Source: Candidatus Accumulibacter aalborgensis (GTDB lineage: Bacteria > Pseudomonadota > Gammaproteobacteria > Burkholderiales > Rhodocyclaceae). Taken from it: a stretch of DNA of 47,093 bases. Below, one piece after another: positions 1 through 47,093 of the stretch. The stretch's first letter is position 1; each line of letters starts with the position of its first letter. The notes beneath the pieces are model-generated. The model was given only the letters and a program-made list of their open reading frames with translations, was not told the origin of the DNA and ran no database searches. The stretch spans positions 1 through 47,093 of the forward strand of contig NZ_FLQX01000139.1 of the NCBI RefSeq assembly GCF_900089955.1, given 5' to 3'. A program made the position numbers and the translations under genes.

Positions 1-2
1 TG

Positions 3-1346
<1,344 letters not shown>

Positions 1347-1350
1347 GGGT

Positions 1351-1851
1351 TCAGTCTGTGCACTCTCCGGCCGCGGCCAGCATTCCCGACCTCAGGCTTG
1401 GCGAAATGTAATAGCCCACCGCGCACAGGCGCTCCATCAGAGGTGCCAACCGTTGCACGTGGCCAGCCCGTTTTCCCAGGAGCAGCAAGCCGCAGACACC
1501 GATCACCTGCAAGCCCAGCGCCTGGGCGGAACGTCGCCCTTGCCGCTCGTCAATCAGAATTTCCGCATCGCGTGCCAGCGCACTGGCAATAGCAGCGGTC
1601 TCCCCAGGGTCCAATTTTGTGGCTCTCACTTCCTCTGACGGAACGTCAGCCGGTATCCGGCACAGCACCCCCGACGCCACAGCCTGCCGAATCGCGGCAG
1701 CATCCTCACACTGTGACTGGGCCAGACATTCGTTGAAAACGGCTTCCGGTACGAGTACTTGGCCGAATAATTGCCCAGGCAGCCCGAGCAGGCCAAGTTT
1801 GGCCAAGGCAATCAGCGGCCCACTGTCAACGACGAGCAAGCTCTTCGACAT
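1351..1851 (-). CDS. PIN-like toxin (DUF3368 family)
   Basis: Predicted 166-residue ribonuclease-type toxin. It opens MSKSLLVVDSGPLIALAKLG, the PIN-like start with acidic D9, and continues with a middle LDPGETAAIASALA and ILIDERQGRR, typical of DUF3368 proteins whose partner is a UPF0175/Phd antitoxin. A longer frame runs upstream to 1989, but the start at 1851 gives the family N-terminus and a 26-bp overlap with the antitoxin, as expected for a TA pair. The gene sits inside the cas operon, between cas6e and cas1, with 4 bp to cas1. Family assignment is from motif recognition; activity is inferred. Confidence 0.85.
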   Translation of the reverse strand: MSKSLLVVDSGPLIALAKLGLLGLPGQLFGQVLVPEAVFNECLAQSQCEDAAAIRQAVASGVLCRIPADVPSEEVRATKLDPGETAAIASALARDAEILIDERQGRRSAQALGLQVIGVCGLLLLGKRAGHVQRLAPLMERLCAVGYYISPSLRSGMLAAAGECTD

Positions 1852-2164
1852 GGGCCAACTCGGCTTCCAGTTCATCTGCCGAAAGGCGAACCACCGACAC
1901 GCCCTGGGCGGAACAAAATTCCATGAATTCCCCAAGCAACATGCCGGCGATCTTCGCTGCCTGACGCAAGGTAATCGCCTCGTCGTCAAACAGCTTCACC
2001 GCCAATGCGGCCAGAACGCCTTTATGCAAAACCTTTTCGTCGAACGGCACGGCGATGAATACCGGGGTGCCATGCTTGGTGACAATGGACAACTCTCCGT
2101 CCTCCGCCCCCCGGATCAACTCCCCGGTACGCTCGCGCAGGTCTCGGACTGTGAAGGTTTGCAT
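1826..2164 (-). CDS. Phd/UPF0175-type antitoxin
   Basis: Predicted 112-residue antitoxin for the overlapping PIN toxin. Residues 1-45 (TVRDLRERTGELIRGAEDGE, then KHGTPVFIAVPFD) look like a Phd/YefM DNA-binding domain. Residues 60-85 (ITLRQAAKIAGMLLGEFMEF) look like the UPF0175 helix-turn-helix, so this seems to be a two-part antitoxin. The start at 2164 is chosen because GGGAG lies about 6 bases upstream; the frame extends 14 codons further without an RBS. It begins 66 bp after cas6e, so it may be read from the cas promoter, and its Phd-like domain may also autoregulate the pair. Confidence 0.83.
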   Translation of the reverse strand: MQTFTVRDLRERTGELIRGAEDGELSIVTKHGTPVFIAVPFDEKVLHKGVLAALAVKLFDDEAITLRQAAKIAGMLLGEFMEFCSAQGVSVVRLSADELEAELAHVEELARR

Positions 2165-2230
2165 GATGCTCTCCCGGAAATGGTTTGTGCCATCAAACGA
2201 TAGCACAAATCTTGCTGCCGACTCCCCGCC

Positions 2231-2950
2231 TCAAACCCGCCGCACCAGAAGCAGGCCGCAGCCGAAGGCTTTGGCGTGGCCTATGCCTTCGCGCAGGGTC
2301 TTACCGAACAAATTGGGGTCCGTCACGGTCAGCTCGCCGCTGAAATCCACGGTGGAAATTCGCAACTGCCCTTCTTTCTTGCTACCGTGCTGCTGGTAGG
2401 CTTCCACCGCTAGGCACTTCTGGTCAACGGCAAACCCGCGCAGAGGAGCGCGATCACTGAGCCAAGCGCCGGCATGTTCTTGCACCAACTCGTACAACTC
2501 CGGCCGTGGGTCTGGACTGCCGTCCGGCTGGATGCGGTCGGGTTTCCAGTCTTCCCATTTGTTCAACCCCCTTTCGACGAGCAGTGTTTTCTTGGCTTCG
2601 ATCACGACATCGTGCCGCGTTCGCTTGCCGGTTCGGCTATGGGTAACGACGGGGTTGGCACGAAGCTCGAATTGCAGCCGGTCTCCAATTTCCAGGACCG
2701 GGGCGTAGTCCCGGGGATGAATCAGCCAGGCATCGGCAGCGGGTACAGGCGGGCGCTGGGAGACAACGTAGAAACGGGGCAGTCCATCCGCATCCCGACG
2801 GCGAAACAGGAAGTCCCGCGGGCTGCCCGCTTCCGCTGGGAAGAACCGCCACAACCATTGGTGCTCGACGTAAGGGCCTGCCGAACGCGCCCAGGCGTGG
2901 GCCGCTTCCCGTTCCCGGCCGGGGACGGGGGTGATCAGGCTGAAATACAT
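2231..2950 (-). CDS. cas6e: Cas6e (CasE/Cse3), crRNA-processing endoribonuclease
   Basis: Cas6e cuts the pre-crRNA at the base of each repeat hairpin and stays bound as the head of Cascade. The product (239 aa) begins MYFSLITPV and keeps the family hallmarks: YVEHQWLWRFFP around residues 27-38, with H30 in the position of E. coli catalytic H20; RDFLFR; QFELRANPV; and the C-terminal glycine-rich loop GIGHAKAFGCGLL. The start at 2950 lies 1 bp beyond the cas5e stop; a 9-codon longer frame is less likely. It should process the lone repeat found at 7249-7275. Confidence 0.96.
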   Translation of the reverse strand: MYFSLITPVPGREREAAHAWARSAGPYVEHQWLWRFFPAEAGSPRDFLFRRRDADGLPRFYVVSQRPPVPAADAWLIHPRDYAPVLEIGDRLQFELRANPVVTHSRTGKRTRHDVVIEAKKTLLVERGLNKWEDWKPDRIQPDGSPDPRPELYELVQEHAGAWLSDRAPLRGFAVDQKCLAVEAYQQHGSKKEGQLRISTVDFSGELTVTDPNLFGKTLREGIGHAKAFGCGLLLVRRV

Positions 2951-2951
2951 G

Positions 2952-3719
2952 TCAGGACTCCTCTGCCAACAGCGCAATATGCTCGATCCGGTCGCCGAAT
3001 TGCCAACTGCGGCGGCGGATCAGGCGGTCCTTGCGGCGGGTGCTCAAGTGGATGTTTGCCCCCGCCGCTACGCCTTCCGACCAGGCCAGCTTGCGTATCG
3101 GCGCCAGTTCTTCCAGCGGTGGGCGGCCTTTCCTGTCCAGGTGCTTCCGGCGCTCAGCTTCAATCTGTGCCCGGTAGGCTTCCATGGCGGACAGCGCCGA
3201 ATCGGCCGCGAGCACGAGCGGATGCAAGGGTGCGGCGGGCGGGCACGATTTACGGCCCAGGTAAAGCACGAAATGCGGCTTTTGCAAGGCCTCCGCCAGT
3301 TCCGCCAGGGTACGGGGCGCACCGTCGAAGGCCTGCACCGCCACCAGCGAGGCGGCGTCCTGCCGGTAATCACGGGTGGACAGAATGGTGTGCAGATCGG
3401 ATTTTGGCACCGCCAGTTCGTCCCGACGCGTGGCGTGAGGACGCTTTTTCAACGCCGTCTGGCCGGGCACCTGGGCCGTGTGATAGTCGCGCAACAGGTG
3501 GCCGCCAGATTGGATGCCAACGGCAAAGCCGTAGCTCGCGGCCAGGGCGGCATGGGCAGCTTCCTCCTCCCGCCGCAGGCCCAGGGCGGCGCCAAGCAGA
3601 CCGACCAGGGCCGATTGGCCGGGATAGTCGATGCTGGGCCGGTATTCTCCGACCGCCGTATCGCCCCAAGACGCCAAAGGCGCTTGTAGTTGAAAAATCA
3701 GGAAGTCCATGGCCATCAT
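2952..3719 (-). CDS. cas5e: Cas5e (CasD), Cascade subunit
   Basis: Cas5e grips the 5' handle of the crRNA at the foot of Cascade. The 255-residue protein starts MMAMDFLIFQLQAPLASWGD, the classic Cas5e opening, and contains PSIDYPGQSALVGLLGAALG and the RDYHTAQ stretch of the family. The start codon overlaps the cas7e stop as ATGA (3716-3719), indicating translational coupling. The 3' end abuts cas6e. Length is slightly above E. coli CasD, and no motif appears damaged. Confidence 0.96.
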   Translation of the reverse strand: MMAMDFLIFQLQAPLASWGDTAVGEYRPSIDYPGQSALVGLLGAALGLRREEEAAHAALAASYGFAVGIQSGGHLLRDYHTAQVPGQTALKKRPHATRRDELAVPKSDLHTILSTRDYRQDAASLVAVQAFDGAPRTLAELAEALQKPHFVLYLGRKSCPPAAPLHPLVLAADSALSAMEAYRAQIEAERRKHLDRKGRPPLEELAPIRKLAWSEGVAAGANIHLSTRRKDRLIRRRSWQFGDRIEHIALLAEES

Positions 3720-4774
3720 TCCTGGACAAATGCTACCAGTTCGGCCAGCGAGCCCTCGCCGGTTTCGACGTTGAACTTATAGCGGTCATCGGCGCAGGCG
3801 CCATAGACCTTGTCGAAATTCACGTAGCGGCGTTCGAGTTCCTTGACCGACTTTTCCAGCATGTCTTCATTCTCGAATGGCTTGACCGGCTTCAGGAAAG
3901 CCTGGGCCAGGGATCTGGGTTGCTGGTCTCCCCTCTCGGCCAGGACATAGCTGGCGTAAGAGCGGGAAGCATGGCTGTTCTGCATGCCCGTGGGGGCAAT
4001 CTTGGTCAAGGCATGGAGAAAGGCTTCCAGACTCTTGGCCGTCAGTTCCGCGTCCCCGCCCAAGTTCGCCTGGAGGAGTTCCCGGTTGATGCAGACATAA
4101 AGGTAGAACAGGCCGGCGCCGTAGCCGCGTTCGCCAATGTGGGCGGCTCCCTTGTCGGTCTTGTTCAGATCATCCACGGCGCTAAAATAATCGTCTTCCA
4201 CCACGGATTTGTGGACGGTGATGGCGTGGGACACCTGGACCGCGGCTTCGACGTTGAACAGCGGGTTGTCCGCCAGCATGCGACCGAACATAGCGATGTC
4301 GGCTGCTTGTTGGGGTTTGCGCAGAAGCTTCAATTCCTCATCGGTGGGTGCGCTGTTGCGTGCGGCGCAGGCCTGCACCAGAGACTCGATGGCGGCTTGC
4401 TCCTCCGTCCCGAAATGGGCAAGCTGCTCAATTTCCAGGTCTTCGTCATTTTCGGTTTTCTTGTCGGACTTGATCTTGCCGAACTGGCCCGCGATGCTAC
4501 GCGCCCATTCCCGGGCGGCCTTTTCGGCGCTGCCGGCCTTCTTCAGCGCGTCAAAGACTTCCCTGCCCATGCGCTTGGTCCGGGTGCCGACATGCCCCGC
4601 AAGGGCGGTGGTGAAAATGTCCGAGGTTCTCCAGGCGCGCTTCTGGCTCTGGGAAGAAATTCGCAAGCGGGTTGCGTCGCCCACCAGGGCGGTCTTGGGC
4701 CGGCCGGTGTCGTCACGGTTGAGGTTGGAGGGCGGATAGTTGGTCAGGACATGCAACTGGACAAAGCGCGACAT
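3716..4774 (-). CDS. cas7e: Cas7e (CasC), Cascade backbone
   Basis: Cas7e forms the six-copy backbone that holds the crRNA spacer. Flipping out every sixth base of the guide is a property of this backbone and matters for the CreR match at 7179. The 352-residue protein starts MSRFVQLHVLTNYPPSNLNR and has RLRISSQSQKRAWR, the E. coli CasC signature (NRDD; RISSQSLKRA). The start at 4774 is preceded by AGGAG about 6 bases upstream; a 36-codon longer frame lacks this. The C-terminal part keeps NSHASRSYASYVLAERGDQQ. Confidence 0.97.
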   Translation of the reverse strand: MSRFVQLHVLTNYPPSNLNRDDTGRPKTALVGDATRLRISSQSQKRAWRTSDIFTTALAGHVGTRTKRMGREVFDALKKAGSAEKAAREWARSIAGQFGKIKSDKKTENDEDLEIEQLAHFGTEEQAAIESLVQACAARNSAPTDEELKLLRKPQQAADIAMFGRMLADNPLFNVEAAVQVSHAITVHKSVVEDDYFSAVDDLNKTDKGAAHIGERGYGAGLFYLYVCINRELLQANLGGDAELTAKSLEAFLHALTKIAPTGMQNSHASRSYASYVLAERGDQQPRSLAQAFLKPVKPFENEDMLEKSVKELERRYVNFDKVYGACADDRYKFNVETGEGSLAELVAFVQE

Positions 4775-4820
4775 TTTCTTCTCCTGTAAATTGGAAAGCG
4801 CGTAAAGGGGGCTAGGCTTT

Positions 4821-5387
4821 TTACTGCTTGGTCTTATCGGGCCATTGGTATGCGTAGGCCCATCGTTTTTTGACTGAGTCACTCCATGAGAGAACGTCGT
4901 CGGCTAGCGCCAGGATGTCCAAAGCCTTGCCATCCACTGTCTTGACCAAGAGCGGCAATACGCGGCGCAGGCCGGTGAACAAATCTTCCAGGTCCGGGGA
5001 GTCGAGCAATCGCAAAAAACGTAGCTCGCTGACGACCGGGCGATCCGTTTCTTTTTTTCTAACGCTCATGGCTTCAGGGAGTGAAAGAACGCCGTTTTTT
5101 TGTTTCTTCCCGTCCACATCCCCTCGCACATGAGCCAAAAGGGCAACTAACGCCGCCAAATGGTCATTGCGATATGCAGGGGCATTCTCAGGCCATCCGA
5201 CATTTAGTAGCCGGCGATATAGGCGCTGGTAGGGGGCACTGAGCGCAACTGACGTAACGGAATCAGCCCGCCTAAGGATGGCGCGGCTGGCCCGGTCGTC
5301 CTCCAGGTCTTTCCACCACTCAAGTAAACAGCCGCCGAGAGCGGTTGGCCGCAAATTGCCGACTTCCTTGTCATACCAGTTGAACAT
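4821..5387 (-). CDS. cse2: Cse2 (CasB), Cascade small subunit
   Basis: Cse2 is the dimeric small subunit that stabilises the R-loop. The all-helical 188-residue product has typical Cse2 features: an LGGCLLEWWKDLEDDRASRA segment near the N-terminus (basic and acidic helices), RLLDSPDLEDLFTGLRRVLP in the C-terminal half, and a basic tail. An AAGGA RBS for this gene overlaps the end of cse1. Lengths and order (cse1-cse2-cas7e) fit type I-E. Cse2 diverges fast, so the call rests partly on position. Confidence 0.93.
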   Translation of the reverse strand: MFNWYDKEVGNLRPTALGGCLLEWWKDLEDDRASRAILRRADSVTSVALSAPYQRLYRRLLNVGWPENAPAYRNDHLAALVALLAHVRGDVDGKKQKNGVLSLPEAMSVRKKETDRPVVSELRFLRLLDSPDLEDLFTGLRRVLPLLVKTVDGKALDILALADDVLSWSDSVKKRWAYAYQWPDKTKQ

Positions 5388-5396
5388 GTTTTTTCC

Positions 5397-7010
5397 TTAC
5401 GCAGCCTTCCTGGCTGCCTTGGTTGGCTTTTTTTCGGGGACGGGGAGGCCCAAGGCCCCAAGCAGCTTGGGGCCGCGCAGGTTCCTCTTGAGTTGGGTGT
5501 GGGCTTCGGCGATGCGGCGAGGATTCTGCCGCTCCACCTGGCCGGCGCCGACAAATTCTCCATCGAACAATCGCTCGGCAGTGTGCAGGAGAACCTGGTG
5601 CCAAGCCTGGCGCGCAGGAAGGGCATCTCGCTCGATAGCTTGTCTTTCACGGTCGATCAGGGCTTGCAACTGGCGATAGAAGGCGTCCTCGGTCCGGCTC
5701 CAGAAGGCTGCGTCCACCGCGCTGAAATCGCCCCGTGCATCGGCGCTGAACCAGGCGTCTTTCACTGCGCCGCGCAAATAGCTGGCGGCCAGGTCGGCGC
5801 TGGCCAACCACAACCCGACCTCATCCCGTATCCGCTCCAGAGCCCCGGATGCGCACTCGGCCAGGTCGTAAAGCGGCACGACGGATTCGTACCAGCAACG
5901 GGCCTTCATGTTGTCCATGTCGTAACCGAAGGCCCAGAGCCGCAAACCGCCGCCGAGTTGGCTGTGGCGGTGATCCAGCGCATGGCTGACAATGCGGGCC
6001 GCCCGCTGCTTCTTTTTGTCCGAAGTTTGGCCCAGCACCCAGGCCAGCCAGTGGCGATAACCCAGACCGCCGGGCTGGGGATGGAGCGGCAACTCGCCAT
6101 CCTTGGCCTCGTAGTAAGGCGACAAAGGGTGATTCCAGGCGCCTTTGTAGTTGAGGCCGTAGTTCTTGGTCGCGTATTGACGGATCAGCCGGTCCGATTC
6201 GCGCCCGCAGATACTGCATTGCCCGCTGGCAACCGCATCAAGGTCGAGGCGGACGCGGCGCGGCATGGCCCAGAACAGATGATCGGGATGTACTTGCGCC
6301 GGAGCCGTTTCGCCGCTCTCCTTCTGGATGGCGCTCATGTCGGCGAGCCAGGGAAAGCGGAGGTGCTCGCCCACCTTTCCGGCGTCGCCACAAGAGGCGA
6401 GGAAGACTGAGCGCTCCTGCACGTTCAGCCACAGATCGCGCCACAGACCTCCGGGCGGTTGGCCAACGAGGAGCGTGGTGAGCGGGCCACCGCCGCGCAG
6501 GCCAGTGCGATGACCGACACCGCCAGACGGCGCATTGAGTTGCAGGGTCTGCAAGGCGGTGGCTGCGCAAGCCGGGCAAAGGGAAGCAGCTTGACCACGT
6601 TTGACGAAGTGGTCGCTGTTGTTTTTCAGGGCATTCTCGCCGGGCATTTCAATCAGCAGAGCACCGATGTCATTGACCGTACCATCGTCGGCCTTGAGAG
6701 TGAAATCCTGCATGAACCGCGCTCCGGCGCCGTCGAACTCGAAGGCCTTCAACACCGGCGCAAACCATTCCGCCAAGCTGGCCGCGTTCGGCGGGGTGGC
6801 CAGCAGCTTGCGCCACTGACTGGCGCTATCCGCCGGGGTGGTAGTTTGCAGCAGTCCGATGGCGAACTGGGCCAGGGCGCCATTGAAGTCCGGCCGGTCG
6901 GCGTCGAAGGCGACGATTTCCGTGTCGGAAAACCGGGTAGGTGCGATCCATTCCCGGCTGCCGTCGCGGCGGCGTACCGGAATCCAGGGTTCATTGAGCA
7001 GCAGATTCAT
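5397..7010 (-). CDS. cse1: Cse1 (CasA/Cas8e), Cascade large subunit
   Basis: Cse1 recognises the PAM and recruits Cas3. The 537-residue product starts MNLLLNEPWIPVRRRDGSRE and carries the usual CPAC (145-148), GVGHRTGLRGGGPLTTL (about 165-180), a second CxxC (CSIC) and a helical C-terminal bundle. The start at 7010 is preceded by GGGAG seven bases upstream. A good sigma70 promoter lies at 7137-7165, giving a leader of about 120 nt. Just beyond it is a sequence matching the seed of the adjacent CreR-like crRNA, so this gene and the Cascade/adaptation genes behind it are the probable targets of autorepression. Confidence 0.96.
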   Translation of the reverse strand: MNLLLNEPWIPVRRRDGSREWIAPTRFSDTEIVAFDADRPDFNGALAQFAIGLLQTTTPADSASQWRKLLATPPNAASLAEWFAPVLKAFEFDGAGARFMQDFTLKADDGTVNDIGALLIEMPGENALKNNSDHFVKRGQAASLCPACAATALQTLQLNAPSGGVGHRTGLRGGGPLTTLLVGQPPGGLWRDLWLNVQERSVFLASCGDAGKVGEHLRFPWLADMSAIQKESGETAPAQVHPDHLFWAMPRRVRLDLDAVASGQCSICGRESDRLIRQYATKNYGLNYKGAWNHPLSPYYEAKDGELPLHPQPGGLGYRHWLAWVLGQTSDKKKQRAARIVSHALDHRHSQLGGGLRLWAFGYDMDNMKARCWYESVVPLYDLAECASGALERIRDEVGLWLASADLAASYLRGAVKDAWFSADARGDFSAVDAAFWSRTEDAFYRQLQALIDRERQAIERDALPARQAWHQVLLHTAERLFDGEFVGAGQVERQNPRRIAEAHTQLKRNLRGPKLLGALGLPVPEKKPTKAARKAA

Positions 7011-7136
7011 GGTGTCTCCCGAGGTGAAGTGTGACGGAGCGGTTTTGGAGGCCGCCTTTCCGCTTTCAGCGGCGATTGCCTGACTTTTGGAGGATCAAGG
7101 AGTCCACGCGTTGGTGTGGCGGGTGTCACAGCGCGC

Positions 7137-7165
7137 ATGTTATGTGAGGTTGCTAGCAGAGTCAA
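7137..7165 (-). promoter_or_regulatory. Putative sigma70 promoter of the cse1 (Cascade) operon
   Basis: On the minus strand TTGACT (7165-7160) is followed by 17 bp and TAACAT (7142-7137), a good sigma70 pair. Transcription would start near 7130, giving a leader of about 120 nt before cse1. The DNA just upstream (minus-strand CTTCTTTTTTGTTATTTG) is A/T-rich like an UP element, and it overlaps the CreR-like protospacer. Confidence 0.6.
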
Positions 7166-7172
7166 TAACGTT

Positions 7173-7201
7173 TTGAAGGGTGAAGGTTTTTCAAATAACA
7201 A
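7173..7201 (+). promoter_or_regulatory. Possible promoter of the CreR-like RNA
   Basis: On the plus strand TTGAAG (7173-7178), 17 bp, then TAACAA (7196-7201) forms a moderate sigma70 match pointing at the lone CRISPR repeat. Predicted start is near 7208, about 40 nt before the repeat. The AAG PAM is the second half of this -35 box, and the protospacer fills the spacer and -10. If real, the crRNA would also repress itself. Weak consensus; inference. Confidence 0.35.
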
Positions 7202-7210
7202 AAAAGAAGT
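7176..7210 (+). promoter_or_regulatory. PAM and partial protospacer for the CreR-like crRNA
   Basis: AAG at 7176-7178 is the canonical type I-E PAM. The next 16 bases (7179-7194) match the first 16 bases of the 7276-7307 spacer at 14 positions. The mismatches are position 6, which is not paired in I-E R-loops, and position 9. Bases 17-32 do not match beyond chance (4 of 16). Such a seed-limited match should allow Cascade binding without full R-loop formation and Cas3 cutting. The site lies about 11 bp upstream of the cse1 -35 box. Confidence 0.75.
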
Positions 7211-7248
7211 CCATTTTGCTCAGCTCATGTTTGTGAGAAACTCGCGCC

Positions 7249-7275
7249 GTTCCCCGCACGTGCGGGGATGAACCG
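7249..7275 (+). CRISPR. Lone type I-E CRISPR repeat
   Basis: A 27-base core that starts GTTCCCCGCACGTG and ends GATGAACCG. It contains the perfectly palindromic CCCCGCACGTGCGGGG (Cas6e hairpin) and is the standard proteobacterial I-E repeat. It is not followed by an ordinary array: only one further, decayed repeat is present. Confidence 0.88.
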
Positions 7276-7309
7276 GGTGATGGCTTTTCAATCGGCTATA
7301 TGCGATCTC

Positions 7310-7336
7310 GTTCCTCGCCTAAGCGGGGCTTGCGCC
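7310..7336 (+). repeat. Decayed second repeat overlapping the cas3 3' end
   Basis: Begins GTTCCTCGCC exactly 61 bp after the first repeat and matches it at about 18 of 29 positions. All six stem pairs are kept: CCTCGC, loop CTAA, GCGGGG, with one G.U wobble. Cas6e could therefore still recognise it. It contains the cas3 stop codon (7319-7321), so the same bases serve a protein and a structured RNA on opposite strands. Confidence 0.7.
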
Positions 7337-10126
7337 GGACAGAACATCGTTCGGCGCTTGCACTTCAACCAATCCCAGTTCGCTGCTGTATCGCCAAACT
7401 TTTTCCTGGGCAGCCTTCCCTTCCTCTGGCCGACTAAGCGCTTTTCCGATCCACTCGCCCGCTACCTCGTCAAGTGGCAGCAGCACCGACCATTTCCCCT
7501 TACCTGGCAAACTGAGCAGCAACTGATCGACAGCGGCTTTCCTGACGGGGTCGGTTTCCTCGAATGAAGCGGCAATCAGTCTTTCCGCCATGCGCAGGCT
7601 GCTGTAGGCCCAGGCGTGGCGTCCGCCTTCATACCCGGCCCAGGGGCAAAGTTGCCCGCCTTCCCAGCGGACGAGCACGACGGTGGTAGTGGCCTCGCCC
7701 AAGCGCGAAGGCGTTTTCGCTTCGCTCCACCAGTCGATTACGTCGCTGCGGACATAGCCGGCTTCGCGCTTGACGATGTTGCGCTGTGCTTCGCTCATCT
7801 GGCCGTAGCGTTCGCCTTCGGCCCGGTTGGCGTTGGCTTCCAGGCCCTTTGGGATATCGGCGTCAGGGCCGAAGACACTTTCGATCAGCGGGCGAGCGCC
7901 GCCGGGCATGGCAATGCTTCCCTGGCGCAAGGCCTTGGCGGTCAGCCATAACTGGCCGTGGTGGGGATAGACGCCCGCCGCCTTGGGCAGGAATTCCTTG
8001 AACCACCGGGCGTGCGGCTCATCCGACCAGGCCGGGCCGAAGACCCACAGGCAGGGAGTGCCGCGCTGGTCTCGAGCGGCGAGGTCGGCAAGACGCATCC
8101 CTATTGGGTCGCGCGGGTGCCTTTGCAGTCGCCCGGCCCGCTGGATCAGGCGGTCTATGGGCGCCAGGTCGCTGACGACGAGATCCCAGTCCGCGTCCAG
8201 GCTTTGCTCGGCTACCTGAGTGGCGATGACCAGCTTGCCGGCCCTGCTTTTCGGGTTGCTGTCCTTGCCGAAACTCTCCAGGATGTCCTGCTCGGTGCCC
8301 AACCGGTCGACATAGGCAAAGCGGCCATGGAACAGGGTGAGCCGCTCCGGTGGCAACTTTTCAGTGAATTTTGCATGGGCGGCCAAGGCGTCGAAGACGG
8401 TATTGCGCATCCAGCACACGCACTTGCCTGCCGCCAGGGCTTGTTCAATGGCGACAATGACTTCGGACTCTTCGGAAACATAGCGCACGGCCAGTTCCCG
8501 GCAGATATCGGGTCGAGTCGCCAAGGGCGTTTCCTGGAGGAGGTCGGGCGCGGCACTGTGCCAGGCGCACACAACCGGATAGGCGGATTCCCGGATTCGG
8601 GGTACGGCCTGACCGCGTCCGCGGGCAAACGCATCCAGCAGGGATTGCTTCATCCGTTCCGGCAGGGTGGCGGAGAGAAGGATCGCGCTGCCGCCGGCCT
8701 GGGCGTGAAACTCCAGCAGGGTTTCCAGTACTCTCTGCATGTAGGGGTCGCAGGCGTGCACTTCGTCCACCACCAGCACCTTGCGCAACAGGCCGAGCAG
8801 GCGCAAGGACTGATGCTTGCTGTGCAGGACCGCCAGCAGGGCTTGATCCACCGTCCCGACGCCGGCGGGAGCTAGGAGGGCGCTCTTGTTGCGGTCGGCG
8901 AGCCAGGCGGCGCAGCGGGCGCTGGCGGTTTCGTCGAGTTGCCGGCGGTCTTCTTCGTCCGGTCCGGGCCTGAAGACGGACTTGGCGAAGTAATCCACGA
9001 GCTTGCGCTGGCCATGGGCGAGTACCAAGCTGGCGAACCCAACAAACAAGCGCTCTTGGACCTGGTCAATGCGCCTGTACATGGCGTTGGCGGTGGCCAT
9101 CGTCGGCAAGCCGATGAAAAACCCATCGGCGCAGCCGCCAGCCATGAGCCGGTGGGCAAGCATCACTGCCGCCTCTGTCTTGCCCGCGCCGGTGACATCT
9201 TCGAGCAGGTAAATCTGCGGCCCCGCGGAGAGATCTGCTCGGCATACCCACTCCTGGAGCGGCGAAGGCGTCTCGATGGCGGAAAACAGGTCTGAAAAGC
9301 CGAGTTCTTCCTGTCGTCCGGGTGGCAGCACACCGGAAGACTGCAAAGCACGGCGAGCTTGTTTGCGAGCGTAAGCCCAATATTCGGAAAGCGGCTGGGG
9401 ATCGGTGCGATAGGGGAAGAAGTCGGTATTCGATCCCAGCCAGTCGGCCAGGACGGTCACTCCAGCCACCCACCAGGACAGCAGTTTGCTGGTATGCTCG
9501 AACGCTTCCTCATCGAGTCGGCCGGGAATGGCCCGTACCGCATCGGTCAGCAAAAGCTCGGATAAATCGGCGACGAAGCGGGCGATGGCGGCATTATCGT
9601 CTCGCCGGTCGAAGTGGCTTTCCCAGAAGTTGTGGCTGGATTCGGGCGGTTGCCCATGGTGGCCGGTAACCGCGCGCAGCCACCAATTGAGCCCATCTGT
9701 AGCTTCGGCGCTGCCCTCGCCAAACCAGGATTCCTCCTCTGCCTGGGCGGCGAGAATGTCCCGCCAGTAGAGCCAGCCGAGACTGTCGTGGCGGATACGA
9801 TAGGGTTTGCCCGGCGCGGGCGGGCGGTCGCGCAAGGCCTGGAACAAGTCCGGCTTCTGCCCCTGGAAGGACTCGGCAAACTTGCCCAGGTCGTGCAGCG
9901 CAATCCAGAACGCCAGCCACCGGGGAAGCGAATCTTCGTCCACGTTTCCCAGGGACTGCCGCAGCAAGATTTGCAAAGCCGGGGTTCGCCGCAGGTATTG
10001 GTCGGCCACTGCCGCCACGTCCAGACAGTGATAGGCCAGGCTGTGCCAGCCCGGGGAATGGGCTCGGTCCGGCGGCAATTCGCTCGACGCTTTGCCCCAA
10101 TACGAAAAATACCGCGGATCTGCCAT
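7319..10126 (-). CDS. cas3: Cas3 helicase-nuclease, type I-E
   Basis: Cas3 is recruited by Cascade to a full R-loop, then nicks and degrades target DNA. The 935-residue protein has an N-terminal HD nuclease domain (H28, H33, IALHDLGKFAESF with H78-D79) and an SF2 helicase. Helicase motifs are Walker A DVTGAGKTEAA (310-320), DEVH box (454-457), SAT (485-487) and a QRAGRLQRH motif VI further on. AAGGGG precedes the ATG at 10126. It is separated from cse1 by about 310 bp that hold the promoter and CreR-like element, so it can be expressed separately from Cascade. Its last codons lie inside the decayed CRISPR repeat. Confidence 0.97.
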   Translation of the reverse strand: MADPRYFSYWGKASSELPPDRAHSPGWHSLAYHCLDVAAVADQYLRRTPALQILLRQSLGNVDEDSLPRWLAFWIALHDLGKFAESFQGQKPDLFQALRDRPPAPGKPYRIRHDSLGWLYWRDILAAQAEEESWFGEGSAEATDGLNWWLRAVTGHHGQPPESSHNFWESHFDRRDDNAAIARFVADLSELLLTDAVRAIPGRLDEEAFEHTSKLLSWWVAGVTVLADWLGSNTDFFPYRTDPQPLSEYWAYARKQARRALQSSGVLPPGRQEELGFSDLFSAIETPSPLQEWVCRADLSAGPQIYLLEDVTGAGKTEAAVMLAHRLMAGGCADGFFIGLPTMATANAMYRRIDQVQERLFVGFASLVLAHGQRKLVDYFAKSVFRPGPDEEDRRQLDETASARCAAWLADRNKSALLAPAGVGTVDQALLAVLHSKHQSLRLLGLLRKVLVVDEVHACDPYMQRVLETLLEFHAQAGGSAILLSATLPERMKQSLLDAFARGRGQAVPRIRESAYPVVCAWHSAAPDLLQETPLATRPDICRELAVRYVSEESEVIVAIEQALAAGKCVCWMRNTVFDALAAHAKFTEKLPPERLTLFHGRFAYVDRLGTEQDILESFGKDSNPKSRAGKLVIATQVAEQSLDADWDLVVSDLAPIDRLIQRAGRLQRHPRDPIGMRLADLAARDQRGTPCLWVFGPAWSDEPHARWFKEFLPKAAGVYPHHGQLWLTAKALRQGSIAMPGGARPLIESVFGPDADIPKGLEANANRAEGERYGQMSEAQRNIVKREAGYVRSDVIDWWSEAKTPSRLGEATTTVVLVRWEGGQLCPWAGYEGGRHAWAYSSLRMAERLIAASFEETDPVRKAAVDQLLLSLPGKGKWSVLLPLDEVAGEWIGKALSRPEEGKAAQEKVWRYSSELGLVEVQAPNDVLSGASPA

Positions 10127-10287
10127 GGCTTTCCCCTTACGCCGGCCAATCGCGTCATATTTGGGGACTCAGCACGTCACCAGAAGACGCAGTCGCAAAA
10201 TTTCCTGCACCGACCATAGGGATTATGGCATAGGCTAGGATTGAAAGCGTCGAGGACTTGTGTCGCAGGATTGCAGCCGGGAACTCT

Positions 10288-10308
10288 TGTATTATGTTTT
10301 GTAATACA
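10288..10308 (+). promoter_or_regulatory. Inverted-repeat operator upstream of the RHH gene
   Basis: Perfect 7-bp arms TGTATTA and TAATACA separated by 7 bp, just before the RBS of the ribbon-helix-helix gene at 10325. Antitoxins of this type usually autoregulate by binding such a palindrome; here that is inferred. Confidence 0.6.
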
Positions 10309-10324
10309 GACGGAGACTTCTGCC

Positions 10325-10612
10325 ATGCGAACCTTGTCCCTGCGCCTCGATGACCAGACCGATGCCTTGCTGCGCGCTTATTGCGCGCGTACCGGGGTCA
10401 GCCAGACCGAGGCGGTGAAGTCCGGAATCGCGGCGCTCGTGGCAACCACAAGCCCACCGGCACAAATCGCTGAAGCGCTCGGCCTGGTTGGCTGCTTTGA
10501 CAGTGGCATCGGTGATCTTGGCCGCAATCATGCGCAACGCCTGCGCGATTCGGCATCTACCGCCTGCCCGGCGGGCAAGGGCTCGACAACCTGCTGGGCC
10601 ACCTTTGAGTGA
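10325..10612 (+). CDS. Orphan ribbon-helix-helix antitoxin-like protein
   Basis: The first 50 residues (MRTLSLRLDDQTDALLRAYC, then GVSQTEAVKSGI) are a standard CopG/Arc-type RHH domain of a toxin-antitoxin antitoxin. The start at 10325 is preceded by GGAG, and an operator palindrome lies 17 bp upstream. The tail from about residue 75 (ending TTCWATFE) looks out of frame. In another frame the same DNA reads RFGIYRLPGGQGLDNLLGHL and then stops, which resembles the end of a different protein. No toxin gene follows. The locus is probably a remnant of a TA pair fused to foreign sequence, next to cas3. Confidence 0.6.
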   Translation: MRTLSLRLDDQTDALLRAYCARTGVSQTEAVKSGIAALVATTSPPAQIAEALGLVGCFDSGIGDLGRNHAQRLRDSASTACPAGKGSTTCWATFE

Positions 10613-10660
10613 CGGGCGTGCGCGTCAAGCCGACCACCGCCCGGAAGACTGGCGCGCCGG

Positions 10661-11404
10661 TCAACTGCGCTGATGGGTCATCAGTTTTCGCAAGCCGTCG
10701 GTGTTGAGAATGCGGATCTTTCTTTGATGCACGGCAAGCAGACCGTCTTCCTGGAAACGGGAAAACGCCCGGCTGACGGTTTCGAGTTTGAGACCGAGAT
10801 AGCTGCCGATCTCGTCACGCGACATCCGCAGGTTGAATTCGGCCGGCGAATAGCCGCGCGCCTTGAAGCGCTGCGACAGGTTGAGGAGAAAAGCCGCCAA
10901 GCGCTCCTCGGCGCGCATCGTGCCGAGGAGCATCATGACCCCGTGATCGCGAACGATCTCGCGGCTCATCACCTTGTGGAAGTGATGCTGCAGCGTATGG
11001 ATCTGCCGCGACAGCCCTTCGAGATGCAAGAAGGGGATCACGCACACTTCGCTGTCTTCCAGCGCGATGGCGTTGCAGGTGTGTACTTCGCTGCTGATGC
11101 CGTCGAGGCCGAGCAACTCGCCGGTCATCTGGAAACCCGTGACCTGGTCGCGGCCATCCTCGATCAGCACATCGGTCTTGAAAAAGCCGCTCCGGATCGC
11201 GTAGATCGACGCGAAGCCCTGGCCGGCACGGTACAGATGGTCGCCGCGCTTGAGGCGCCGGCGCGTAGACACCAGTTCGTCGAGCTTTTTCAGATCCTCC
11301 GGCTCGATGCCGATGGGCAGGCATAGCTCGCGCAGATTGCAGTTCGAACAGGCGGTCTTGACGACCTCGAACGCAAGTCTGGCGGTCGCGGCACTGGTAG
11401 GCAT
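10661..11404 (-). CDS. fnr: FNR-family oxygen-sensing transcription regulator
   Basis: Crp/Fnr regulator of 247 residues. C19, C22, C28 and C121 match, with an offset of one, the four [4Fe-4S] cysteines of E. coli FNR (C20, C23, C29, C122), so it should sense oxygen. The recognition helix ends in ETVSR, the FNR ExxSR motif, which predicts binding to TTGAT-N4-ATCAA. The start at 11404 is chosen for AAGGA seven bases upstream; a GTG five codons earlier is possible. It is divergent from hemN and shares an intergenic region containing an FNR box. Confidence 0.93.
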   Translation of the reverse strand: MPTSAATARLAFEVVKTACSNCNLRELCLPIGIEPEDLKKLDELVSTRRRLKRGDHLYRAGQGFASIYAIRSGFFKTDVLIEDGRDQVTGFQMTGELLGLDGISSEVHTCNAIALEDSEVCVIPFLHLEGLSRQIHTLQHHFHKVMSREIVRDHGVMMLLGTMRAEERLAAFLLNLSQRFKARGYSPAEFNLRMSRDEIGSYLGLKLETVSRAFSRFQEDGLLAVHQRKIRILNTDGLRKLMTHQRS

Positions 11405-11431
11405 GCGAATCCTTTTCACTCAACCCCGCGT

Positions 11432-11445
11432 TTGATCCACGTCAA
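11432..11445 (+). promoter_or_regulatory. FNR box in the fnr/hemN intergenic region
   Basis: TTGATCCACGTCAA matches TTGAT-N4-ATCAA at 9 of 10 defined bases. Its centre (11438.5) is 41.5 bp upstream of the start site expected from the -10 hexamer GATAAT at 11468-11473. This is the class II activator position for hemN. It may also act on fnr in the other direction. Confidence 0.8.
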
Positions 11446-11467
11446 CCCGATTGATTCTGCGAGGTCC

Positions 11468-11473
11468 GATAAT
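11468..11473 (+). promoter_or_regulatory. -10 element of the hemN promoter
   Basis: GATAAT lies 28 bp upstream of the hemN ATG with no clear -35 hexamer. This is expected for a class II FNR-dependent promoter, since the FNR box takes the -35 position. Confidence 0.55.
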
Positions 11474-11500
11474 GAAGACAATGAATAGTCCAATGGAAAC

Positions 11501-12898
11501 ATGAACTCCGTCGCTGGCAACCTTGTCTTTGATCCCCAGATCATCCGCCGCTTCGACATCAACGGCCCGCGCTACACGTCGTACCCGACAGCGGACCGTT
11601 TTGTGGAAGCGTTTGGTTCGGACGCCTATCAACTCTGGCTCGGCAAGCGCAACATCGGCGCCATCAGCCGACAACTGTCATTGTACTTCCACATTCCGTT
11701 CTGTAACACCATCTGCTATTACTGTGCCTGCAACAAGATCATCACCAAGGACCACGGTCGGTCGGCCAAGTACCTGAAGTACCTGGCCAAAGAACTGGCG
11801 CTGCAGAGCAGCCATCTCGAGGGCGGCGATCAGGAGGTGGCGCAGTTGCACTGGGGTGGCGGCACGCCAACTTTCCTTTCGCACGATGAAATGCGCCAGT
11901 TGATGGCCGCGACGCGCCAACATTTCACGCTGATCGACGGCGGCGAGTACTCGATCGAAGTCGATCCGCGCAAGGTCGATCGGGCGACTGTCAAACTCTT
12001 GGGCGAACTCGGCTTCAATCGCATGAGCGTCGGCGTACAGGATTTCGACCCCGGCGTACAACAAGCGGTAAATCGCATCCAGAGTGAGGAGGAAACGGTC
12101 GCCGTAATCGACGCGGCGCGTGCGAGCGGTTTCAAGTCGATCAGCGTCGACCTCATCTATGGCCTGCCGAGGCAGACAGTGGCGGGCTTCAGCGACACCC
12201 TGGAACGGGTCATCGCCGTCGCTCCGGACCGCGTCTCGATCTACAACTACGCGCATTTGCCCAGCCTCTTCAAACCGCAGAGGCGCATCGTCGAATCCGA
12301 CATGCCGAGCGCCGACGAGCGTCTGCAGATTCTGGCCCTGGCGATCCGCAAGATGACCGAGGCGGGCTACATTTATATTGGCATGGACCACTTCGCCAAA
12401 CCCGATGATGAACTGGCTACAGCGCAGCGCCAGGGGCGCCTGCACCGCAACTTCCAGGGCTATTCGACGCATTCGGACTGCGATCTGCTGGCCTTCGGCA
12501 TCTCGTCGATCAGCAAGGTCGGGCCGACCTACAGCCAGAACGTGAAGACGCTCGACGAGTATTATGATTTGTTGGACAGCGGCACGCTGCCGGTCTACCG
12601 GGGCATCGAACTGAACGCCGATGACCTGCTGCGCCGCTCGATCATCCAGTCGCTGATGTGTCACTTCGAACTGTCGATCGAGTCGATCGAAATCGCGCAT
12701 CTGATCGACTTCAGGAAGTACTTCGCGACCGAACTCGATGATCTGCGCGAAATGGTCGACGCCAGCCTGGTTCGCGTCGACGACAAGTGGATCACCGTTC
12801 TGCCGCGCGGACGAATGCTGGTCAGGGCCATTTCAATGGTTTTCGACCGCTACCTGCGCGCCGACCGACAGCGCACCCGCTACTCCAAGGTGATCTGA
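11501..12898 (+). CDS. hemN: Oxygen-independent coproporphyrinogen III oxidase
   Basis: Radical-SAM enzyme that converts coproporphyrinogen III to protoporphyrinogen IX without oxygen (haem synthesis). The 465-residue protein has the cluster motif C68-xxx-C72-xx-C75 plus C77 (FCNTICYYCACNK), equivalent to C62/C66/C69/C71 of E. coli HemN. It also has GGGTPTFL, VGVQDFDPGVQQAVNRIQ and the HemN C-terminal domain. Full length. Divergent from fnr behind a class II FNR box, which indicates anaerobic induction. Confidence 0.96.
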   Translation: MNSVAGNLVFDPQIIRRFDINGPRYTSYPTADRFVEAFGSDAYQLWLGKRNIGAISRQLSLYFHIPFCNTICYYCACNKIITKDHGRSAKYLKYLAKELALQSSHLEGGDQEVAQLHWGGGTPTFLSHDEMRQLMAATRQHFTLIDGGEYSIEVDPRKVDRATVKLLGELGFNRMSVGVQDFDPGVQQAVNRIQSEEETVAVIDAARASGFKSISVDLIYGLPRQTVAGFSDTLERVIAVAPDRVSIYNYAHLPSLFKPQRRIVESDMPSADERLQILALAIRKMTEAGYIYIGMDHFAKPDDELATAQRQGRLHRNFQGYSTHSDCDLLAFGISSISKVGPTYSQNVKTLDEYYDLLDSGTLPVYRGIELNADDLLRRSIIQSLMCHFELSIESIEIAHLIDFRKYFATELDDLREMVDASLVRVDDKWITVLPRGRMLVRAISMVFDRYLRADRQRTRYSKVI

Positions 12899-13030
12899 CG
12901 CCGACCGGGCAGAGCACTCGCGGCTCGCCAACTTCACTGACCAACGCATCCGCAGCCAAGAGCAGAATAAAAACGCGTTTCGTCGCCAAACCATGAAGGG
13001 CATAATGTCGCCTCATTCACGGGAGGAGCG

Positions 13031-14293
13031 ATGCGCTTCATTCATTGCGCTGACATTCATCTCGACAGCCCGCTGCGCGGCCTCGAATTCTACGACGGTG
13101 CGCCCGCCGAGGAGATGCGCGGCGCCACACGCCGTGCTTTCGCCAATGTCGTCGACCTGGCCATCGACCGATCGGTCGATTTCGTACTGATCGCCGGCGA
13201 CATCTTCGACGGCGACTGGCCGGACTTCAACACCGGCCTGTATTTTGCATCCCAACTACGCCGCCTTGCCGAGTCCGATGTCCGCGTCTTCCTGACCTAC
13301 GGCAACCATGACGCGGTCAGCAAATTGACCAGGTCGGTGCCGCTGCCGAAGAACGTTTTCAGTTTCCCGGCGAATCGTCCGGCCACTGAAGTGATCGAGT
13401 CGCTGGGTGTGGCGATCCACGGGCAAAGCTTTGCCTCCGAGGCCGTGAGTACCGATCTTTCCGCCGCCTATCCCGCAGCGCGCAATGGGCTGCTCAATAT
13501 CGGCGTTCTGCACACATCCTTGTCCGGACGCGAGGGACACCAACCCTACGCGCCGACAACGGCTGATCGCCTGACCGACAAGGCTTACGACTACTGGGCG
13601 CTGGGTCACGTGCACACGCGCGAAATCGTCCGTGAATCGCCCTGGATCGTCTTCCCCGGCAACACGCAGGGGCGGCACGCTCGTGAAACCGGCGCCAAAG
13701 GCTGCATGGTCGTCGAAGCAGAGCCGGGCGTAGGCATTCGCTCAGTCGACTTCGTTCCGACCGACGTGGCCCGCTGGCATCACCTGACTGTAGATATCGC
13801 CGCGCTGTCGTCCGCGGACGATCTCCACGCCGCCGTGCAGGCCGAAGTACGTGCGGCGCAGCTAGCCGCCGAAGACCGGATTCTCGCGCTGCGCCTGACG
13901 CTCGCCGGGCGTGGGCCGCTGCATCAGGTCATTGTTTCGAATAGAGAAGCGATTCGGGCACAGCTCTCGGCCTCGGTTGGCGAAGCGTCAGCCGGAATGG
14001 CCTGGCTCGAAAAAGTCCGGATCAAGGTCACTGCACCGCTGGATCTACCGCGCCTCGCCGAGCGCGATGATCCGATCGGCTTGCTGATCCGCTCGATCGA
14101 ATCCCTGGCCGCGGAGCCGAGAACGCTCCACTCGCTGGCCGAGTCGGTGCTTTCCGAACTTGCCCAAAAGCTCCCGCCTGAATTGCGCGGGTCCGAGAGT
14201 GCCTGGGCACTCGATTCTCCCGAGGCCCTGGCCGACGCGCTGGCCAACGCCAGGGAACGTCTGCTGGCGACGATCGCTGCCGAGGACGCCTGA
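13031..14293 (+). CDS. YhaO-like DNA repair metallophosphoesterase (Mre11/SbcD family)
   Basis: Predicted Mn-dependent nuclease subunit, 420 residues. Calcineurin-type motifs are in order: CADIHLDSP (D8, H10), AGDIFDGD (57-62), YGNHD (90-94), and a later GVLHTS and LGHVHTRE. The C-terminal third is helical and probably binds the partner ATPase. GGGAGG lies just before the ATG. The stop overlaps the next start as TGATG, so YhaO and YhaN are translationally coupled. This pairing is the YhaO/YhaN type and is distinct from classical SbcCD. Confidence 0.88.
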   Translation: MRFIHCADIHLDSPLRGLEFYDGAPAEEMRGATRRAFANVVDLAIDRSVDFVLIAGDIFDGDWPDFNTGLYFASQLRRLAESDVRVFLTYGNHDAVSKLTRSVPLPKNVFSFPANRPATEVIESLGVAIHGQSFASEAVSTDLSAAYPAARNGLLNIGVLHTSLSGREGHQPYAPTTADRLTDKAYDYWALGHVHTREIVRESPWIVFPGNTQGRHARETGAKGCMVVEAEPGVGIRSVDFVPTDVARWHHLTVDIAALSSADDLHAAVQAEVRAAQLAAEDRILALRLTLAGRGPLHQVIVSNREAIRAQLSASVGEASAGMAWLEKVRIKVTAPLDLPRLAERDDPIGLLIRSIESLAAEPRTLHSLAESVLSELAQKLPPELRGSESAWALDSPEALADALANARERLLATIAAEDA

Positions 14294-17200
14294 TGAGGAT
14301 CGAGCAGATCGATCTCCGGGCGTATGGCCATTTCAACAACCAGCGTTTGCTGCTCGGCGGTGGCGCGAATCTGCACATCATTTGCGGTCCGAACGAGGCC
14401 GGCAAGACGACGCTCTGGCGAGCAATCAATGGCGCGCTGTTCGGCATCGCTGAGCGTACGCAGGACGCTTTCCTGCACGAGGCGAGGAAGCTGCGCGTCG
14501 GTCTCTCTCTGCGCGCTCGTTCCGGCGAGCGCCTGGCGGTCATGCGCCGCAAGGGGCGGGTCAATACCCTGCTCAAGTACGATCCGGCGAGCGGCAACGA
14601 GTTAGCCGAAACGGTCCCCGAAGACCGTCTGCGCGACTGGCTCGGCGGCCTCAGTCAGGGGCTCTTCCTGGCCATGTTCAGCCTCGACCACGACGCGCTG
14701 GTGCGCGGTGGTGAAGCGTTGGCGCAAGGCAGGGGCGATGCCGGCGAGAGCCTCTTCGAAGCTGGCGCGGGTCTGACTTCGATCCGCGCTCTGCGTGCCA
14801 GGCTCGATCGCGAAGCGGAAACCCTGTTCAAACCACGCGCATCGACATCGGCCATCTACCGGGCACTGGCGGACTACGAGGCAAGCAGGCGGCAGGCGAA
14901 GGACGCCGCAGTGCGGCCGGCGGAATGGAGCGCGGCCAGGTCGGCGATGGACGCGGCGAGCAAGGACTACGAAGCCGTTCGTGTCGAACAGGCCAGCCTG
15001 CAGAAGGAAGCCCGTCGGCTCGAGCGGCTGGCTGCGATTCTCCCGGACGTGGCGGCGCTCGAACTCGCGCAACAGCAGCTCGCGGAACTCGCCAGCGTAC
15101 CCATGCTCCCGCCTTCGGCGCCGACCGAACGAGTAGCTGCGGTCACCAAGAAAGCTGAAGCCCTCGGCGCCGAACGCACAGCCTCGCAACGCTTGCAGCA
15201 GCATCAGACGGACCTGGCGGCAATTCAGATCAACGACGCCGTGCTCGCCGATGCCGAGGCCATCGAAGCGATTCACCACGCGACCAATGCCTACCGCGAT
15301 GCGGGAGTTCAATCCGCCAAGGCCGACGCCGCGATCGCCGCGGCGCAGAGCGACTTTGATTTCATCCTCAGACAAATCGTTGGCGACGACAAGCCCATCG
15401 ATCCGCTGCAATGGCTCCCGGATCCGACCCGGACGGCAAAGGTCCGCGCCTTGATCACCTCGGGCGCGACGCTCAAGGCCACGCATAAAGCCCATCTCAG
15501 GACTCAGCGCGAGAAGAAACTCGAAGTCGACCAGCTCGACGCGGAAATCCTCAGCCTGGCGCACGAGGACTGCGCCGAGGATTTGGGCGCCTACCTGGAC
15601 TCGATCGCTGATCACGGCGACCCGGAAGCGCGAGCACAGCAACTCGAAGACGAAGCGGCCGCTGCGGCAGCGAAGCTCGACAGCGAAGCCCGTGGGCTGA
15701 AAATGCCTTCGGCAGAATCCGTGGCGCAAACGACACTCCCGCTGGATGCCGAACTGCAATCCTGCAAGTCAGCGGACGAGGAATTGCGCCGCCGAACGCG
15801 TTCGATCCGTGAGGCGATCGAAAAGATCGAGAACGATCTCGCCGCCTTGCAGGGCGATATCAAGGGGCTGGAAGTACGCGGCGACGTGCCGACCCGAGAA
15901 GCCGTCGTCGGCGAGCGCGACACGCGCAACGCGCTCTGGCTTGGCATTCGCCGGCATTTCATGCCGACCACGGGCGAACCCGTGCCAACCGATCCACCGC
16001 CCCCGGCCGAACGCTACGAGCATGCCGTCACCTGCGCCGATGACGCTGCTGACGGATTGTTCGCCGATGCCGAACGAGCCACCCGTTACGCCGAGTTTCG
16101 GGTGCGCGAAGCGCAGATGCAAAACGGCCTCGGCCTGGAAAGGGAACGCGGCGCTTCGGTCGCCAGGGAACAGGAAGATCTCGATCAGAGCTGGACCGCA
16201 TTGCTCTCGGCGCACAGCCTGCCGTCGCTGAAAATCACCGAAGCGCTGCAATGGGTCGCCAAGCGGGAAGCCTTCCTGCAGAAGTTTGCTGCCCATCAGA
16301 CGAAGCAGCAGGAGGCACAGCAGCGCCGCACGCTCGCTCAGGACATCCGTACGCGGCTCTGCGAAATCCATGCCCTGATGAACCGGCCCGCCCCGGCAGC
16401 GACCGAGCGGATCTCCGAAATTCTGGCACGAGCGCGGGCCGTTGCCAAACGGCACGCCGAGCAGCTTGCTCAGCGCCAACTGAAAGCAAGCCACCGGGCG
16501 AAAGCTGATGCCGCCTTGAAACACGCCGTCGCCGCCGCATCTGCGAGCGGCGCTCAACTGGACGCCTGGACTACACAGTGGGGCGCAGCGATGGCGGCGA
16601 TTCGTCTCGCCGGCGAGGCGAGCGAAGAAGAGGCGAGCGCCAGACTCCAGCAATGGCTGGATCTCACCCAGGCCCACGACACGCTGGACCGATCAAGAAG
16701 CGAGCAGCGCAGTGCCCGGATCCAGATCGACGACTACGAATCCCGCCTGCTCAGGACCTGGCAAGGTATCCGCGGCGGGGTACTGCCAGCCGACGGACGT
16801 AGCCATGATCTGCTGGCAGCCGATCTCTATCGCGAACTGACGCTCACGCGCTCACTGCAGGAGAAGAAGAACACCCTGACCCAGCAGATTGTCGATGATC
16901 AGCAGGCCGTCGACGAAGCTCGCCAGTCAGCAGTAGACGCCACGCTGGCCATCGACAAGCTTCTTCTGCTTGCCGGCGGCGTCACTGTCGATCGTCTTGA
17001 ACTGGTCGAGGGACAAAGCGCGCAACGTTCCGCACTGACGGCTGAAGTCCGTGAAATAGAGACCCGGCTGGTCAAGTCTGCCGGCCTGCCGCTGGCAGAA
17101 GTACTCAAGCAGGCGGCCGGCCAGGACCCCGATGCCGTTGCCGATGCGCTCAACGACAGCGGACAGGAGAATGAGCTGAAAGCCGCTGCCGTGCAGCAGC

Positions 17201-17802
17201 GGCATGAAAGCTACCTCGCCGCCAGGCAGACCTTCGACAGAATGGATGGCTCGGCCGCAGCCGCCGATGCGCAGCAAAAAACCGCGCAGCACGCGGCACG
17301 GATTGTTGAGCTGAGCGCCGACTATGCCGCATCGCGGATCGCATCGGCGGTACTCGCACAAGTGATCGACACCTACCAGAAGCGCAACCAGGGGCCGCTG
17401 ATCGAGCAAGCGTCAAAGCGCTTTGCGATCATCACGTCCGGCCGCTATAGCGGCATTGTCATCGACTACGACGAAGACAAACAAATCCTCAAGGCCGTGC
17501 GCGCCGATGGTGAACGCCTGAGCATGGAACAACTGAGCACCGGCCGCCGAGACCAGCTCTTTCTGGCGCTGCGACTCGCCGCCATCGAAGGCCACGTCGG
17601 CAACGGCGAACCCTTGCCGGTCATTGTCGACGACATCATGATCCAGTTTGACGATGAAGCCGCCGCCGCTACCTTCAAGGTGCTCGCCGACCTGTCGCAG
17701 CGCACACAGGTGCTTTTTTTGACGCATCACGCGCATTTGCTCGACGTCGCCGAAACGTCCATTGGCGCCGGCGCCTACCAGGCGCATCGTTTGTCGGCGT
17801 AA
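14293..17802 (+). CDS. YhaN-like SMC/Rad50-family ATPase
   Basis: Large ABC-type ATPase of 1169 residues, partner of the preceding nuclease. Walker A is CGPNEAGKTTLW (31-42). The centre (about 200-1000) is alanine- and glutamate-rich coiled coil. The C-terminus has a signature region LSTGRRDQLFLALRLA and Walker B PVIVDDIMIQFDDE, followed by the H-loop FLTHH. A Rad50-type zinc hook CxxC is not evident in the centre, in line with YhaN rather than Rad50/SbcC. Probable role is DNA end processing or repair. Confidence 0.88.
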   Translation: MRIEQIDLRAYGHFNNQRLLLGGGANLHIICGPNEAGKTTLWRAINGALFGIAERTQDAFLHEARKLRVGLSLRARSGERLAVMRRKGRVNTLLKYDPASGNELAETVPEDRLRDWLGGLSQGLFLAMFSLDHDALVRGGEALAQGRGDAGESLFEAGAGLTSIRALRARLDREAETLFKPRASTSAIYRALADYEASRRQAKDAAVRPAEWSAARSAMDAASKDYEAVRVEQASLQKEARRLERLAAILPDVAALELAQQQLAELASVPMLPPSAPTERVAAVTKKAEALGAERTASQRLQQHQTDLAAIQINDAVLADAEAIEAIHHATNAYRDAGVQSAKADAAIAAAQSDFDFILRQIVGDDKPIDPLQWLPDPTRTAKVRALITSGATLKATHKAHLRTQREKKLEVDQLDAEILSLAHEDCAEDLGAYLDSIADHGDPEARAQQLEDEAAAAAAKLDSEARGLKMPSAESVAQTTLPLDAELQSCKSADEELRRRTRSIREAIEKIENDLAALQGDIKGLEVRGDVPTREAVVGERDTRNALWLGIRRHFMPTTGEPVPTDPPPPAERYEHAVTCADDAADGLFADAERATRYAEFRVREAQMQNGLGLERERGASVAREQEDLDQSWTALLSAHSLPSLKITEALQWVAKREAFLQKFAAHQTKQQEAQQRRTLAQDIRTRLCEIHALMNRPAPAATERISEILARARAVAKRHAEQLAQRQLKASHRAKADAALKHAVAAASASGAQLDAWTTQWGAAMAAIRLAGEASEEEASARLQQWLDLTQAHDTLDRSRSEQRSARIQIDDYESRLLRTWQGIRGGVLPADGRSHDLLAADLYRELTLTRSLQEKKNTLTQQIVDDQQAVDEARQSAVDATLAIDKLLLLAGGVTVDRLELVEGQSAQRSALTAEVREIETRLVKSAGLPLAEVLKQAAGQDPDAVADALNDSGQENELKAAAVQQRHESYLAARQTFDRMDGSAAAADAQQKTAQHAARIVELSADYAASRIASAVLAQVIDTYQKRNQGPLIEQASKRFAIITSGRYSGIVIDYDEDKQILKAVRADGERLSMEQLSTGRRDQLFLALRLAAIEGHVGNGEPLPVIVDDIMIQFDDEAAAATFKVLADLSQRTQVLFLTHHAHLLDVAETSIGAGAYQAHRLSA

Positions 17803-17883
17803 TTGCAGATTTCCTGATCTCGAAGGAAATTTGGATTAACCCGAAAGCCGTCCCTACCGACTACCGAAGAGGAGATGTCACGC

Positions 17884-18966
17884 ATGCAACTCACCACATT
17901 TCGTAATCTCATCGGCGCCGCATTGATGGCAGGTGCCCAACTGGTCATTTCCGCACCGGCCGTTGGCACCCTCGAAACCGTCGCCGAATTGCCCATTCGG
18001 CCGGGCAATGTGTCCCCTACGCCGAACGGTCGGGTCTTCGCTACCGTGCATCCGCTGGATGTGCCGTCAGGCCTGCAATTGATCGAAATCACCGGTCCGG
18101 AAAGCTACCGCCCCTGGCCCTCGGCTGAACTGCAAAGCGATTCGACAACGCGTGGTGAAACACGCATTGATGCCCCACTAGGCATTACCCAGGATGGCAA
18201 GGGTCGCCTGTGGATCACCGACATGGGGCTGAATATCGGCAAGACCCGGCTGTGGGGTTTTGATATCGCCACCGGAAAGCTGGTCAGGAAGATTGACCTG
18301 CCGAGCGCTGTCGCACCCAAGGACAGCTTCATCCAGGATCTGGTCGTTGATGCCGGGCGCGGCTGGATCTACCTGGCAGACATCAACAACCCGGCCCTGC
18401 TGGCCGTACGCATCGAGGATGGGAAGGTTCGCCGTTTTCAGGGACATGCCAGTCTGCAGGCTGAAGAAGGTGCGGAAATACGGGTGGGTGGCAAGCCGAC
18501 CTTCTTCGGCGGAAAGCCAGCCAAAGCGGGAGTCAATCCGCTGACTTTGTCACCTGACGGAAAGACACTGTATTTTGGTGCGATGACCGGAACTCACTGG
18601 TATTCCGTGCCAACACGCCTGTTGCGTCAAGGAAGCGATGCCGAAATTGCCGCCGCCATTCGCCTCATCGGGCGCAAGCCCGTCTCCGATGGCGCCACGA
18701 CCGATGCCGCCGGCAACCACTTCTTTACCAATCTGAACGAGGATGGCATCGATCGTCTGGACACCCGGGGCGTACTGCAGCCGCTCGTTCGCGACCCCCT
18801 GCTGAACTGGGCTGACAGCGTAAAGTTTGGCGACCAAAGCTGGCTCTATATCTCGGTCAACCAACTGCACAAGACCAAGGCTTTCACGGGTGGCGAGGAC
18901 CAGGGAACACCGCCCTACCGCATCATGCGAGTATGGACCGGAACAGCGGGAGCAGTACCCCGCTAG
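17884..18966 (+). CDS. Secreted yellow/major-royal-jelly family beta-propeller protein
   Basis: 360-residue protein with a signal peptide (MQLTTFRNLIGAALMAGAQL, then VISAPA) and blade-like repeats rich in DGKGRLWITD, GWIYLADINNPALL and LSPDGKTLYFGAMTG. These are features of the MRJP/yellow family. The start at 17884 is preferred because GAGGAG ends nine bases upstream; an ATG at 17875 abuts the RBS. Bacterial members often bind small ligands or act as lactonase-like enzymes; the substrate is unknown here. It appears monocistronic. Confidence 0.8.
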   Translation: MQLTTFRNLIGAALMAGAQLVISAPAVGTLETVAELPIRPGNVSPTPNGRVFATVHPLDVPSGLQLIEITGPESYRPWPSAELQSDSTTRGETRIDAPLGITQDGKGRLWITDMGLNIGKTRLWGFDIATGKLVRKIDLPSAVAPKDSFIQDLVVDAGRGWIYLADINNPALLAVRIEDGKVRRFQGHASLQAEEGAEIRVGGKPTFFGGKPAKAGVNPLTLSPDGKTLYFGAMTGTHWYSVPTRLLRQGSDAEIAAAIRLIGRKPVSDGATTDAAGNHFFTNLNEDGIDRLDTRGVLQPLVRDPLLNWADSVKFGDQSWLYISVNQLHKTKAFTGGEDQGTPPYRIMRVWTGTAGAVPR

Positions 18967-19445
18967 CTCTGCCGATTGGTACGTCCCGAAAGGAATGTGA
19001 TTTCCCTTGCTGTGGCACAGCGGTACGCGGCGGGGTCACCTACCCAAAGCGCCTGACCGCCTGCTTCTGAACAACTTGCTTACTGCCTGTTTGGCGCCTG
19101 TTGCCGACGATCAGAGCGTTTCGCGCGAGCCTGACTGCACACAAGCGCAGGGCCTGACATTCCAACACACAAGAACGACCCAACCAAGCTGTTGTAATGT
19201 TAGATCTGACCCCGATGAGCGCTATCGGTGGTGGAGCGGTGATAGTCGATAAATTCGGCGGCGCGGGGGGAGGAGACCCTGTTCCGCTACGCTCCACGGG
19301 GTCTCCTCCCCCCGCAGAAGCAAGATCAACAGCCACAGCACAAACCAAAGCACAGGCAGAACCGGGACAGCGCCGTCCAGCTGCGACTGAAGTCAAGTAC
19401 CCAGCTTAAACAGACTTGATTCTTGTCTTGACTTCGGGATCCACT
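18967..19445. other. Intergenic region without a convincing gene
   Basis: About 480 bp between convergent genes. Short frames here lack RBS and family features. The region holds a very strong GC hairpin (19263-19315) and a 9-bp inverted repeat GAAGTCAAG/CTTGACTTC (19389-19397 and 19427-19435). It may be the remains of a transposed segment. Confidence 0.5.
19263..19315. repeat. Perfect 17-bp-arm GC hairpin
   Basis: Left arm 19263-19279 (GCGGGGGGAGGAGACCC) is the exact reverse complement of 19299-19315, with a 19-nt loop. There is no T-run, so it is not a simple terminator. It could be a REP-like element or a transposon end. Confidence 0.7.
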
Positions 19446-20189
19446 TTAGCCCTGCGGCATGCGTGATGCATGCGACCATGGCCCCTTTGAATGCTTCTTG
19501 ATGAGCAAGCTGATTAGGCCGGTAACAAAAAGAAGTGAGGTTGAAGGTTCAGGAGCCGAGGTGGGAGAACTTGAGCCGAAGAACTGAATCTCTGATAAGC
19601 CCACCCCAAAAGTCATATCATTAGCATAATTGCTTAGGATGTTGAAGCGTACAAACTGGGCTGTAACATTGAACGGAGACACCAGTTCGCCCAAATAGTC
19701 ACTTGTCCCGGGTGCCTGAGAGAACAGGAAGGCGCCTAAGTTGGCATAGCTGGCTCCGTCATTTGACGTAGAAATGTCTACACTCCTAATACTTCGTTCA
19801 GTATAAGGAACCCCATTAAGATCACGGAAACTATTGAAATTCCAGACACGAAAACTGTTCAGAACATACTTAGAACCGAGATTAAACGTAATTGTCGGGC
19901 CTATATCTGTTGGGCCGTTTGTGAGAGATGGGATGAATGTGTTTGCATCCCACATTGTACCATCAGGGAGGTTAGTATGACGTCCGATGGCATCAAGCCC
20001 ACTACCATCCACAACGTGGATGGCTGCTCGGTCATAGATTGAATTCGAACTTGTAAGTTCACTCGAAACTACGTAAATCGTGACACCCGAAATCGGACTG
20101 GCTTCCACCCGTCCTGGCCAGATAAACAGTTGTGACGTGAACAGTAACCCAGCAAACGCTTTCTGGTACCAAGTCAAAGTCAAGTTCAT
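19446..20189 (-). CDS. PEP-CTERM secreted protein with a discoidin-like domain
   Basis: Exported surface protein of 247 residues. It has an N-terminal signal (WYQKAFAGLLFTSQLFIWPG) and a beta-rich body with ITFNLGSKYVLNSFRVWNFN and VRFNILSNY, resembling an F5/8 type C (discoidin) sugar-binding fold. It ends with a PEP-CTERM sorting signal: APEPSTS, a hydrophobic segment LLFVTGLISLLI, then KKHSK. PEP-CTERM proteins are handled by exosortase in EPS-producing Gram-negatives. The start at 20189 has GGAG seven bases upstream. A MITE lies 14 bp beyond the start and probably separates the gene from its old promoter. AT content is higher than in neighbours. Confidence 0.85.
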   Translation of the reverse strand: MNLTLTWYQKAFAGLLFTSQLFIWPGRVEASPISGVTIYVVSSELTSSNSIYDRAAIHVVDGSGLDAIGRHTNLPDGTMWDANTFIPSLTNGPTDIGPTITFNLGSKYVLNSFRVWNFNSFRDLNGVPYTERSIRSVDISTSNDGASYANLGAFLFSQAPGTSDYLGELVSPFNVTAQFVRFNILSNYANDMTFGVGLSEIQFFGSSSPTSAPEPSTSLLFVTGLISLLIKKHSKGPWSHASRMPQG

Positions 20190-20202
20190 GTTTTTCTCCA
20201 TT

Positions 20203-20434
20203 GGTTGTGTGGGCCTTGATCATCGTTCCGGCCGCGCCACGCTCACGGCACGGCTCGGGCGATTTGGCGAGAGCACGCGCGCCCTCGGGTGGAACGACGC
20301 TGGAAACGCCGCACCCCAGTGCGCCGCTGTCTCGCCGGCGACGCCGGCATTGCGTGCCGCGGATAGACCACTCCCGACTGCGGTGTGGCGCTCCCCGGTA
20401 GGTGGCCGGAATGATGATCAAGGCCGGTTGTGTG
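20203..20434. mobile_element. MITE with 22-bp inverted repeats and 9-bp target duplication
   Basis: The element 20212-20425 (214 bp) is bounded by inverted repeats. The left one starts GGCCTTGATCATC and the right one ends GATGATCAAGGCC; they match at 21 of 22 positions. GGTTGTGTG occurs directly outside both ends (20203-20211 and 20426-20434), a 9-bp target-site duplication. There is no transposase frame inside, so it must move in trans. It lies in the leader of the PEP-CTERM gene. Confidence 0.88.
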
Positions 20435-20747
20435 CAACGAATGTTTTTTAAAGCGCCTAAGGCCACGGACACACCTGGATCCGCGAAAAACACACCTTCA
20501 CACCTTCCGCGGCCAAGCTTCTCAACCAGATGTGCAACCCGCGTCCCCCTCGACAAATTCAATATAGACCACGAAACACAGTATTTCAACCCGCAATTGT
20601 GCATCATCCCACCTTGCCACAAGCACCACGGTCGGGCGACCGCCATTGGCCACGTGTCAGCTTTTCCTCCAGTCCTGGCAAAGCGTTCCACACTCGGTAA
20701 CGCCACCCTACCTGCACTCCCGACAAGCCCCGACCCCCAAACTTTCT
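20435..20747. other. Intergenic region between the MITE and phoR, nothing recognised
   Basis: About 310 bp with no supported gene. It is upstream of the PEP-CTERM gene and downstream of phoR, both on the minus strand. It may contain the original PEP-CTERM promoter displaced by the MITE, but I see no clear -35/-10 pair. Confidence 0.4.
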
Positions 20748-22067
20748 TCAGGCTCCCGCCTTCAAGCGCCAGCCCGGAAACTCCGCGCGAAAAGTACTAC
20801 CCTCCCCCACCTGCGACTCGATCCCGAGCTTCGCCTGGTGCCGCAGCAGGATGTGCTTGACGATGGCCAACCCCAGCCCGGTGCCGCCGGTGTCGCGCGA
20901 GCGGCCGCGATCGACGCGGTAGAAACGTTCGGTCAGCCGCGGCAGGTGCTCAGCGGGGATGCCGACACCGGAATCGCGTACCGCAAAGACTCCGGCCCCT
21001 CGGCGCACCGCCCATTCGATAACGATGTCGCCGCCGGCCGGGGTGTAGCGGATGGCATTCGACACCAGATTGCCAAAAGCGCTGTGCAATTCCTTGCGGT
21101 TGCCGCGCAAGGTGGGCCCCTGGCAAGCGATCTCGATCCGGTGCCGGCCTTCGCTGAGGCTTTTTGCTTCGGCCAGCAACTGCGCCAGCAGATCGGCCAT
21201 GTCGACATCCTCTTCGCTTGCCGGGGCGTCTTCGGCTTCCAGCCGCGACAGGGTCAGCAGGTCGTCGACCAGGCTCAGCATGCGCGCGGTCTGGTCGCTC
21301 ATCAGACGCGCGAAATGCTGGCGCTGATCGGCGTTCATCGCGCCGTCGTCGGCAAAATGCTCGAGGAAACCGCTGACCACGGTCAGCGGCGTGCGCAACT
21401 CATGCGACACGTTGGCGACGAATTCGCTACGCATCGACTCGACGCGGCGAGCGTCGGTCACGTCGAGGCTGACCAGCAACTTCTGCCGTTCGCCCAGGGG
21501 AACGACGCGCAGCGCGTAGATGCGCGTCCGCGCCGCCGGCGACTGGAGCAGGAAGGGAGCAGTCGCGTCCGGGCTGCCGAGATAGTCGCCAAACCCTGGC
21601 GTGCGGACGAGTTGCTCGATGATCGCGCCGGTATCACGCGGCATGTGGATTGCCAGGTGCGCCTCGGCGGCGCGGTTGTGCCACTGGATACGGTGGCTGC
21701 CATCAAGGATCACCAGGCCATCGGGGACGGCGTCCATCGCCTCGCGGAACGACCGCAGGCTGGCCTCGACGGCAGCGAGGTTCTTGGCGTCGAGGCGTAG
21801 TTTCCGCGACAGTTTGAGAAAAACTTCGCCCCAGGCGCCGCCGGCATCGGGATAGTGGGCGCTGTCGGCACGACCAGGAGTGTCAAGCCACGCCAGCAGT
21901 ACCGATAGCCGGTGGGTTTGCGCGCAGACGACGAGCAGGAAACCGAGCGCCGCTGCCGCCCAACCCCAGGCCGAGCCATAAAGCAAGCCGGCGAGCAATG
22001 CCAGCGAGACAATCGGCAACACGCCGGTCAGCAGCGTCTTCGCAAACCACCGCCCGCCGGGGCTCAT
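20748..22067 (-). CDS. phoR: PhoR phosphate-sensing histidine kinase
   Basis: Inner-membrane sensor kinase of the phosphate regulon, 439 residues. Two membrane segments lie at about 10-30 and 34-55, followed by a PAS-like region (about 105-200). The H-box is FVANVSHELRTPLT with H222, and the ATP-binding domain has N, G1 (VRDSGVGIP), F and G2 (GGTGLGLAIVKHI) boxes. The start overlaps the phoB stop as ATGA (22064-22067). It is the last gene of phoU-phoB-phoR. No damage seen. Confidence 0.95.
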   Translation of the reverse strand: MSPGGRWFAKTLLTGVLPIVSLALLAGLLYGSAWGWAAAALGFLLVVCAQTHRLSVLLAWLDTPGRADSAHYPDAGGAWGEVFLKLSRKLRLDAKNLAAVEASLRSFREAMDAVPDGLVILDGSHRIQWHNRAAEAHLAIHMPRDTGAIIEQLVRTPGFGDYLGSPDATAPFLLQSPAARTRIYALRVVPLGERQKLLVSLDVTDARRVESMRSEFVANVSHELRTPLTVVSGFLEHFADDGAMNADQRQHFARLMSDQTARMLSLVDDLLTLSRLEAEDAPASEEDVDMADLLAQLLAEAKSLSEGRHRIEIACQGPTLRGNRKELHSAFGNLVSNAIRYTPAGGDIVIEWAVRRGAGVFAVRDSGVGIPAEHLPRLTERFYRVDRGRSRDTGGTGLGLAIVKHILLRHQAKLGIESQVGEGSTFRAEFPGWRLKAGA

Positions 22068-22789
22068 GGCGCCATCTGGTTCGCCCCGGCTCGATTGCTC
22101 AGTTTGTAGCCGGCTCCGCGAACGGTTTCGACCATCTGCTCGGCCGCCGGCCCGAGGGCGACGCGCAGGCGGCGGATGTGGATGTCGACCGTGCGGTCTT
22201 CGATATAGACGTGATCGCCCCAGACGTTGTCAAGCAGTTGCTGGCGCGAGTACACCCGCCCCGGGTTGGCGATCAGGAAACGCAGCAGCCTGAACTCGGT
22301 CGGCGTCAGCGTAATTCGCTGGCCGTCGACGCGCGCTTCGTGACTGACCGTGTCGAGTTCGATCGGGCCGGCGCTCAAGGTGCCCTTGACGAACTCGGGA
22401 GCGCAGCGGCGCAGCACCGCCTGCACCCGCGCGATGAGCTCCTTCGGGCTGAAGGGCTTGACGATGTAGTCGTCGGCGCCGCCTTCGAGTCCGGCGACGC
22501 GGTCGCTTTCCTCGCCGCGCGCGGTCAGCAGGATGACGGCCAGATTGCGCGTGCGCGGATCACTGCGCAGCCTGGCCGTCAACGCCAGACCCGATTTACC
22601 CGGCAGCATCCAGTCGATCAGCGCCAGATCGGGCAGTGTGGTGCGCAACAAGGTCTCGGCCTCTTCGGCGGTGTCGGCACAGAGCGGCTGATAGCCGCCG
22701 CAGACGAGCGTGAAGCGTAGGAGCTCCTGGATGCCCTTGTCGTCCTCGACGACAAGGATCAGCGGCAGACTAGATACCGCTTGCATCAC
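22064..22789 (-). CDS. phoB: PhoB phosphate-regulon response regulator
   Basis: OmpR-family regulator of 241 residues. The receiver domain has the acidic pair EDD (15-17), phosphoacceptor D59 (LIDWMLPGKSG), T89 and K111 (VKPF). The C-terminal winged helix is of PhoB type (LTPTEFRLLRFLIANPGRVY, then VDIHIRRLR). ATGA overlaps join it to both phoU and phoR, so the three genes form one translational unit. Confidence 0.96.
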   Translation of the reverse strand: MMQAVSSLPLILVVEDDKGIQELLRFTLVCGGYQPLCADTAEEAETLLRTTLPDLALIDWMLPGKSGLALTARLRSDPRTRNLAVILLTARGEESDRVAGLEGGADDYIVKPFSPKELIARVQAVLRRCAPEFVKGTLSAGPIELDTVSHEARVDGQRITLTPTEFRLLRFLIANPGRVYSRQQLLDNVWGDHVYIEDRTVDIHIRRLRVALGPAAEQMVETVRGAGYKLSNRAGANQMAP

Positions 22790-23484
22790 GCTTGGTCCGC
22801 TTTCTTCCTGACCGCAGCGCTGTGCCGAATGTCGGTACCGCTGACCACATAAACCACATTTTCGGCAATGTTGGCCGCGTGATCGCCGACGCGTTCGATG
22901 GCTTTGGCAATCCAGATGATGTCCAGCGCCTCGCTGATCGTGCGTGGATCTTCCATCATATAGGTGATCAGTTGCCGCAAGATGGCGTTGAAGGCGGCGT
23001 CGATCGCCTTGTCGGAGCCGATGACATGGCGGGCGGCGTCGACATCCAGGCGTGCCAGCGAATCGAGCGCGCCCTGAAGCATATCGGTGGCCAGCCTTCC
23101 CGAATGGTACACGTCGGACAAGCGCGGGATGCGCTGACCGCCGGCCAAGTGCAGCTTGCGCGACATGTTGGCGATCTTGGACGCCTTGTCGCCAACCCGC
23201 TCGAGGTCGGTGACGATGCGCGAGATGGCCATAATCAGGCGCAGGTCGCGAGCGGTCGGTTGCCGGCGCGCGATCAGCAGGGTGCAGTCCTCGTCGATGC
23301 CGACTTCGTAGGCATCGACTTCGCTGTCGTTGTCGATAACCTGCTGCATCTCTTCCAGATTGCCGGTGCTGAAGGCATCGACCGCCGCCAGCACCTGACG
23401 TTCGACCAGGCCACCCATCTGCAGGATACGGGTACGGATGTTCTCGAGTTCAAGGTCGAACTGTTTGCTCAAGTGATCACTCAT
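22786..23484 (-). CDS. phoU: PhoU phosphate signalling protein
   Basis: Negative regulator linking the Pst transporter to PhoR, 232 residues, made of two three-helix PhoU repeats. It starts MSDHLSKQFDLELENIRTRI and has ISRIVTDLERVGDKASKIAN and AKAIERVGDHAANIAENVVY, the metal-binding E/D-rich motifs of both halves. It is first in phoU-phoB-phoR. No pst genes are in the window. I could not find a convincing Pho box in the short gap to mrpA. Confidence 0.96.
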   Translation of the reverse strand: MSDHLSKQFDLELENIRTRILQMGGLVERQVLAAVDAFSTGNLEEMQQVIDNDSEVDAYEVGIDEDCTLLIARRQPTARDLRLIMAISRIVTDLERVGDKASKIANMSRKLHLAGGQRIPRLSDVYHSGRLATDMLQGALDSLARLDVDAARHVIGSDKAIDAAFNAILRQLITYMMEDPRTISEALDIIWIAKAIERVGDHAANIAENVVYVVSGTDIRHSAAVRKKADQA

Positions 23485-23671
23485 GGCTGCGGGCTCGCGT
23501 CGGAAGGCAGGTTGAACGGTTGAATCTTTTAATGCATATAGCTTGACGCTGCTATGTTACGGGAAGATGACGGATTGCCGGCGACCGACAGCTAGCGGCA
23601 AGGACCGCTATAATCGCGCCTCCGGCGCACTGCTTGACGACCCGGACAACGCGTTCCTCGATGAGGCCTGT

Positions 23672-26476
23672 GTGAATTCGAGTCTTCTGCTTGCGGCCAT
23701 CCCGGCCACCGCTTTTGCCACCTTCAGCCTGCCCCTGCTGGTGCAGCGCTGCGGGCGCGCGGCGGCGACGCTGGCAGCAGCAACGGTCATGGCCACTTGC
23801 CTGGCGTTGCTGCTGCCGCTGGCCCCGGCCGCCTTCGCCGGTCATAGCGAAGTCGCGCGGCTGGCCTGGTTGCCGGGCTATGGACTCGATCTGAGCCTGC
23901 GCCTCGACGGTCTCGGGCTGCTCTTCTGCCTGTTGATTCTCGGCATCGGCCTGCTGGTCGTTCTCTACGCCTTCTACTATCTGCCGACCAGCGATCGTCT
24001 CGGGCGCTTCTATTCGATCCTGCTGCTCTTCATGGCCGCGATGCTCGGCATCGTGCTTTCCGAAAACCTGCTCCTGCTGCTGATTTTCTGGGAACTTACC
24101 AGCGTGTCGTCGTTCCTGCTCGTCGCCTACCGGAGCGACAAGTACGAGTCGCGCATCGGCGCCCGCATGGCGCTGGCGGTCACTGGCGGTGGCGGCCTGG
24201 CGCTGTTCGCCGGCATCGTCCTGCTCGGCCACATCGCCGGCAGCTTCGAGCTGACAGTGATCCTCGCTGCCGGCGAGCAGATCCGCGCACACGCGCTCTA
24301 CGCGCCAGCGCTGATCCTGATCCTGATCGGTGCCTTCACCAAGTCGGCGCAGTTTCCTTTCCACTTCTGGCTACCAAGCGCGATGGCGGCGCCGACGCCG
24401 GTGTCGGCGTATCTGCATTCGGCGACGATGGTCAAGGCCGGCGTCTTCCTGCTCGCGCGTCTGTACCCGGCGCTCGGCAGTAGCGACCTGTGGTTCTGGA
24501 TGGTCGGCGGCAGCGGCGCGATGACCCTCGTCTACGCCGCCGCAACGGCGCTTTTTCGCAATGACATCAAGGGGCTGCTGGCCTACTCGACGATCAGCCA
24601 TCTCGGTCTGATCACCCTCCTGTTCGGGCTCGACACGCCGCTGTCGGTGGTCGCCGGTATCTTTCACATCATCAACCACGCGATCTTCAAGGCCTCGCTG
24701 TTCATGGCCGCCGGGGTCATCGACCACGAATGCGGCACGCGCGACATGCGCCGCGTCAATGGCATGTTCCGTGTGATGCCGATCACCGCCACCCTGGCGA
24801 TCATTGCGGCTGGCTCGATGGCCGGCGTACCGCTGCTGAACGGCTTCCTGAGCAAGGAAATGTTCTTTGCCGAAACGATCAGCTACCCGCAGTTCGAACC
24901 CCTCGGCTGGGCCCTGCCGCTGTTTGCGACCATCGCCGGCATGCTCGCCGTCGCCTACTCGTCGCGCTTCATTCACGACGTTTTCTTCAATGGCGAGCCG
25001 ATCGACCTGCCGCGTCAGCCGCACGAGCCGCCGCGCTGGATGCGAGCGCCGATCGAACTACTGGTCCTGCTCTGCCTGCTGGTCGGCATTTTTCCGGGAT
25101 GGACCGTCGGCCCGCTGCTCGCTGCCGCCGCTGGTGCCACGCTGCAGGCGCCGCTGCCGGACTTTCATCTGGCGCTCTGGCACGGCTTCAACAAGCCTTT
25201 GCTGATGAGCACGCTGGCGCTGGCCGGCGGCGTACTGATCTATGCCCTGCGTCGCCCTCTTTTCGCCTGGCAGGCGCACTTGCCGCCGCTGCACCCGCGC
25301 ACGGCCTTCGAGCGTTTCTATCGCGCCCTCGCCGCGGGCGCGCGCCGCACGCTGGCCGTGCTGGACAACGGCTCGCTGCAACGCTACAGCGCCCTGCTGG
25401 TCAGCTTCATCGTGCTGCTCGGCGGCTGGGCTTTTGTTTCGGGACCGAGCGCCGACGTCCGCTTGCCCGGTCAACCAGCCGACGAGGCAGCGGTCGGCGC
25501 GCTGCTCGTTCTGCTGCTCGGCGCGCTGGGAGCCACCGCGCTGTACCGGGAACGGCTGCTGGCAGTGATTCTGGTCAGCGTCGTCGGCCTGGTCGTAACG
25601 CTGATCTTCATTCGCCTGTCGGCCCCCGACCTGGCGCTGACCCAGCTCGCCGTCGAAATGGGGACGATCATTCTGCTGCTCCTGGTGCTCTACTATCTGC
25701 CGCCGCGCAGCGCGCCCAGGAGCAGTGCCCGCCGACTGAGCCGCGACCTGCTGCTGGCGCTGCTCGCCGGTGGCGGCCTCGGTCTGGTCACCCTGCAGAT
25801 GCTCGCGTCGCCGTTCGAGACGATGTCGGGATTCTATCTGCAGCAATCGCTTCCCGGCGGCGGCGGCGCCAACGTCGTCAATGTGATCCTGGTCGATTTT
25901 CGTGGTTTCGATACTCTCGGCGAAATCACCGTACTGGCGATGGTCGGCCTCGCCGCGCACGCACTGCTCGACCGCCTGGTCCTGCTGGCACCGCAGCACG
26001 ACGCTGACGGCCGGCCCTGGGCCGCGGAAGCACACCCGCTTTTCCTGTCGATGCTGATGCGCCCCTTGCTACCCCTGTCGCTGACCGTATCGGTCTACCT
26101 CTTCCTGCGCGGGCATAACGTCCCGGGTGGCGGTTTCGTCGCCGGCCTGATCACCAGTGTCGCGCTGGTCATGCAGTATCTGGCCAACGGCATCGCCTTC
26201 GCACAGCCGCGAATGCCACGCCACGCGGTCAGGCTACTGGCCCTGGGGCTCTTTCTGGCAGCCGGCATCGGGCTGACGAGCTGGCTGTTTGGTCGCCCGT
26301 TCCTGACCAGCGCCCATGGTCATGTGCAGTTGCCGCTGATCGGTGACCTCGAACTCGCTTCGGCGATGGTCTTCGATCTCGGCGTCTACGTCGTCGTGGT
26401 GACGGTGGTACTGACCGTCCTCGCGGGACTCGGCAGTTTGTCGCTGCGTGCCCGCAGCCAGATTGAGGAAGTCTGA
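23672..26476 (+). CDS. mnhA: Mrp/Mnh Na+/H+ antiporter subunit A, fused to B
   Basis: Large membrane subunit (934 aa from the GTG at 23672) of the multi-subunit cation/proton antiporter. The N-terminal two thirds are NuoL-like (LIFWELTSVSSFLLVAYR, then AQFPFHFWLPSAMAAPTPVS and LLAYSTISHLGLIT). It then has a DUF4040-like segment (LTQLAVEMGTIILLLLVLYY) and an MnhB domain at the C-terminus (GHNVPGGGFVAGLI). This A-B fusion defines group 2 Mrp operons. The longer frame to 23543 is unlikely: residues before the GTG are not membrane-like, and GAGG precedes the GTG. The stop overlaps mnhC as TGATG. Confidence 0.92.
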   Translation: MNSSLLLAAIPATAFATFSLPLLVQRCGRAAATLAAATVMATCLALLLPLAPAAFAGHSEVARLAWLPGYGLDLSLRLDGLGLLFCLLILGIGLLVVLYAFYYLPTSDRLGRFYSILLLFMAAMLGIVLSENLLLLLIFWELTSVSSFLLVAYRSDKYESRIGARMALAVTGGGGLALFAGIVLLGHIAGSFELTVILAAGEQIRAHALYAPALILILIGAFTKSAQFPFHFWLPSAMAAPTPVSAYLHSATMVKAGVFLLARLYPALGSSDLWFWMVGGSGAMTLVYAAATALFRNDIKGLLAYSTISHLGLITLLFGLDTPLSVVAGIFHIINHAIFKASLFMAAGVIDHECGTRDMRRVNGMFRVMPITATLAIIAAGSMAGVPLLNGFLSKEMFFAETISYPQFEPLGWALPLFATIAGMLAVAYSSRFIHDVFFNGEPIDLPRQPHEPPRWMRAPIELLVLLCLLVGIFPGWTVGPLLAAAAGATLQAPLPDFHLALWHGFNKPLLMSTLALAGGVLIYALRRPLFAWQAHLPPLHPRTAFERFYRALAAGARRTLAVLDNGSLQRYSALLVSFIVLLGGWAFVSGPSADVRLPGQPADEAAVGALLVLLLGALGATALYRERLLAVILVSVVGLVVTLIFIRLSAPDLALTQLAVEMGTIILLLLVLYYLPPRSAPRSSARRLSRDLLLALLAGGGLGLVTLQMLASPFETMSGFYLQQSLPGGGGANVVNVILVDFRGFDTLGEITVLAMVGLAAHALLDRLVLLAPQHDADGRPWAAEAHPLFLSMLMRPLLPLSLTVSVYLFLRGHNVPGGGFVAGLITSVALVMQYLANGIAFAQPRMPRHAVRLLALGLFLAAGIGLTSWLFGRPFLTSAHGHVQLPLIGDLELASAMVFDLGVYVVVVTVVLTVLAGLGSLSLRARSQIEEV

Positions 26477-26829
26477 TGGAGGATCTGCTGGCCATCGCCG
26501 TCGCGGTGCTCACCGCCTGTGGTGTGTTCCTCATCCTGCGTGCCCGCACCTTCCCGGTACTGCTCGGCCTGACGCTGCTCTCGTATGCCGTCAATCTCTT
26601 TCTCTTTGCCAGCGGCCGCCTGCGGCTAGGCGCGCCGCCGCTGATCCGCGCCGGCGCCAGTTACACCGATCCCTTGCCGCAGGCACTGGTGCTGACGGCG
26701 ATCGTGATCGGTTTCGGAATGACCGCCTATCTGGCGATGCTGGCCTTGCGTGCGCTCGCCGAGTCGGGTAGTGATCACGTCGACACGGCCAAGGAGCGCT
26801 GCCAAGAGCGCTCGAAAGATCCGCGATGA
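26476..26829 (+). CDS. mnhC: Mrp antiporter subunit C
   Basis: NuoK-like membrane subunit of 117 residues with three helices. It contains LLGLTLLSYAVNLFLFASGR and DPLPQALVLTAIVIGFGMTA, the MnhC signature. The start overlaps the mnhA stop by one base, and the stop overlaps mnhD as ATGA. The charged tail (ERCQERSKDPR) is longer than usual. Confidence 0.95.
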   Translation: MEDLLAIAVAVLTACGVFLILRARTFPVLLGLTLLSYAVNLFLFASGRLRLGAPPLIRAGASYTDPLPQALVLTAIVIGFGMTAYLAMLALRALAESGSDHVDTAKERCQERSKDPR

Positions 26830-28352
26830 ACGCGCATGCGCCGATCCTGCCGATCCTCATCCCCTTTGCCGCCGCCCTGCTGCAAATGGCGACCGATCGA
26901 CTGGCTTTCCAGCGCATCGTCGGGCTGCTGACGACAGCGCTGCTGGTGGTCGTCACTGCCTGGCTGGTGCTGCTCGCCGACGACGGCGTGTTACGTGTCT
27001 ACGCACTCGGTGACTGGCCGGCACCTTTCGGCATCGTGCTGGTCGTCGATCGGCTGGCAGCGGGGATGACCCTGCTCACCGCCGTCCTCGGCTTCCTCGC
27101 ACTGCTTTATGCGAGCGCCGGCTTCGACGCGCGCGGACGGCATTTCCACCCGCTCTTCCAGTTCCAGTTGGTCGGCTTGAGTGGCGCTTTCCTGACCGGC
27201 GACCTGTTCAATCTGTTCGTCTTCTTCGAAGTGATGCTGCTCGCCTCGTACGCCTTGCTGGCGCACGGCGGCGGGCTGGCGAGGACGCGCGCAGGGATCA
27301 GCTACGTGGTGCTCAACCTGGTCGGGTCGGCGCTCTTCCTGATCGCCCTCGGGCTGCTCTACGGCACGCTCGGCACCTTGAACCTGGCTGATCTGGCGTC
27401 TCGCCTGCCGCTCGCCGGACACGACCAGGCACTGGCCCGACTGGCGTTCGCCCTGCTGATCGCCGTCTTCGTTCTCAAGGCCGGGCTATTGCCGCTGTCC
27501 TTCTGGCTGCCGCCTACCTACACCGCCGCCGGCGCGCCGGTCGCCGCGCTGTTCGCGATCATGACCAAGGTCGGCATCGTCGCCATCCTGCGCGTCCAGG
27601 CCATCGCCCTGACTCCAGCGATCCCCGATCTGCTCGACCGATGGCTGACCACGCTGGCGCTGGCCACCGTCGTCTTCGCGGCACTCGGCGTTCTCGCTGC
27701 GGCCCGGCTGCGGGCACTGGCTGCCTGGCTAGTCCTGTTGTCAGCGGCTACCCTGCTGATCACGCCAGCGCAAGCGAGTGCGCCAGTCGACGCAGCAGCG
27801 CTCTACTACCTCGTGCAATCGACGCTGGCCGGCGCTGCTTTCTTCCTCCTGGCCGGAGTCATCGCCGACCAGCGCGGTGGGGCCAGCGATTACTTCAAGG
27901 CCGGGCCACAGCCAGCGATCTGGGTGAAGATCGCCTTCCTGATCCTGGCGACAACGGTCGCCGGGCTGCCGCCTTTCTCGGGCTTCGTCGGCAAACTGAT
28001 GCTGCTGACGACGCTGCGTGCGGTCAGCTCCGGAACGGCGATCTGGGTGGCCATCTGGGTGGTCTTGCTGGCTTCGAGCTTCATCGTCATGATCGCGCTG
28101 GCCCGCGACGGTTGCCTGCTGATCTGGGAGCACGAGGCGCTGGCCGGACAGCCGCCGGCCGAGGGCATCGCCTGGCAGAGAGCAACGGCGACCCTGCTGC
28201 TCGTCGCCGCCGGCCCACTGCTGGCCCTGTTCGCCCGCCCGCTGGCCGATTACGCCGAACGCGCAGCGAACCAACTGCATACGCCTGGCGCTTACGTGGC
28301 CGGCGTTCTCGCGCCGACAGCGGCGAAGAACGGCGGCGAGGAGGCACGATGA
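26826..28352 (+). CDS. mnhD: Mrp antiporter subunit D
   Basis: NuoN/NuoM-like proton-translocating subunit of 508 residues with about 14 membrane helices. Key stretches are FNLFVFFEVMLLASYALLAH (conserved E), KAGLLPLSFWLPPTYTAAGA (conserved K in the proton path) and FLILATTVAGLPPFSGFVGK. ATGA overlaps with mnhC and mnhE show tight coupling of the operon. Confidence 0.95.
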   Translation: MNAHAPILPILIPFAAALLQMATDRLAFQRIVGLLTTALLVVVTAWLVLLADDGVLRVYALGDWPAPFGIVLVVDRLAAGMTLLTAVLGFLALLYASAGFDARGRHFHPLFQFQLVGLSGAFLTGDLFNLFVFFEVMLLASYALLAHGGGLARTRAGISYVVLNLVGSALFLIALGLLYGTLGTLNLADLASRLPLAGHDQALARLAFALLIAVFVLKAGLLPLSFWLPPTYTAAGAPVAALFAIMTKVGIVAILRVQAIALTPAIPDLLDRWLTTLALATVVFAALGVLAAARLRALAAWLVLLSAATLLITPAQASAPVDAAALYYLVQSTLAGAAFFLLAGVIADQRGGASDYFKAGPQPAIWVKIAFLILATTVAGLPPFSGFVGKLMLLTTLRAVSSGTAIWVAIWVVLLASSFIVMIALARDGCLLIWEHEALAGQPPAEGIAWQRATATLLLVAAGPLLALFARPLADYAERAANQLHTPGAYVAGVLAPTAAKNGGEEAR

Positions 28353-28840
28353 TGCGCAGGTTCTTCCCGCGCCCGCTCCTGTCGCTGACCGTTCTCTTGC
28401 TGTGGGTGGTGATCACCAATGCCGCCTCGCTCGGGCTGCTGTTGTTTGGCGGTCTATTGGCGCTCGCTGTGCCGCTGGTGACGAGGCCCTTCTGGCCGGA
28501 CCCGCCGCGCCTCGTCCGGCCCTGGCCGGCACTGCGCTTCCTCGGTATCTTCGCGCTCGACATCGTCACTGCCAACTGGCGGGTCGCGCGCCTGGTCATC
28601 GGGCCGCTGCACCGCCTGTCGCCGGCCTTCGTCGAGGTACCGCTCGATCTGCGCGACCCGTTTGTCGCCACCTTGCTGGCCAGCGTCGTGTCGCTGACCC
28701 CCGGCACGGTGTCTATCGACGTCGACCGGCAGCGCTGGATTCTACTGGTCCATGCCCTCGACGCGCCTGACCCGCAGGCACTGGTACGCGAGATCAAGGA
28801 TCGTTACGAAAAGCCGCTCAAGGAGATCTTCGCATGCTGA
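28349..28840 (+). CDS. mnhE: Mrp antiporter subunit E
   Basis: 163-residue membrane subunit starting MMRRFFPRPLLSLTVLLLWV. It has two or three helices and a cytoplasmic tail with LASVVSLTPGTVSIDVD, the MnhE hallmark. GAGGAGG lies just before the overlapping ATGATG starts. The 3' end carries the RBS AAGGAG and the start of mnhF. Confidence 0.94.
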   Translation: MMRRFFPRPLLSLTVLLLWVVITNAASLGLLLFGGLLALAVPLVTRPFWPDPPRLVRPWPALRFLGIFALDIVTANWRVARLVIGPLHRLSPAFVEVPLDLRDPFVATLLASVVSLTPGTVSIDVDRQRWILLVHALDAPDPQALVREIKDRYEKPLKEIFAC

Positions 28841-29109
28841 ATGTGAATACTGCCGTCGAGATCGCCTTCGTCCTCATCGGCGCGGCGCTGGCGCTCAACG
28901 TCTATCGACTGCTACGCGGCCCGGACACTACCGACCGCATTCTGGCGCTCGACACGCTGGGCATCAATGCCATTGCGCTGCTCGTGCTGTTCGGCATCAG
29001 CACTGCCAGCACCGCTTATTTCGAGGCCGCGCTGCTGCTTGCGTTGCTCGGCTTCGTCGGCACCGTCGCGCTGTGCAAGTTTCTCTTGCGCGGAGACATC
29101 ATCGAATGA
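28834..29109 (+). CDS. mnhF: Mrp antiporter subunit F
   Basis: 91-residue, three-helix subunit with YRLLRGPDTTDRILALDTLG, the MnhF signature, and LLLALLGFVGTVALCKFLLR. It overlaps mnhE by 7 bp and mnhG by ATGA (29106-29109). Confidence 0.95.
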   Translation: MLNVNTAVEIAFVLIGAALALNVYRLLRGPDTTDRILALDTLGINAIALLVLFGISTASTAYFEAALLLALLGFVGTVALCKFLLRGDIIE

Positions 29110-29486
29110 GCACGATGAGTACGGCCACCGAATATGCTGTCGCCGCGCTGATTGTCCTCGGCGCGCTGTTCGTCCTGCTCGGCTCGATCGGCCTGGCGCG
29201 CCTGCCCGATTTCCTGACCCGCCTGCACGGACCAACCAAGGCGACGACGCTCGGTGTCGGCGCGCTGCTACTCGCTTCGGCGATCTTCTTCTCGACCCGG
29301 CCTGACAGGGGGGTGAGCCTGCACGAACTGGCGATCCTCTTCTTCCTGTTCATCACCGCGCCAGTAACGGCGCACCTGCTCGCCAAAGCAGCACTGCACC
29401 GGCAGGCAAAGGCGCGTGACGGCGAGCAGCGCACGACCGCGGACCGCGAAAAGGCCCGTTCAGCTCCTGAAAGTCCGTTGGGGTGA
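29106..29486 (+). CDS. mnhG: Mrp antiporter subunit G
   Basis: 126-residue subunit with GSIGLARLPDFLTRLHGPTK, the MnhG signature, and three helices. The last codons and the stop (TTG GGG TGA) lie inside the left arm of a 137-bp inverted-repeat element, so the C-terminal tail (about residues 105-126) may have been altered by that insertion. Last gene of mnhAB-C-D-E-F-G. Confidence 0.92.
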   Translation: MSTMSTATEYAVAALIVLGALFVLLGSIGLARLPDFLTRLHGPTKATTLGVGALLLASAIFFSTRPDRGVSLHELAILFFLFITAPVTAHLLAKAALHRQAKARDGEQRTTADREKARSAPESPLG

Positions 29487-29613
29487 GCTGGCGAACGCCA
29501 ACACGGTGCCAATCTTCGCTCGATGCGCCATAAGCGCACTGGTCAACAGAGCATCGCCGGTTTATGGCGAGCGCGAGCTGGTGGGTTGTTGGGGTTCGCC
29601 AGCTCACCCCAAC
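29477..29613. repeat. 137-bp inverted-repeat element ending mnhG
   Basis: Arms 29477-29502 and 29588-29613 are reverse complements at 25 of 26 positions, each beginning GTTGGGGT on its own strand. A second, inner inverted repeat (CCATAA/TTATGG with flanking CGCTCG) lets the whole element fold into one long hairpin. No target duplication or internal gene was seen. It may be a MITE or a REP-type unit that also acts as a bidirectional terminator. Confidence 0.75.
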
Positions 29614-29734
29614 CTCGCTGCCTCCGGCAGAATAACCAAAGTGAGAAGCACTGCTTGACCGAGGTACATACACCGACGATACTGCTTGGGCATGTTCTGG
29701 TATTGCCCTTGATTCTCACTGGAGGACTCACCTA

Positions 29735-30180
29735 ATGTACAAGCCGCTCACTTTTGCTTTCTTTGTGGCGCTGATTCCCGCTTTTGCGCTGGCGCAGCCA
29801 CCCGCCGAAAAAAAGGCTGACATCGAGATCCGGGACTACAAGGGGAACACCTCCCCCACCGAGAAGGTCGAGGCACTCAGGCTCACGGGCAATGCCAAGG
29901 CAGGCCAGGCGGAATACGAAGAGTACTGTGCAGCCTGCCATCTGCCGATGGGAAGTGGAAATCCCGATGGCAGTATCTGTTGCGTCAGATGACTGAAATC
30001 CGTGCTGCAAAGCGACGCGATGTCCCACCGGAAATGTTCAGGGTCATCACGAAATACGACGATGCTCAGTTGGTTGCCATCGCTGCCTATCAGGCGAGTC
30101 TGACGACCCCGAAGTCAATGCTGATGCAGAGCGGTTCGATGTGCAAGACGGCCTCTGCGAAGGGCGGCAAGATGAAGTAG
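29735..30180 (+). pseudogene. Broken class I c-type cytochrome
   Basis: The first frame (29735-29992) encodes a signal peptide (MYKPLTFAFFVALIPAFALA) and haem site CAACH, then PMGSGNPDGSI, and then shifts and stops within 4 codons. The rest of the cytochrome domain (LLRQMTEIRAAKRRDVPPEM, then VAIAAYQASL) continues in another frame to 30180. Compared with family members, a stretch of roughly 10 residues with the usual IAGQH-type motif is missing at the join, so a short deletion caused the frameshift. A GGAGG RBS is intact. A sequencing or assembly error is possible. Confidence 0.8.
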
Positions 30181-30254
30181 TGTGATTTTGGCCGCAGCGG
30201 ACACCGCGTGTACGCTGGCGGAACAAGAAAGTCAAGCACAGGGAGCAGCGACCG

Positions 30255-31694
30255 ATGGCTGAAGAAGGTCAGTTTTTTCGCCCCGTAAAGGACTTCTGCC
30301 AGCGCACGGTGGTCACCTGCGGACCCGATGACGCGCTCGTCGACGTGGTCAGGATCATGCGCGAGAAGAACATTTCGAGCGTCGTGGTTTGCGCAAACAA
30401 GCTGCCGGTGGGCATCATGACCGACCGCGATCTGCGTAACAAGGTAGTCGCTTCCGGCGCCGACCCCTCGACTCTCACGGTCAGGGCGATCATGAATAGC
30501 CCGCTGTCGGTGATTGGCGAGAGCGATCTGCTCTACGAAGCGCTGTACCGGATGTCGCGCCAGAACATCCATCGTCTGGCGGTGGTCGATGGCAAGGGAA
30601 AACTGTCGGGTATCATCACCGACAGCGACATCATCCGCCTGCAGTCGCACTCGCCACAGCAACTGGTGCTCGACATCGAGAGGACCAGCGATCTCGGCGA
30701 ACTGAAAGCGGTGTACTCGCGAATCCAGAGCCTGGTCCTGCATCTCAGCGGTAGCGGCACGCGCACGCGCGACGTGGTGCGCATGATTGCCCACCTCAAC
30801 GACCAGATCCTGCTACGTCTGATTACGCTGCTGCGCGAGGACCGTTTTGCCGATTTGCCGGAGCGCTTCGCCGTGGTGGTTCTCGGCAGCGAAGGACGGG
30901 GCGAGCAGACGCTGCTCACCGATCAGGACAATGCCATCGTCTATGGCGACGAACTCGGAGCCGACGAGATTAGGCAGATCGAAGAGTTCTCGCAGGTCTT
31001 GATCGGCTCCTTGATCACCATCGGCATCCCCCCCTGCCCTGGCGGAATCATGGCCAACAAGGAGGAGTGGCGGCGAAGTCTGGGCACATGGAGAGAGCAG
31101 CTCGACCGCTGGCTACAGGCACCGACGCCGAACAACGTCCTCAGTTGCGGAACGTTTGTCGACATTCGGACGATCTACGGCGACCCGTGTTTCGAGCACG
31201 AACTGAAAGCGCAAGTGTACAAGTACGTACAGCGGGACAAGCTGTTCCTGATGCGCATGGTCGAGAATACGCTGCGCTTCGCGCCCCCGATCGGCTGGTT
31301 CGGCAAGATCAAGGGTGAGAAGGACGGTGACCATTCCGGTATGCTGGAGATCAAGAAAGCAGGAATCTTTGCCATTTCCGAGGGCGTCAAGGCGCTGGCC
31401 ATTCAGGCCGGCAAGCTCAAGGGGAGCACCCACCAGCGCCTCGAAGCGCTGGTCAAGGACAAGGTGCTGAGCAAGAAAATCGCCGATAACATCGCCGAGA
31501 GCTTCGACTTTCTCGTTCTGATGCGCCTGCGCGGGCAGGTGGAGGCGGTTCGCGAAGGGCGCAAGCCGGACAACTACGTCGCGCTCGAACGCCTGAACAT
31601 GATGGAGCTGGGCCGGCTGCAGATCGCCCTCAAGGGCGTCGAGAAATTCCAGGAGTTCATCAAGGGCCACTTCAATCTGCATCTGCTCAGATAG
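30255..31694 (+). CDS. CBS-pair/DUF294 putative nucleotidyltransferase
   Basis: 479-residue cytoplasmic protein. Two CBS domains (about 10-65 and 75-130: GIMTDRDLRNKVV and GIITDSDIIRLQ) likely bind an adenine nucleotide. A DUF294 nucleotidyltransferase-like domain follows, with GSEGRGEQTLLTDQDNAIVY at 211-230, then the DUF294 C-terminal domain (GEKDGDHSGMLEIKKAGIFA). Related proteins are GlnD-like in the catalytic motif; the target is unknown. No cyclic-nucleotide domain is present at the N-terminus, unlike some relatives. It stands alone. Confidence 0.88.
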   Translation: MAEEGQFFRPVKDFCQRTVVTCGPDDALVDVVRIMREKNISSVVVCANKLPVGIMTDRDLRNKVVASGADPSTLTVRAIMNSPLSVIGESDLLYEALYRMSRQNIHRLAVVDGKGKLSGIITDSDIIRLQSHSPQQLVLDIERTSDLGELKAVYSRIQSLVLHLSGSGTRTRDVVRMIAHLNDQILLRLITLLREDRFADLPERFAVVVLGSEGRGEQTLLTDQDNAIVYGDELGADEIRQIEEFSQVLIGSLITIGIPPCPGGIMANKEEWRRSLGTWREQLDRWLQAPTPNNVLSCGTFVDIRTIYGDPCFEHELKAQVYKYVQRDKLFLMRMVENTLRFAPPIGWFGKIKGEKDGDHSGMLEIKKAGIFAISEGVKALAIQAGKLKGSTHQRLEALVKDKVLSKKIADNIAESFDFLVLMRLRGQVEAVREGRKPDNYVALERLNMMELGRLQIALKGVEKFQEFIKGHFNLHLLR

Positions 31695-31807
31695 CCGAAG
31701 CAGCGTCGGCGTTCAACGGGGGGACCCGCTGAGCCGCCGTCGCAAGGAGCAGAACCGCGCACGACCCCGGCGTCAGGGCCGGCCAGGTTCCAGCCGCTCA
31801 AATCCGG

Positions 31808-32083
31808 TCAATACGCGGTGGCTTCCGCGTCGTCATCCTTCTTGACCCCTGGCTTCCGACCTCGCGACGGAGTCGGCAGGTCGCAGGACAGCCGACAACT
31901 GATTCCCTCGATTTTCCGGCCCTCGATGAAACGCGTCACCTTGCAACAAATCACATCGCCCGCCGCCGCGAGCCGCGCAACCTCATCGCGAAGCTCGGCG
32001 AGTGGAATGTTGAGCGCCTCGGCCATATCGACGTCAAGCTGCTCTGCATTGGCCCTCAGGTAACCAAGAATCGTTTCGCTCAT
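31808..32083 (-). CDS. Small winged-helix-like protein
   Basis: 91-residue product starting MSETILGYLRANAEQLDVDM, with a helix-turn-helix pattern (ALNIPLAELRDEVARLAAAG) followed by a basic wing (VTRFIEGRKIEGISC). The tail is charged (GRKPGVKKDDDAEA). A longer frame to 32302 has no RBS and an atypical composition. Four cysteines (VICCK, SCRLSC) could bind a metal. Probable DNA-binding regulator; target unknown. Confidence 0.65.
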   Translation of the reverse strand: MSETILGYLRANAEQLDVDMAEALNIPLAELRDEVARLAAAGDVICCKVTRFIEGRKIEGISCRLSCDLPTPSRGRKPGVKKDDDAEATAY

Positions 32084-32266
32084 CTGACTACTCCCAAAAA
32101 TGCCTTCGCCAATCCGAAAACCAGCATAGTGTGCGCCGCAGAACCCGTTCTGGCAATTGCCAGTCTTTCTCGGCGCAACAATCAGGGTTGCGCAATGACG
32201 GCTGGTCATCGTGGCTCGGCGCCGACCAGTCAGGGAAGGTCGCTCGCTGCCGCCGCCATCAGACGC

Positions 32267-32291
32267 AAAAACCCGATGCCTTGGCATCGGG
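32267..32291 (-). terminator. Rho-independent terminator of the phasin gene
   Basis: On the minus strand CCCGATGCC-AA-GGCATCGGG is followed by TTTTTG. It lies about 45 bp beyond the phasin stop codon. Confidence 0.88.
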
Positions 32292-32336
32292 TCGAACTGC
32301 AACTACGCGCGCTGACAAGCCGCGACCGCGGCAGCG

Positions 32337-32873
32337 TCAGGCCGGCTTGGCGAGCAGCTTGACCGCCGACTCGCCGGCCGCCGTCGCACTTGCCTGAGCG
32401 CTGTCCGCCACCTGCCTGCCGACCTCACTCGCCTGACCATAGACCTGCTTGGCCGCGGCCATCAGCGACTTCGCTGTCGCGGCGGCAAAGCCGACAGCCG
32501 GCGGCAGATTCTGGCGACCGTCATTGATCGCCGCGAAGAGGTCGCCACCAACCTGGCGAAGGTGGCCTTCGAAGACCTGGACGACCGCACTCGATGACTC
32601 GTTGCAGATCTTGTAGGCACGACGCGAGTAGGCCATCGACTGGTCAAGTGCAGCCATGGCCATCGGCTTTTGCAGCGCCTTCAGACCGGCCAGATCCCTC
32701 ACCTCCGACAGCGCGGCGAAGTTCTCGGCGCCGCGCTCGGCGAAAGCACGTGCCGTCTGAAGATTCAAGGTGGCCAGCGCGCCGATTCCCGTCAGCGAAG
32801 TGTTGATGATGGTATTCAGGGCTTCCAGACCCGCCTTGTTGGTACTGGTAAATTTCTCTGCTACGTTGTACAC
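32337..32873 (-). CDS. phaP: Phasin (PHB granule-associated protein)
   Basis: 178-residue phasin that coats polyhydroxybutyrate granules. Phasin_2-type features are FTSTNKAGLEALNTIINTSL near the start, LQTARAFAERGAENFAAL in the middle, and an alanine-rich amphipathic C-terminus. The start is taken as GTG at 32873 because AAGGAG lies seven bases upstream; the longer frame (11 more codons) has no RBS. A strong sigma70 promoter (32959-32986) is flanked by two matching palindromic sites, and a rho-independent terminator follows the gene. This pattern suggests PhaR-type repression relieved when polymer is present. Its promoter runs opposite to a decayed haemoglobin gene. Confidence 0.92.
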   Translation of the reverse strand: MYNVAEKFTSTNKAGLEALNTIINTSLTGIGALATLNLQTARAFAERGAENFAALSEVRDLAGLKALQKPMAMAALDQSMAYSRRAYKICNESSSAVVQVFEGHLRQVGGDLFAAINDGRQNLPPAVGFAAATAKSLMAAAKQVYGQASEVGRQVADSAQASATAAGESAVKLLAKPA

Positions 32874-32935
32874 GGTACTCTCCTTGAGATTGCAAACTTT
32901 TTGCACCTTGCTCAGGCGAACCCGCCAGAGTCAAA

Positions 32936-32952
32936 TTGCTGCGACGCAACAA
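32936..32952 (-). promoter_or_regulatory. Operator 1 of the phasin gene (putative PhaR site)
   Basis: TTGTTGCGTCGCAGCAA on the minus strand, a near-palindrome just downstream of the -10 element, so a bound repressor would cover the transcription start. It shares TGTTGCGnCGCAGCA with operator 2. PhaR assignment is inferred from gene context. Confidence 0.55.
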
Positions 32953-32958
32953 GGATGT

Positions 32959-32986
32959 ATTGTATCAATCCAAAAGGAGTTGTCAA
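32959..32986 (-). promoter_or_regulatory. Sigma70 promoter of the phasin gene
   Basis: TTGACA (32986-32981), 16 bp, TACAAT (32964-32959) on the minus strand: a perfect -35 and a 5/6 -10. The leader would be about 80 nt. Confidence 0.8.
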
Positions 32987-32993
32987 CACTTTA

Positions 32994-33008
32994 TGTTGCG
33001 CCGCAGCA
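32994..33008 (+). promoter_or_regulatory. Operator 2 of the phasin gene (putative PhaR site)
   Basis: TGTTGCGCCGCAGCA on the plus strand, directly upstream of the phasin -35 box, inverted relative to operator 1 and about 58 bp from it. The two would bracket the promoter. Confidence 0.5.
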
Positions 33009-33056
33009 TTTCTGTCGCCACATCCGGGGGCAGCGCCAAGCGCTTCTTCACCCAGC

Positions 33057-33289
33057 AGAATGTCAGACGAGAAGCCGCGGCACAGCAGCAGTCGCTGCGG
33101 GTAGAAATCGGCCATCCGATGCTGCGCCGCGGTCACATGCCCTTTGCCATCGGTGAAGCCGAGCGTGATCAGTGGGTCGCGTGCATGTTTCTGGCCATGG
33201 AGTCGGTCGGTATTGACCAACCCGCGCGCGAAAAGCTGCTGTCGTCGTTCTACAGCACCGCCGATTTCACGCGCAATCAACCCGCCTGA
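33057..33289 (+). pseudogene. Remnant of a group 2 truncated haemoglobin gene
   Basis: The C-terminal half (GHPMLRRGHMPFAIGEAERD, QWVACMFLAMESVG, then FYSTADFTRN) is the conserved end of group II truncated haemoglobins (GlbO/YjbI type). The usual N-terminal half, with the haem-pocket helices before GHP, is absent; the preceding residues in frame (AKRFFTQQNVRREAAAQQQS) do not match. The frame is open from 33001 but overlaps operator 2 and has no clear RBS. I read it as a 5'-deleted pseudogene. Confidence 0.65.
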
Positions 33290-33370
33290 GCCATCACGGC
33301 CTTTTTGCAGCGCAGCAGGAACGGCGTCCTGTGCTAGACTACTGGCCCTTCCTGAAAGGCTTGACCCTCT

Positions 33371-35209
33371 ATGTCCCGCGCCGTCCGTAACATCGCCATC
33401 ATTGCCCACGTCGACCACGGCAAGACCACCCTGGTCGACAAGCTGCTGGTCCAGGCCGGCACTTTCTCGGCCCACCAGCACATCACCGAACGGATGATGG
33501 ACTCGAACGACCTCGAGAAAGAGCGCGGGATCACGATCCTGGCCAAGAATCTGGCGGTAGACTATCTGGGCGTGCATATCAACATCGTCGACACGCCGGG
33601 GCACGCCGACTTCGGCGGCGAAGTGGAACGAGTGCTGTCGATGGTCGATGGCGTCCTGCTGCTGGTCGATGCCGTTGAAGGGCCGATGCCGCAGACGCGC
33701 TTCGTCACCAAGAAGGCGCTGGCCCTCGGTCTGAAGCCGATCGTCGTGGTGAACAAGATCGACCGCGACGGTGCCCGGCCTGACTGGGTCGTCGATCACA
33801 CTTTCGACCTGTTCGACAAACTCGGTGCCAATGACCAGCAGCTCGATTTCCCGGTGATCTACGCGTCGGCGATCAACGGCTATGCGACACTCGACCTGGC
33901 CAAGCCCTCGCCGAACATGCGGCCGATGTTCGACACCATCCTCAAGCATGTTTCGCCTCCGCACGCCGACGAGATCGACGGGCCGCTGCAACTGCAGATC
34001 TCGGCGCTGGATTACTCGAGCTACGTCGGACGCATCGGCATCGGCCGCATTCAGCGCGGACGCCTGAAGCCGGCCCAGCAGGTGATCGTCATGTATGGCC
34101 AGGCCGATGCCGCCGGCAAGTTCGAGCATGGCTCGCCGAAGGCGGCCAAGGTCGGCCAGGTCTTCGGCTTCCAGGGGCTGGAACGGGTATCGATGGACGA
34201 AGCACTGGCCGGCGACATCGTGCTGGTCACCGGCATCGACGACCTGTCGATCGGCTGCACGATCACCGATGTCGAGCGACCCGAAGCGCTGCCGATGCTG
34301 AAGATCGACGAGCCGACGCTGAACATGACTTTCATGGTCAACAACTCGCCCTACGCCGGTACTGAAGGCAAGTTCGTCACCAGCCGGCAGATCGGCGAGC
34401 GACTGCGCAAGGAGTTGCTGACCAACATGGCGCTGCGCGTCGAAGAAACGACAGACACCGACAGTTTTCTGGTTTCCGGGCGCGGCGAGCTGCACCTGAC
34501 GATTCTCCTTGAAACCATGCGCCGCGAGGGTTACGAGCTGGCGGTCGGCCGTCCACGGGTGATTCTCAAGGAAATCGAAGGCGAGCAGTGCGAGCCCTAT
34601 GAAATGCTGACCCTCGACGTCGAGGAAGCGCACCAGGGCGCAGTCATGGAGGCGCTGGGCTATCGGCGTGGCGACCTGCAGGACATGTCCTCCGATGGAC
34701 GCGGCCGCGTCCGCCTCGAGTACCGCATCCCGGCGCGCGGCCTGATCGGCTTCCAGGGCGAGGTGATGAACCTGACGCGCGGCACCGGACTGGTGAGTCA
34801 CGTTTTCGACGAGTACGCCCCGGTCAAGGGCGACATTTCGGGCCGCCGCAACGGCGTCCTGATTTCAGGCGAGAAGGGCGAGGCCGTCGCCTATGCACTT
34901 TGGAAGCTACAGGAGCGCGGCCGGATGTTCACCGTTCCGGGCGACAGGCTCTATGAGGGAATGGTGATCGGCATCCACAGCCGCGAGAACGACCTGGTCG
35001 TCAATCCGATCAAAGGCAAGCAACTGACCAACATCCGTTCTTCTGGAACCGACGAGGCAGTTCGACTGGTGCCGCCGGTCGCGCTGACGCTCGAGTCCGC
35101 GGTCGAATTCATCAACGACGATGAGCTGGTCGAAATCACGCCGAAGAGCATCCGCATCCGCAAGCGCCTGCTCACCGACCACGAGCGGCGAAGGGCCTCA
35201 CGCGAATGA
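33371..35209 (+). CDS. typA: Ribosome-associated GTPase TypA/BipA
   Basis: Translational GTPase involved in 50S assembly and stress adaptation, 612 residues. G1 is AHVDHGKT (12-19), followed by the switch [19 protein letters not shown] (G3) and [10 protein letters not shown] (G4). EF-G-like domains follow, including [20 protein letters not shown], and the BipA-specific C-terminal domain. An extended -10 (TGCTAGACT) lies about 30 bp upstream. The stop overlaps the next gene as ATGA (35206-35209), an uncommon coupling for typA. Confidence 0.97.
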
Positions 35210-36777
35210 TGAACGGCGCCGAGTACCGCGAGTCGCTGCGGTGCTACCGGCCGACGGTCTACGTCGACGGCGAACTGATCGAATCGGTCGCCGATGCGCC
35301 CGCGCTGCAGCCGGGAATCAACGCCCTGGCAGTGACCTACGATTTCGCCCTCGACGCCGCAAAATCGCCGCTGATGACCGCCGTGCAATCGGCCAGCGGA
35401 CGAACGGTCAACCGCATGCTGCACATCAACGAGTCTTCAGGCGACCTGTTGAACAAGCTCGAGGCGGTGCGCATCCTGTGTCAGGAGACCGGCTGTGCGC
35501 AGCGCTACCTGGCGCACGACGCGCTGAATGCCCTCCATCAGGTAGCCGCCCGGATCGACGACGCGCGCGGCGGCAGCGAACACCGTTCCCGTTTCGCCGC
35601 TTACCTCGAAGATGTGCAGGATCGCGACCTGGCGCTGGGAATCGCCATGACCGACGCCAAGGGCGAGCGCTCCAAACGTCCACACCAGCAGGCCAACCCG
35701 GATACCTATGTGCATGTCGTCGAGCGCACGGCGAAGGGAATCGTCATCTCCGGAACCAAGGCGATTGTCACGGGCGCGCCGTACATGCACGAACTCCTGG
35801 TCATGCCGAGCCGCAACATGACCCCCGCCGATGCCGACTTCGCCGTTTGTTGCGCCTTGCCGGTCGATGCCCCGGGGGTGACCATCGTCGCCCGCCCGGC
35901 AGGCCGCCCTGGCGAGAAGGTCGAACACGGAGCTGCGCTGTTTTCACGGCGTTACGGGCAATCGACCGCCGTGGTCATCCTCGACCGCGTCTTCGTCCCC
36001 TGGGAGCGCGTCTTCTTTGCTGGCGAGTGGGAGCACTCAGCTTCGCTGACCTACCACTACGCGACGCACCATCGGCACAGTTGCATCGCCGCGAGGGCTG
36101 GCTTTGGCGACCTGCTGATCGGTGCCGGCGCGCTGATGTGCGAGGCCAACGGCTTCGATCCGGGCAGAACAGCCAGCCTGCGCGAACCGATGGTCGAACT
36201 GATCAAGATCACCGAAGGCTTTTTCGCCTGCGGCGTCGCCGCCAGCGTCTATGGCAGCAGCGACCCGTACAGTGGCAGCTTCATGCCCGAGCCTGTTTTT
36301 GCCAACATCGGCAAGCTCCTGCTGGCCACCCAGATCTACGACATGCACCGCCTGGCGCACGAAGTGTCGGGCGGTTTGATCGTCGCCCTGCCCGGACCGG
36401 ACGAAGACCACAACCCGGCGACCGCCGCGACACTGGCCGAAGTCCTGCGCGCCAACCCGGACGTACCCTACGACAAGCGGATCGAGGTGGCGCGCTTCAT
36501 CGAAGACCTGACCGCTTCGTACCAGGGCGGCTGGTACTCGGTGATCAGCCTGCATGGCGGCGGCTCACCGGCCGCCATGAAGCAGGAGATCTGGCGTAAC
36601 TACCCGCTGGGCAGCAAGGTCGAACTGGTCGAAAGGCTTCTCGACCGCGGCGTACTCCACGATGAGTCGCGTTCGATCACCCGTAATCGCCAACCCGGAC
36701 GATGTTGCGACGCGGGTTGCTCGCCGCCGGGACAAGCGATCATGGTGCCCCTCCCGAGCCAGGACAAGAACGCCTGA
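35206..36777 (+). CDS. 4-hydroxybutyryl-CoA dehydratase/HpaB-family flavoprotein
   Basis: 523-residue member of the 4-hydroxyphenylacetate 3-hydroxylase/4-hydroxybutyryl-CoA dehydratase (AbfD) superfamily. It contains GIVISGTKAIVTGAPYMHEL, LDRVFVPWERVFF and AGFGDLLIGAGALMCEANGF, and is closer to AbfD than to HpaB. AbfD of Clostridium binds [4Fe-4S] through C99, C103, H292 and C299. By alignment from memory, C97 and H289 are kept here, but Y101 and A296 replace the other two cysteines. Dehydratase activity is therefore doubtful; an isomerase or flavin-only role is possible. The C-terminus carries about 35 extra residues. Confidence 0.8.
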   Translation: MMNGAEYRESLRCYRPTVYVDGELIESVADAPALQPGINALAVTYDFALDAAKSPLMTAVQSASGRTVNRMLHINESSGDLLNKLEAVRILCQETGCAQRYLAHDALNALHQVAARIDDARGGSEHRSRFAAYLEDVQDRDLALGIAMTDAKGERSKRPHQQANPDTYVHVVERTAKGIVISGTKAIVTGAPYMHELLVMPSRNMTPADADFAVCCALPVDAPGVTIVARPAGRPGEKVEHGAALFSRRYGQSTAVVILDRVFVPWERVFFAGEWEHSASLTYHYATHHRHSCIAARAGFGDLLIGAGALMCEANGFDPGRTASLREPMVELIKITEGFFACGVAASVYGSSDPYSGSFMPEPVFANIGKLLLATQIYDMHRLAHEVSGGLIVALPGPDEDHNPATAATLAEVLRANPDVPYDKRIEVARFIEDLTASYQGGWYSVISLHGGGSPAAMKQEIWRNYPLGSKVELVERLLDRGVLHDESRSITRNRQPGRCCDAGCSPPGQAIMVPLPSQDKNA

Positions 36778-36923
36778 CTGGTACGTGCCGTGAATCGCCC
36801 GGCCAGGGGATGCGTGTCGGCGCCCATTCGCACACGTGCCTGCAAACCTTCACCGGGATAATCGAGGGGGAGGTGTTGCATCGCACCAGATGAGCGCGGA
36901 GAGCAATTGTGGGTTCATTCTGG

Positions 36924-37883
36924 TCAGTCAGGGATCGCGTCGGCGCAACACCGCTTATATTTCTTGCCGGAGCCACACGGACACGGCTCATTGCGGCCGA
37001 TTTTTGGACGATGCAATGACTCTCTCTTCTTCCCTATGCATTTCATGTCCGCGTTCCGCTGCGCGAGGCACGCCAGGTATGCCGGGTGGCGCTTGCCGTA
37101 AGCCGCCCAGAGCCGATCGAGGGTGGCGTCGTGCCCCGGCTCAGGTATGAACTCAATCCGACCAGACAAATTCACCGCAACCTCTCCAACCGGCTGGGGG
37201 TCCCCGGCAGTCGCCAACTGGTAGAACTGCACGACGACGTCGCCACAATCGCACGCCGGGTTGATGCAATAGCCATCGAATGCTTCGAAGACTCCCGGGT
37301 CACCGTCGAACAAATACCGGTCGCGCCGAACCCAATTGAAAACGTCGCGGTAAGCCACCATGTCGCCTGGTTGCCAGGCAGAAACCTCAATCGTCTTGGC
37401 AGCGAGAACGACTTCCCGTTGATCCGGATAACCTTTGCCGAGGACCCACAGTCTGGCGATGTCATCGAGAACATCACCCTGGAGGCGGTCGACGATGGCA
37501 GCAATGCGAGGCTCCACATCCGTTGCTGCCAGTGCCTGGCCGTGAAGGTCCGCAGGCGTGACGGCGTCGATATTCAGCATGAAGGACGTGAGTCCTTCGA
37601 TCGCTGCCGCGGCGGCGACGTATCCGTGGCCGGCTTGCCAGGCTTCGCGCACGCGCAGGCCGCGCGTGAGCAACGCGTCACGACTTTCGTCCGAGGCAAG
37701 GATCAGCGCCTCACGACATTTGCAGCGCTGGTCGGGACAGGTGTGTACCCAGACCCACAGGGGACCGATTCCCGGAAGCTCGAACACTCCATCGTCGAGT
37801 GCGAGAACAGGTCCGGTAGTTCTCCGTCCGCTTGCCGTCTGGTGTTGCCTTGAGGAGGCGCTTGCTGTGTGATTGTGTGCCAT
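36924..37883 (-). CDS. SEC-C motif protein with N-terminal cysteine clusters
   Basis: 319-residue protein ending in a SEC-C zinc motif ([19 protein letters not shown]), as on SecA and many stand-alone proteins. The N-terminal part has [10 protein letters not shown] and the centre has [14 protein letters not shown], so three zinc-type clusters are visible. The start at 37883 is preferred over an extension to 38021, which overlaps a decayed NYN gene. Function is unknown. A role in protein quality control or nucleic-acid binding would be a guess. Confidence 0.75.
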
Positions 37884-38059
37884 GATCGCTTCCGAGTAAG
37901 GAGTCCTTGACGCTCGTCGAGGTGCCTCATGATAACCGACTGAGCACCGCGACAGCGAGAAGGGTTTGGCTCTGGCCGCTGTTGAACATTCCTGACGCAG
38001 ACCGTCCGCTTCTCCTGGCATGGATGTTGGAGTGTTTGCGGTCGGATACGCCGCTCCCT

Positions 38060-38146
38060 GTTCTTGAGTTGGTCGGCGATTCCCTGGTCAAGGCAGCGCA
38101 GACCGGAATAGACGTTGTCGAAATCAATGAACAAAGCGCTTTTAAT
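38060..38146 (-). pseudogene. Remnant of a NYN-domain (LabA-like) nuclease gene
   Basis: On the minus strand ATT AAA AGC GCT TTG begins a frame reading [20 protein letters not shown], the unmistakable N-terminus of NYN-domain proteins. A GAGGA RBS lies about 8 bases before the ATT. After about 28 codons the similarity ends and the later NYN motifs are absent. The start codon seems mutated from ATG. The gene begins 24 bp after the brxL stop, so it was probably the last gene of the BREX operon. Confidence 0.65.
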
Positions 38147-38170
38147 GGACCGTTTTCCTCAAGACTCACC

Positions 38171-40213
38171 TCACTCGACCCCAATCGCCTTGAATACCGC
38201 ATCCACTGGATCGGAATAGAAACTTGTCTGGAACTTGGCGAAGAGCTCCCCCGGAACACTCGGAATATCGCCAACGCTCGACATCGGCAACAGTATCTTT
38301 TTTGCCCCGGCGTCAAACGCAAGCTGCAAGCTTTCCGCAAGATTGCGCACCTGCACCACAGTTCCGCCAAGGCTCATATCGCCCATGATCGTCATCTGCG
38401 ACTGAACCGGGCGGCCCAGCGCTGCCGAGCACAGTGCAATGAAGCTGGCAAGTGTGAATGACTGTGGCGCGCCGGCATTCTGCAGCTCGACAAGCTGAAG
38501 GTGGAAATCGTGTTCGCTCGGCTTGATCGATGCACTGATGCGTGAAGAGTTGGCCTTGAAGTAGTCGAAGGCCACGCGCACCGGCTCGCGCGGTGCAGCA
38601 CCCGAGGCAGAGACTTTTCCCCCGCCGGCAATGGTTTGAATTTCAAGGCGGTAGATCCCCGGCATTTCGGAGGTACCCATGCTGATCGTGTGCAGCGCTC
38701 CCGGCGCGAGGCGGCCATCCGGAATCAGCGCACCGCTCGATTGTTCTGGAACGGAAACAAAACGCTCCTGGTTATCTTCAAGATCGATGTAGGAGAAGTG
38801 GACGTCGTAGAACTCCATGCCGCCGATCTTCTTGAGTTGCTCCTTCACGCGCCGGCGAGCTTCCAGCGCGTACTCAAGACACTTGCGCACGATCGTCTTG
38901 TCGTAATCGCCGGCAGGACAGATCAGCTTCAGAAGGCCCGACACCGTCCGGCGCACGGCAATGGTGTCGCGCTGATTCAGGTTGTTGCCGAGCTTGAACC
39001 ACTTGTCGATGGCATCAGCAAAGTTGTACTTGCGCATTTCACGCAGGTACTCAGCGAGGTAATCGACGATCAGCCCGTACTGGTTCGTGAAAAACTCCGG
39101 ACGCATTTTCGGGATTTCCCAGCCGGGCACATAGGCGTGGAAGCGGTCGAAGAACGCCGAGTCGATCATCACCTCGGGGAAGGGCCTGAACAGGTGGCTG
39201 GTCTTGACCAGCGACTCGACAGTCTGCCCTTGCGGGAGGTTGCCGACGAAGACCATCGCCGCGTTCGCGCTGATCGCCTCGCGTCCCCGCGAGAATGATC
39301 CGCTGGCCATGAAGTCCTTCATGATCTGGACGCCGTCCTGATCCTTGAAGTTGATTCCGGCCACCTCATCGAAGGCCACCACGTCCCACAGCCCGACCAG
39401 GCCCACCTTGCGCGCCGCCATGTGGTAGAACAGGTTGGCGACGGTGGTCTGCCCACCCGAGACCAGGATGCTGTTCGGGCTGATCTCCTTGTAGATGTGG
39501 CTCTTGCCCGTGCCGCGGGGGCCAAGTTCGCAGAAGTTGTAGTTGTTCTCGACCAGAGGAATCATCCGCGCCAGCAGATGCCACTTCACCCGATCCTTGA
39601 AGCAGGACGGCTCCATTCCCGTTGAACGGATCAGTGCATCAATCCAGAGTGCTTCCGTGAATGCCTTGCGCCCTTCAAACAGGCCCGGCATGTCCATGTT
39701 GGGCATCTGTATCGGTTTGAGGTCGCTGACCAGGAAAGGCGACCCCTTCTGGTTCTCCTCGAATCGGTAGTGGAGCGTGACGATGCACCAGATGCCGCCA
39801 ACCAGCAGCTTCTCGAACTGGCGAACGTAGGCATCGGAAATCTCCGCATTCTTGACCCCGAGATTGGAGAGCAGCGCCTCATAGACATCGCGCTTTTCAT
39901 TCAGCTTGACCGTCACCTTGTCGATGACCTTGTAACTGCCGCTCTCGCGGATTTTCGACTTGACCTTCTCGGCCTCGTCTGGCCGAACGTAGTTCTCGCT
40001 GAGAATCCGCTTTACATTGACCAGTCCGGCATCGATGGTCGCCTGATCGTCGGACGCGCAGTACATCCCGAGCAGGTATTCCAGGACGTAAACGGGAACG
40101 TTGGCGCCTTCCTTGATGAGCTTGGTCAGATCCTTGCGCACCACTTTGCCGGCGAATTGCCGATTCAGCAGGGCATCGAGATTGCGGTCGTTCTCGGGGA
40201 GTTGTTCAGTCAT
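38171..40213 (-). CDS. brxL: BrxL, Lon-like AAA+ protein of type 1 BREX
   Basis: BrxL is an AAA+ DNA-binding factor with a Lon-like C-terminal domain, required for phage restriction in type 1 BREX. The 680-residue protein has LNRQFAGKVVRKDLTKLIKE near the N-terminus, Walker A GPRGTGKSH (231-239), Walker B VVAFDEVAGINF, and a Lon-like region with MTIMGDMSLGGTV and GAKKILLPMSSVGD. It starts 8 bp after the pglZ stop. Full length and intact. Confidence 0.96.
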   Translation of the reverse strand: MTEQLPENDRNLDALLNRQFAGKVVRKDLTKLIKEGANVPVYVLEYLLGMYCASDDQATIDAGLVNVKRILSENYVRPDEAEKVKSKIRESGSYKVIDKVTVKLNEKRDVYEALLSNLGVKNAEISDAYVRQFEKLLVGGIWCIVTLHYRFEENQKGSPFLVSDLKPIQMPNMDMPGLFEGRKAFTEALWIDALIRSTGMEPSCFKDRVKWHLLARMIPLVENNYNFCELGPRGTGKSHIYKEISPNSILVSGGQTTVANLFYHMAARKVGLVGLWDVVAFDEVAGINFKDQDGVQIMKDFMASGSFSRGREAISANAAMVFVGNLPQGQTVESLVKTSHLFRPFPEVMIDSAFFDRFHAYVPGWEIPKMRPEFFTNQYGLIVDYLAEYLREMRKYNFADAIDKWFKLGNNLNQRDTIAVRRTVSGLLKLICPAGDYDKTIVRKCLEYALEARRRVKEQLKKIGGMEFYDVHFSYIDLEDNQERFVSVPEQSSGALIPDGRLAPGALHTISMGTSEMPGIYRLEIQTIAGGGKVSASGAAPREPVRVAFDYFKANSSRISASIKPSEHDFHLQLVELQNAGAPQSFTLASFIALCSAALGRPVQSQMTIMGDMSLGGTVVQVRNLAESLQLAFDAGAKKILLPMSSVGDIPSVPGELFAKFQTSFYSDPVDAVFKAIGVE

Positions 40214-40221
40214 GATCGGTT

Positions 40222-42834
40222 CTAGAAGTCGTTGGCAAAGGCCAGGTCCACCTTGACCGGAATCCGGACCACTTCGACCCTGGTTTGCGTGTCACGGGCA
40301 ATCAGGAAATGGTCTTTGCTCTTGTCGTATTGACCGGACTTGATGGTCAGGATCACCGAGCGCTTACGTTCGTCCATCAGCCCGGAACTGCTGTCGAAAG
40401 TCAGCGACTGCTCGTCGCTGATCATGGTCTCGCCGTCACGCAGAGAGACCAATACCGATCTGGCCAAGACCCGCTCCGAAACGGCTTCGGTCTGGATGAA
40501 TTCGAAGCGCTGCTTGTTGGTGACCACCTTGTTCGACGAGCCCAGCAAGCTGAATTCGACCGCGCGCGTCCTGGCCGACTGGTGCTCGCTCTCGCGCAGG
40601 GTGATCACCGGGATGACAATCTCCTGCGGCATGGCGCTGCCGTGAACGAAGCGTGCGCCGCCGGCAAAGTGAAAGCGAGCCGCTCCTTTGGGCACCCAGA
40701 AATCCATGCTGCCTTCACCCGCTGTCGTCCCCGCCGTGACGGCCGTGTTGCCACACCACGCCTGACTGCTCTCGCCAAGCCCTTGCCCGAGCAGATAGCG
40801 CTTCTTCGCTCGTAGCGTTCCCGCCGGCTTGTCACTGAGCGTCGATTTATCGGCCTTGTCGAGCGCCGACTCCTGGTAAAGAAAGCCGTGATCGGCGGTG
40901 ATCAACACCAGTGACGCATTGAGGCCATTGACGATAAAGGTCGCGAGCTGATTCAGTTCCGCCAGCGTCTGGGCAACGGCGTCGAAGGTCTGCCCCTCCG
41001 AGCCTTGTTTGTCCCCGAGCATGTCGATCCTGTCGTGATAGACGTAGATCACGCGATGATCGCGAACAAACTCCCGGCCCTTGTCCTTGCCCATGGACAG
41101 CAGCTCATCGGCCTTGACGGCAACCCCCTGATATCTGCCCAGATGTGCGCTGCGCTGCTCAAGCGTCGAAACCACGGCGGCGTCGGCGATCACGTCGAGA
41201 TTGCTGTTCGTCCTGTAGGCCAGCGTGTGGTGCGGCAACAGCGACGCCATGCCGAGCGCGGTGTAGCTGGGAAGCACGCCAAGCATGGGCGTCAGCGCCG
41301 CCTTGAAGCGGCTCTTGCCATTGATGTCGCGAACCAGTTCCTCCGCCGCCTCGTAGCGGAACGCGTCGGAGATGACCACAAATACCCGGCGGATCCCCGC
41401 ATCCAGATGCGCCATGACGTGCGTTTCGAAAAAGTCCGGCTGATTGACCCAGCCAGCGACCTGCCAGCTCGACAACAGGCCGTCCTTGCCCTCCAGCACC
41501 TTGCTCCAGGCAGACCCCAACTGCGGAACAAACCAGCCCGAATAGGCGCTCTCGATGCGCTGACGAAGCTCATGCAGCAAGGCCCAGCCCATCGGCTCGA
41601 CGCCATCGGCGGCATGGTTGATCTGGCGATAGAGTTGATCGAAGCGGAACAACTCGCTCTGGTACGCCGCCAACCCGGCCTCGGCGTTGGCGAAACCAAA
41701 GCCGGCGTTGAACCGCTCTTTCAACTCGAAGAAAGCAGCCGCGGCTTCCAGCGCGTCGTAGCACGATGCCAGCGCGCGAGTCGTGGCGCTGGAATGCGCC
41801 AGCAGCTTGTTGGCCCAATGGCCGTCGCGACGACGCGCGATCAGTCCACGCAAAGTATCCATGTCGGCGCCGGCACCGGCGATGATGCGGCCCTTGATGT
41901 CCTGGATGATGCGCCGCTCGACTTCCTCGAAAGTCATCGTTTCCGCCAATGATTCAGCGGCCAGCCCGGCAATCACCTTGCTCAAGCCCAGTTCGCGAGC
42001 CACCGTGCCCGACAAGGCATCGTAGCTGGCAAAGTGCTGCATGTGCGAGCGCCAGCCCGCGACAAAGACCGAGGCATTCGCCGCGCGTGCCTGGTCACCG
42101 ATGACAAAATGCGACAACTGCGCCGGACAAGCACCGCGGACGGTCCGCGAAAGATCCGTCACCAGGATCCGGAACAGGAAGTCCCGCAGTGTCGGCGCGG
42201 CATCGCCATATCCCATTTCCTGCTCAACCAGGACCCAGAACGAATCGATCAGGTCGTTGGCGACGATGTCGGAGCACGCTTTCGGTTCGGCATCGAGATT
42301 GGCGACGCCGTCCTGCACCAGCGCAGAAAAAAGGCGCAGGAGGATGGCAGCGAGATCGGCTTGCTCGGCCTTTGCCAATACCGCGATCATCTTGCGATCG
42401 AGATCTTCGGCGCCATCGTTGGGCGCAACCCAGCGCTTGAGGCGCTCGACGCGGTCCTTGGACTTCAAGAACTTGGCGCGCTCCTTGAGATGCGCTCGCA
42501 GTTGCTGCGAGGCCAGGCCGAGGTCCTCCAGCACGATAGACGCGTTGTCAGCGTGGAAGCTCTTGCTGCGCAGCCGGATGTCCAGCAGCCAGTCGTCGGC
42601 AAGCTCAGGGACCGGTTTGGCGCTGTAGAGGAGGAAGCTGGCCTGCGGCGCGGCGCGCTCCACTTGGAGCTTGATCGACAAGGCCGGCAGATCGTCGACA
42701 TAGAGCAGTTCGACGCCGTCGGGCAAGAGATTCCTGACCGAGAAAGAGAATTCCCCGTCGGCGTCGTGCCAGAAGACAATCGAATGACTGGAGAACGCGG
42801 TGCTGAGCGCGTCGGTGATGCGTTGCTCGCTCAT
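40222..42834 (-). CDS. pglZ: PglZ (BrxZ), alkaline-phosphatase-like BREX protein
   Basis: Core BREX protein of 870 residues, type A (type 1 BREX). The phosphatase-like domain shows VFVVISDAFRYEAAEEL and LVLITADHGFLYQESA, which carry metal-binding D and H residues. The start at 42834 (MSEQRITDAL) is chosen over 42858; a duplicated copy of this 5' end at 44451-44538 begins at the same codon, with its ATG overlapping the stop of a neighbour. The gene is separated from the upstream AlbA_2 regulator by about 96 bp containing a 12-bp-arm palindrome. Confidence 0.95.
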   Translation of the reverse strand: MSEQRITDALSTAFSSHSIVFWHDADGEFSFSVRNLLPDGVELLYVDDLPALSIKLQVERAAPQASFLLYSAKPVPELADDWLLDIRLRSKSFHADNASIVLEDLGLASQQLRAHLKERAKFLKSKDRVERLKRWVAPNDGAEDLDRKMIAVLAKAEQADLAAILLRLFSALVQDGVANLDAEPKACSDIVANDLIDSFWVLVEQEMGYGDAAPTLRDFLFRILVTDLSRTVRGACPAQLSHFVIGDQARAANASVFVAGWRSHMQHFASYDALSGTVARELGLSKVIAGLAAESLAETMTFEEVERRIIQDIKGRIIAGAGADMDTLRGLIARRRDGHWANKLLAHSSATTRALASCYDALEAAAAFFELKERFNAGFGFANAEAGLAAYQSELFRFDQLYRQINHAADGVEPMGWALLHELRQRIESAYSGWFVPQLGSAWSKVLEGKDGLLSSWQVAGWVNQPDFFETHVMAHLDAGIRRVFVVISDAFRYEAAEELVRDINGKSRFKAALTPMLGVLPSYTALGMASLLPHHTLAYRTNSNLDVIADAAVVSTLEQRSAHLGRYQGVAVKADELLSMGKDKGREFVRDHRVIYVYHDRIDMLGDKQGSEGQTFDAVAQTLAELNQLATFIVNGLNASLVLITADHGFLYQESALDKADKSTLSDKPAGTLRAKKRYLLGQGLGESSQAWCGNTAVTAGTTAGEGSMDFWVPKGAARFHFAGGARFVHGSAMPQEIVIPVITLRESEHQSARTRAVEFSLLGSSNKVVTNKQRFEFIQTEAVSERVLARSVLVSLRDGETMISDEQSLTFDSSSGLMDERKRSVILTIKSGQYDKSKDHFLIARDTQTRVEVVRIPVKVDLAFANDF

Positions 42835-42889
42835 CGGATTGCCGCCGTGAAGTGCCATAGCCGGGAATCATCGGGGGCAACAGCAGAGC

Positions 42890-42916
42890 ATTTGTGCAAC
42901 AGGCTGTTGCACAAAT
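42890..42916. repeat. 12-bp-arm palindrome upstream of pglZ
   Basis: ATTTGTGCAACA-GGC-TGTTGCACAAAT, perfect arms. It has no T-run on either strand, so it is not a terminator. It resembles the inward ends of IS5-like elements (GGC-TGTTGCACAAATC), so it may be an insertion-sequence scar, or an operator or RNA hairpin controlling pglZ. Confidence 0.65.
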
Positions 42917-42930
42917 CGGTGTCGGTAGCC

Positions 42931-44398
42931 TCATTCATTAGCTCGTCCCTTCGGTTCAAGCGGAGCGCGTCCACTGCGATACGCTGGCGCAATCAGGCGG
43001 TATTTCTGGGTAGGACTTCTTGGCGATTCGGGCTGGGTCATTTCAACCAGGCCAGCGTTCAGCGCTGGCCGCAGATAGTTCGCAGAGAACGTCGGTCGAT
43101 GCTGCAACGCCAAACGCTCCATCGCCTCGCGCGTGCTGAGCGGCCCTTGCTTCAGGCATTCAAGGAAGCGTGTTACTTGCTCGCTTACTTGCTCGGTTAC
43201 TTGCTCGGTTACTTGCTCGGTTACTTGTACCGGGCGGATCGCTTCGGCCAGATGCACCACCACGCGCACGCGCATTCCCACTTCAATGATTTGTGGTTCC
43301 GGCAAACCCTGCTCCTCGGCTTCCCGGAAGATCCGCGGTACCCCGCTGCCCCACTGCTCGATCAGATTCAGTTCACGGAACACACGGGCGATGACGTGGT
43401 TGCGGATCTTCGAAACACCCTGACGCATGTCGGCCACTGTCATGCCGGGCAGAAGGATGCCGGGGCTCTCGATTTCAATACGGTCGTCAAAAAAAGCGAG
43501 GCGGATGGGTGCGCCTCGCTGCGAATAATCGGCATGCACCAGGGCGTTGATCACGGCCTCCCGCAACAGGAGCAGCGGAATGCTCCAGACATCCTTGCGG
43601 CGCACCTCCGTAAAATCGGCACCGCGCATCGCGTGCTTTTTCAAAAACAGCATGATGTGATCCACGGCTGTCGGCAAATGCTCATGAACGTCGACGTGGT
43701 CAAAGATTTCGGCCTTGTCCGTGCCGACAAAACGACCGCACTGAACCCAGGCATCGGAGAAATGCTGCGTCCGTTCCTTGCCAAACAGCAGTACGGCGCC
43801 CTTGGTCGGCACAAGATGACCCTGATACGGGGTTCACCAGCTTGAGCGTTCGCAGCGCTTGCTCGCCCTGCCTGTTCAGTCCAGGAAAGAGCTGCCGGGC
43901 CGCCTCCATGTCGAGATCCTTCAGACTCAAGTCCGGCATCGGCATCTCATCAAAAGCCACACCCTCGACCGACCGCCGCAGTTCGCCGATCAGCGCCGCA
44001 TCAGCCTGGCGACTGGTCGACCCCAGGCGGACATAGACGCCTGATTCAGCGCCCTCGGATTTAAGCCAGTGCGGCCGGGAACCGCTGACAAAAACGTCTA
44101 TCAGGAGCAGCGTCTTGCCCTCCACCGTCAGCAGTTCCACATTGGGGACCAGTCGCGGCGCGATGCTGTCGGCAATCAGACTGCACAGACGTTCCTCCTC
44201 ATCGAGCGGATTTTCGACGCCGACAATGCTACGGTCGTCACCAATGCCGACAAACAAGCGACCCCCGGCGGTATTGGCAAACGCCACCAGCGTCTTGAGC
44301 AAAGGCCTCGGTGACGACAAATCGCGTTTGAACTCCAGCGTCTTGCCTTCAGGGTGAGTCAGTAGTTCCTCCAGCGTGCTTGATCGATGCGCAGTCAT
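42931..44398 (-). pseudogene. AlbA_2/RecG-like transcriptional regulator, frameshifted
   Basis: Two frames make one protein of about 490 residues. The 5' frame (44398 to about 43835) has the AlbA_2 (divergent AAA-4) domain: GKTLEFKRDLSS, LVAFANTAGGRLFVGIGDDR and GVYVRLGSTSRQA. The 3' frame (about 43835 to 42931) has VPTKGAVLLFGKERTQHFSD, LLREAVINALVHADYSQRGA and a winged-helix tail. The shift lies near a CCCC run around 43833 (GAACCCCGT). Before the tail, 12-bp tandem repeats encode EQVT units. Such regulators occur as accessory genes in restriction islands. This could be a true pseudogene, a phase switch or a sequencing error. Confidence 0.78.
43172..43227. repeat. 12-bp tandem repeats encoding EQVT
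   Basis: Four full copies and one partial copy of GTTACTTGCTCG (second copy starts with C) in the AlbA_2 regulator. On the minus strand they encode (V)TEQ repeats that link the HATPase-like part to the winged helix. The unit is a multiple of three, so copy changes would alter linker length without a frameshift. Confidence 0.85.
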
Positions 44399-44538
44399 CA
44401 CTCGCCCCTCCTGTTACAGCCTTCGCCTTCGCCTCCGCCAGCGGATCCCCGAACTCGCCGTCGGCGTCGTGCCAAAGAGACCATCGAATGACTGGAAAAC
44501 GCCGTGGTGAGCGCGTCGGTGATGCGTTGCTGGCTCAT
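44396..44538 (-). pseudogene. Chimeric scar: pglZ 5' fragment joined to pglX 3' fragment
   Basis: Bases 44538-44451 copy the first 87 bases of pglZ (42834-42748) at roughly 85-90% identity with one inserted base; they begin ATGAGCCAGCAACGCATCAC. Bases 44450-44396 then copy the 3' end of pglX (compare GCTGGCGGAGG, GGAGG and the final GATGACTG). The pglZ fragment's ATG overlaps the stop of the small gene at 44535 as ATGA. The pglX fragment supplies the RBS and start region of the AlbA_2 gene. A 46-codon chimeric frame remains. Confidence 0.8.
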
Positions 44539-44759
44539 GAAGCAGTATGGTCCTCAGCCTTCACCGCGACGGCGCTCCCGCCATCATCGCGATCCCGATC
44601 AGTGACGATGCGACCGCCAATCGAATAATGGTTCGGGATACCCAGCGACTGGTTGAGCACCTGGGCACGATGCGCGGCGACGTTGCCGATGGCAAGCATC
44701 TGCACCGCGCGGCGAAAGACTTCTGGATCGGTCACCGGATCAAAGAGTGGATTGTTCAC
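44535..44759 (-). CDS. Small protein coupled to the zeta-type kinase
   Basis: 74-residue product starting with GTG at 44759 behind a strong GGAGG RBS. It reads NNPLFDPVTDPEVFRRAVQM, then LAIGNVAAHRAQVLNQSLGI and PNHYSIGGRIV. It overlaps the 3' end of the zeta-type gene by 20 bp. The conserved style (FDPVTDPEV, GNVAAHRAQ) indicates a real family that I cannot name. It may be the partner or antidote of the kinase. The frame extends upstream to 44984, but that part is the shadow of the kinase gene. Confidence 0.7.
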   Translation of the reverse strand: MNNPLFDPVTDPEVFRRAVQMLAIGNVAAHRAQVLNQSLGIPNHYSIGGRIVTDRDRDDGGSAVAVKAEDHTAS

Positions 44760-45333
44760 GATGTTCCTCCAGAGAAAGCAAGAAGGCGGCGAAGGAATCC
44801 GGCGCGGCCTCGGAGACTTGCTCGAACTGCCCAATGGCCAACAGTTCGAAACCCTCACGCGAATTCGAAAACAACTGCCAGTTGTCCGCCAGGCGGCGGT
44901 AATGCTGCCAAAACAAGCTGCGTGCGCGACCAAAACGGCGGCGTATGTCTTCGACGGGAACATGATGTCCGCCACGAGCCACACGTTCCTGAATCCGAGC
45001 CACGCACAAATCAGCGCTGTCGAGCGTCACAAACACCAGGCTGACCTCGTATCCACGCTCACGCGCCCGAGAAATATGGCGACCAAGGGCCTTGCCCGCC
45101 AGTGTCGATTCCACCACGCAGGATTCACCCGCCTCAATCAACGCCGATAGCCTGCGCACAAACAGCTTGCCCGCTTCAACGCGCACGCTCAAGGGATCGG
45201 CCGGTGCCAATGTTGACGCGAGTGCATCAGCACCGAGATAGGGAATGGCAAAACGGGTGACGAACTCTTCGGCAAACGTGGTCTTGCCGCTCCCGTTAGG
45301 CCCGCCAACGATGACGAGGCGCCGCTCAGTCAT
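44740..45333 (-). CDS. Zeta toxin-like P-loop kinase in the BREX operon
   Basis: 197-residue P-loop protein: TERRLVIVGGPNGSGKTTFA (Walker A 10-19), YLGADALA, then VVESTLAGKALGRHISRARE and RIQERVARGGHHVPVEDIRR. These fit zeta toxin/PezT-type kinases that phosphorylate UDP-GlcNAc. The start at 45333 has GGGAGG about seven bases upstream and overlaps the last codons of pglX (ATGACTGAG). The small gene at 44535 follows with an overlap. No epsilon-type antitoxin was recognised, so it may be a house-keeping-style or defence-accessory kinase. Confidence 0.82.
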   Translation of the reverse strand: MTERRLVIVGGPNGSGKTTFAEEFVTRFAIPYLGADALASTLAPADPLSVRVEAGKLFVRRLSALIEAGESCVVESTLAGKALGRHISRARERGYEVSLVFVTLDSADLCVARIQERVARGGHHVPVEDIRRRFGRARSLFWQHYRRLADNWQLFSNSREGFELLAIGQFEQVSEAAPDSFAAFLLSLEEHREQSTL

Positions 45334-47093
45334 CGTTCGCACCTCCCGTCACCGCCTTCACCTCCGCCAGCAGATCACCGAATCTACCGTAGTTCACCTT
45401 CACGCCATCATCGAGATCAAGAGTGATGCGCATGTCGGCGTAGTGGCGGAGCTTTTCGTCGTAGGCGAGCAGTTCGACGTGTTTCTTTTTCAGCGACTCG
45501 ATGTGCTTGGCGATCTTGTTGCGGGCAGCGGTTGAGCTGCTTGCGTCGCGGTCCTTTTCCAGCATTTCGATGCGCGACTGCATCTTGCCGGTGAGCGGGA
45601 CGACGTATTCGGCGCGCATGCGGGCGAGCGTGCCTTCGTGATAGCGGTGCAGGTACACGAGCGCCTCGAAGGCACCCTGTTTGCCGCTGGAAAACAGCCA
45701 GTAAATCGGGCGCTTTTTGTAGGTTTGGAGGTGGTCCTTGAAGAACTTGTCGGCGAGGTAGCGGCGGATGGCCTCGACGGGGGCTTCGCTGGCCTTGGCG
45801 CCGAGGTTGTCGGCGAGGAAGGCCATGTTCTGGTCGAGCTTCTCGGCACCCCAGGTGGCGAGCAGGAATTCGCGCACGCGGTTGGCGGCGTCGTCCTCGA
45901 ACCAGAGCTCGTCGGTGACGGGCACGATGCCGTCGGCGTCGGCGGGGAAGGTCTGGTAGCGCGTGGCGTCGAAGCCGACGTTGCCGGCGTGGGCGTAGAT
46001 CAGGCCGGGCGCGTCCAGGCTGTAGCGGCCCATCAGGCAGCCGATGGCGTAGGAGACCAGCTCCTCCATGCTGTCCTGGCGGAAGCGGGTCCATTGCTCG
46101 TCCTCGGTGAGCTTGCCGCCGTAGCGGTAGGCGGGGTTTACCGTCAGGGTGATCTGCTCGATCGGGACGTCGGGGGTGAGTTCGTCCCCCAGACCGTAGG
46201 CGTCGATGAAGAGGCGGTTGTTCTCCTCTTCGAGGCGCTTCATCTCGGCGATGGTGGTACGGTTCTGGGTGATCCAGGTCGCGTAGCTTGATTCGAGGGT
46301 TGGGGTGGGGTCGGAGGAGGCTGTCAGGATGGGGAGCGATTGGAAATCCCAGGAGCGTTCGTAGACGTTCCAGTCTTCGCTGGCGACATCGCCACATCGA
46401 GCTGACCTGCTCTCAATTTCCCTTTGTACGGCCACCAACTCGTCGCGCGGTGGAAGAGGAATAGATGCGATGTCACCCGGATTGGCGTGCAAAGTCGGAT
46501 TTATTACACCCAGCCATACGGGTGCCACCGAGGAGCACAGCAGGGCGTTCAAGAGGAGCAGGTTGTCTGGACTTGAGTAAACCGCACCACCAACGGTGCT
46601 AGCGATGAATCCGATCCCACAGTACCGCGCCCCGAAGGTGTTTGGGGTCGCGATGTCAGACCAGGTCATGCACTCCTGGAAGTAGAACTCCTCGCTGCGA
46701 ATCTCTTTTGAATAATGTGCGCCGTCGTACCTATCGGAAATGAAGGATTTGAGTGCAGCTCCCCCATTTGCCCAGTCAAGGACGTGATGACAGTTCCCGA
46801 ACCACTTCCTGAATGGGCCTCCTTTCAGGAGTGGAAACCAGGTCCGTCTTGAGTTCTGCGCATCTTCGTTGCTCACGCAGCGAAGCTCAACCTCAAAGAT
46901 ATCTACTTCGAACCAGTACCTAACCCAGCGCGCATCGTCGCACGTCGCTAAGCCCTTCCGGACTTCCGCAGCGGACGCCAGCTGCTCTGATTGCTCAAGG
47001 ATCCGAATCATTGCCGGAGACGCCCAGTATGCGCTGAGCCTCCGACATACTTGACTCCGTCGGCCGCGAGCGCTATCCTTTGGGCATGCGTCT
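45326..47093 (-). CDS. pglX: PglX (BrxX) adenine methyltransferase, C-terminal part
   Basis: The last 589 codons of the type 1 BREX methyltransferase; the frame stays open through the right edge (RRLSAYWASPAMIRILEQSE). Visible are the target-recognition and C-terminal domains: GARYCGIGFIASTVGGAVYS, SIPLPPRDELV, GCLMGRYSLDAPGLIYAHAG, YLADKFFKDHLQTYKKRPIY, WLFSSGKQGAFEALVYLHRY and a coiled tail. The N-terminal SAM/NPPY domain lies outside. The 3' end is duplicated at 44396-44450. Gene order pglX-pglZ-brxL identifies type 1 BREX; brxA, brxB and brxC would lie to the right. Confidence 0.95.
   Translation of the reverse strand, partial: DACPKDSARGRRSQVCRRLSAYWASPAMIRILEQSEQLASAAEVRKGLATCDDARWVRYWFEVDIFEVELRCVSNEDAQNSRRTWFPLLKGGPFRKWFGNCHHVLDWANGGAALKSFISDRYDGAHYSKEIRSEEFYFQECMTWSDIATPNTFGARYCGIGFIASTVGGAVYSSPDNLLLLNALLCSSVAPVWLGVINPTLHANPGDIASIPLPPRDELVAVQREIESRSARCGDVASEDWNVYERSWDFQSLPILTASSDPTPTLESSYATWITQNRTTIAEMKRLEEENNRLFIDAYGLGDELTPDVPIEQITLTVNPAYRYGGKLTEDEQWTRFRQDSMEELVSYAIGCLMGRYSLDAPGLIYAHAGNVGFDATRYQTFPADADGIVPVTDELWFEDDAANRVREFLLATWGAEKLDQNMAFLADNLGAKASEAPVEAIRRYLADKFFKDHLQTYKKRPIYWLFSSGKQGAFEALVYLHRYHEGTLARMRAEYVVPLTGKMQSRIEMLEKDRDASSSTAARNKIAKHIESLKKKHVELLAYDEKLRHYADMRITLDLDDGVKVNYGRFGDLLAEVKAVTGGANDD

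What the first reader, a model, noticed from the sequence alone, without database searches (positions are those of the whole stretch)
7176..7336. A CreR-like crRNA in the type I-E locus that matches its own Cascade promoter
Between cas3 and cse1 lie one intact I-E repeat, a 32-nt spacer and a decayed repeat at an exact 61-bp period. Spacer bases 1-16 (GGTGATGGCTTTTCAA) match 7179-7194 at 14 of 16 positions, and the three bases before that are AAG, the canonical I-E PAM. The only seed mismatch is position 6, which I-E R-loops do not pair; the next is position 9. Bases beyond 16 do not match. That is the design expected for a guide that lets Cascade bind but not trigger Cas3. The target lies just upstream of a TTGACT-17-TAACAT promoter for cse1. 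The prediction is autorepression that senses free Cascade: competing crRNAs or anti-CRISPR proteins would lift it.
Basis: partly seen in the sequence, partly recalled or inferred. Interest (0 to 1): 0.95.

Follow-up and report, generated by a model that had tools for sequence, protein, structure and literature searches.

The report
CRISPR guide that represses its own system
A one-spacer mini-CRISPR between two CRISPR genes carries a guide that matches half of a site beside the promoter of the same CRISPR operon, so the complex probably turns down its own production; this kind of control is already described, but here it proves common in type I-E systems and seems to be present in E. coli K-12 too.

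Summary
Confirmed, and better supported than one sequence allows. In the window (genus Candidatus Accumulibacter) a 61-bp-period mini-CRISPR lies antisense between cas3 and cas8e. Its guide matches an AAG-PAM site just upstream of a cas8e promoter at 14 of 16 bases; 0 of 20,000 shuffles and 0 of 37 own-array spacers do as well. A target-blind scan found mini-CRISPRs in 41 of 51 loci with a cas3-cas8e gap and, weakly, in 3 of 42 without one; 40 of the 41 match their own gap, 5 of them only under relaxed rules. Guides differ between species. Over 43 loci positions 1-5, 7-11 and, declining, 13-17 match; 6, 12 and 18 are near chance: a half-length type I-E R-loop. The 3' repeat keeps its hairpin and usually lacks the handle. 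This is CreR, reported for type I-E: a new member of a known kind. Two extras: E. coli K-12 has one in the cas3-casA gap of anti-Pcas, whose role a 2023 review calls unknown; and 17 of 22 seed mismatches are guide C/target T, as displaced-strand deamination would leave. Function was not tested.

The parts
7249..7275 (+). first repeat of the mini-CRISPR: GTT, hairpin CCCCGC-ACGT-GCGGGG and 5' handle ATGAACCG
   Evidence: 3 differences from the genome's array repeat
7276..7307 (+). guide (spacer), 32 nt; bases 1-16 match the target at 14 of 16
7310..7336 (+). second repeat: hairpin 7313-7318 with 7323-7328 kept, handle lost; overlaps the cas3 3' end
7176..7178 (+). PAM AAG of the target
7179..7194 (+). 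target (displaced-strand sequence), mismatched at positions 6 and 9
7137..7165 (-). promoter-like TTGACT-17-TAACAT for cas8e
7319..10126 (-). cas3
5397..7010 (-). cas8e (cse1/casA), first gene behind the targeted promoter
2231..5387 (-). cse2, cas7, cas5, cas6e
152..1346 (-). cas1e and cas2e

Best explanation
A type I-E CreR. A short transcript antisense to the cas operon, across 7249-7336, is cut by Cas6e into one crRNA-like guide; Cascade loads it and binds the AAG site 7176-7195, opening a half-length R-loop (about 16 bp) 10 bp upstream of the cas8e -35 box, which hinders transcription of cas8e and the genes behind it. Because the match ends near position 17, Cas3 should not be licensed. 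Free Cascade thus lowers its own synthesis; competing crRNAs or anti-CRISPRs would lift the block. Shown here: anatomy, match, uniqueness, covariation across species, 6-nt pairing periodicity, promoter proximity. Inferred: transcription, processing, binding, repression, release.
For: Match beyond chance (0 of 20,000 shuffles, 0 of 37 array spacers) and unique in the genome at up to 2 mismatches. Blind detection in 41 of 51 gap loci against 3 weak hits in 42 loci without a gap. Own-region scores of 12 or more in 31 of 41 gap loci against 4 of 2,162 swapped pairs. 40 of 41 with a site once 5 are counted under relaxed PAM and mask. Pairing profile over 43 loci with dips at 6, 12 and 18; no excess beyond 18 in 33 loci. 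Second repeat keeps a hairpin in 43 of 43 and the handle in 2. -35 box at +1 of the PAM complement in 11 of 43 and at +10 to +13 in 10 of 43, against 11 and 7 of 247 control CTTs. Co-change of guide and target position 7 between two E. coli haplotypes. CreR autorepression of type I-E is in print (passage of PMC13131331).
Against: No RNA, binding or expression data. Seed position 9 is mismatched in the window. L177 has a mini-CRISPR without a target, and 9 of 51 gap loci and 2 of 10 further non-redundant gap loci (L201, L202) show none. In 22 of 43 loci the best promoter-like pair lies at neither favoured distance. The precursor's predicted fold pairs the two repeats with each other. No convincing promoter for the antisense transcript was found.
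Confidence: 0.86

Rival explanations
1. Relic of a lost CRISPR array with a self-acquired spacer; the promoter match is a leftover without function.
For: Second repeat lacks a handle; spacers can be acquired from the cell's own DNA (recalled).
Against: Guides differ between species yet fit their own promoter region; positions 6, 12 and 18 are free while 1-5 and 7-11 are kept; the parts lost are those one crRNA does not need; none of this is expected of decay.
Confidence: 0.06
2. CreTA-like module: the guide represses a toxin between target and cas8e rather than cas8e itself.
For: CreA has the same anatomy as CreR (passage of PMC12948488).
Against: The gene behind the target is cas8e; the leader on the cas strand holds two nested ORFs of at least 7 codons, the longer of 13. 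An RNA toxin cannot be excluded by sequence.
Confidence: 0.04
3. The antisense RNA acts without Cascade, for example on the end of the cas3 message.
For: The second hairpin overlaps the cas3 stop codon; interference with cas3 termination or translation was suggested for E. coli anti-Pcas (passage of PMC10011333).
Against: Does not explain the handle, the PAM or the covarying 6-nt-periodic match; no terminator-like site found.
Confidence: 0.02
4. Chance resemblance.
For: The match is short and imperfect.
Confidence: 0.01

Closest known systems
CreR (cas-regulating RNA), Liu et al. 2023, Cell Host Microbe 31:1481; types I-B, I-E, V-A
   Same: mini-CRISPR beside cas genes; guide with limited match to a cas promoter; no toxin gene seen. 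Known to me from passages of three reviews and section 3.2 of one; the paper itself is not held
   Different: No difference of kind found. Whether Accumulibacter or E. coli were covered could not be checked
CreTA / CreA
   Same: crRNA-like guide with a partial promoter match, acting through Cascade
   Different: CreA represses a toxin gene; here the gene behind the site is cas8e
E. coli anti-Pcas (Pul et al. 2010, seen only as cited in PMC10011333)
   Same: Divergent promoter in the same gap and direction; the K-12 gap holds handle, guide and AAG target
   Different: Role called unknown in that review; the E. coli locus is silenced by H-NS

Membership tests
CreR | one-spacer mini-CRISPR in the cas locus, apart from the main array | tested here: met
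CreR | guide with PAM and limited (seed-side) match to the cas promoter region | tested here: met
CreR | match too short for interference | tested here: met
   no match at 17-18 in the window; positions 18-32 near expectation in 33 loci. That this spares the target is recalled knowledge
CreR | match kept while sequences diverge | tested here: met
CreR | transcribed and processed by Cas6 | not testable with these tools
   no RNA data
CreR | Cascade-dependent repression of cas, lifted by crRNAs or anti-CRISPRs | not testable with these tools
   no expression data
CreTA | guide represses a toxin (creT) | tested here: inconclusive
   cas8e lies behind the site; no leader ORF above 13 codons; an RNA toxin is not excluded

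The most novel reading that the evidence does not exclude
CreR is the default control wherever a type I-E cas8e has its own promoter, E. coli K-12 included, where the unexplained anti-Pcas promoter would exist to make it. The target is held open so often that cytosines on the displaced strand decay to T: 17 of 22 seed mismatches are guide C/target T, guide C being mismatched at 18 of 78 sites and guide G at 1 of 117. The mismatch would then be a mutational footprint of a standing R-loop and a natural tuner of repression strength.
Probability: 0.35. Interest if true: 0.8.

Novelty: new member of a known kind. Interest (0 to 1): 0.62.

Why it matters
Comparative sequence alone indicates that guide-directed autorepression is common in type I-E systems with a separate cas8e promoter. 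It gives a simple signature for finding it (handle, 6-nt-periodic half-length match, 3' hairpin without handle) and suggests a concrete, testable role for E. coli anti-Pcas. If true, changes in the arrays, or phages with anti-CRISPRs, would alter Cascade levels through it.

Tried and rejected
Rejected: chance. Rejected: a peculiarity of one genus; loci with a match include named Beta- and Gammaproteobacteria and two records titled Desulfobacteraceae and Dethiosulfatarculus, L088 and L095. Considered: a mini-CRISPR upstream of cas3 in loci with abutting genes; 3 weak hits in 42, none with a target. Rfam at E up to 1: no match. Distant search of E. coli genomes with the window gap: no match; the E. 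coli element was found by its structure. Promoter for the antisense transcript: in the window a weak TTGAAG-17-TAACAA (7173-7201, read by eye, 7 of 12, not reported) would overlap the target; in E. coli TTCAAA-18-TATTAT overlaps it too, but 3.6 such sites are expected by chance, so no claim is made. Wobble as cause of the C>T excess: rejected, since rG:dT and rU:dG would give G>A and T>C, seen once each.

Rows dropped and entry rules: one search left out 57 loci as unusable and 5 as duplicates. The 43-locus set is 35 loci (36 less L147, which shares the L089 guide) plus 8 taken by eye and not swap-tested. AAG and a seed of at least 8 of 10 were entry rules for the 35, and sites were sought behind NAG only, so the 43 of 43 AAG is not independent evidence; the dips at 6, 12 and 18 are not affected, as those positions were not scored. 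In 13 of the 43 the guide is only 20-25 nt, so letters beyond it belong to the second repeat. Hairpins were part of the detection rule for the first repeat, and GTTCC for the second.

Full report
What is there. The window carries a type I-E operon on the - strand: cas3 10126-7319, cas8e 7010-5397, cse2, cas7, cas5, cas6e, then a Phd-type antitoxin gene and an ORF that no NCBIfam model names, cas1e and cas2e. Between cas3 and cas8e lies a 308-nt gap. On the + strand it holds a repeat (7249-7275), a 32-nt guide (7276-7307) and a second repeat (GTTC from 7310), at a 61-bp period, which is also the spacing in the genome's main array on contig C15 (38 copies allowing 4 differences). The genus is Candidatus Accumulibacter: congeners G019 and G001 have contigs of the same lengths as the A. 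contiguus and A. regalis records.

The match. Guide bases 1-16 match 7179-7194 at 14 of 16, behind AAG. The score on positions 1-17 without 6 and 12 is 13 of 15; none of 20,000 dinucleotide shuffles of the region reaches it, and the best of 37 array spacers scores 10. At up to 2 mismatches the site is unique in the genome apart from the guide. A promoter-like TTGACT-17-TAACAT for cas8e lies at 7165-7137; 10 bp separate it from the PAM.

Relatives. One search used 99 non-redundant loci: 51 with a cas3-cas8e gap over 120 nt, 42 with the genes abutting and sequence upstream of cas3 in hand, 6 without cas3. A detector blind to any target (hairpin, handle, second GTTCC) found a mini-CRISPR in 41 of 51, 3 of 42 and 3 of 6. 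An AAG site in the locus's own region, equalled by at most one swapped region and with seed at least 8 of 10, was present for 35 of the 41, 0 of the 3 and 1 of the 3. Own scores of 12 or more: 31 of 41 gap loci; swapped: 4 of 2,162 pairs. Of the 6 failing gap loci, 5 have a site with seed 10 of 10 once PAM rule and mask are relaxed (L055 AAG, L047 ATG, L079, L111, L140 AAA); L177 has none. L143, missed by the detector, has a 15 of 15 match. The other 9 gap loci show nothing. Of 10 further non-redundant gap loci, 8 have guide and AAG site (not swap-tested) and 2 (L201, L202) do not. Guides differ between species, so the fit is covariation rather than plain conservation.

Signature of type I-E pairing. 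Over 43 loci matches at positions 1-18 are 43 42 41 43 40 9 43 43 34 41 38 11 38 33 30 26 20 7. Positions 6, 12 and 18, which type I-E R-loops leave unpaired (recalled), are near chance. In the 33-locus set positions 18-32 lie near expectation (largest excess 13 against 8.0 at position 25). Selection for Cascade binding, but not for a full R-loop, would leave this; duplication or plain antisense pairing would not.

Anatomy. The first repeat keeps the handle and a stem whose pairs vary between loci while still pairing (stems were part of the detection rule, so this is supportive only). The second repeat has a hairpin in 43 of 43; the handle is kept in 2 (L190, and L095 with one change), a third reading (L131) being an artefact of the region's end. 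That is the minimum for one crRNA. Distances from handle to second repeat fall in two groups, 32-34 nt (30 loci) and 20-25 nt (13). Against this reading, the predicted fold of the window precursor pairs the two repeats with each other (z -2.0; 7 of 200 shuffles fold as well), which Cas6e binding would have to overcome.

Promoter geometry. In 11 of 43 loci the best -35 box begins at +1 of the PAM complement CTT, so that PAM and -35 overlap; in 10 of 43 it lies at +10 to +13, about one helical turn further, the window among them at +13. Among 247 other CTTs of the same regions the counts are 11 and 7 (Fisher 5e-5 and 2e-5). In the remaining 22 loci the best-scoring pair lies elsewhere, so the promoter scan is suggestive, not uniform.

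E. coli. The cas3-casA gap of K-12 MG1655 has hairpin CCCTAC-TTAA-GTAGGG, handle ATAAACCG, a guide and an AAG target scoring 13 of 15, mismatched at 6 and 9. The K-12 gap has a match in 1,126 of 5,426 complete genomes, 1,106 over at least 80 percent of it; the others were not examined. In 7 sequences aligned (K-12 and 6 picked from the 40 rows listed) first repeat and handle have no variable column; five of the six are at least 97.7 percent identical to K-12, so the weight lies on JNE151685 (89.6 percent). There guide and target position 7 are both A where K-12 has G in both, and target position 9 is C, pairing with the guide C found in all 7, where the K-12 target has T; JNE151685 scores 14 of 15. 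A 2023 review says that the role of the divergent anti-Pcas promoter is unknown (passage of PMC10011333). I propose that it makes CreR; its exact position relative to the element was not in what I read. I could not check whether Liu et al. 2023 already say so.

An odd bias. Of 22 seed mismatches (positions 1-5, 7-11) in 43 loci, 17 are guide C with target T on the displaced strand; the rest are one each of T>C, T>A, G>A, C>A and A>G. Guide C is mismatched at 18 of 78 sites, guide G at 1 of 117 (Fisher 2e-7). Nine of the 22 are at position 9, as in the window and K-12. Positions 13-17 of 35 loci show no such bias (4 C>T, 7 G>A, 12 T>A, 9 C>A among others). The wobble pairs that should be best tolerated are the rare ones. 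Cytosine deamination on the strand displaced by a frequent R-loop would give this asymmetry, and the two E. coli haplotypes fit a change in the target rather than the guide. The count is small, and selection for a particular weakening mismatch remains possible.

What it is. CreR RNAs that autorepress type I-B, I-E and V-A systems by limited promoter match are in print (passage of PMC13131331; passage of PMC12948488; passages and section 3.2 of PMC12737573); the primary paper is not held. The window element meets each feature of that kind that sequence can test, so it is filed as a new member of a known kind. Ten searches of the held open-access library (listings, plus passages of PMC10013973 and PMC8616872) showed nothing that describes the E. 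coli element or the mismatch bias, but long result lists were capped, and subscription papers and supplements were out of reach.

Noticed in passing
L164:7354-7563 (E. coli K-12 NC_000913.3, cas3-casA gap): Antisense mini-CRISPR with handle, guide and AAG target like that of the window; proposed product of anti-Pcas.
   Followed up: partly
43 loci, window position 7187 included: Seed mismatches between guide and target are mostly guide C/target T (17 of 22), often at position 9; possible footprint of deamination on the displaced strand.
   Followed up: partly
window 1351-2206, - strand: A Phd-type antitoxin gene and an unnamed ORF lie between cas6e and cas1; possibly a toxin-antitoxin pair inside the operon.
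   Followed up: no
43 loci: Guide lengths fall in two groups, 32-34 and 20-25 nt, about two 6-nt Cascade units apart.
   Followed up: no
43 loci: The -35 box favours two distances from the PAM, +1 and +10 to +13, about one helical turn apart.
   Followed up: partly
42 loci with abutting cas3 and cas8e: Where the two genes abut, no mini-CRISPR with a target was found upstream of cas3; presence of CreR goes with a separate cas8e promoter. A. regalis, a congener, has abutting genes (L012) but its upstream sequence was not scanned.
   Followed up: partly
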